From: Candidatus Izemoplasma sp. | GTDB taxonomy: Bacteria; Bacillota_I; Bacilli_A; Izemoplasmatales; Izemoplasmataceae | DNA: 35,918 bases | Reading direction: 5' to 3' | Assembly (NCBI GenBank): GCA_007117835.1 | Contig: SKFU01000042.1 | Location: 1-35,918, forward strand | Part shown: piece after piece, positions 1 through 35,918 of the stretch | Numbering within the stretch: the first letter of the stretch is position 1 | How the letters are laid out: every line of letters starts with the position of its first letter | The notes under the pieces: generated by a model | Database searches by the model: none | Told to the model about the DNA's origin: nothing | Seen by the model: only the letters and a program-made list of their open reading frames with translations | Made by a program: the position numbers and the translations under genes

Positions 1-341
1 ATTGGTACCAAATGATTGACTTGGTACTGCATTTCGACGGTGTCTTCACTGAACAATTTTCTTCTTGGAACAATCGCGGCATTATGAATAAGCACATCGA
101 TGCCCTGATCAAAGTCACGGTTAATATAATCGCATGCTTGTTTTACAGAGTGTAACGATTTAAAATCTGCGCAAACCGTTGTCAATTTCCCTGAATGTGT
201 TTCTGTCAGCGTTTTGACTGTATTTAGTCGTGCTTGGTTTCTTGCAATCCCAATCACATGATGACCCTGTGCTGTTAAATGCAAAGTTAATGCTTTTCCG
301 ATGCCACTGGTCATACCAGTGATTACTATGGTTTTTCCCAT
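1..341 (-). CDS. Short-chain dehydrogenase/reductase, N-terminal part (cut by window edge)
   Basis: Translation from an ATG at 341 on the minus strand gives 113 codons with no stop before the window edge. The start reads MGKTIVITG and carries the NAD(P)-binding Rossmann motif TGMTSGIG at about residues 8-15, followed by an Asp (ADF) near residue 58 and the strand-4 motif IHNAA near residue 85. These are the classical SDR markers, so this is an NAD(P)-dependent oxidoreductase of unknown substrate. The C-terminal catalytic YxxxK region lies outside the window. A GAAAGGG Shine-Dalgarno sits just upstream of the start. A TATAAT-like -10 lies at 364-369, but no convincing -35 is visible. A longer open frame at 160-387 on the same strand is a shadow in another frame. 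Confidence 0.85.
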   Translation of the reverse strand, partial: MGKTIVITGMTSGIGKALTLHLTAQGHHVIGIARNQARLNTVKTLTETHSGKLTTVCADFKSLHSVKQACDYINRDFDQGIDVLIHNAAIVPRRKLFSEDTVEMQYQVNHLVP

Positions 342-369
342 TTGACCACACCCTTTCATCCACATTATA

Positions 370-397
370 TAAGAAAAAAGCGCACAATGTGTGCTTT
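370..397 (-). terminator. Rho-independent terminator after the 29-aa peptide gene
   Basis: On the minus strand a 10-bp hairpin (AAAGCACACA with TGTGCGCTTT, one A-C mismatch) is followed by a run of T with one interruption. It lies about 12 bases downstream of the TGA at 409-411 and separates the small gene from the SDR gene. Confidence 0.6.
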
Positions 398-408
398 AAT
401 ACATTTTT

Positions 409-498
409 TCATCCCCAGGTCAATAAACTGATCAGGACAACTAGAAACACAAACCCTACAATAATTATTAGTTTACGTACAACCAAAAAATCTTTCAT
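409..498 (-). CDS. 29-aa hydrophobic single-helix membrane peptide
   Basis: A 30-codon frame on the minus strand starts at an ATG preceded by AAAGGTGG with a 7-base gap, which is strong ribosome binding. The peptide begins MKDFLVVRK and continues as one almost uninterrupted hydrophobic stretch (about residues 10-27), ending LTWG. Two Lys and one Arg near the N-terminus suggest an N-in orientation of a single transmembrane helix. It has its own consensus promoter and terminator, so the transcript would be only about 150 nt. I do not recognise a family. Type I toxins and small membrane regulators have this general build, but no toxin motif or antisense RNA was identified, so function is open. 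The plus-strand frame covering 389-595 is its antisense shadow. Confidence 0.6.
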   Translation of the reverse strand: MKDFLVVRKLIIIVGFVFLVVLISLLTWG

Positions 499-529
499 TA
501 TTAAACCACCTTTGTTTTTCATCAAAACC

Positions 530-558
530 ATTATAACGAAGTGCGCATCGATTGTCAA
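530..558 (-). promoter_or_regulatory. Consensus sigma-A promoter of the 29-aa peptide gene
   Basis: Minus-strand TTGACA (553-558) and TATAAT (530-535) are separated by exactly 17 bases: a perfect match to the housekeeping consensus at both hexamers. The predicted start of transcription is about 25 bases upstream of the peptide's ATG. Confidence 0.8.
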
Positions 559-686
559 AACCCAATGCAGTGAATCTCTGTTTGGTTGCTTTTAAAAAAC
601 AACTGAAATTTTATTGTTTGGCATCGCTTCTTTTTAAACAACGGGCAAATGTTATCTGCTTGAATCATTTTTTATGCCCACAGGAT

Positions 687-727
687 ACAACTTAAAAAGA
701 CACCCAATGGGCGTCTTTTTAAGTTGT
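687..727 (-). terminator. Terminator after tRNA-Thr
   Basis: Long hairpin with 19-bp arms (687-705 and 709-727) around a 3-base loop. The one imperfect pair is a G-U wobble in minus-strand RNA and an A-C mismatch in plus-strand RNA, which favours the minus orientation. The 3' arm contains the T-run. It begins 4 bases after the tRNA CCA end. Confidence 0.75.
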
Positions 728-730
728 TTG

Positions 731-807
731 TGGTGCCGCTTACTGGAGTCGAACCAGCAACCTCTTCCTTACCATGGAATTGCTCTACCTGTTGGAGCTA
801 AAGCGGC
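731..807 (-). tRNA. tRNA-Thr (anticodon GGT)
   Basis: The minus strand folds as a full cloverleaf of 77 nt including an encoded CCA end. The acceptor stem is GCCGCTT/AAGCGGC, the D-arm is GCTC/GAGC, the anticodon loop is ATGGTAA and the T-loop is TTCGACT. Reading positions 34-36 gives GGT, which decodes Thr ACC/ACT. G1-C72 and C2-G71 agree with known threonine identity elements. The first anticodon-stem pair (27-43, A-G) is mismatched. It lies 54 bases downstream of the Rieske gene on the same strand and may be cotranscribed with it; a TAAAAT with a TG extension just upstream could also be its own -10. Confidence 0.92.
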
Positions 808-861
808 TTTTTAAGTCCTAGAACATTTTAACACAGCTAATTTCAAAAATAAAGCAAAAGA

Positions 862-1188
862 TTAAACTTCAATATAAACTTTATTTTCTTTAATTGTTAC
901 TTGGTATGTTTTCGCTTTTTTAGTCGGAACTTTAATAAACAACAGTTTCGCTTTTTCTTGGATTTGTCCGGTTTTAATATCAATTTGTGCATGATGCTTC
1001 GGGCAGGTAATGACACCGTCTTGATAAGACCCTTCAAATAACGACGCCTTCATATGAGGGCAACGGTCACTGATCGCATATACTTGATTTTCGTGGTATC
1101 CTAGCAGTACTGGTTCAGTACCGACAACAACACGTAGTTTTCCTGCTTTTTTTAGAAGTTCGACTGTGGTGACTTGTTTTAATCCCAT
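862..1188 (-). CDS. Rieske [2Fe-2S] ferredoxin
   Basis: This 108-residue soluble protein is a stand-alone Rieske domain. The two cluster-binding boxes are visible: CPHMKASL near residues 43-50 (Cys and His ligands) and CPKHHAQ near residues 62-68 (Cys and His ligands). Such proteins are the small electron-transfer partners of oxygenases or nitrite reductases, or act as free ferredoxins. No such partner gene is next to it, so the electron acceptor is unknown. There is no signal peptide or membrane helix. The ATG start follows AGAGGAGGG with a good spacing and a sigma-A promoter precedes it. The gene is divergent from the nucleoside kinase gene and upstream of tRNA-Thr. Confidence 0.9.
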   Translation of the reverse strand: MGLKQVTTVELLKKAGKLRVVVGTEPVLLGYHENQVYAISDRCPHMKASLFEGSYQDGVITCPKHHAQIDIKTGQIQEKAKLLFIKVPTKKAKTYQVTIKENKVYIEV

Positions 1189-1213
1189 AAATACCCTCCT
1201 CTTTTATAGTATA

Positions 1214-1243
1214 ATTATATCATGAATACGTTAAAAATCTCAA
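1214..1243 (-). promoter_or_regulatory. Promoter of the Rieske ferredoxin gene
   Basis: Minus-strand TTGAGA (1238-1243), 18-base spacer and TATAAT (1214-1219), ending about 26 bases upstream of the ATG. It is almost back-to-back with the promoter of the divergent kinase gene. Confidence 0.6.
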
Positions 1244-1260
1244 CTGAAAACCGATAAGAC

Positions 1261-1288
1261 TTGATAATGGGTTGGATTTTGGTAAAAT
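1261..1288 (+). promoter_or_regulatory. Promoter of the nucleoside kinase gene
   Basis: TTGATA (1261-1266), 16-base spacer, TAAAAT (1283-1288) with a TGG extended -10 immediately before it. The start codon follows 32 bases later. Confidence 0.55.
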
Positions 1289-1320
1289 AGAACTACACTC
1301 AAATGAAAGTGGGTTAAATA

Positions 1321-2964
1321 ATGTTTACATTAACCATCAATAATCAAGCCATGAAATTTGAAAAACCTGTGCGTTTATTAACGCTACTTGATGATCCGAA
1401 CAAGCGTTATTTTTTAGCGAAAGTTAACCATCGACTACGTGAACTACGTTATGTGATTGACTATGATGCCACGATAGAATGGATTGACATTCATCATCCT
1501 GAGGCCGTATTTACGTATGAAGCATCATTACGCTATTTGATTAGTAAGGCATTTTATAATTCAGATAGCGCATTGGATTTTAAGTTTAACTACAGCATAT
1601 CACGATCAACTTATTGCCACATTATTAATATTGGTAAAGCACAAGACATTCAAGAAATTGTGCATCGCTTAGACCAAGAAATGCGTCGATTGGTAAAAGA
1701 AGATTTGCCCATTGAACGTCTTAAAATGAGCAAGGATGATGCCAAAGAGTTTTACCAAAAACATGGGTACACCGATAAAATTGATGTCTTAAAATATCGT
1801 CCTGAAGACACGGTTCACTTTTACAAAAGTGGCCAATATATGAACTACATGTATAACCTCATGGTGCCTTCTACTGGGTATTTAAAAGACTTTAAATTAC
1901 GGATTTATCCGCCTGGGTTTTTATTGCAATACCCACGCAGTGAAACCAACGGTTTAATTCCCATCTTCGAGGATGCCCCAACCTATGGCAGAACACTGAT
2001 TAAAGCCAACCATTGGGCAACGTTAATTGACTCAGAAACCATTGCTAAGCTGAATCGATATGTTGAACAAAAACGGATTGCTGAGTTTGTTCAAATGAAT
2101 GAATCACGTCATAACAAAATGTTGCATGAGATTGGCCTAATTATTAAAGAAGAGCGTGAAGACATTCGTTTAATTGCCATTGCTGGACCATCATCAAGTG
2201 GAAAAACAACCTTTTCAACACGTTTAAGAATCGAATTAATGACACAAGGTTTAAAACCAATTATGATTTCCTTAGACGATTATTATTTGAATCGTGAGGC
2301 AATGATTCCCAATGAACAAGGTGAGATTGACCTAGAACATATCAATACGTTAGACATTGACTTGTTTAATCAAAATATGCTGGATTTAATCAGTGGGAAA
2401 ACTGTTCAAATCCCAATTTTTGATTTTAAAGAAAAACGACGTTCTGGGTTTAAAACGATGCAAGTTGAAGAGGGAAATCCAATCATCATTGAAGGCATTC
2501 ATGCCTTAAATGATTCGTTATCAAGCTTAATTCCTAAGCATCAAAAGTATAAAATATTCATCAGTCCTCAACTGCAAATTAATCTCGACCAGCACAATCC
2601 TATTGGCATTACGAGTTTACGTTTGTTAAGACGGATAGTCCGCGATCGTAAATTTAGAAACTCACCTGCAAGTCGCACCATATCGATGTGGGACTCAGTG
2701 CGTCGTGGTGAGTTTAAATGGATATATCCACATCAAGAGGGTGCGAATTATGTCTTTAATAGCGGGTTAATTTATGAACTGTGTGTCATGAAAAAATATG
2801 CGATGGATACATTGCAAGAAATAGATCGTGAGAGTGAATATTTCATCACCGCCAATCGATTGATTAAATTTTTAAAGTACTTTTTAGATATCGATGATGC
2901 TTATGTCCCGTGCAACTCTTTGTTAAGAGAGTTTATTGGTGGCAGTTGTTTTGATTCTGAATAA
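1321..2964 (+). CDS. Uridine-kinase-like nucleoside kinase with TGS/ThrRS-like N-terminal region
   Basis: The 547-residue protein has two parts. Residues 1 to about 230 resemble the threonyl-tRNA-synthetase-like N-terminal region (TGS fold plus second additional domain) found fused to P-loop kinases in many Firmicutes and Thermotogae. From about residue 283 there is a phosphoribulokinase/uridine kinase domain: Walker A GPSSSGKTTFS at about 289-299, then SLDDYYLNRE and the IIIEGIHAL strand. This architecture is usually annotated as nucleoside kinase, phosphorylating uridine/cytidine or a related substrate with NTP; the exact substrate is not proven. The start is the ATG after GAAAGTGGG, a modest ribosome site. 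It is a single-gene unit with its own promoter and a shared terminator. Confidence 0.85.
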   Translation: MFTLTINNQAMKFEKPVRLLTLLDDPNKRYFLAKVNHRLRELRYVIDYDATIEWIDIHHPEAVFTYEASLRYLISKAFYNSDSALDFKFNYSISRSTYCHIINIGKAQDIQEIVHRLDQEMRRLVKEDLPIERLKMSKDDAKEFYQKHGYTDKIDVLKYRPEDTVHFYKSGQYMNYMYNLMVPSTGYLKDFKLRIYPPGFLLQYPRSETNGLIPIFEDAPTYGRTLIKANHWATLIDSETIAKLNRYVEQKRIAEFVQMNESRHNKMLHEIGLIIKEEREDIRLIAIAGPSSSGKTTFSTRLRIELMTQGLKPIMISLDDYYLNREAMIPNEQGEIDLEHINTLDIDLFNQNMLDLISGKTVQIPIFDFKEKRRSGFKTMQVEEGNPIIIEGIHALNDSLSSLIPKHQKYKIFISPQLQINLDQHNPIGITSLRLLRRIVRDRKFRNSPASRTISMWDSVRRGEFKWIYPHQEGANYVFNSGLIYELCVMKKYAMDTLQEIDRESEYFITANRLIKFLKYFLDIDDAYVPCNSLLREFIGGSCFDSE

Positions 2965-2992
2965 TAAAAGCAGGCAATTGCCTGCTTTTATT
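2963..2992. terminator. Bidirectional terminator between the kinase gene and yaaA
   Basis: Perfect 30-base palindrome with 15-base arms, AATAAAAGCAGGCAA and its complement, flanked by A/T runs in both directions. It begins at the stop codon of the plus-strand kinase gene and ends at the stop of the minus-strand yaaA gene, so it can serve both convergent genes. Confidence 0.85.
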
Positions 2993-3695
2993 ATGCTTTT
3001 ACAAACACCAGTGTTTTTGATGTTGATAACTCGGATTGATAACAATAACCTTCTAATTTAACGGCTTTAATCGATGCGATAGTTTGGATATTTTCAAGTG
3101 CCATGGTGCGGACAAACAAGCCACGCATTTTTTTTACTTCGACGGCATGTTTTGTGGGTTTATCGTTGACCATTTTGATGAAATGAATATCAACCTTATT
3201 GGGGTGCTCATCGATGATTTGGGCGTATTCTTTCGAGGCCAAGTTAATAATAATCTTTGATGCTAGATGGGTAGTAATCTCAGGTTTCCAGCGGTCTGAT
3301 AATGATATATTGTTGATGCTTAAAGCCATTGGCAAGCGATAAAGCCCAATGGTATCTAATGGTCTTAATAGTCCATACATACCACTGATGATACGCACGT
3401 GTTTTTGTAAATACATCAGTGCATCTTCGTTTAAAGATGCTGCATCGAGTGCAATGTACTGTGGACCAGTATAGGCGTCTATTGCCGTATGTTTTTCTTC
3501 AAAATTTTGTAGTCGCTGATAGTTTTCTTTTGCAATGACAACACTACATGCATAAAAACGTTGTAACTCAGAAACACTTTTATCACGTAATGCGGTTAAC
3601 AACGCTTGTTGCGTTTGAAGAAAGCGCGGTTGCGTACGCGCGGACACTTTATTGCTTTCACGCATTGTTTTAGCTGGCGATAAAAGAATTATCAT
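2991..3695 (-). CDS. yaaA: YaaA family peroxide stress-response protein
   Basis: The 234-residue protein starts with the YaaA/DUF328 signature [11 protein letters not shown] and carries the later family motifs [32 protein letters not shown] and FVRTMA. The E. coli member limits free iron and DNA damage during hydrogen peroxide stress; biochemically it is a DNA-binding protein of the cytoplasm. Length is slightly below the E. coli protein (about 258). The start ATG overlaps the stop of msrAB by four bases (ATGA), so the two are translationally coupled, which fits a shared oxidative-stress role. Confidence 0.92.
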
Positions 3696-4660
3696 GCGTC
3701 AAAGTCCTTAGATTTGTGTGCTTTAAACAGTGCAAGGTATTCTTCATAACCAGATTGTTTTAGTTGCTCAACTGGAATAAATTTTAACGCTGCTGAGTTG
3801 ATGCAGTATCGTACACCACCTGTAGCCTCAGGGCCATCATCAAACACATGACCCAAATGTGAATCGGCACGCACACTTCTAACTTCAATACGATTCATTC
3901 CAAGACCACGATCGAGGACTTCTTTTACTGGTGAGATTGGTTGAGTAAAACTAGGCCATCCACAGCCTGCGTCGTATTGATTGAGTGATGTAAATAACGG
4001 TTCACCACTCACCACATCAACATAAATACCCGCGGCTTTATTGTTCCAATAAGGATTATCAAACGGTGGTTCAGTCGCATTTTTTTGGGTAACTTGATAC
4101 TGTATTTTTGTTAAGCGCTTTTTCAAATCGCTTCGGTCAACCGGATCTTTCCAATACTTTTCAATAAACTTCTTTCTTCCCGATCCTTTTTTATACAGCT
4201 GATAGTGTAACGCATTTTTTTTGTGATAGTCTTGATGGTGTTCTTCTGCTTTGTAAAATGGTACTGCCTGTAAAATCGGTGTGACAATGGGTTGATTAAA
4301 TCGTCCGCTTTGTTCGAGTTCTATTTTAGATTTTTCGGCAATTTCTTTTTGTGCTTCATTGGTATAAAATATGGCTGTTTTGTAACTGTCACCACGATCA
4401 GAAAACTGGCCTGAATTGTCGGTAGGATCGATTTGACGCCAAAACTTATCGACCAATTTTTGGTACGTAATAATGGTTGGTTCATAAGTGATTTCTACGG
4501 CTTCTAGATGACTTGTAAGTCCCGAAACTACTGCTTCATATGTTGGGTAAGGTTCACTGCCACCCATATAGCCGCTGACAACTGATAAGACGCCAGGTAA
4601 AGAATCAAACGGTTCAACAACACACCAAAAACAACCGCCTGCAAAATACGCTTTTTCCAT
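3692..4660 (-). CDS. msrAB: Fused peptide methionine sulfoxide reductase MsrA-MsrB
   Basis: 322 residues with two catalytic domains in one chain. MsrA occupies about residues 1-155, with the catalytic GGCFWC box (Cys10), and repairs the S-epimer of Met sulfoxide. MsrB occupies about 175-310, with CGWPSF, the HLGHVF motif and catalytic RYCIN (Cys286), and repairs the R-epimer. The CxxC pairs of zinc-binding MsrB forms are not visible. No signal peptide is present, so it should act in the cytoplasm using thioredoxin. The ATG follows GAGGTGATATA. A TATAAT at 4678-4683 is a likely -10, with a poor -35. It forms a two-gene operon with yaaA. Confidence 0.96.
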
Positions 4661-4714
4661 TATATCACCTCAAGTTGATTATACTATTAAGTCAGTTTTT
4701 TCGCATGAAATAAG

Positions 4715-4740
4715 CAAAAAAAACACGTCTCAGACGTGTT
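4715..4740 (-). terminator. Terminator of the MrpD-like gene
   Basis: Minus-strand hairpin AACACGTC-TGA-GACGTGTT followed by eight T. It touches the stop codon of the MrpD-like gene. Confidence 0.85.
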
Positions 4741-6343
4741 ATAGTAATACAAAAAAGACAATTAAAACAACGATGTATGCAATGAACAAGATGTTTGCGG
4801 TTTCAAAAGAAACATTGAACTTCTTAAGTTTATCAACAACCTTACCTAATTTTTTCGTTAACACCAGATAAGCCAAATAAGCCCAAGCAATAATCACTGC
4901 ATAATCGATGATTGCATTCAAATTTATGCGTGACACATGGCTGAAATCTTGGCCGTAAAAAGTAAGAAATATCGGTGTGTAAAATAGACCCAGTACTATC
5001 ATCAGCGATGATAATCCAAGTAAAGTCACGACTTGAAGTTTACGTTCTTTCCAATAGCTAACGCTTTTATATCCAAGGAAAATCACTCCAAGTTTAATCA
5101 TTACCGTCGCTGTCCCGATGTTCATCACAGTAAAAACAAATGATTTAATAAGATCATCTGCGAGTGCATACTTAATCACAGATTTTGAGGCATAGCCGCC
5201 AAGTAAAGGTAATCCTGTTAAACTAAACATTGCAATAATCATCGCGATACTGAGTACCGGCAACGCCTTAAACACACCTTGTATTTCTCCGATTTTTTTT
5301 GTGCGATACACTTTAATGATGATGCCGGCACCAAAGAACAATACCATTTTTGATAAAGCATGGTTAAACACATGGAAAACACCACCATAAAATAAGTCGC
5401 CAGTGCCACTGGCCAATGCCATCGTAATTAGGCCCACTTGACTGACAGTCGAATACGCCAGTAGTTGCTTAATTGATGTTTGGCTAAAGGCAAACACCAC
5501 ACCCAGTATCGCACCGACTGCGCCAATCACAAAGAAGAAATCACCATAATTAAAGCCTGCAGTCGCGAACATAATGTTTATACGAATGAATAAATATAGC
5601 CCCCCTTTAACAATCAAGCCACTCAACAGTGCGCTGATTGGGGATTTAGCGGCCCCATGTGCTTTTGGCAACCACGTAAACACAGGAAATAATGCTGATT
5701 TAACACTAATACCTGAAAGCATTAAAATATAAGCGAACTTAACAATCAAGTGATTGCTTAACAATGGCATTGCATCTGCGATTCTATGTATATTGATGGT
5801 GCCAAACACAAAATAAACCATAATGATTCCAATTAAAAAAGCAAGCACGCCACTGGTGTTAAGTAATAAATAATAAAGTCCTGCTCGGAAAGAATCCCCA
5901 GCTTTATTAAAAGCGATTAAAATCGTGACAATAATCGTTGTTAATTCCAAAAAGACAAACATATTAAACAAATCATTGGTTTGTAAAAGTCCTAAAAATA
6001 CCCCTTGTAAAAACATCAAAAAAAACAAGAATGTATGATCTGTCTTTTTGGTATCAAAAACATACAGTAACACTGCCCACCAGCTGATTAAACTTAAAAA
6101 CACAAACCCCATGCTTAACGGGTCATTTGAGAGTGAAATCCCAATACGGTCATCCCAACCACCAAACACAAACGTTGTCGCTGTAAAATCAAGTCTAAAC
6201 TCTAAAAAGTATAGCACAGTCAAAACGGTCATCACCGCTTGTGCAATCAGTGATAAAACGTTCATGTGTTTGTTTTTAAACAGGTAAATAATTATCGCAC
6301 TGATGATTGGTATAAACACAAGTAATATCGGTATATGAATCAT
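4739..6343 (-). CDS. Lone MrpD/NuoN-type proton-conducting membrane protein
   Basis: 534 residues with about 14 hydrophobic helices, matching the proton-antiporter subunit family (MrpD/MnhD, NuoL/M/N). Conserved residues are visible: the helix-5 Glu in FVFLELTTI, the helix-7 Lys in TWLPKAHGAAKSPISALLSG, and the helix-8/12 region with FHVFNHALSKMVLFF. Family members move H+ (and Na+ in Mrp) across the membrane as parts of multi-subunit complexes. Here no other mrp or nuo gene is adjacent; the gene stands alone between two terminators, which is odd. The ATG at 6343 has GAGGTG at a good distance; an upstream in-frame GTG at 6352 lies inside that ribosome site and was rejected. Which complex it belongs to cannot be told. 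Confidence 0.85.
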   Translation of the reverse strand: MIHIPILLVFIPIISAIIIYLFKNKHMNVLSLIAQAVMTVLTVLYFLEFRLDFTATTFVFGGWDDRIGISLSNDPLSMGFVFLSLISWWAVLLYVFDTKKTDHTFLFFLMFLQGVFLGLLQTNDLFNMFVFLELTTIIVTILIAFNKAGDSFRAGLYYLLLNTSGVLAFLIGIIMVYFVFGTINIHRIADAMPLLSNHLIVKFAYILMLSGISVKSALFPVFTWLPKAHGAAKSPISALLSGLIVKGGLYLFIRINIMFATAGFNYGDFFFVIGAVGAILGVVFAFSQTSIKQLLAYSTVSQVGLITMALASGTGDLFYGGVFHVFNHALSKMVLFFGAGIIIKVYRTKKIGEIQGVFKALPVLSIAMIIAMFSLTGLPLLGGYASKSVIKYALADDLIKSFVFTVMNIGTATVMIKLGVIFLGYKSVSYWKERKLQVVTLLGLSSLMIVLGLFYTPIFLTFYGQDFSHVSRINLNAIIDYAVIIAWAYLAYLVLTKKLGKVVDKLKKFNVSFETANILFIAYIVVLIVFFVLL

Positions 6344-6386
6344 CGAAAACACCTCGATACATTAAATTGTCACGCAAATTATGAAT

Positions 6387-6392
6387 ATTATA
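6387..6392 (-). promoter_or_regulatory. Extended -10 element of the MrpD-like gene
   Basis: Minus-strand TGATATAAT (TATAAT at 6387-6392 with a TG extension) lies about 44 bases upstream of the ATG and directly after the preceding terminator. No good -35 hexamer is visible at 16-18 bases. Confidence 0.5.
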
Positions 6393-6395
6393 TCA

Positions 6396-6424
6396 CAAAA
6401 ACTGGCATTTGAGTAGCCAGTTTT
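6396..6424 (-). terminator. Terminator of the mbfA-to-PTS IIA operon
   Basis: Minus-strand hairpin AAAACTGGC / GCCAGTTTT with a 9-base loop; the second arm ends in five T. It lies 18 bases after the IIA stop codon. Confidence 0.75.
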
Positions 6425-6441
6425 CCTTGATACAAACACGG

Positions 6442-6891
6442 TTATATTGTCTTTAGTATTTCCATAAATTCTACTTTATTTTGCGTTAATTTTAGTGATT
6501 TGATAAACGCGCGATCAGTCATTTTACGCGTCAACATAGACAGTGTTTGTAAGTACAAATCTTCTTTGCCTTTAGGCATCGCAATCATAAAGACCACAGT
6601 CACCTTGTCTTTGTCGATGGAGGCATAATCAATCGGTGTTGACAGTTTGGCAACAGCGAGTGTTGGTTGGCGCACAGTATCAGACTTAGCATGTGGAATT
6701 GCGATGCCATACCCTAAACCTGTCGTGCTTAATTGCTCTCTTTGATTGAGTGCGTTAATGAACGCATCCGCATCAACAATAATATCATATTGATGTAAAC
6801 TGTGACTCATCGTCTCAAATAATTCGGATTGATTGGCAACACTGAGATTAAAAAAGACTAGTTTTTCATCCATTAGCGCTTGAATTTTCAT
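6442..6891 (-). CDS. Stand-alone PTS IIA domain protein (fructose/mannitol/nitrogen type)
   Basis: The 149-residue protein is a complete EIIA-2 domain. The phosphorylation site is the His in GYGIAIPHAKS, near residue 67, and the VVFMIAMPKG strand is also typical. Members take phosphate from HPr and pass it to an IIB domain, or act as regulators (PtsN-like). No IIB or IIC is encoded nearby, and the gene closes an operon with iron- and tRNA-related genes, so a regulatory role is as likely as sugar transport. This is an inference. The ATG is preceded by GGATGG. It lies 14 bases downstream of the membrane-protein gene. Confidence 0.88.
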   Translation of the reverse strand: MKIQALMDEKLVFFNLSVANQSELFETMSHSLHQYDIIVDADAFINALNQREQLSTTGLGYGIAIPHAKSDTVRQPTLAVAKLSTPIDYASIDKDKVTVVFMIAMPKGKEDLYLQTLSMLTRKMTDRAFIKSLKLTQNKVEFMEILKTI

Positions 6892-6905
6892 ATAAAAACC
6901 ATCCG

Positions 6906-7427
6906 TTATAAAATCTCAATGTCATCGTCTGATTCATTTTTCACATCAAAAACAAAATTATTGATGTGACGTTTAATGTCTGATTTATTCATGAAAACAA
7001 AGTTGTTTTTGCTTGGGAAAAACAACGTGTTTACAATTGGAATGAGTAAGAATATTAACCATCCCGGATGCCATAATTCAAACACAAACCCAATAACCAA
7101 ATAAACAACAGTAATCCCTAAAGTAACCATTTTTTTTGCGTTTAATCGGCCATTAAGAAACATATCTGTGATTGGAATCGCGAAAAACACAACCCAGCCT
7201 GGATGGGCTAAATCAAGTCCAATGGCGAGCCATAAAAAGACAAGTACAGTAATGAGTGGCATCGCTTGGTTTAATTTTCTCACAAAGTTCCCTGTGAGCA
7301 ATACGATTGATAATGGAATTAACAAAAAGAAACTTAACCCTAGTAACCACGCGTCTAAAACAAACCCACTGGCTAAAAATAACAATAAACTGATGAATGG
7401 CATTGCTGCAATTATTCTGTGTCTCAT
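6906..7427 (-). CDS. Membrane protein with repeated HPGW-type helix pairs
   Basis: 173 residues, no recognised enzymatic function. About six hydrophobic segments are arranged as a threefold repeat of a helix pair: LDAWLLGLSFFLLIPL, then LDLAHPGWVVFFAIPI, then FELWHPGWLIFLLIPI. The central box (L/F-W/A-HPGW-hydrophobic-IP) is best kept in the second and third copies. Similar HPGW helix pairs occur in Firmicutes as tails of helix-turn-helix proteins. A soluble acidic tail (about residues 140-173, ending ESDDDIEIL) follows the last helix. The ATG has AGGAG 8 bases upstream, inside the end of the mnmM-like gene; only one base separates the two genes. Confidence 0.75.
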   Translation of the reverse strand: MRHRIIAAMPFISLLLFLASGFVLDAWLLGLSFFLLIPLSIVLLTGNFVRKLNQAMPLITVLVFLWLAIGLDLAHPGWVVFFAIPITDMFLNGRLNAKKMVTLGITVVYLVIGFVFELWHPGWLIFLLIPIVNTLFFPSKNNFVFMNKSDIKRHINNFVFDVKNESDDDIEIL

Positions 7428-7428
7428 A

Positions 7429-7977
7429 TTAACAATCTCCTATCTTTTTTATGATGATGGTGTATGGTGAAATCAAATCGTTTATCCGCTCATATCGGAT
7501 ACAATAAAAATGTTTTTTGGATAAACCTTTGATTAGCGTACTTACTGCGTTACTTTCAATCACCCCATGCTCATGACCGCGATAAACGACAATACTCATA
7601 ACACCCTCAGTATTCAGCAACTTTAGACCTTGCTTAATGGCTAAAATTGTTGTGTTTGCTTGAGTATGGTAATCGCGACATCCATGGGGTAAATAGCCTA
7701 GGTTGAACATGATGGCATCAACGGGTTTATTCACATAGTGATGCATCACGTGATGACTGTCTTTGATGAGTTCAACGTTATGATAACGATGCATCATTAA
7801 GTGTTCTTTCGTATTATTCAGTGCTTTTTCTTGAATGTCAAAGGCATATACATGTTGGCACCGTTGTGCTAAAAATAGTGTATCATGGCCGTTACCACAA
7901 GTCGCATCAATCGAGATACTATTGGGTTTTAAGGCTTCTAAAACATGTCTTTTCACAAAATCTAACATCGTTTCCAT
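7429..7977 (-). CDS. mnmM: MnmM/YtqB-like SAM-dependent methyltransferase
   Basis: 182 residues of the class I methyltransferase fold (rRNA_methylase/YtqB family). The SAM-binding motif I is DATCGNGHDTLFLA (about residues 24-37), followed by the acidic YAFDIQ of motif II and the family box FNLGYLPHGCRD. B. subtilis YtqB, now MnmM, methylates 5-aminomethyl-2-thiouridine in the tRNA wobble position; the same role is inferred here. The ATG at 7977 comes three bases after the mbfA stop; its ribosome site is weak (GGTGTGG far upstream), so an ATG at 7968 remains possible. It is the second gene of the mbfA operon. Confidence 0.85.
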   Translation of the reverse strand: METMLDFVKRHVLEALKPNSISIDATCGNGHDTLFLAQRCQHVYAFDIQEKALNNTKEHLMMHRYHNVELIKDSHHVMHHYVNKPVDAIMFNLGYLPHGCRDYHTQANTTILAIKQGLKLLNTEGVMSIVVYRGHEHGVIESNAVSTLIKGLSKKHFYCIRYERINDLISPYTIIIKKIGDC

Positions 7978-7980
7978 GGG

Positions 7981-8850
7981 TTAAATATCCACACCAAACA
8001 AGGCCCCTAATAATAATCCAATGACAAATGAAATCGTTGCAACACCCATCGATATGATGGCCATTTGTAAAAAGCGTTTTTTAAATGATAAGTTTAATGC
8101 AATACTCATGTAATAATTAAAAACAAAGATGATAAAAAGTGCCGTTGACAACATGATTGCAAGTGCAATAAAGCGATTATCTAGTAACAAATAAGGTGCA
8201 ATCAGCAGACTGACAACAATCACGTATGCAGTCCCTGTGTAAACACTTGATTTAAGCGCGTCTTTTCGTCCTTCAGCATGCGTCGATAGGTACTCGCTTG
8301 CAGCCATCGACATTGACGCCGCAATCCCAGTAATCAAACCCGATAGAGATATGATTTGGGTGTTACTAATCGCGAAAGTAAGTCCTGCAAGTGCACCACT
8401 TAACTCGACTAAAGCATCATTGAGTCCGAGTACAATTGAACGTATGTACTGCAGTCTTTCTTCGGTTAAGATATCGATTAAGTCTTGTTCATGTTGTGCT
8501 TCTTCTTGATGAATAGACATCGCCTCAGGCACATCTTTTGCCAGTGCTTCATATTGTGCTTGCGCGAAATTTTCACCACGCTCCATCAACCTTAAAACAA
8601 AAACCAAGCCAAAGAGTTTGTGCATTAGGGTATAGAAAAATACTTTGTATGATTTGGGTTTTAATACTTGACCAGTGTATTTTTGCCAAATATCCGCATG
8701 CGCTTTTTCTTGATTACCAATCTTTATTATTATGGCTTTATTGGCGTCGTCTTTAGTCTTTGAAGCGATTTTTTGATAAATCGCGTGTTCAGTGATTTCG
8801 CTGTGTTGCATCTTCAATATTAAGGCCCGCGTGCTATCTTTTAGGTTCAC
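7981..8850 (-). CDS. MbfA-like ferritin/VIT1 fusion, iron or manganese exporter
   Basis: 289 residues. The N-terminal part (about 1-135) is a ferritin/rubrerythrin-like four-helix domain with metal-ligand candidates Glu18, Glu48 and His51 (NQEKAHADIW) and a second pair in EEAQHEQDLID. The C-terminal part (about 140-289) is a VIT1/CCC1 membrane domain with five helices; GLNDALVELSGALAGLTFA is its hallmark first helix. This layout matches MbfA, a membrane-bound ferritin that exports iron in rhizobia, and Firmicutes relatives. Start is GTG at 8850 behind AGGGGTGAGG; the neighbouring ATG runs straight into TGA. A TGATATAAT extended -10 is at 8873-8878. It heads a four-gene operon. Confidence 0.88.
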   Translation of the reverse strand: MNLKDSTRALILKMQHSEITEHAIYQKIASKTKDDANKAIIIKIGNQEKAHADIWQKYTGQVLKPKSYKVFFYTLMHKLFGLVFVLRLMERGENFAQAQYEALAKDVPEAMSIHQEEAQHEQDLIDILTEERLQYIRSIVLGLNDALVELSGALAGLTFAISNTQIISLSGLITGIAASMSMAASEYLSTHAEGRKDALKSSVYTGTAYVIVVSLLIAPYLLLDNRFIALAIMLSTALFIIFVFNYYMSIALNLSFKKRFLQMAIISMGVATISFVIGLLLGALFGVDI

Positions 8851-8918
8851 ATCGCCTCACCCCTTTAGTCTTATTATATCAAAATTCTACATGATTGACA
8901 CAGCGATTATTCACTGAA

Positions 8919-8962
8919 CAAAAAAGTGTGTACGCGTTTAATAAACACGCACACACACTTTT
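8919..8962 (-). terminator. Terminator of ribU
   Basis: Minus-strand long imperfect hairpin: arms at about 8942-8962 and 8922-8940, built of GTGTGTGTGCGTGTTTA against its near complement, ending in six T. It overlaps the ribU stop codon. Confidence 0.7.
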
Positions 8963-9578
8963 AACTGCTTGATGTAGACAAAAATATTTTAACAGACCTT
9001 TCAACAATGAAAAATGTCGTCATCACCGCAATTCCCTTGATCAAGTTAAATGGTACATAGACCATGATAATTGTGAAAAAATAGCTTGCTGAACCATTTA
9101 ATCCAAACTGAGATGGGCCTAACCAAGATTGAACACCAAGATACGTCCAGGAACCGAAATAAATCGGTGTAACAAAAAAGAAATTGACTGTGACCATGAC
9201 AAAAACGACTAAAGAGATACTTAATATTGCTGTGATTAGACGTTTTGATGCAAGTCTTAGGTGAATGGCTAAATACATGCCACCGACATAAGACATACTG
9301 GCAATAAAAGCGGAAATTTGACCAATTGCAATTGGTCCAACAGGCCCCATTACCATGGCATTGACTACAGCTTTTAATAATCCGACAAAAGCTGCTTCTT
9401 TCCACCCAAACAAAACAAATGCGAGTAACACGACGACATCGCTAAACTCAATTTTGAGAAATGGTACAGGTGGATAAGGGATTTGTGCAAATACCATGAG
9501 AACAGCACCCAAAGCCCCAAGAATTCCAATGGTCGTAATTTTTCTTGTTGCATTTGATGCAAGTACATTTTCTGACAC
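8961..9578 (-). CDS. ribU: RibU riboflavin ECF transporter substrate-binding (S) component
   Basis: 205 residues with about six membrane helices. The first helix region TTIGILGALGAVLMVF, then IPYPPVPFLKIEFSDV and the later GPVGPIAIGQISAF are typical of RibU-type S components, which bind riboflavin at the outer face and work with the shared ECF energising module (not in the window). The upstream FMN riboswitch confirms the substrate class. Start is GTG at 9578, behind GGAGG with a 7-base gap; frames beginning MCQKM or MPNEE nearby are shadows. The gene is monocistronic, ended by its own terminator. No ribBDEH genes are in the window, so the cell may rely on imported riboflavin. Confidence 0.93.
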   Translation of the reverse strand: MSENVLASNATRKITTIGILGALGAVLMVFAQIPYPPVPFLKIEFSDVVVLLAFVLFGWKEAAFVGLLKAVVNAMVMGPVGPIAIGQISAFIASMSYVGGMYLAIHLRLASKRLITAILSISLVVFVMVTVNFFFVTPIYFGSWTYLGVQSWLGPSQFGLNGSASYFFTIIMVYVPFNLIKGIAVMTTFFIVERSVKIFLSTSSS

Positions 9579-9597
9579 AATACGTCCTCCTTTTCAT

Positions 9598-9626
9598 AAA
9601 AAAAACTAACGAATATTCCTCGTTAG
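9598..9626 (-). terminator. Riboswitch-controlled terminator in the ribU leader
   Basis: Minus-strand hairpin CTAACGA / TCGTTAG with a 7-base loop followed by eight T, located between the riboswitch aptamer and the ribU ribosome site. It is the likely expression platform: FMN binding would favour termination. Confidence 0.85.
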
Positions 9627-9644
9627 GCAATTAAAAAAAGATAT

Positions 9645-9751
9645 TGATCTTCTTTCATCCAGACTATACTGTCGGTGTAGGAATTGCACCTACTCAGCTT
9701 GCGCTCGCGGACTATACCGCCGGTCGGGAATTACACCCTGCCCTGAAGATT
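9645..9751 (-). promoter_or_regulatory. FMN riboswitch (RFN element) controlling ribU
   Basis: The minus strand carries the conserved RFN blocks in order: ATCTTCAGGGCAGGGTG, AATTCCCGACCGGCGGT, ATAGTCCGCGAGCGCAAGC, GATTCCTACACC-like (AATTCCTACACCGACAGT) and TATAGTCTGGATG ending in GAAGAT, which closes the basal stem with the first block. The aptamer binds FMN and represses riboflavin uptake or synthesis genes. Here it precedes ribU only. Confidence 0.97.
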
Positions 9752-9761
9752 ACTCATTCAT

Positions 9762-9789
9762 ATTATATCATCCCTTGACGGTTTGTCAA
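9762..9789 (-). promoter_or_regulatory. Promoter of the FMN riboswitch-ribU transcript
   Basis: Minus-strand TTGACA (9784-9789), 16-base spacer, TATAAT (9762-9767): both hexamers are consensus. Transcription would start just before the riboswitch. Confidence 0.8.
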
Positions 9790-9859
9790 CATTTGATTAT
9801 TGGCCAATAACCATACTCTTATACACTTAATCCAACAATTAATGATATCAAGCAAACAC

Positions 9860-10762
9860 TCAAGACAACCGATCAGCTCTAGGCAGTGGTTGGATAACAT
9901 TGGCTTTATTTTTAAATCGCTTTAAACGACGATTAAAAAAGGTAGGCAACGTATCTAAATTGGTGTACTGTCTACGCACATAATGTTCTTTAATATGGAT
10001 GTCAAGCGCATTTTGACGGATTGCATCTATATTATCAACACCATCTTTCAGTAGTGTTTTAAGCATCTTTTTCCCATACTCATAACCACTTTCAATCATT
10101 TCATTAATTAGTCCATTACTAAAATCAAACGATGTTTTGATGAAACGATTACTGATTGATAAATCAACTTCTAAAACCACAGGATCATCGTTTGTGAGCG
10201 GGATATCAATGGTATACTTAGAATCAAAATGAACAATAATGATTAAATCGAGTGCTTCTTCTAGCAACGGTTTTAAGGGGATGTTATCGACAACCCCACC
10301 ATCGATATAATACCTGCGATTAAAACGTTTCGGTAGCCCTGTTAATATTGGAAAGCCAATTGCGGCTCTAAAAAGCTTTCGCCAATTTGAATCATAAGAT
10401 GATTCCATTTTAAAATAGTTGAACTTAAGCGTTGGGAATATCGATGTGGCACCCACATAAAAAGGCCGATTGAGTGTATCGTTCGGCTCTACTAATTGGT
10501 CTAAGACTTCATCAAGTAATCGGTTAAAGACAAAGCGTTTAAATAGTCTTAACCCACTGGTGCAATCAAAGTTGCGCCAATATTCTTCAACGCGACCCAG
10601 TTTGTTTGTCAATAGACCGTATCCGTTTAATGCACCAATTGAGCTGCCAGCGACAGCCTTAATTTGACTGATGGGTATGGTTTCTAATAAAGCGTTAATA
10701 AAGCCAATTTGATAGGCACCTTTAGAAAGTCCACCCGATAGTACCAATCCAACATTTAACAT
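9860..10762 (-). CDS. Patatin-like phospholipase
   Basis: 300 residues. The catalytic features of patatin lipases are all present: oxyanion loop GGLSKGAY (about 10-17), nucleophile elbow GSSIG (about 39-43, Ser41) and the Asp of the dyad in DGGVVDNIP (about 153). Such enzymes hydrolyse acyl esters of phospholipids or other lipids in the cytoplasm; the substrate is unknown. The ATG at 10762 has GGAG seven bases upstream; the GTG just before it lies too close to the ribosome site. It follows xthA by 31 bases and probably shares its transcript. No clear terminator follows; the 70 bases down to the ribU promoter contain only a 14-base palindrome at 9797-9810. Confidence 0.9.
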   Translation of the reverse strand: MLNVGLVLSGGLSKGAYQIGFINALLETIPISQIKAVAGSSIGALNGYGLLTNKLGRVEEYWRNFDCTSGLRLFKRFVFNRLLDEVLDQLVEPNDTLNRPFYVGATSIFPTLKFNYFKMESSYDSNWRKLFRAAIGFPILTGLPKRFNRRYYIDGGVVDNIPLKPLLEEALDLIIIVHFDSKYTIDIPLTNDDPVVLEVDLSISNRFIKTSFDFSNGLINEMIESGYEYGKKMLKTLLKDGVDNIDAIRQNALDIHIKEHYVRRQYTNLDTLPTFFNRRLKRFKNKANVIQPLPRADRLS

Positions 10763-10793
10763 CACTATTCTCCAATTCTACCAATACATAACT

Positions 10794-11555
10794 TTAGTCA
10801 CTGAAATTATCGATTATTAATCCAACAGGGCAATGATCACTACCCATAATTTCTGCGTGAATTTGACTGTCTTTAACGACAGGCATTATGCGTTTAGACA
10901 CAATAAAATAATCAATCCGCCAGCCAGCATTATTTTTACGGGCATTAAACATATAACTCCACCAAGTATAAGCAATTTTTTCTGGATATAGATGGCGAAA
11001 CGTATCGGTAAATCCACTGTCTAAAAGTGTACTAAATTGCGTGCGTTCTTCGTCAGTAAAACCAGCATTCCGGCGGTTTGATTGTGGATTCTTTAAATCA
11101 ATCTCGTGATGCGCTACATTTAAATCACCACACAATATCACGGGTTTTTTTGTATCAAGTCTCTTCAAGTATGCTCTAAAATTATTTTCAAATATCATTC
11201 TGTAGTCAAGTCTTAACAGTTCTCTTTTTGTGTTGGGTACATACACATTGACGAAGTAAAATTCTGGGTATTCTAATGTAATGATTCGGCCTTCATCATT
11301 ATAGCCTTCACCATCAATCCCGTATACCACCGACAATGGTTTATTTTTTGCAAGTACCAACGTCCCAGAATAGCCTGGTTTAATGGCATCATTCCAGTAT
11401 GCGTTATATCCCTCAAAAGAAAACTCTGCTTGAGATGCCTTCATTTTAGTTTCTTGAATGGCGAAAAGATCGGCGTCCATGGCATTAAAAAAATCCATAA
11501 ACCCCTTTTTCATGCAAGCCCTTAATCCATTGACGTTCCATGAGATTATATGCAT
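10794..11555 (-). CDS. xthA: Exodeoxyribonuclease III (AP endonuclease family)
   Basis: 253 residues, close to the usual length. Family signatures run from end to end: ISWNVNGLRA at the N-terminus, AIQETKM with the metal-binding Glu, the LCGDLNVAHHEIDL box, WRIDYFIVSKR and the final GSDHCPVGL. The enzyme cuts DNA at abasic sites and digests duplex DNA 3'-5' in base excision repair. The start was set at the ATG at 11555 (MHIISWN), which has GGAG seven bases upstream; the upstream in-frame ATG at 11573 would add six residues absent from the family. An extended -10 (TGGTATAAT, TATAAT at 11582-11587) lies about 27 bases upstream. Confidence 0.95.
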   Translation of the reverse strand: MHIISWNVNGLRACMKKGFMDFFNAMDADLFAIQETKMKASQAEFSFEGYNAYWNDAIKPGYSGTLVLAKNKPLSVVYGIDGEGYNDEGRIITLEYPEFYFVNVYVPNTKRELLRLDYRMIFENNFRAYLKRLDTKKPVILCGDLNVAHHEIDLKNPQSNRRNAGFTDEERTQFSTLLDSGFTDTFRHLYPEKIAYTWWSYMFNARKNNAGWRIDYFIVSKRIMPVVKDSQIHAEIMGSDHCPVGLIIDNFSD

Positions 11556-11631
11556 TAAATCACTCCATTTCATACCAAATTATTATACCATAAAGTACGT
11601 GTGATGTGGGCTCAAATTTAATAAAAAGCAT

Positions 11632-11661
11632 TAAAAAAGCAGTTCATTTGAACTGCTTTTC
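11632..11661 (-). terminator. Terminator of the 188-aa lipoprotein gene
   Basis: Minus-strand hairpin AAAAGCAGTTC / GAACTGCTTTT with loop AAAT and a six-T tail, 12 bases after the stop codon. Confidence 0.85.
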
Positions 11662-11673
11662 ATGGTCATATGA

Positions 11674-12240
11674 TTACTTTTTGATTGCGCCGACATATCT
11701 GTCAGTGCCGATTTCAGCAAAAATGATGTAATAAGTGCCTGCTTCCATAACAACTGGGTTATCATTCCATGCACCAGCACCATCAATATTTTCTTCCATG
11801 AATGGTGGTACATAAACAACATCAGGTGTTAAGTTATTGAATTTACCACTTTCAGGACTTTGACCCCACCATAGTGGTATTTCTTCGTCATCTGATGCGG
11901 TACGAACAACTTTGAAAGTCAAGTTGCCATCAAAAGCATACTCAACCCCATCAATCGTATAGTTTGCACTCCATCCTGCTTCACCTGCTGGGAATGTTGC
12001 TTCTAAAACGTATAGTGCTGTTGCACCTCTTAAATCACTTCGTAATGAAGATACACGATCGTCGTTGAGTGCGATTGCTTCCATTTTGTATTGTTCTACA
12101 CCAATTGCATCGCCCCAACCTGCAAAGTTACCTGTTAAGAAATGTGACGCGTCCTCACGTTCTAATATCGTGCCGGCACCACATGCTGCCAATAAAAATA
12201 TTGAAAATACTAATACTGTAAAAATACTTAATTTTTTCAT
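11674..12240 (-). CDS. 188-aa lipoprotein, putative alpha-glucan binding
   Basis: A lipoprotein signal peptide is clear: MKKLSIFTVLVFSIF then lipobox LLAAC with Cys20. The mature part is acidic and rich in aromatic residues, with FLTGNFAGWGDA near residue 33, two further Trp-rich patches (AGWSANY, LWWGQSP) and a beta-type C-terminus. The FLTGNFAGW segment is reminiscent of the opening strand of starch-binding modules of the CBM20/SusE type, but I cannot assign a family. It has its own promoter with a CG-centred palindrome next to it, and lies directly downstream of the amylase gene, so a role in holding or sensing starch at the cell surface is inferred. The ATG follows GAGGAG. Confidence 0.75.
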   Translation of the reverse strand: MKKLSIFTVLVFSIFLLAACGAGTILEREDASHFLTGNFAGWGDAIGVEQYKMEAIALNDDRVSSLRSDLRGATALYVLEATFPAGEAGWSANYTIDGVEYAFDGNLTFKVVRTASDDEEIPLWWGQSPESGKFNNLTPDVVYVPPFMEENIDGAGAWNDNPVVMEAGTYYIIFAEIGTDRYVGAIKK

Positions 12241-12279
12241 CGAATTCTCCTCTATTTTTTTGTTTTTAAAAGATAACTA

Positions 12280-12309
12280 ATTTTAGCACTCAGTCTTTGA
12301 AAAGTCAAC
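12280..12309 (-). promoter_or_regulatory. Promoter of the 188-aa lipoprotein gene
   Basis: Minus-strand TTGACT (12304-12309), 18-base spacer, TAAAAT (12280-12285), about 40 bases upstream of the start codon. Confidence 0.5.
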
Positions 12310-12321
12310 TCACAAGCGCAA

Positions 12322-12335
12322 GTAACCGATTACAT
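12322..12335 (-). promoter_or_regulatory. cre-like / LacI-family operator next to the lipoprotein promoter
   Basis: Minus-strand TGTAATCGGTTACT matches the catabolite-responsive element TGWAANCGNTNWCA at all fixed positions except the last. It is centred about 20 bases upstream of the -35. The binding protein could be CcpA or a MalR-type repressor; neither is encoded here. Confidence 0.55.
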
Positions 12336-12347
12336 GTATTTATTATA

Positions 12348-13943
12348 TCACTTTAAAATAACACTGGTTAAACCTTCTAAGGTCAACGTTTGTCCTTCAA
12401 GTTTGGCTATGCCTAATCCGGCATACCCACGAATATGTGTGAATGTGTGCTCAGTTGTTTGACTTAAATCGATAGTAATTGGTGCGTCACTGGTGTTATG
12501 AAATACACCGACAGTGCTGTTTTCATAGGTTGAAAGAAAACCCCCAAAAGAAAAATGATTATCAAACTGTAACGGTGTATACTCACCACGTGCGATTTCT
12601 GGATTGGCATAACGCAACATGATAATTTTTTTATAGTGCGTTAGCAAGGCCTGCGGATCGGAGATTTGGTCATTGACTGTACCATTAATTTGGTTGTCCC
12701 TAGCATACGTTGAGCCGATGGGGTCGCGAACACTGTCGCCATCTCCCCATAACATCGCTAACCTTCGATTGGCATCGGTGTTTTCACTACCTCTAGAACC
12801 CCGCATCCCAATTTCTTCACCATAATAAATAAAAGGTGTCCCATAAGTCCATAAGTAAAGGGTGGCAGCCATATGCATGCGATGATTTTCCAACGAGAGA
12901 TACCCTGCGGCTCTATTCATATCATGATTTGATATAAACGGTTGTAGTATGGCATCCGGGTTGATTTCTTTAACGGCTGCTTTATAGCCTGCCAAATAAT
13001 GTACATAACTGTTTATTGGTTCAATACCATTGGCCGTGGCAGCAATCGCCCCACTCGATTGGCTCATGCCGAAATCGAAGTTATTGAATGCCGCGTAATA
13101 CGGTAAAATCGCGGCATCTCCAGCCCACATTTCACCAACAACATAAGCGTCTTCTTTAACGTTGCGGACTGTTTCCATAAACCATTGCCAAAACTCGACA
13201 TTGCGTGCGGTTTCATCCAAATAAATGTACTTAACTGCATCCAATCTAAAACCTTTAACCCCAATATTTAACCAAAACTCAATAATGTCAACCAATTCTT
13301 GACGTACCAATGCACTGTCTAAGTTCAGTTCAGGCATTTCACTCCAAAAATTACCTTCGTAATAAAGATCGCCAGCAAATGGGTAATAGATTCTTCCATT
13401 AATTTTTTGTTCGTGAGTCACGAGTGTGTAATACTCTAAATATGGATTGTCCCAATCTTCATTTCGGTATGCTTCTTTCGCAGCACGAAACCAAGGATGA
13501 TAACTCGATGTATGGTTCACTACTAAGTCAATAATAATGTCGATTCCACGTGCTTGTGCTTCATCAACCAGTTGCTTGAAATCGTCGATGGTACCATACT
13601 GTGGATCAATTGCTTTATAATTTGTGGTGTCATATTTATGATAGCTTGGTGATGGCATAATAGGCATTAACCACAATCCTGTCACACCCAAACTTTTACC
13701 TGAGTTTAAATCACCATCGTTTAAATAATCAAGACGATTGATAATCCCTTGTATATCTCCCATACCATTCCCTGAAGCATCCGAAAAGGCCCCGACAAAT
13801 ATCTCGTAATACACTCTATAATTATCATTTAACATGATGGCTTCTCCCTGGTCTAAAGTCACTTGATACTCAGGCTTTTGACGGCATGCGACCACAGAAA
13901 AAAGCATGATGATTAAGAGTGTTATAAATCCTAGTTTTTTCAT
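12348..13943 (-). CDS. Lipoprotein alpha-amylase family glycoside hydrolase (GH13)
   Basis: 531 residues. The lipoprotein signal ends in the lipobox SVVAC (Cys20), so the enzyme is held on the outer face of the membrane. The GH13 barrel shows the four classical regions: DLVVNHTS (region I), GFRLDAVKY with nucleophile Asp235, VVGEMW with acid/base Glu271, and ISNHD with Asp341. A short beta domain follows. The sequence SDASGNGMGDIQGI at the start of the barrel is common in neopullulanase, cyclomaltodextrinase and oligo-glucosidase groups, so the exact linkage preference is uncertain. The ATG has AAGGAGAG upstream. It lies 26 bases after malG and is the last gene of the malE-malF-malG operon. 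Confidence 0.92.
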   Translation of the reverse strand: MKKLGFITLLIIMLFSVVACRQKPEYQVTLDQGEAIMLNDNYRVYYEIFVGAFSDASGNGMGDIQGIINRLDYLNDGDLNSGKSLGVTGLWLMPIMPSPSYHKYDTTNYKAIDPQYGTIDDFKQLVDEAQARGIDIIIDLVVNHTSSYHPWFRAAKEAYRNEDWDNPYLEYYTLVTHEQKINGRIYYPFAGDLYYEGNFWSEMPELNLDSALVRQELVDIIEFWLNIGVKGFRLDAVKYIYLDETARNVEFWQWFMETVRNVKEDAYVVGEMWAGDAAILPYYAAFNNFDFGMSQSSGAIAATANGIEPINSYVHYLAGYKAAVKEINPDAILQPFISNHDMNRAAGYLSLENHRMHMAATLYLWTYGTPFIYYGEEIGMRGSRGSENTDANRRLAMLWGDGDSVRDPIGSTYARDNQINGTVNDQISDPQALLTHYKKIIMLRYANPEIARGEYTPLQFDNHFSFGGFLSTYENSTVGVFHNTSDAPITIDLSQTTEHTFTHIRGYAGLGIAKLEGQTLTLEGLTSVILK

Positions 13944-13969
13944 TAAATCTCTCCTTAATCAAACGGGTT

Positions 13970-14899
13970 TTAACCTTTTACTGCACCGGCCGTAACGCCT
14001 TCAATATAGTAGCGTTGCATCATTAAAAACAAAGTCACAATTGGTACAGCAACAATCAAACTACCGGCCGCAAACATGGTGAACTGGTTACCATCGGCAT
14101 ATTGACTGCCGTGGACCATATAGTATAGGCCAACAGCAACCGTATGAAGATGTCGGTTGGTTTCACCCAAAATCACTCGGGCAAAGATAAAGTCCATCCA
14201 AGGCCCAGTGAAAGCCAATAAGGCTGTATAGATAATGATTGGCTTACTGATTGGTAAAACGATTTTGGTGAAGATGATGAGATTGGTCGCACCATCAATA
14301 CGGGCAGACTCAATCAATGAGTTAGGAATAATATCAAAAAATCCTTTGGCCACATAAAACCCTAGTCCTGAACCCGCTGAATACACCAATATCAAAGCAA
14401 ATAAGGTTTCTGTGAGTCCCAGTGCTTTTAAAATGTAATAGATGGCAATCATTGACATGAATCCTGGAAACAGCCCAACAATGATTGCAATGTTTAAAAA
14501 CAGTTTTCGTTGCCTAAACTTGATTTTACTCATAACATAGGCGACAGACAAAGTCATGATTGTTGATAAAATAAACGATACCGTTGCCACAAACAGCGTG
14601 TTTAAAAACCAACGTGGAAAGAGTGTGTTTTGGAACAAATTAACAAAGTTGTTAAGTCCAAAACCTTTTGGGATGTAATGAGATACCACTGTCCCAATCA
14701 AAATACCATCACGGAATTCAACGCGGAACGAGTGTAAAACAATCCACATGATTGGGTAAAGCCATAGTAAAGCAAGTGCAATTAAAACGACATAGGCAAA
14801 TATCGTAGAACGCAGTTCTTGTTTTTTCGCACTTTTATGATGAACTTTTAATTCAGGGATGGCTTGTTTTTTATTCATTGGATCTTCGATTGTCATCAT
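13970..14899 (-). CDS. malG: Maltodextrin ABC transporter permease MalG
   Basis: 309 residues with six membrane helices and the binding-protein-dependent permease signature near the C-terminal third (ESARIDGATNLIIFTKIVLP), which is the EAA loop that contacts the ATPase. The final residues MMQRYYIEGVTAGAVKG match MalG proteins. It pairs with MalF to form the channel. The start overlaps the malF stop (ATGA); AGGAGG lies 10 bases upstream. A longer than usual N-terminal cytoplasmic tail of about 35 residues precedes the first helix. The energising ATPase (MsmX-like) is not in the window. Confidence 0.95.
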   Translation of the reverse strand: MMTIEDPMNKKQAIPELKVHHKSAKKQELRSTIFAYVVLIALALLWLYPIMWIVLHSFRVEFRDGILIGTVVSHYIPKGFGLNNFVNLFQNTLFPRWFLNTLFVATVSFILSTIMTLSVAYVMSKIKFRQRKLFLNIAIIVGLFPGFMSMIAIYYILKALGLTETLFALILVYSAGSGLGFYVAKGFFDIIPNSLIESARIDGATNLIIFTKIVLPISKPIIIYTALLAFTGPWMDFIFARVILGETNRHLHTVAVGLYYMVHGSQYADGNQFTMFAAGSLIVAVPIVTLFLMMQRYYIEGVTAGAVKG

Positions 14900-16314
14900 T
14901 GGAAGGTATCCTCCTCTTTATAGGCTTTACTACGTCGGTAAGATATGAGTGTTGCACTCGCTGTAATGATGAATGTAAAAATCGCAATAACCGACCCAAT
15001 GTTAACATCGCCTTCTTCAATCGTTAAACGATAAAGCCATGTAACCAATAGGTCAGTTTTACCCGCAATATTGCCCGGTACATTGGGCTCACCACCCGTC
15101 AATAAGAAAATGATGTTAAAACTGGTAATATTGCCGATAAACGAGGTAATTAAATACGGGGTTGTAATAAAAATGATGTAAGGTGCGGTAATATTAAAAA
15201 ATGCTTGTCGCTTTGAAGCCCCATCAATTTGTGCAGCTTCATAAGTATCTTTAGGAACATTCATTAAAATACCACTGGTCATTAACATCGTATAGGGTAC
15301 ACCAATCCATAAGTTTATGGTTAGTACTGAAATTCTTGCGGTGGTCGCAGTTTTTGCTTGAGACAAAAAGGCAAAAGGCTCATCGATGAGTCCGATGTTA
15401 AGTAAAGCGGCGTTTACTGGGCCATGTTCTGAAAGTATTTGTTGCATCGCAAGCAAAGAAATAAACTGAGGTAAAGCAATCGTTAAAATGAACACAGTGC
15501 GCCATAGTTTTTTAAACTTAACAGTACGTTTATTAATGACTAACGCCAATAAAATACCAGCGATGTAGCATGTGAATGTCGCAAAAAATGCCCAAATTAA
15601 CGTCCAACCTAAGACTGGAAAAAATCGTTCTGCGATTTCACCGGTGCCAGTGAAAATTGCAGTGAAGTTTTCAAAACCGACCCACTTAAACAAGTTGAGT
15701 CCTGGTCTTACTTCACGATCAAAATCTGTGAACGCAATAAAAATCATAAACAATGTTGGTAAAATTGTGAATGTTAAAACACCGATAATGGTTGGTGTCA
15801 GTAACAGCACATGAAAACGGCTATCAAACAATGCGGTAACGTCATCTTTAAATGTTGTTGGCTTTGCCCCGCTACGCACCAATAAGTCGGATGCATATGC
15901 GCTTTTTATGTTGGTTAAATAGGTAATAATGAACACCATGATTAGTCCAAATGTGACAACACCAAACAGCAACATTAGCATTGAATTGTCTGCAAGCGCA
16001 CCAAACAATGTTCCTTCTTCTGTGCCCAGTGTGATAAAATTACCAAGCGCCTTAAAGCCAATTGGGGTATTGTTAATTTCAGGGTTAAAGATAAAAATTG
16101 AAAGAAACAACACTTGCAATCCTAAAAAGATAAGGCCCTTAGCAAATTGCTTGTGATATATGTTTCCAGACCCCATCACAAGATGTGACATTTTCGTGCC
16201 AATACTTCCTGTCTTAAACCGTGTTATATACTGTTTACCACCCGATAAAACGCTGTTCATCGTGTTTTGAATAAAACGTATAAAGCCATTGTGTTTTGAT
16301 ACGTCTTGGTCCAT
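14896..16314 (-). CDS. malF: Maltodextrin ABC transporter permease MalF
   Basis: 472 residues. An N-terminal cytoplasmic part of about 60 residues is followed by two extra helices (GLIFLGLQVLFLSIFIF and LLFGVVTFGLIMVFIITYL) and then the six-helix permease core with the EAA loop ETYEAAQ-type sequence (DTYEAAQIDGASKRQAFFNI). The segment LGWTLIWAFFATFTCYIAGILLAL is the typical MalF helix. The ATG at 16314 has GGGGGGAA six bases upstream; the upstream in-frame start at 16362 falls inside the intergenic stem-loop and was rejected. It is separated from malE by that stem-loop and overlaps malG by four bases. Confidence 0.94.
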   Translation of the reverse strand: MDQDVSKHNGFIRFIQNTMNSVLSGGKQYITRFKTGSIGTKMSHLVMGSGNIYHKQFAKGLIFLGLQVLFLSIFIFNPEINNTPIGFKALGNFITLGTEEGTLFGALADNSMLMLLFGVVTFGLIMVFIITYLTNIKSAYASDLLVRSGAKPTTFKDDVTALFDSRFHVLLLTPTIIGVLTFTILPTLFMIFIAFTDFDREVRPGLNLFKWVGFENFTAIFTGTGEIAERFFPVLGWTLIWAFFATFTCYIAGILLALVINKRTVKFKKLWRTVFILTIALPQFISLLAMQQILSEHGPVNAALLNIGLIDEPFAFLSQAKTATTARISVLTINLWIGVPYTMLMTSGILMNVPKDTYEAAQIDGASKRQAFFNITAPYIIFITTPYLITSFIGNITSFNIIFLLTGGEPNVPGNIAGKTDLLVTWLYRLTIEEGDVNIGSVIAIFTFIITASATLISYRRSKAYKEEDTFQ

Positions 16315-16339
16315 GCTGGTTCCCCCCTTTACACATGAT

Positions 16340-16371
16340 AGTGAATCATTGTTGTGACACAATGATTCACT
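16340..16371. other. Stem-loop between malE and malF
   Basis: Perfect 12-bp inverted repeat AGTGAATCATTG / CAATGATTCACT with an 8-base loop, 10 bases after the malE stop. No T-run follows, so it is not a standard terminator. Its place suggests a block to 3' exonucleases, or a processing site, that would keep malE mRNA more abundant than malFG mRNA. Confidence 0.75.
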
Positions 16372-16381
16372 GAACTTTTAT

Positions 16382-17698
16382 TTATCTTTCACCAAACCAA
16401 ATACGTTGAACACGTTCCATTTCAGCAAATATCAGTGCGTCGGTTGTAAATGCATTGTCTGGATCTCTTAATATTGCCAAAATTAAATCGGGTGCACCAC
16501 GTTGATAGTAATACACATTGAATCGTGCTTCTGCACCAAACGGTTGTGGGATTCCGTAATCAAACATACTCAATTGTGCTACTGCCAGTTGTGTACTAAT
16601 GTCATCGTTTTGCATTGCTGAAAATTCAGATAATGCGTTTTTGTATGCTGGCAATGTGTTGTTTTGAATGTATGATTGTTCTTGTACGTCTTTGTGTGAT
16701 AAGAACAATAGTATGTCTTCTAAATATTCGAGTTTGTCACTACTACGGTTCATGACAAACATCTTAGTGTCTGTAAATGTTCCTGATTGGAACACTGTGC
16801 CTGGTTGAATTTCACCATAAGCATCCGCTTCGGTGATGGTAAACTGTGGTAAGACTGCAATGCCTAAATTATCGCCAAGCGATGCACGTGCAGCACGGAA
16901 ATGCCAAGCACCACCAATCACTGATAAGATTGCTTCATTGGCAAAATCAACTTCCCATCCTGAGTCTGATGGTTGTCTTGCACCATTTGGATCTTGGAAA
17001 AAGCGTTGCCCCCATTTAAGAACTGACATCGTATCATCGCCGAGGCCAAAGGTGTTTTCTAAAACACCATCTTCATATAGTTTTAGACTGGTACTACCGG
17101 TTTCGGCATTGGTCGCTAAGACTAAAAATGAATTGTTAAACCCATCCGTTCCTGTTATTGATAATGCGCGCTTGTTATTGGCTTTGGCAACGTCCCAAAT
17201 ACCTTCCCAAGTTTCTACATCATCTTCATTTAAAAAGTCCTTGTTGTAGTAAAGGATTAGTGCTTGGGCTTCGTAAGGTACACCGAAAGTGTATGTTTCG
17301 CCCCCCACAGAACCTTTGATAACACGTAAGAAAGTTTCTGGATTTTGGGCTTCAATTTGTGCCAATAAGGCAGGATTTTGAATCGGTTGAATGGCACTTG
17401 CCCCTGAAATTAAACGTCCCAAATTATCGTGGGCAACCGTTAAAATGTCTGGTCCAGCATCCATATCATCTAAGAATGTTGCGGCAGCTGAACCTGTGTC
17501 TGCGGCACGCACTTCAATCTGAAATGGAAATTCACTGTCGTTTACGCTGTTGTAATATTCAACATACTCCACCATTTTGGCTTCATAAAATTCTTGAACT
17601 TCGGCACCAACCCAAATAACAAGTGGGTCTTGGCGTGAGCAACCCCACATGATGAGTGATGTCATCATGATTAACGATAACAATACTATTTTTTTCAT
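16382..17698 (-). CDS. malE: Maltodextrin-binding lipoprotein MalE
   Basis: 438 residues. The signal peptide ends in lipobox LIMWGC (Cys20), so the protein is tethered outside the membrane. The mature sequence opens with DPLVIWVGAEVQEFYE, typical of the MalE/MdxE cluster of extracellular solute-binding proteins, and carries family motifs such as FGVPYEAQALILYYNKD and WEVDFANEAILSVIGGAWHF. It delivers maltose and maltodextrins to MalFG. The ATG at 17698 is preceded by AAAGGAGGAAA; the longer reading from 17767 adds untranslated leader and was rejected. It is first in the operon malE-malF-malG-amylase and is divergent from the pullulanase gene. Confidence 0.94.
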   Translation of the reverse strand: MKKIVLLSLIMMTSLIMWGCSRQDPLVIWVGAEVQEFYEAKMVEYVEYYNSVNDSEFPFQIEVRAADTGSAAATFLDDMDAGPDILTVAHDNLGRLISGASAIQPIQNPALLAQIEAQNPETFLRVIKGSVGGETYTFGVPYEAQALILYYNKDFLNEDDVETWEGIWDVAKANNKRALSITGTDGFNNSFLVLATNAETGSTSLKLYEDGVLENTFGLGDDTMSVLKWGQRFFQDPNGARQPSDSGWEVDFANEAILSVIGGAWHFRAARASLGDNLGIAVLPQFTITEADAYGEIQPGTVFQSGTFTDTKMFVMNRSSDKLEYLEDILLFLSHKDVQEQSYIQNNTLPAYKNALSEFSAMQNDDISTQLAVAQLSMFDYGIPQPFGAEARFNVYYYQRGAPDLILAILRDPDNAFTTDALIFAEMERVQRIWFGER

Positions 17699-17733
17699 TG
17701 TATTTCCTCCTTTGTTTTTTTTAATATATGCTG

Positions 17734-17747
17734 TGTAAGCGTTTTGT
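17734..17747. promoter_or_regulatory. CG-centred operator downstream of the malE -10
   Basis: Plus strand TGTAAGCGTTTTGT; on the other strand ACAAAACGCTTACA, which fits the CcpA/LacI-type consensus TGWAANCGNTNWCA except at its first two bases. It lies 10-24 bases downstream of the malE -10, where a bound repressor would block transcription. Confidence 0.5.
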
Positions 17748-17757
17748 TTTATGCTTA

Positions 17758-17787
17758 ATGATACCATAAAATGAATTGTGTTATCAA
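17758..17787 (-). promoter_or_regulatory. Promoter of the malEFG-amylase operon
   Basis: Minus-strand TTGATA (17782-17787), 18-base spacer, TATCAT (17758-17763) with a TGG extension before the -10. Confidence 0.55.
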
Positions 17788-17854
17788 GATGTTAGCTTGT
17801 GTATTGGCGATATTTCATATGTAACCCTTACCATCATTTTTTAACTTGTAACGC

Positions 17855-17883
17855 TTGAAATATAAGTCAATTTAAGCGATACT
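17855..17883 (+). promoter_or_regulatory. Promoter of the pullulanase gene
   Basis: TTGAAA (17855-17860), 17-base spacer, GATACT (17878-17883). The -10 is poor, as expected for a regulated promoter. Confidence 0.45.
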
Positions 17884-17894
17884 TAAACCAACCA

Positions 17895-17927
17895 TGAAAA
17901 CGGTTTAACTTTGATGTTTACGTTTAA
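17895..17927. promoter_or_regulatory. Two CG-centred operator-like palindromes in the pullulanase leader
   Basis: TGAAAACGGTTTAA (17895-17908) matches the cre/LacI-type pattern except at one position, and a second element GTTTACGTTTAA (17916-17927) follows 7 bases later. Both lie between the putative -10 and the ribosome site. Confidence 0.45.
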
Positions 17928-17946
17928 GAAATAAGGAGGTCTAATA

Positions 17947-20751
17947 ATGAAAAAATTATGGGTCGTAATCATGCTTTTTATCAGTGTTTTTACGTTATCT
18001 ACAGTGCTTGAAGCGCAAAGCAAAACAACACATATTTATGTCCACTACTATCGCTATAATGGTGATTACGATGGATGGAATGTCTGGATGTGGCAAAATG
18101 CACCCGCAGCTTTGGGTGGTAATGCTTATCAATTTGAAATTGACAATACCGATGAAACGGTCAATTTCGGTGGGGTAGTTGCTAAAATTGCACTCGAAGG
18201 TGATTTAGAAAACACATCACGTGCAGGCATTATTGTCCGCTTGGGTGAGTGGGCAGCAAAAGATGGTGAGGTTGATCGTTTTATTGACGTTGAACCGACC
18301 AGCCCAGGTGGGATTCAGCACGTGTATTTAGTGCAAGGTGATTTACGCATCGGCAGTGCGCCTGATGATCCAGCAGGACCTGATCGTAATCCGAAATTTC
18401 TGATTGCCTATTTTGAGGCCATGAACAAGATTTATTTCCAAGCAACCGAATCGGTTGATACAACATCTTTGCGCGTGTTAGCCAATGGTTTACCAATCAC
18501 AGTTGAATCCGTTGAAATCACCAATAATACTGGGGTAGTTACGCTTTCAGATACGGTTGATTTCGGTTTGGATTACATGATTGAAACACAGTTTTCCAAT
18601 CATCATGTGGGCAACTATGCTGTGACTTACGATGGCATTTATGATTCTGCGGCCTTTGAGGCTGCTTATGGGTATATGGGCAACGATTTGGGTGCACGGG
18701 TTGTTGATGGAAAAACGCATTTTAAAATTTGGGCACCCATATCAAGTTCGGTCACATTAAAAGTTTATGACACCGGTACGCCAAGTAATTATGGCGGCAC
18801 CAATACGCCAGTTTTCACCCTAGCAATGCAGCCCTCAGAAAAGGGTACTTTCTCAGTGTCTGTCGATGATGACTTACATGGTTATTATTATACTTACTAT
18901 GTCACAAATGGCAGTGCATCCCATGAGGTGATTGATCCTTATGCACGCAGTGCAGGAATCAATGGTTTACGGGGGATGATTGTCGACTTTTCACGTGTGA
19001 ATCCTCAAGGTTTCTTGTATAACGACCGTCCTAACAATATGACGCATCCTACTGATGCCATCGTATATGAGTTACAAGTTCGCGATTTAACTTCCCATGA
19101 AAGTTGGACCGGTTCTGAGGAAAACCGTGCACGTTATTTGGGATTGATTGAATCAGGGACATCGTATAATGGTGTGAGTACTGGTTTTGATCATATTGTT
19201 GAACTCGGTGTGACCCATGTTCAATTGTTACCGTTTTTCGATTTCGGTCATGTTGATGAAACGCGGGTTTTAGAACCTGGCTATAATGCATTCAACTGGG
19301 GTTACATGCCAATGAACTTCAATGTGCTTGAAGGTTCATTTTCTGCAGATCCTTATGACGGATTGGTACGTGTTCAAGAGATGAAACAGGTCGTGATGGG
19401 ATTTCATGATGCCGATATCCGTATTATTATGGATGTTGTTTATAATCATACAGGGTTAACTGCAGACTCAAACTTTAATTTAATTGTCCCAAATTACTAC
19501 TTCAGAAAAAATCCTGATGGGTCATTTTCAAACGGTTCAGGTACCGGTAATGAAACCGCGTCTGAACGCATTATGATGCGCCAGTTTATTTTAGATTCTG
19601 TCCAGTTTTGGGCACAAGAATATAACATATCAGGTTTTCGATTTGATTTAATGGCTTTGCATGATGTTGAAACAATGAATCAAATTGTTGAGTTACTGCA
19701 TGGTATTGATCCAACCATTATGGTTTATGGTGAACCATGGATGGGTGGGTCGACACCGCTACCGGCTTCGCTTCAAGCCGGTAAACAAAATTTAATGCAA
19801 ATGCCTTACGTGGGTGCGTTTAATGATGACTTAAGAGACGCTGTTAAAGGCTCTGTGTTTGCCCGTGATCAGGGTGGTTTTATTCAAGGTGATTTCTCGA
19901 ATCAAGTGATTACGCGTATGCGTTATGGTATTGCCGGTGGCATAGATTACGAGGGCATTAACGGTGCACTGTTGAGTCCAGTAAAAATATGGCATGGTGA
20001 ACCTTATAAAACGGTGAATTATGTCACTGCACATGACAACAATACACTTCATGATAAGTTGTATCAAACGCTTGAGCCTTTTGACCAACTCGATCGTTTA
20101 TTTGCGATGCAAAAACAAGCGAACGCCATAGTTTTAACATCACAAGGCATTGCTTTCTTACATGCAGGTGATGAGTTTTTACGCTCAAAGCCCCATGTTT
20201 CGGGTAGTGGCTTTGATCACAACAGTTATGAGTCTTTAGATTCTGTTAACCAACTACGTTGGGATCAAAAAGCAACCGATGAAGGCCTAGAAATGTTTGC
20301 TTACTACCAAGGTTTGATTGCCTTAAGAAATGCACACCCATCATTTAGAATGCCAAATGCTGCGGCAATTCGTAATCATTTAACGTTTTTAGAAGATGGT
20401 GATTCGGGGATGATTGCATTTACGTTATCAAATTATCAAAATTTAGATGCGTGGAATCACATTTTAGTTATTCATAACGCGCAAGATAAAACGCAACGTT
20501 TACGCTTGCCAAGCGATGGTGGGTGGGTATTGGTTGTGAATGAAACGGTTGCGACTGGTTCAGAAATAACTCAGTATCTTGGTGGTCAACGAATTCTCAT
20601 TCCCGCACACAGCACGTATGTGCTTTATCAAGACTCAAGTATTGACGATACCAATCCTTGGCCACTGATGATACTTTACAGCGCACTTGGTTTGACTGTG
20701 ATTGGGCTTATTAGTGGGGTTATCTTCATACAGGTTAAACGTAAAGTTTGA
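17947..20751 (+). CDS. pulA: Membrane-anchored type I pullulanase
   Basis: 934 residues. In order: signal peptide (1 to about 23), CBM41 starch-binding module (about 27-125, THIYVHYYRYNGDYDGWNVWMW), an Ig-like linker domain (about 145-215), CBM48 (about 235-340), a GH13_14 barrel (about 365-800), a C-terminal beta domain, and a final helix (about 905-927) followed by KRKV that fixes the enzyme in the membrane. Catalytic residues are Asp567 (GFRFDLM), Glu596 (GEPW) and Asp697 (AHDN). The pullulanase box YNWGYDP reads FNWGYMP here. It hydrolyses alpha-1,6 bonds of pullulan, starch or glycogen outside the cell. The ATG follows AAGGAGGT. Divergent from malE; no terminator is seen before guaD. Confidence 0.94.
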   Translation: MKKLWVVIMLFISVFTLSTVLEAQSKTTHIYVHYYRYNGDYDGWNVWMWQNAPAALGGNAYQFEIDNTDETVNFGGVVAKIALEGDLENTSRAGIIVRLGEWAAKDGEVDRFIDVEPTSPGGIQHVYLVQGDLRIGSAPDDPAGPDRNPKFLIAYFEAMNKIYFQATESVDTTSLRVLANGLPITVESVEITNNTGVVTLSDTVDFGLDYMIETQFSNHHVGNYAVTYDGIYDSAAFEAAYGYMGNDLGARVVDGKTHFKIWAPISSSVTLKVYDTGTPSNYGGTNTPVFTLAMQPSEKGTFSVSVDDDLHGYYYTYYVTNGSASHEVIDPYARSAGINGLRGMIVDFSRVNPQGFLYNDRPNNMTHPTDAIVYELQVRDLTSHESWTGSEENRARYLGLIESGTSYNGVSTGFDHIVELGVTHVQLLPFFDFGHVDETRVLEPGYNAFNWGYMPMNFNVLEGSFSADPYDGLVRVQEMKQVVMGFHDADIRIIMDVVYNHTGLTADSNFNLIVPNYYFRKNPDGSFSNGSGTGNETASERIMMRQFILDSVQFWAQEYNISGFRFDLMALHDVETMNQIVELLHGIDPTIMVYGEPWMGGSTPLPASLQAGKQNLMQMPYVGAFNDDLRDAVKGSVFARDQGGFIQGDFSNQVITRMRYGIAGGIDYEGINGALLSPVKIWHGEPYKTVNYVTAHDNNTLHDKLYQTLEPFDQLDRLFAMQKQANAIVLTSQGIAFLHAGDEFLRSKPHVSGSGFDHNSYESLDSVNQLRWDQKATDEGLEMFAYYQGLIALRNAHPSFRMPNAAAIRNHLTFLEDGDSGMIAFTLSNYQNLDAWNHILVIHNAQDKTQRLRLPSDGGWVLVVNETVATGSEITQYLGGQRILIPAHSTYVLYQDSSIDDTNPWPLMILYSALGLTVIGLISGVIFIQVKRKV

Positions 20752-20758
20752 CTTGCCA

Positions 20759-20787
20759 TTGATTAAGTTAAGATTTCTTTGTATAAT
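20759..20787 (+). promoter_or_regulatory. Promoter of guaD
   Basis: TTGATT (20759-20764), 17-base spacer, TATAAT (20782-20787), starting just after the pullulanase stop codon. Confidence 0.65.
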
Positions 20788-20829
20788 AATTCTATCTATG
20801 GTTCAAGTCGTTAAGAGAGGAAAGTGCTG

Positions 20830-21315
20830 ATGAGTCAAGACAATGCGATGAAAAGTATTATGTCAAAAGCAATTTGTCAAGCAAGAAATACGATGAACGA
20901 TAATATTGGAGGTCCGTTTGGGGCTGCTGTGATGGACGCTGATGGGAATCTTGTTGCCGTTGCATCAAACTCTGTACTTAATGATCACGACCCAACCGCT
21001 CACGCTGAAATTAACGCAATCAGAAAAGCAGGAAAAATACTGGGTACCCACGATTTATCTGGATGCACAGTCATTACGACTGCATTTCCGTGTCCAATGT
21101 GTTTGAGTGCCATCATTTGGGCTAATGTTAAAGAAGTCATCTATGGTGCACGTTCTAAAGATGCTGATGCGATTGGTTTTAGAGATCAATTTATTTACGA
21201 TTTAATTCGTGGTGGCTTTAAAGATCAACGCATTTTAAAACTTGATGAAGCCTACCGAGATGAGTGTTTAACTTTATTTAAAGAGTACAAGGAAAAGAAT
21301 AAACAATTGTATTAA
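20830..21315 (+). CDS. guaD: Guanine deaminase
   Basis: 161 residues of the cytidine-deaminase fold. The zinc site is visible as HAEINAIRKA (His and catalytic Glu) and PCPMCLSAIIWAN (two Cys). The flanking IGGPFGAAV and DQFIYDLI segments agree with B. subtilis GuaD rather than with tRNA adenosine deaminase TadA. It converts guanine to xanthine and ammonia. The ATG at 20830 sits 9 bases after GAGAGG; the GTG at 20824 in the same frame is too close to that site. Its own promoter precedes it, and it converges on the purine operon, which would consume the xanthine formed. Confidence 0.9.
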   Translation: MSQDNAMKSIMSKAICQARNTMNDNIGGPFGAAVMDADGNLVAVASNSVLNDHDPTAHAEINAIRKAGKILGTHDLSGCTVITTAFPCPMCLSAIIWANVKEVIYGARSKDADAIGFRDQFIYDLIRGGFKDQRILKLDEAYRDECLTLFKEYKEKNKQLY

Positions 21316-21316
21316 A

Positions 21317-21350
21317 AAAACGCGAGTTTAAATTAAAACTCGCGTTTTCT
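21317..21350. terminator. Bidirectional terminator between guaD and ygeW
   Basis: Hairpin AAAACGCGAGTTT / AAACTCGCGTTTT with a 6-base loop, A/T-rich on both sides. It can stop guaD on the plus strand and the long purine operon on the minus strand. Confidence 0.85.
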
Positions 21351-21355
21351 TTAGC

Positions 21356-22339
21356 TTATTTGTCCCCCATGGTCATTGCCATGACAGCTTTAGCGGTGTG
21401 TAAACGATTTTCGGCTTCTTGATAAACAATTGAATGCGGTCCATCAATGACAGCGTCGTCAACTTCGTTACCACGATCGGCTGGCAACGCATGCATATAA
21501 TACACTTTTGGTTTACCAAGTTTGATCATCGCCTCAGTACATTTCCAATCACGGTATGATTCCAATAAATTATCAATCACTTGTTCGCTAGGGTTGGTTA
21601 CCCAACTACCCCAGTTTTTCGGAATGACAATGTCAGCATCTTTGTATGCTTGGGCCATGTTATGGGTAATTGTGAGTGACCCACCATTGGCTTTTGCATT
21701 TTCGTGTGCTTTTTCAATGACCCATTCTGGCAAGTCATAACCCTCAGGGTATGCCAGTGTTACATCAATCCCGTATCGTGGGAATAATAAAACTTGCGTG
21801 ACGGGAACACTGATTGGTTTTTTATGACTTTTTGCGTAAGCCCAGATAATTGAAACTTTTAGATTTTTGGTGTCCCCACAAACCTCTTGAATTGTCATTA
21901 AGTCGGCGAGTCCTTGCATCGGATGATACAAATCACATTGCAAGTTCATGATTGGGACTGTGGCATGTTCTGCCATTGCACGAAGATAGTGATTGCCGAT
22001 GCCCCAGTTACAAATTCGACAGGCGATGCCATGACCATAACTTGATAAAATCACGGCGGTATCTTTAGGACTTTCTCCGTGAGCTATTTGCATGGTTGAG
22101 GTGTCTAAGAATGTGGCATGGCCGCCAAGTTGTGCAAGGCCAGATTCCATGGAGTTACGGGTGCGTGTTGATTGTTCAAAAAACATAAGAAATGCTGTTT
22201 TATGGTCAAGATACGGTGTCGGACGATTGTTTAAAAAATCGTCTTTTAATTTTTTAGATACTTCTAACAGTGTGTCAATTTCTTCTTTGTTCCATTCTTC
22301 TAATGTGATGAAATGTTTGCCTTTATAAAGTGGTTTCAT
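21356..22339 (-). CDS. ygeW: YgeW-type carbamoyltransferase
   Basis: 327 residues of the aspartate/ornithine carbamoyltransferase superfamily. The carbamoyl-phosphate box STRTRNS is at 57-63, followed by HPMQGLADLMT and, near the C-terminus, HALPADRGNEVDD. The long insertion ICNWGIGNHYLRAMAEHATVPIMNLQCD and neighbouring genes point to YgeW (knotted carbamoyltransferase) rather than to OTC. It is thought to act on a ureido intermediate of purine breakdown, giving carbamoyl phosphate that can make ATP. E. coli YgeW is longer (about 396), mainly at the N-terminus. The ATG at 22339 has AAGGAGA seven bases upstream; a GTG at 22345 touches the ribosome site and was rejected. It is the last gene of the operon. 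Confidence 0.9.
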   Translation of the reverse strand: MKPLYKGKHFITLEEWNKEEIDTLLEVSKKLKDDFLNNRPTPYLDHKTAFLMFFEQSTRTRNSMESGLAQLGGHATFLDTSTMQIAHGESPKDTAVILSSYGHGIACRICNWGIGNHYLRAMAEHATVPIMNLQCDLYHPMQGLADLMTIQEVCGDTKNLKVSIIWAYAKSHKKPISVPVTQVLLFPRYGIDVTLAYPEGYDLPEWVIEKAHENAKANGGSLTITHNMAQAYKDADIVIPKNWGSWVTNPSEQVIDNLLESYRDWKCTEAMIKLGKPKVYYMHALPADRGNEVDDAVIDGPHSIVYQEAENRLHTAKAVMAMTMGDK

Positions 22340-22350
22340 GGACACTCTCC

Positions 22351-23562
22351 TTATTTTTTTAGTGTGTTTAAGTACATTAGTGGTAGTGCGGCATAAAATG
22401 CGGTCGCGGTAATTAGCTCGGTTTTGAAAGTGACTTCGTTGGGTGCGTGCGCTTGATCTTCATGACCAGGACCAAAACCGATACATGGAATGTTGTATCG
22501 TCCCATGATTGAGACGGCATTGGTTGAAAAAGTCCATTTATCGACTAACGGTTCTTTGTTAAAAAGCTGTTTAAAAGTATCGACACTGCTTTGACATACA
22601 ATATGGTCTTCTGGCAATACCCATGTTGGAAAATAAGCATCGGTTGGGTATATTAAACCGGTGTATGACGGGCGCTCATAAGTATACATTTCAACGGTTG
22701 CTTGTGCTTTTTTTACAGAATCTAAGTGACGAATTTCAGCCAAGGCACTTTGAAAGGTTTCGCCATGGGTTAATCGTCGATCAATAGATATATGACACCC
22801 ATCGGCCACGGCACAACGTGAAGGTGAACTGTAAAAGATTTCACTGACTGTAAGTGTGCCTTTTCCTAAAAATGGATCGTCGCCTAAATGCTGATTGAGT
22901 TGTTCTAACTCGATTAAAATTGGTGCCATTTTGAAAATGGCGTTATCACCACGTTCTGGTGCACTACCATGACAACTAATGCCTGCGGTTGTTACTTTGA
23001 TTTCCATTCGGCCACGGTGACCGCGATAAATGTTGCATGAGGTTGGTTCGGTAATGACAACAAATTCTGGTTTAAGTTTGACTTCTTCAATTAAATATTG
23101 CCAACACAAACCATCGCAGTCTTCTTCTTGTACAGTGCCCGTGATGAGCAGGGTGTAATCATCTTCAAGTCCAAGTGTTTTAATGATTTTACCAGCATAA
23201 ACCATTGAAGCCATGCCACCTTCTTGATCACTGCCACCTCGACCACCGATAACCTCAGCATCTTCCATGCCTTTATACGGATCAAACTTCCATTGTTTAA
23301 TGTCTCCGATACCGACGGTATCAATGTGTGCGTCCATGGCAATCACGTGATTGCCATGACCGATACGGCCAATGATGTTTCCCATTGGATCAATCATAAT
23401 TTCGTCGAATCCAACTTTTTCCATTTCTTCTTTAATTCTTAAGACGACTTTTTCTTCATCGCAAGATTCACTAGGAATCGCAATCATATCACGTAAAAAT
23501 TGATTCATTTCAGGTGCAAATTGTTGGGCTAGTTTGAGAATTTCTGTGAATGGAATTTTCAT
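22351..23562 (-). CDS. ygeY: YgeY-type M20 metallohydrolase
   Basis: 403 residues of the M20/ArgE/DapE peptidase family. Metal-binding motifs are DAHIDTVG (about 77-84), [10 protein letters not shown] (bridging Asp) and [10 protein letters not shown] (catalytic Glu pair), with the dimerisation-domain signature [16 protein letters not shown] and a late His in EDQAHAPNE. This set matches the YgeY family linked to purine and selenium-dependent hydroxylase loci; it would hydrolyse an amide or ureido bond in an acyclic purine-derived intermediate. The ATG overlaps the stop of the preceding PLP enzyme (ATGA), and 11 bases separate its stop from ygeW. Confidence 0.93.
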
Positions 23563-24923
23563 ATTTGTTCCTTTCTAAGCGTTTTAATCGTCGTGTTATA
23601 GTATTCAACTTTCTGATACGCTTCTTCCCAAAAAGCAGGGTCTTTCATAGCATCTAAATAACTTTTTTTATACCCGAACTTAAGCCAATCCGACTCTTTT
23701 TGTTTGAATAATTGTTCTTTACTTAATGCGTCTTTAACCGGTTTAATATCGGCGGTGTCCATGCCTTTAAATGTTGCATCAAACCATTGTGATAGCACCG
23801 CATGATTGATCGTTTTTTCACGTTTTTCTAAATCAATTAAAACACTGTCGTAACGATCAAACCCATCAGTAGCCATCGTTACAATATTGTCTGCGTCAGT
23901 TAGCTTAAGTTTTTTTGCCATTTTTATTGAGGCTAAAATATTGCAAATACCTGACACACCGAACATGTCTTTTAATGCCATCGCAGTGTCATGGTCAATA
24001 CCGTTTTCTTTGAGTATTTCTAATCCATCATAAATTACCTTTAACCCTTTAACAGAGTCATCATCTTTGATAAGTACCAAATAGTCTGTATTAAGCACAT
24101 TGTGAATTAGTGTACACATTTTGTCGCCGATACCCTCAATTTTATGTTGACCACGACCACCATTCATCAGTGTTGAACACTCATAAGGTTCAACTGCGGC
24201 GATTTCACATTCGTTGAACTTTGTTTTTAAGTGGTCACCAGCTGCAAGTGTTCCAGCACTGCCTGGTGCAGAAACAAACAATCGTACCCGTTCATTACCA
24301 ATCCCCTTGACTGCTGAGATTGCGCTGTGACCTGTGACATGACGGTGAAAGCGGTAATTCGGCATAAGCTCAAACTGAGCCAGTGCGTAATACTTAGGGT
24401 TTTTCATAAGTTTATGGGTTTTTTCTAGGGTTAAAATAACATCTGATTCAGTGCCAGGCGTTAACATCAGTTGACCGCCGTAATCTTTAATTCTTTTGTA
24501 GCGCTCAGCGCTCATGTTATCGGGCATGATAACGATTGATGGCATCTTAAGTAAATGACTGATGTAAGTAACCCCAATCCCAAAATTACCGGTAGACGGC
24601 CCTAAAATCGTATGTTTTTCTGGGTCGATTAGACCATCAATATAGCCTTCAATCATGGTCGCATAGGCTGGACCAACTTTGTGTGATCCTGAGGGAAAAT
24701 GTTTGCCTAACATGACAATTATATTGGCATCGACGCCTGTCAGTGCTTTAGGTAAAAGCACTTTATGAACATCAGTACCGTTAGGTTTCCATGTGATATT
24801 AAATAAATTGTTTGGATCGAATTCATCGTGCTTAGCGAGTTCTCTAGCTTTTTGGTATTTTTCTTCTAGTTGCATCGGGTTGAGCATTTCATCGTAATTG
24901 GGTCCTATTTTCATTGATTTCAT
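23559..24923 (-). CDS. Fold-type II PLP-dependent lyase of purine loci (YgeX position)
   Basis: 454 residues of the tryptophan-synthase-beta/cysteine-synthase fold. The PLP lysine is probably the Lys of [14 protein letters not shown] (about residue 82), the substrate-loop motif is [13 protein letters not shown] and the phosphate-binding Gly-rich loop is [13 protein letters not shown]. It is not a close copy of E. coli YgeX (diaminopropionate ammonia-lyase, about 398 residues with a FGLNAFKMLGG lysine box) but occupies the ygeX place beside ygeY and ygeW. A deaminating lyase acting on a 2,3-diaminopropionate-like fragment is the working guess. The ATG follows AAGGAGAG and overlaps the upstream gene by four bases. 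Confidence 0.82.
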
Positions 24924-26164
24924 GTTTTTCTCTCCTTGTTCAACCGCTGTTTAATCGCAGTCAGTGATGGTGCGATACTATGTTTTTCTTGAATCAATTT
25001 CATGGCGTTTTTAGGATCTTTAAGTCCGTTCCCAGTAATAATGAGTGTCACCGATTCATTGGCACTAATTATTTTTTTATTTAATGCCTCAAGCAGTCCA
25101 GCCAGAGATGCCGCAGCGGCAGGTTCTGCAAAAACACCTTGGGCAGAGCCCAATTGCGCCATACTTTCTAAAATTGCCTGATCGCTGACTTTAAGCCAAT
25201 GACCTTTTGAGTTTTTTACCGCATTGAGTGCTTTAATTGGGTTTCTCGGCACCCCCACTGAAATGCTGTCAGCAATGGTGTTTTCTTTGGTAATTTTTAA
25301 GGAACTTTGGGTGTCAAATGCATCAACAAATGGACTGCATCCTTCACTTTGAACGCCAAGTAATTTAGGAATTTTATCGATGAGCCCACACTGTTTCATG
25401 TCATAAAACCCTTTATAAACACCGGCAATAGTGCACCCATCACCAACAGAAACAATCACCCAATCGGTTGGTTTGAAGTCAAGTTGTTCGGCAATCTCAT
25501 AGGCAACTGTTTTTTTACCTTCAACCAAATGTGGATTGATGGCCGCATTGCGATTATACCAACCAAAATGGGCAATCGCTTGTTTAGATAGTTCGTAAGT
25601 GGCTTGGTAATCACCATCGACTTGGAAAATAGTTGCGCCATATATCGATAATTGCATGCGTTTGCCATCGGGGATGCGTTTAGGGACAAAAATCATTGTT
25701 TTAAGACCCACTTTTGCAGCATTACCTGCCAGACTCGTGGCGGCATTGCCTGTTGAACTGCAGGCCACGATCGTTTGGTTGGCGTCACAGGCTTTGATGA
25801 CTGCAACAACAGATGCCCGGTCTTTTAAAGACCCTGTCGGGTTAAGACTGTCATCTTTTAAATACAGTGTTTTAAGCTTGATTAATTTGGCAATGTTATC
25901 GGCTTTGTGCATGGGTGTCCAACCCACGTGTAGGGTATCAATGTTATGTTTATTAGCAACACTCATCATTGGCTTATAACGCCAAATGGAATAATCTTTG
26001 TTGGTGTTAAAGTAGTGTTTATCAATTGTTTGACGCATGGCGTGATAATCGTATTCGATATCAAGTATGCCCAGTTCTAAACAATCGTCACAATGCATTA
26101 ACGTATCATCGAGGTGATAGGTCTTATTGCATCGTGTACAGCGGGCTTGCTTAACGTACTGCAT
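24920..26164 (-). CDS. Threonine-synthase-like PLP enzyme with N-terminal zinc ribbon
   Basis: 414 residues. A zinc ribbon opens the protein (CTRCNKTY and CDDC, about residues 9-31). The fold-type II core contains GWTPMHKA, the PLP lysine in NPTGSLKDRAS (about 115), CSSTGNAATSLAG, and the phosphate loop VSVGDGCTIAGV. These match short threonine synthases, which make threonine from O-phosphohomoserine. No other threonine genes are near, and the gene is embedded in the purine operon, so it may act instead on an amino-acid fragment from purine breakdown. It starts on the last base of the adenine deaminase stop (TAATG), with GAGGTG upstream. Confidence 0.82.
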   Translation of the reverse strand: MQYVKQARCTRCNKTYHLDDTLMHCDDCLELGILDIEYDYHAMRQTIDKHYFNTNKDYSIWRYKPMMSVANKHNIDTLHVGWTPMHKADNIAKLIKLKTLYLKDDSLNPTGSLKDRASVVAVIKACDANQTIVACSSTGNAATSLAGNAAKVGLKTMIFVPKRIPDGKRMQLSIYGATIFQVDGDYQATYELSKQAIAHFGWYNRNAAINPHLVEGKKTVAYEIAEQLDFKPTDWVIVSVGDGCTIAGVYKGFYDMKQCGLIDKIPKLLGVQSEGCSPFVDAFDTQSSLKITKENTIADSISVGVPRNPIKALNAVKNSKGHWLKVSDQAILESMAQLGSAQGVFAEPAAAASLAGLLEALNKKIISANESVTLIITGNGLKDPKNAMKLIQEKHSIAPSLTAIKQRLNKERKT

Positions 26165-27882
26165 TAAGTCACCTCTTCTTCTATTGGTACGATTTTGAAC
26201 TCAGTGACATCAAACAATCCTGTGTCTGTAAGCTTAAGTTTTGGAATCACTGGCAATGATAAAAATGCAAGCGTGATGAATGGGTCATCAATGGCTGGAT
26301 TTAAACCCATTTTTTCAATTGCTTGTGCCATTTGTTTAAGCATTTCTGAGACTTCGTGTGGGTCACGGTTGGTCATAATACCACTGATTTCTAAAGGCAT
26401 TTTACTGGCTATTTTTTGGTTGTGAATTACCACGATACCACCTTGCATCTCATACAAAGTTTTTATGGCTAAGTGCATGGCATCATCAGTGTCACCGATC
26501 ACAATAATATTGTGAGAATCATGCGCGATACTTAATGCAATTGCCCCGTTTTTAATGCCGTAACCTTCAACCAAGCCAAGACCAACATTACCGGTGTTTT
26601 TGTGTCGTTCTATGACGGCGAGTTTTAAGATGTCTTGTTTGGGATTATTGTGATAAAAGCCATCTTTGATCAACACGTTACGAATAAGTTTTTCTGTGGT
26701 AATGTTATTTTCAATGAGGCCGATGACTTTGACGGTGTCACGGGTTAATGCCAATCTTAAATCGATTGTTTTAGGGTCAATGTGGACAGTGTTTTTAACC
26801 GCAGAATCGTCATGGCATTGAACACTAAACAATGGTTTTTGGTTTTCTGCGACAAGCACCCCGTCTTTGAACACCAAATGCGGTTCGATGTTTTTAAGTG
26901 AATCAAATACAATCAAATCTGCGCGATAATTGGGTGCGACGGCACCAATTTGTTTGAGTTGATAACATTGTGCAATGTTGATGGTGGCCATACGAATTGC
27001 CATAATTGGTTCAATACCTGCTTGAATTGCGACGTTAACATTCCAGTTGATATGGCCTTCTTTTTCAATATCTTCTGGATGTTTGTCATCGGTACAAAAC
27101 AGTAAGCGGTGATGATTGAGTGGTGTGATGCCATTCAATAGTGTTTTTAAATTCCGGGTTGCTGAGCCTTCTCTTAAATGAACATACATGCCACGTTTAA
27201 CACGTTCTTTGAGTGAGGCAAGTTGTGTGCATTCGTGATCTGTTTGAACACCAGCAGTGATGTAGGCGTTTAGTGATTTAGCGAGAATGTCGGGGGCGTG
27301 GCCATCAATCGTTAATGGCTGCATCGTTTTTATTTTTTGGTGGATACTTGCCTCGCCTTCTAGTACCGCAACATAGTCCATCACTTCTCCTAAACCAATG
27401 ACTTGCGGGTATTTCTTAAGGTAATTAATGTCTTCTAAGGTGATTGTCGCACCAGCATTTTCAAATGCTGTCGCAGGCACACATGATGGGGCCATGATAA
27501 AGACATTTAAAGGAATGTTTTGACTGCTTTTAATCATGAACTCAATCCCTTTAACACCACTAACATTGGCAATTTCATGGGGGTCTGCAATAATGGTTGT
27601 GGTGCCTTTAGGAACCACGAGTTTGGCAAATGCAGGTGGGGTAACCATGGATGATTCGATATGGACATGGCCATCGATAAAGCCTGGTGCAACATAAGCA
27701 TGATTGAGATCGATTGTTTCTTTGCCTTGATAATCACCGATACCAACAATTATGCCATCTTCAATGGCAATATCATTAAGCTCAATATCGCCGGTAAACA
27801 CGTTAATGATCTGTGCATTTTTGAGTACTAGTGTTGCCGGTAGTTCACCCTTAGCGATGCGCATCATAGTTTGAGCATTCAT
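26164..27882 (-). CDS. ade: Adenine deaminase
   Basis: 572 residues, the standard length of the Ade family. The amidohydrolase metal site is seen as GFIDGHVHIESSM (about 70), the loop TTTIIADPHEIANV, and LLFCTDDKHPEDI; the C-terminal domain has ALSIAHDSHNIIVIG and ends with the ITNRDPHE-like box MTNRDPHEVSEM. It converts adenine to hypoxanthine and ammonia with a di-metal centre. It follows the FAD subunit gene with an ATGA overlap, the ribosome site AAAGGAGG lying in that gene. Its product is a direct substrate for the neighbouring Mo-hydroxylase. Confidence 0.95.
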   Translation of the reverse strand: MNAQTMMRIAKGELPATLVLKNAQIINVFTGDIELNDIAIEDGIIVGIGDYQGKETIDLNHAYVAPGFIDGHVHIESSMVTPPAFAKLVVPKGTTTIIADPHEIANVSGVKGIEFMIKSSQNIPLNVFIMAPSCVPATAFENAGATITLEDINYLKKYPQVIGLGEVMDYVAVLEGEASIHQKIKTMQPLTIDGHAPDILAKSLNAYITAGVQTDHECTQLASLKERVKRGMYVHLREGSATRNLKTLLNGITPLNHHRLLFCTDDKHPEDIEKEGHINWNVNVAIQAGIEPIMAIRMATINIAQCYQLKQIGAVAPNYRADLIVFDSLKNIEPHLVFKDGVLVAENQKPLFSVQCHDDSAVKNTVHIDPKTIDLRLALTRDTVKVIGLIENNITTEKLIRNVLIKDGFYHNNPKQDILKLAVIERHKNTGNVGLGLVEGYGIKNGAIALSIAHDSHNIIVIGDTDDAMHLAIKTLYEMQGGIVVIHNQKIASKMPLEISGIMTNRDPHEVSEMLKQMAQAIEKMGLNPAIDDPFITLAFLSLPVIPKLKLTDTGLFDVTEFKIVPIEEEVT

Positions 27883-28739
27883 GGTCTACTTGCCTCCTTT
27901 ATAATATGATTGATAAAATCAGCAATAAGGTTTAGTGCGACTTGTTTACGGTAGACACGGTTAGACCGTTGGTCATCGATGGGTTGGATGTAAGGCGCGT
28001 AAGCGGCTTGAAGTTGCTCGATTTTAGTGCTTAAGTCATTGATATTCAACCCAATAATCATGTTTTCAATGTCACGCTGGCGGACGATTGTTGCACTGAC
28101 TGCGCCAAACGCCATACGAATATCAGTCAGTGTATTGTTGTTAATCTTATATGTCCCAGCAAATGATATTTTGGCGATTGCGTCGGCACGTCTGCCGCCA
28201 ACTTTCTGATAGTAATGTCCAGATTCATCGTGTTTAGGAATGATAATTTGCGTAAGAAGCTCATCGGCGCGAATACCCGTTTTTTTGGGTCCGGTAATGC
28301 ATTCACTCAACCGTATTTTACGCGAATTTTGATGACTTTGTAGTACCACTTCTGTATCCCACAAGTAAAGCGGGACAAGTGCATCTCCGGCGGGGCTTGC
28401 ATTGACAATATTTCCCGCTAAAGTCGCGACATATCGAAGGGCTGGTGAGGCCATTTCTAAAATCACTTTCCTTAGTAATGGTGGGACTAAGGCATGACTA
28501 TTTAACGTTTCTAGTGGCGTCATTGATTGAATGATGATTGCCGCATCATTACTGCTTATACCTTGGAGTGCTTTTAGGTTCATAATATACATCACATGCG
28601 CTTTAAATCGTGGTGATAAGTCGCTATGATTACGATATTGTATCATTGCATCTGTGCCACCACCAATGATTTGGTATGGGTGTTTAGATAGTGCTTCAAG
28701 TGCTTCATTTAAAGTGTTTGGTATTAAATGTTTTACCAT
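27879..28739 (-). CDS. FAD-binding subunit of a xanthine dehydrogenase-type Mo-hydroxylase
   Basis: 286 residues of the CoxM/XdhB family. FAD-pyrophosphate contacts are visible as IIGGGTDAM (about 24-32) and TLAGNIVNASPAGD (about 106-119), and YYQKVGGRRADAIAKIS marks the middle of the domain. It passes electrons from the [2Fe-2S] subunit to NAD or another acceptor. The ATG overlaps the FeS subunit gene by seven bases and the 3' end overlaps ade by four. Symbols xdhB and xdhC are used differently between species, so none is given here. Confidence 0.94.
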   Translation of the reverse strand: MVKHLIPNTLNEALEALSKHPYQIIGGGTDAMIQYRNHSDLSPRFKAHVMYIMNLKALQGISSNDAAIIIQSMTPLETLNSHALVPPLLRKVILEMASPALRYVATLAGNIVNASPAGDALVPLYLWDTEVVLQSHQNSRKIRLSECITGPKKTGIRADELLTQIIIPKHDESGHYYQKVGGRRADAIAKISFAGTYKINNNTLTDIRMAFGAVSATIVRQRDIENMIIGLNINDLSTKIEQLQAAYAPYIQPIDDQRSNRVYRKQVALNLIADFINHIIKEASRP

Positions 28740-29209
28740 AAGCCTTCACCACGCTTTGCGGCGCTTTGAATGGCTTTAACAATCATGTTATACCCAGTAC
28801 AACGGCAGAGATTTCCGCTGATGCCAATGCGTATTTGGGCGTCTGTGGGTGCAGGGTTTTGATTTAATAGGCTTTCTGCGGCTAGAATCATACCGGGTGT
28901 ACAAATACCGCATTGGACTGCGCCTGCCTCAGCAAAACTGTTGGATAAAACATCAAAACGTGCTGTTTTTGCGTACCCTTCGATGGTCATGATAGAACGT
29001 TTATGAACCGACGCAAGGGGTAAACAACAACTGTTGGTAATGTGACCATCAAGCAATATGGCACAAGCACCACATTCGCCTTCACCGCAACCTTCTTTGG
29101 ATCCTTTTAGGTTGAAGTCTTTGCGTAAGACATCAAGCAAACGACGGCTTGGGTCAGTCTTAATAGTTTGTTCAGTGCCATTCAACATAAATTTAATGGT
29201 CATCATCAT
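28733..29209 (-). CDS. Iron-sulfur subunit of the Mo-hydroxylase (two [2Fe-2S])
   Basis: 158 residues, usual size for the CoxS/small subunit. The plant-type [2Fe-2S] site is GCGEGECGACAILLDG with a later Cys in SCCLPL; the second, helical site is QCGICTPGM with CRCTGY. Both are intact. The start is one of three successive ATG codons at 29209-29201; GGAG lies seven bases before the first. The gene overlaps the molybdenum subunit gene by 17 bases. Confidence 0.95.
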   Translation of the reverse strand: MMMTIKFMLNGTEQTIKTDPSRRLLDVLRKDFNLKGSKEGCGEGECGACAILLDGHITNSCCLPLASVHKRSIMTIEGYAKTARFDVLSNSFAEAGAVQCGICTPGMILAAESLLNQNPAPTDAQIRIGISGNLCRCTGYNMIVKAIQSAAKRGEGLW

Positions 29210-31292
29210 GCATCAACTCCATTATATATTCTGGTGTTGCGGGAATTTTCTTGATTGGTTTTTTAATTGCCATTTCAATCGCCATTGCGACTGCAGGTGC
29301 ACCACCCACTAAGGTCAGTTCACCAGCACCTTTGGCCCCATATGGTCCCAACGCAAATGGGTTATCATACAAGTGGGTTTGGGTCGGTGCCATATCGACG
29401 GCGGTGGGAATAATATAGTCGGTCATATTTTTTTGTTTGAGTTGCCCTTGTTCGTGAACCATGACTTCTAAATAACCATAGGCAACACCTTGTGCTGTGC
29501 CACCATCGGCTTGCCCAAGGACAATCGTTTCATCGAGTGCTTTGCCAACATCATAAACACTCCATATACCGATAATATTGACTTGATACGTGATTGGTGA
29601 TACCTCGACTTCAACAATATTTACGCCCCAAGAATACGCTGGGTAAGCATCTCCTTGGAATGTTTTTTCATCCCAAACAATCCATTCGGGTTGTTTATAA
29701 CGTTTTATGACTTCTAGTGGTGTTTTTGATTGCCACAGTGATTTCATTTCTAAAGCGGCTTGATTCACTAGACCACCAACAATCATCGCCGTTCTAGAGG
29801 CAACGGTTGGCCCTGAATCAGGCACATCGTCGGTATCAGGGTAATCAAAATGTACCTGTTCAATCGGGATTTCTAGTGTGTGTGATACGATTTTAATGAG
29901 TGTTGTTTTTGCACCTTGTCCCATATCAACAGCCGCAACTAAAATATACACGTGATCGTGATCGTCTTTTCTTAATTTCACTTGTGCATTGATGTGGGTT
30001 GATTCACCACTACCTGTAAAGCCACAGCCATGCAAGAAATAACTCATGCCAATCCCACGGTTTGGCATGGTTTTATACGCTTTAACTTTGTCGTGAAACT
30101 GAGCCATTTCAGTGGCTTTTTGGATCATTTTAGGCATGATGATAGGGTCTCTAAAGAGCCCAGAGGTTGAGGTTTGATCCCCTTGTTTTGCAAGATATTG
30201 CATTCTAAAACTGTAGGGGTCTTGGTTTAATTGTTTGGCCAGATGATGCATAAACATTTCGATCGCAAAAATCATTTGCGGCGCACCAAAGCCTCTGAAT
30301 GCACCATTGGGTACGGTGTTTGTCTTAAAAACGTCACCTGAAACAGCCAAGTGCTTAATCGTATATGCATTTGTAACAGCGATCAGCGCTCTTGATAAAA
30401 CCACGCCACTTAAGCCGATATATGCACCGCCATCGAGGGCAACTTTAGCACGAATACCAACAATGTTATTATCGGCATCGATGGCCGCTTCCATTGTTGT
30501 TTTTGAGGGGTGACGTTTGGTTGTTACACTCATGTCTTCTTCGCGCTCAAAGATCAATTTAATCGGTTTTTGGGTTTTACGGATAGCAATCGCAAGTTGA
30601 CAGGCAATGAGTGATGGGTATTCTTCTTTGCCACCAAAAGCACCGCCTACAGCGGCTTGGATTACACGCACATTATCTGGGTGTGTATCCAAGGCAGAAA
30701 CGACTGCGTTTTTTACGTAATATAGACATTGAACTGAGCCAATCAGTGTGACTTTTTCAGCAGTTTCTGGGTAACCAATAAATCCTTGTGGTTCAATGTA
30801 TGCTTGTTCCTGATACCCAGTTTCATAGGTTTCTTTAATAATCTTTTTAGCCTGTTTAAAAACCGGATCTGGATTGCCTTTTGTGAACTGGTAGTCAATG
30901 ACGCTTTTTTGATAGGAAAAGAGGGGTTCTAACGGTTGTATATCACAGATAATTTTATCATGGATATCATATAAAACACGTTTGTCTTCACCCACGATTA
31001 ACGCGATCGGTTCACCGATGTGTTCAACAGTATCTTCGGCGAATATTTTCCAATCTTCAAATATCATTTTTACGAAGTTTTTACCCGGAATATCCCGATA
31101 ATCGATAATCGTATAGCCTGACGGTAGCGGTGGGTAATGAATGGCTTTAATGATGCCTTTTGCGATGGGTGAACGTAAAGTAATGGCGTGAAGCATGCCC
31201 TTTATATCAATGTCACCGACATACTGTGCTTTACCTTGCATCCGCGCATGCGCATCAAGTTTATGGATGGATTGGCTGATGTCTTTATGCAT
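29193..31292 (-). CDS. Molybdenum-binding large subunit of xanthine dehydrogenase-type hydroxylase
   Basis: 699 residues of the xanthine oxidase/CoxL family. Cofactor and active-site motifs are in order: GGAFGGKEE (about 215), NGAFRGFGAPQ with the Arg typical of purine hydroxylases (about 333), DMGQGAKT and, near the C-terminus, GAKGAGELTLVGG carrying the catalytic Glu. With the two small subunits it should oxidise hypoxanthine to xanthine, or act in the reducing direction on urate. It is shorter than E. coli XdhD (about 956) and XdhA (about 752). Selenium, if used, would be a labile ligand, and no in-frame TGA is present. AGGAGG lies five bases before the ATG. Confidence 0.95.
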   Translation of the reverse strand: MHKDISQSIHKLDAHARMQGKAQYVGDIDIKGMLHAITLRSPIAKGIIKAIHYPPLPSGYTIIDYRDIPGKNFVKMIFEDWKIFAEDTVEHIGEPIALIVGEDKRVLYDIHDKIICDIQPLEPLFSYQKSVIDYQFTKGNPDPVFKQAKKIIKETYETGYQEQAYIEPQGFIGYPETAEKVTLIGSVQCLYYVKNAVVSALDTHPDNVRVIQAAVGGAFGGKEEYPSLIACQLAIAIRKTQKPIKLIFEREEDMSVTTKRHPSKTTMEAAIDADNNIVGIRAKVALDGGAYIGLSGVVLSRALIAVTNAYTIKHLAVSGDVFKTNTVPNGAFRGFGAPQMIFAIEMFMHHLAKQLNQDPYSFRMQYLAKQGDQTSTSGLFRDPIIMPKMIQKATEMAQFHDKVKAYKTMPNRGIGMSYFLHGCGFTGSGESTHINAQVKLRKDDHDHVYILVAAVDMGQGAKTTLIKIVSHTLEIPIEQVHFDYPDTDDVPDSGPTVASRTAMIVGGLVNQAALEMKSLWQSKTPLEVIKRYKQPEWIVWDEKTFQGDAYPAYSWGVNIVEVEVSPITYQVNIIGIWSVYDVGKALDETIVLGQADGGTAQGVAYGYLEVMVHEQGQLKQKNMTDYIIPTAVDMAPTQTHLYDNPFALGPYGAKGAGELTLVGGAPAVAMAIEMAIKKPIKKIPATPEYIMELMHDDDH

Positions 31293-31301
31293 AGAGACCT
31301 C

Positions 31302-32378
31302 CTATTCCATGATGATTGCTTGTTTTGGACATTTTGATACGCACAGTCCACATTGAAAGCATTTGTCATCATTGAATGTGATGTGGGTAGTAAAATCAAT
31401 GGCGAAATAAGGACATACTTGTTTACAAATCATACACTCAATACATTTTTCTTTAATTAAAGTTGGTGTGTTTGCTTCGTACACAACGGATTTATCTAGG
31501 TGGGTATCAATCACAGATTGCACAGATTCAAAGCCGTATTTATCCAATGATTTTGGCAGTTCAGTCAGTATTTTTTGGTATAAATCTTTGCCTTTAATCA
31601 ATGCACCTGTCAACATTTGTACGGCACTTGCACCCGCAAGTAAAAACTCGATAACGTCATCGGCTGTGGTGATGCCTCCAACTCCAATGATGGTTAAATC
31701 AGGTTCTGCTTGTTTAATTTTATAGACAGTGGCTAAAGCCACAGGTTTTATTGCTGGGCCACTCATCCACACAAATCCTTGATCGTTACCATAAACAATT
31801 TTGCGGGTTGCAATGTCGATACGCATTGCTGGTCCAAGTGAGTTGATGGCAACAATGCCATTCGCACCGGCATCTTTAATTGTTTTTGCAAATGCTTCGG
31901 GGTTGGGTATATGGGGACTAATTTTCATATAGATGGGTTTATCTGTGTTTTCACGAATTGTTTTTACAGTGTTTTCGATGACTGATAAATCGGTGCCAAC
32001 ATAGTGTGTTGATATCTCGAAAGCGTCTGCGAATGGATCGAGTAAAGGAATTAAAAACGCCATGTCTTCTTTCGTGTAACCCACACTCACAATTAGGGGT
32101 CTGTCTTTGATTTTTTGGTGTGCTGGCAATATCTCTTTAATCCATGTTTGATATGGTATTTCGCTCCACAGTTCTGAGTTCATTGCAAATGTTTTGTCGC
32201 CGTAAATGCATGGTTTCGGAATTTCTGGTAATGCTTTGGATATCGTTTTTGTGACCACTGCGCCACAGCCACTGTCTTGTATGAATGCCAGTTTTTCAGC
32301 ATCACCGACAATGGGTCCAGATGCTGGCATCAGTGGGTTGTTGAGTTGAATGCCATTAATGGTGGTTTTAAGTGTCAT
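31302..32378 (-). CDS. PreA-like flavin/4Fe-4S protein (dihydroorotate dehydrogenase fold)
   Basis: 358 residues. The first 290 form an FMN-binding TIM barrel of the DHOD/dihydropyrimidine dehydrogenase type (NNPLMPASGPIVGD, YMKISPHIPN, IGVGGITTADDVIEFLLAGASAVQM). The C-terminus carries two 4Fe-4S motifs, CIECMICKQVCP and CFQCGLCVSKCP. This is the build of the PreA subunit of dihydropyrimidine dehydrogenase, but no PreT partner is in the window. In this locus it may reduce a purine or uracil-like ring, a role given in E. coli-type clusters to YgfK, whose N-terminal half I recall as related. The start at 32378 has GAAGGTG upstream; the reading from 32423 lies inside ssnA. It overlaps ssnA by 11 bases. 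Confidence 0.88.
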   Translation of the reverse strand: MTLKTTINGIQLNNPLMPASGPIVGDAEKLAFIQDSGCGAVVTKTISKALPEIPKPCIYGDKTFAMNSELWSEIPYQTWIKEILPAHQKIKDRPLIVSVGYTKEDMAFLIPLLDPFADAFEISTHYVGTDLSVIENTVKTIRENTDKPIYMKISPHIPNPEAFAKTIKDAGANGIVAINSLGPAMRIDIATRKIVYGNDQGFVWMSGPAIKPVALATVYKIKQAEPDLTIIGVGGITTADDVIEFLLAGASAVQMLTGALIKGKDLYQKILTELPKSLDKYGFESVQSVIDTHLDKSVVYEANTPTLIKEKCIECMICKQVCPYFAIDFTTHITFNDDKCFQCGLCVSKCPKQAIIME

Positions 32379-33684
32379 TTTTGTCACCTTCTTTTTCAAG
32401 TTTTTGCCATAATGTTTTGGCACTATGTTGGGCTTTTTTGTAAGCCAACTCTAAATTTTCATCAACGCGGTATTGCTGTACGCGTTTTTTGCCTTTAATC
32501 CAAACATCGCTTGGTTTAAAACTTTGAAATAAACCGAAAAATACATGCCCGAATGCATTGGTATCCTTTATTGGGGTTGGTGGGACATACGGGATGCTAA
32601 GGATGTCGGCTTGGAATCCCGGTTGAAGTTGTCCTAAGCGTGTGCCAAATAAACGACTCGCATAATTATAGGTGTTAATGATGATTTTACGTAAGTCATC
32701 CAAACCAAATACGGTCGGTGATTGGGTCTTTAAATGCATTGCGTAATATAGCATTAAGTACTCGGTGGTCATTGCCGATGAAATACCATCATTGCCAAGA
32801 ATTAACGGGATGTCTTTTTCGATGAACTTCATCACATCAGGCAACCCAACCGCATTGTTCATGTTAGACGTTACATTCAGTGCCACTTGAACTTGGTGTT
32901 TTTTCATTAAATCAAGTTCTTGATCGTTGACATACAATGCATGCACTAAAATACTGTTAGGGTTTAACAATCCATGGCGTGCTAAGCGGTGAACCACTGG
33001 TTCGTGATATTTTTGGATGCTGTCTTCTTGGTCCATTTGACTTTCTGCAACATGCATGTGAATGGGGATGGTGCCAAGTACTTTTTTAACATTTTTAAGT
33101 GTCTCTTCAGAAAGACTCATTGATGCATGTAGACCAAATAAACCGCGACTTTCAGATGTTTTATTTTTTTCAAAGAAGTCTACATTTTCTTTAATGCATT
33201 GAGTAATGTTAAAACGATCACTGGTTTCAAAGGCAAATGCACCGCGTAAGCCTACCGTATCGACCACGGCACGCTTAAGTGCATTGAGTGTGCCGACGAT
33301 GTCGGTGCCTGAGGCATGGTGATCAATCATCGTCGTAATGCCGTTTTTTACGGCATCTGTTGCACTGACGATACCGCTATGATAAACCATGTCTTTATCC
33401 AATGCCCGATCGATTCGCCACCATAACTGATCTAGTATTTCTTGAAAATTATGGGGATTAAACTCAAGCGCTAACCCACGGGCGAATGTAGAATAGATAT
33501 GGGTGTGTCCAGCGATTAACCCTGGCATAATTAAATGGTCTTTAGCATCATAAATTGTGTCGCTTGCTCGGGCTTTAAAATCATGCATATCCCCGATGTC
33601 TTGGATTGTTTGATTGAAGCGGATGTATGCGTTTTTCTTTAGTGTTTGAAAATCATACAGTGTCGCGTTGATTAATACGTTCAT
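32368..33684 (-). CDS. ssnA: SsnA-type aminohydrolase
   Basis: 438 residues of the amidohydrolase superfamily (SsnA/AtzA-TrzN-guanine deaminase branch). Metal ligands are seen in AGHTHIYSTFARGL, the IPIHMHVAES strand, LVHALYV and GNDGISSAM (Asp). SsnA is one of the conserved genes of anaerobic purine/urate loci and is expected to deaminate or open a purine-derived compound. The ATG at 33684 (second of two adjacent ATG codons) lies 7 bases after AAAGGAGG; the longer reading from 33756 runs through that ribosome site inside hyuA and adds 24 residues that look untranslated. It overlaps hyuA by 32 bases. Confidence 0.9.
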   Translation of the reverse strand: MNVLINATLYDFQTLKKNAYIRFNQTIQDIGDMHDFKARASDTIYDAKDHLIMPGLIAGHTHIYSTFARGLALEFNPHNFQEILDQLWWRIDRALDKDMVYHSGIVSATDAVKNGITTMIDHHASGTDIVGTLNALKRAVVDTVGLRGAFAFETSDRFNITQCIKENVDFFEKNKTSESRGLFGLHASMSLSEETLKNVKKVLGTIPIHMHVAESQMDQEDSIQKYHEPVVHRLARHGLLNPNSILVHALYVNDQELDLMKKHQVQVALNVTSNMNNAVGLPDVMKFIEKDIPLILGNDGISSAMTTEYLMLYYAMHLKTQSPTVFGLDDLRKIIINTYNYASRLFGTRLGQLQPGFQADILSIPYVPPTPIKDTNAFGHVFFGLFQSFKPSDVWIKGKKRVQQYRVDENLELAYKKAQHSAKTLWQKLEKEGDKNDT

Positions 33685-34987
33685 CATCAAACCTCCTTTG
33701 AATGTATTTTCCCTGACCACCAATAAATCTGCCATTGCGCATGACAAATTTCCCACGGATCATGGTTGATGTGACTTTCCCATGCATTGGCTGATTGAGA
33801 TACAAACTGTAATCGGCTTGGCCGTGGTGTTTTTTAAAGACAGTATTGGGTTGTGGCTGATAGATGAACAAATCAGCATCATAGCCTGGCTTGATTTGGC
33901 CTTTGTTTTTAATGCCGTGAAGTGCAGCAACGGATTTGGTCATCTTCTCGATGACAACCTCACCAAATAAATGACGCATCAAAGGAAACGAAAACTCAAT
34001 CGAACCGATACCTAAAGGGATGTCTTTTAGTAACGGCTGTTGTTTATCTTTTTGATTGAATGCACAATGATCGGTGCCAATTGCATCAATAAATTTAAAC
34101 TGTTTGGTTAGCGCGTTACTTTCTGCTTTGCTTCTTAATGGTGGTGCACAGGTGTATAAATACCCATTGGGATGTTTTAAGACATTGTCAGAAAAATTGA
34201 AGTACTGTGGACAGCTTTCAAGAAAAAAGTGGGTGTTTAATAGATGGGCATAATGTTCACGTAGTTTGGTGATGGTTTTTCCACTACTGACATGGACCAT
34301 GTATAGATAGCCTTGTGTCTTTTCAATCAGTTGCGCAATTGTTAAGGCCGCATCGACTTCACTTGATGTTGGACGACTTTTAGGTAAATCTTTTGCGGTA
34401 AACAAAGGATTAAGATTAATTTGTTTGTCGTCTTCAATGTGCGCAAGCAATAAGAACTGTTTTGTTTTAGTTGCTTGTAACAATTGTTCAATCGCTAAAT
34501 ACTCTGTATTACGGTTGGACTCTGAATACGTTGTGAATAGTTTTAAAGTCGATATGCCGAGTGATTTAAAGGTATCAACATAGTCATTCAAATCGTCTTT
34601 TGGTTGTGCAATTGTGGCATGAAAACCATAATCGCAGACCGATGATTGTGCGTCGTTTAACCGTTCAACAAATGACTTTTCAAGTGCTTTTATGGTGTCT
34701 GTGGGCGATAAGAAATCAATCACTGTTGTGATGCCACCATAGACCGCAGCTTTTGAACCGGATTTAAACGTATCAACTGACTTAAACCGACCGAGATCCA
34801 ACGCAAAATGCACGTGAGGATCAATGATACCAGGAATGATTTCCTGATTGTTTACATCAATCACTTGACGTGCTTTTTTGGTTTCTAAAGACAGTTCAGC
34901 GATGGTCTCATCTTGTATGTAAACGTTGGCCCGAATGAACTGTTTATCGACATAGACTTTGCCATTAATTAATGCCACATCATACAT
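33653..34987 (-). CDS. hyuA: Dihydropyrimidinase/hydantoinase-like cyclic amidohydrolase (HyuA)
   Basis: 444 residues. The di-zinc cyclic amidohydrolase motifs are GIIDPHVHFALDLG (about 54-67), the probable carboxylated Lys in STLKLFTTYSE (about 148), LLAHIEDD (about 180), MVHVSSGKT (about 235) and IGTDHCAF (about 300). It matches the D-hydantoinase/dihydropyrimidinase family and the YgeZ/HyuA member of purine loci, which would open a hydantoin- or dihydropyrimidine-like ring derived from the purine. The ATG follows AAGGGTG at 7 bases. It lies 12 bases after the NTPase gene; the last 32 bases double as the ribosome site and start of ssnA. Confidence 0.9.
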   Translation of the reverse strand: MYDVALINGKVYVDKQFIRANVYIQDETIAELSLETKKARQVIDVNNQEIIPGIIDPHVHFALDLGRFKSVDTFKSGSKAAVYGGITTVIDFLSPTDTIKALEKSFVERLNDAQSSVCDYGFHATIAQPKDDLNDYVDTFKSLGISTLKLFTTYSESNRNTEYLAIEQLLQATKTKQFLLLAHIEDDKQINLNPLFTAKDLPKSRPTSSEVDAALTIAQLIEKTQGYLYMVHVSSGKTITKLREHYAHLLNTHFFLESCPQYFNFSDNVLKHPNGYLYTCAPPLRSKAESNALTKQFKFIDAIGTDHCAFNQKDKQQPLLKDIPLGIGSIEFSFPLMRHLFGEVVIEKMTKSVAALHGIKNKGQIKPGYDADLFIYQPQPNTVFKKHHGQADYSLYLNQPMHGKVTSTMIRGKFVMRNGRFIGGQGKYIQRRFDDERINQRDTV

Positions 34988-34999
34988 TGAATCACACCC

Positions 35000-35476
35000 T
35001 TATTCTATAATCTTTGGATTGTCGAATTGATAGTGGTTTATGACTTTTTTAAGATGTTTTTTTGACACACTTATGACGATATTTTTATGTGATTTGATGA
35101 CTGTTTGCAATGCGTGATGAAACCCTTTATTTTGAACTTCTAGTTGGCCGATTTCATCAATAATAACAGTCTTTATTTGATCGTTATTTGACAATGACAC
35201 GAGTACTTGTTCAATCGTTTTAAAGGCATCCACATTAAAATAATACGGGCCATGTTTTAACGTGTTGTTAAAATGGTTGCGATAAAAGTTTTCATGCATT
35301 GCAAGCAACTCAGTTGTGTGTGTTTTTAACCTCAGTGCATAATAGCTGTGCACATTATTTTCTTGCATTGTTTTAATGGCGATATAGCCATCAACGTGCG
35401 TTTGTTGTTTTGCGATTTTTAATAACCGTTGGGTTTTGAAACTATTAATCGTGCCAGTAACGATGGTTATGTTCAT
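35000..35476 (-). CDS. Small P-loop NTPase-like protein of the purine locus
   Basis: 158 residues. The N-terminal strand-loop ITIVTGTINSFKTQRLLKI resembles a P-loop (GxxxxxKT) but lacks the usual Gly before Lys. A Walker B strand follows as TVIIDEIGQLEVQNKGFHHAL, whose DEIGxLE pattern is typical of the THEP1/DUF265 nucleoside-triphosphatase group. Members are cytoplasmic NTPases of unclear role, some linked to Mo-enzyme loci. Because it lies between the XdhC-like factor and hyuA, a role in cofactor insertion is possible but unproven. No good ribosome site is seen; it overlaps the upstream gene by 32 bases, so coupled translation is likely. Confidence 0.72.
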   Translation of the reverse strand: MNITIVTGTINSFKTQRLLKIAKQQTHVDGYIAIKTMQENNVHSYYALRLKTHTTELLAMHENFYRNHFNNTLKHGPYYFNVDAFKTIEQVLVSLSNNDQIKTVIIDEIGQLEVQNKGFHHALQTVIKSHKNIVISVSKKHLKKVINHYQFDNPKIIE

Positions 35477-35918
35477 GTGTATTTCGCATATGTTTGTGAC
35501 CTTTTTTATCGTTTAATATAACCAACAGTTCCGCCGTGATAGAAATCGCAATGGCTTCTGGAGAACCGCCCCCTAAATCAAGTCCGATGGGCGAATAAAA
35601 GTGGTTCAAGTTGACGTCCTTACCAAACGTTTGGTAAGTTTTTTCTAAATAGTCTTTAATTTTCTCTTTTGAACATAACATGCCAATATAATCAACATCG
35701 ATGTTGTGTTTTAAAATTGTGTTGATGACATGGTAATCGTTTTTATGCGATGGGGTGCACACAACAACCATACTTTTGGGTTTGAGTCCATGGGTTTCGA
35801 TATATGATGCAAACCCTTGATTAATTAAAACATCAGCACCTTTAAATGCTTCGATGACTGGTTTTCTTTCATCAATCACAGTGATGTGAAACGGTAGCGT
35901 TTTTAAAATGGTCACCAG
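35445..35918 (-). CDS. XdhC/CoxI-family Mo-hydroxylase maturation factor, C-terminal part
   Basis: The open frame runs off the right edge of the window, leaving 157 residues of the C-terminal Rossmann domain. Family features are ITVIDERKPVIEAF near the edge, VVVCTPSHKNDYHVI, DYIGMLCSKEKI and YSPIGLDLGGGSPEAIAISITAEL. XdhC proteins bind molybdenum cofactor, help its sulfuration and hand it to the apo-hydroxylase, matching the three hydroxylase subunit genes downstream. A His-rich tail (HKHMRNTHEHNHRYWHD) ends the protein and may bind metal. The GTG at 35915 is not the true start, because homology continues up to the edge. Confidence 0.88.
   Translation of the reverse strand: MVTILKTLPFHITVIDERKPVIEAFKGADVLINQGFASYIETHGLKPKSMVVVCTPSHKNDYHVINTILKHNIDVDYIGMLCSKEKIKDYLEKTYQTFGKDVNLNHFYSPIGLDLGGGSPEAIAISITAELLVILNDKKGHKHMRNTHEHNHRYWHD

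Follow-up and report, generated by a model that had tools for sequence, protein, structure and literature searches.

The window, i.e., the whole stretch of 35,918 nucleotides analysed here, is the entire contig C62 of a 1.36-Mb, 91% complete Candidatus Izemoplasma genome (G000). In the direction of transcription, it encodes an XdhC-type factor cut at the contig end, an NTPase, hyuA, ssnA, a gene designated here uacX, xdhA, xdhC, xdhB, ade, a threonine-synthase-like gene, ygeX, ygeY and ygeW (Table 1). The 358-residue protein which the first-pass annotation had noticed next to ssnA was found where it had been placed; its gene is on the minus strand, with an ATG at 32378 and a stop codon at 31302–31304, while the plus strand of 31302–32378 is rich in stops. 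Its neighbours were also as described, with SsnA (NF005540, 375 bits) upstream and the Mo-hydroxylase trimer downstream. The first 11 nt of uacX are shared with the end of ssnA, and the uacX stop lies 9 nt short of xdhA; GAAGGTG precedes the uacX ATG and AGGAGG the xdhA start. Such short spacings, together with a good ribosome-binding site for each start, indicate that ssnA, uacX and xdhA are tightly coupled.

Table 1. Features of the purine cluster in the window and of the UacX protein (positions in the window)
Feature	Position	Strand	Basis
XdhC-type maturation factor, C-terminal part, cut by the contig end	35445..35915	-	
hyuA, dihydropyrimidinase/hydantoinase family	33653..34987	-	
ssnA, true start probably about 33687; 3' end overlaps the uacX start	32368..33756	-	
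uacX, FMN-barrel / 2x[4Fe-4S] protein, putative yanthine reductase	31302..32378	-	ORF, domains, tree, alignment
DHO_dh (PF01180) barrel of UacX, residues 3–278	31545..32372	-	Pfam match
KPCI...NSELWSE motif of UacX, residues 55–73	32160..32216	-	Alignment
S-x-H-Y-V-G of UacX, residues 123–128, replacing the N-x-S-C-P catalytic-cysteine loop of PreA/PyrD	31995..32012	-	
Two [4Fe-4S] motifs of UacX, CxxCxxCxxxCP, residues 312–350	31329..31445	-	Fer4 and alignment
xdhA, divergent-type Mo-hydroxylase large subunit, without the insert bearing the E. coli XdhD Glu606 equivalent	29193..31292	-	
xdhC, [2Fe-2S] subunit	28733..29209	-	
xdhB, FAD subunit	27879..28739	-	
ade, adenine deaminase	26164..27882	-	601 bits, cut-off 472.5
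Threonine-synthase-like PLP enzyme, kept in related clusters	24920..26164	-	
ygeX-type PLP enzyme	23559..24923	-	PALP fold; adjoins ygeY in related clusters
ygeY, M20 peptidase family	22351..23562	-	Domain match; homologues in relatives
ygeW, carbamoyltransferase	21356..22345	-	Domain match

Domain searches of UacX gave a DHO_dh match (PF01180, 136 bits against a cut-off of 27, residues 3–278) and two Fer4 matches near the C-terminus; the [4Fe-4S] motifs are thus present and an FAD/NAD(P)H domain is absent. The cluster cysteines (C312, C315, C318, C322, C340, C343, C346 and C350) are invariant in 30 of 30 aligned UacX relatives, and the conserved residues of the DHOD family (K44, N67, K152, N179 and G234-G235) are retained. 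An AF2 model made with five sequences (pTM 0.68) confirmed the barrel only, with pLDDT below 50 in the active-site loops and the Fe-S domain, and the pocket arguments below do not use it; a fold search with this model led to DHODB and DPD. A contig search with UacX as query returned only Izemoplasmatales relatives and two Fe-S-only matches, the nearest named relatives being Candidatus Izimaplasma MAGs and the Mycoplasmatota strain zrk2. Within the order, UacX occurs in roughly half of 90 genomes, with 60–75% identity over nearly the full length, and the arrangement ssnA-uacX-xdhA was found in every relative inspected.

The first-pass annotation had seen no large YgfK-like fusion at the locus and proposed that the small protein stands in for it as a minimal ring reductase. 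The absence of YgfK extends to the whole 91% complete genome, where TIGR03315 matched only an NfnB-like protein. Complementarity was searched in 392 genomes of the class with a UacX profile (five sequences), TIGR03315 for YgfK and TIGR03314 for SsnA. The ssnA gene was present in 28 of them, which share ancestry and do not stand for 28 independent events, and each had exactly one of the two reductases, UacX in 22 and YgfK in 6 (five above the cut-off and one cut by a contig end). Among the 392 genomes, none had both UacX and YgfK, no ssnA genome had neither, and neither reductase occurred without ssnA. The UacX matches in the 22 genomes all exceeded 550 bits, with the next best at 135. Moreover, one genome of the same order (G002) has the arrangement hyuA-ssnA-ygfK-xdhA-xdhC-xdhB-ade-(threonine-synthase-like)-ygeX-ygeY (locus L155), in which a YgfK of 1008 aa fills the exact uacX slot between the order's own ssnA and xdhA. 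In the SsnA tree, the G002 SsnA is nested with those of two UacX-carrying congeners (SH-aLRT 98 and 99), the SsnA of the Cetobacterium UacX cluster falls among those of YgfK clusters, and at least three changes of state between UacX and YgfK are forced. The in-place swap and this tree together indicate that UacX and YgfK are exchangeable parts. With the biochemistry of the Clostridioides difficile enzyme (Li et al., 2025; PMC12507026), these results strongly support a substitution of UacX for YgfK, as had been proposed.

In C. difficile, the replacement of YgfK has been named UacX, a PF01180 protein without an FAD domain, and together with reduced methyl viologen and SsnA it converted yanthine to ureidomethyl-hydantoin; ferredoxin was proposed as its donor (Li et al., 2025; PMC12507026, Fig. 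2d-f). We therefore consider, with a probability of roughly 0.85, that the protein of the window is UacX and that it acts in the reductive, anaerobic breakdown of uric acid, where it would reduce yanthine (2,8-dioxopurine) with FMN as cofactor and ferredoxin as donor; the substrate and the donor are inferred. Gene context and a Cetobacterium somerae homologue connect the protein with the C. difficile UacX that was assayed (Q181U4); the homologue is 39% identical, lies in a C. difficile-like cluster and groups with UacX in the tree (99/97), albeit on a long branch. The C. somerae cluster itself (L105; NZ_CP092520.1, 548465–577538) is carried by a fusobacterial plasmid of 0.7 Mb; it is a complete uric acid cluster of the C. 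difficile kind and includes the D-aminoacylase UacY. Its UacX is annotated just as a "4Fe-4S binding protein". Reduced ferredoxin would pass electrons to the two C-terminal [4Fe-4S] clusters of UacX and from there to the FMN in the barrel, where the pyrimidine ring of yanthine would be reduced and the aromaticity of the purine ring broken; the unstable dihydro product would then be drawn onward by SsnA, the product of the overlapping gene.

The two systems share the DHO_dh barrel, the lack of an FAD domain, the replacement of YgfK within an ssnA uricolytic cluster and the proposed dependence on ferredoxin. They differ in the host, an Izemoplasmatales member in our case, in YgeW taking the place of UacY and in the threonine-synthase-like gene; moreover, here there are two Mo-hydroxylases with FAD subunits, whereas XdhD of C. 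difficile has none. In comparison, the E. coli YgfK occupies the same pathway slot, but it is a fusion of 1032 aa with an FAD/NAD(P)H module (PF07992, PF14691), absent from the 358-aa UacX, and its barrel is too diverged for the PF01180 match that UacX gives. Both the name and the assay of the family date from 2025; the main additions made here are the natural swap and a motif test.

The absence of a PreT flavoprotein, noticed before at the locus, also holds across the 91% complete genome, where the lone strong related flavoprotein is GltD/NfnB-like (L042) and adjoins an NfnA/PyrK-like FAD subunit, the two probably forming an NfnAB pair. Considered as a hidden PreT, the GltD-like protein of 473 aa (contig C8) was rejected: its neighbour is an NfnA/PyrK-like FAD subunit and it looks like NfnB. 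The genome encodes pyruvate:ferredoxin oxidoreductase (PFOR; 1727 bits, cut-off 911) and a 56-residue 2[4Fe-4S] ferredoxin (75.6 bits, cut-off 65), so ferredoxin is available and would be the simplest donor. By analogy to PydAc, and in view of the PFOR, ferredoxin and probable NfnAB genes, reduced ferredoxin rather than NADH is likely the donor of UacX. PydAc is a ferredoxin-dependent dihydropyrimidine dehydrogenase accepting electrons from ferredoxin or methyl viologen (PMC7332683); like UacX, it combines an FMN barrel and an Fe-S domain without an FAD/NADPH domain, but it reduces uracil, and it has two ferredoxin domains in C. chromiireducens and a single one in the C. pasteurianum type, where the second is separate. 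A hidden NADH route to UacX may also exist. Since the hydroxylases of these clusters have FAD subunits, unlike the C. difficile XdhD, NADH-linked electron delivery is likely elsewhere in the pathway.

The first-pass annotation had left the donor open and suggested direct coupling to the FAD subunit of the hydroxylase; ferredoxin is now the better supported donor, and no evidence for such coupling was found. A yanthine reductase fed by the FAD or FeS subunit of the adjacent XdhABC instead of by free ferredoxin, in an internal redox loop, would fit the constant adjacency of xdhA and the presence of the FAD subunit gene xdhB in the operon. It is nevertheless very improbable. In G002, a YgfK with its own FAD/NAD(P)H module occupies the same slot beside the same xdhA, hence this adjacency is independent of UacX. 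Moreover, methyl viologen suffices as donor for UacX of C. difficile in the absence of a hydroxylase (PMC12507026), and PydAc accepts ferredoxin (PMC7332683).

The label "PreA-like" given earlier to the protein did not survive the comparison of families. In an unrooted tree with flagged long branches, UacX (99/97), PreA (100/99) and PyrD1B (100/96) form three separate monophyletic groups, the order of which cannot be read, and the UacX-PyrD grouping is not interpreted. The active sites differ in the alignment. HYVG occurs in 30 of 30 UacX and in none of the 13 PreA and 9 PyrD sequences, while SC[PS] is found in all 13 PreA and all 9 PyrD but in none of the 30 UacX, the loop at residues 123–128 of UacX being about 11–12 residues shorter than in PreA. 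The S-C-P/S cysteine of PreA and PyrD is, as we take it, the residue mutated in the DPD C671 structures.

A dihydropyrimidine dehydrogenase (PreA/PydAc) reducing uracil or thymine and located by chance in a purine operon would explain the DHOD barrel with two [4Fe-4S] motifs, as in PreA and PydAc, and DNA-degrading hosts meet pyrimidines too. Yet the score of 149.8 bits is below half of the curated PreA cut-off (335), the protein falls outside the PreA clade and lacks the SCP cysteine in 30 of 30 sequences, there is no PreT in the genome, and UacX co-occurs one to one with ssnA. Furthermore, relatives (the f9 genomes) hold UacX plus a separate PreA and PreT pair elsewhere in the genome. The NAD-dependent E. 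coli PreA/PreT resembles UacX in the DHOD barrel and the C-terminal 2x[4Fe-4S], but PreA keeps the cysteine loop and requires PreT, and we regard this explanation as very unlikely. It is scarcely credible that the gene, whether recruited to the cluster or merely lying within it, encodes PyrD type 1B, the dihydroorotate dehydrogenase of the cell: PyrD1B, a biosynthetic enzyme with PyrK as partner, gives the closest barrel by HMM score (187 and 184 bits) and by fold, DHODB being among the structure matches, and the genome has no other PyrD1B, but these scores stay below the curated cut-offs of 269–270, the catalytic SCP cysteine of PyrD1B is missing from UacX, which has an extra Fe-S domain, no pyrE is present in G000 (33.7 bits, cut-off 106.8), and four genomes (G020, G068, G045 and G027) carry UacX and a separate PyrD1B.

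UacX shares several motifs with the N-terminal half of YgfK. Invariant in UacX and absent from PreA and PyrD are C57, W71, Y101 and H125; the corresponding places in YgfK read PCI, N-x-E-W-S-T-E, S-(V/I/L)-G-Y and S-T-x-H. For C57 and W71, the conservation is complete in 30 of 30 UacX and 6 of 6 YgfK sequences (PCI and N-x-E-W-S-T-E). Slightly further along, YgfK retains a cysteine in H-G-C-P-P, which may correspond to the lost one. An HH comparison with six YgfK sequences matched the N-terminal half of YgfK to UacX with 93.5% probability, compared to 1.6% for PreA and 0.4% for PyrD1B; with a single YgfK sequence, the match was weak (27%). We hypothesize that C57 and/or H125 replace the lost cysteine in the active site, and that one of them may be the proton donor. 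A broader proposal, which we hold tentatively and at somewhat less than even odds, is that the DHOD superfamily contains a branch of purine reductases, made up of UacX together with the FMN half of YgfK. This branch would have lost the cysteine loop and gained the shared PCI / N-E-WS-E / SVGY / S-x-H pocket, it would protonate its bicyclic substrate through another residue, C57 or H125, and its small, ferredoxin-fed and large, NAD(P)H-fed forms would have been swapped between otherwise unchanged operons. The motifs common to UacX and YgfK provide a sequence test separating purine reductases from PreA and PyrD, and the natural swap makes the choice of donor, ferredoxin or NAD(P)H, directly testable.

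A ygfK gene just outside the window was also sought, using another contig of the genome (C91) and the loci of relatives. None was found, and a second Mo-hydroxylase, XdhD-like, lies there instead. The start of C91 encodes the missing N-terminal part of the XdhC-type factor, followed by the XdhD-like hydroxylase, FeS and FAD subunits and mocA, while in more complete relatives the region past the window end holds the XdhC-type factor, a small membrane protein, the XdhD-like Mo-hydroxylase, its FeS and FAD subunits and mocA. One locus hence carries two different Mo-hydroxylases, xdhA of the window and the XdhD-like L179 (C91:1039–3345), the latter with 36% identity to E. coli XdhD. In E. coli XdhD, Glu606 was linked to yanthine formation (Li et al., 2025; PMC12507026). 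Its equivalent is present in the XdhD-like hydroxylase of C91 and of the relatives, whereas the site is deleted in the XdhA of the window and also missing from E. coli XdhA. This distribution suggests that the enzyme encoded upstream, the XdhD-like one, makes yanthine, while XdhABC of the window would perform another purine hydroxylation. The small membrane protein, in strain zrk29 a hydrophobic protein of 212 aa between the XdhD-like gene and that of the XdhC-type factor (L044:8165–8803), had no Pfam or NCBIfam match and is possibly a transporter for the pathway.

These Izemoplasmatales loci have been noticed before as "xanthine-degradation loci" (Wasmund et al., 2021; PMC8289736), and in Hujiaoplasma nucleasis zrk29 the cluster HF295_00920–01005 was upregulated on DNA/RNA (PMC10470597). 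From position and gene count, we infer that this zrk29 cluster, whose last three genes were read only in relatives of the strain, is the present locus. UacX extends the newly solved reductive uric-acid pathway to the wall-less, DNA-degrading Izemoplasmatales, and the "xanthine-degradation loci" likely represent a route by which the purines of nucleic acids are turned into pyruvate, ammonia and carbamoyl phosphate. Within this route, the ygeX-type enzyme would act as 2,3-diaminopropionate ammonia-lyase.

Several further genes accompany the cluster. The threonine-synthase-like PLP gene, not among the pathway enzymes of Li et al. (2025; PMC12507026), is constant in these uricolytic clusters, where it adjoins ygeX/ygeY, and it occurs with 44% identity in the YgfK-type clusters of another family (L156–L158). 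An NTPase of 158 aa (PF03266; 35000–35476, minus strand), located between the XdhC-type factor and hyuA, recurs in most of the Izemoplasmatales clusters read and is possibly a molybdenum-cofactor or maturation helper. At the other end, a small nucleoside/guanine-deaminase-like protein is encoded at 20824–21315 on the plus strand, convergent with ygeW, and its gene recurs at the same cluster end in some relatives (L046, L085 and L088).
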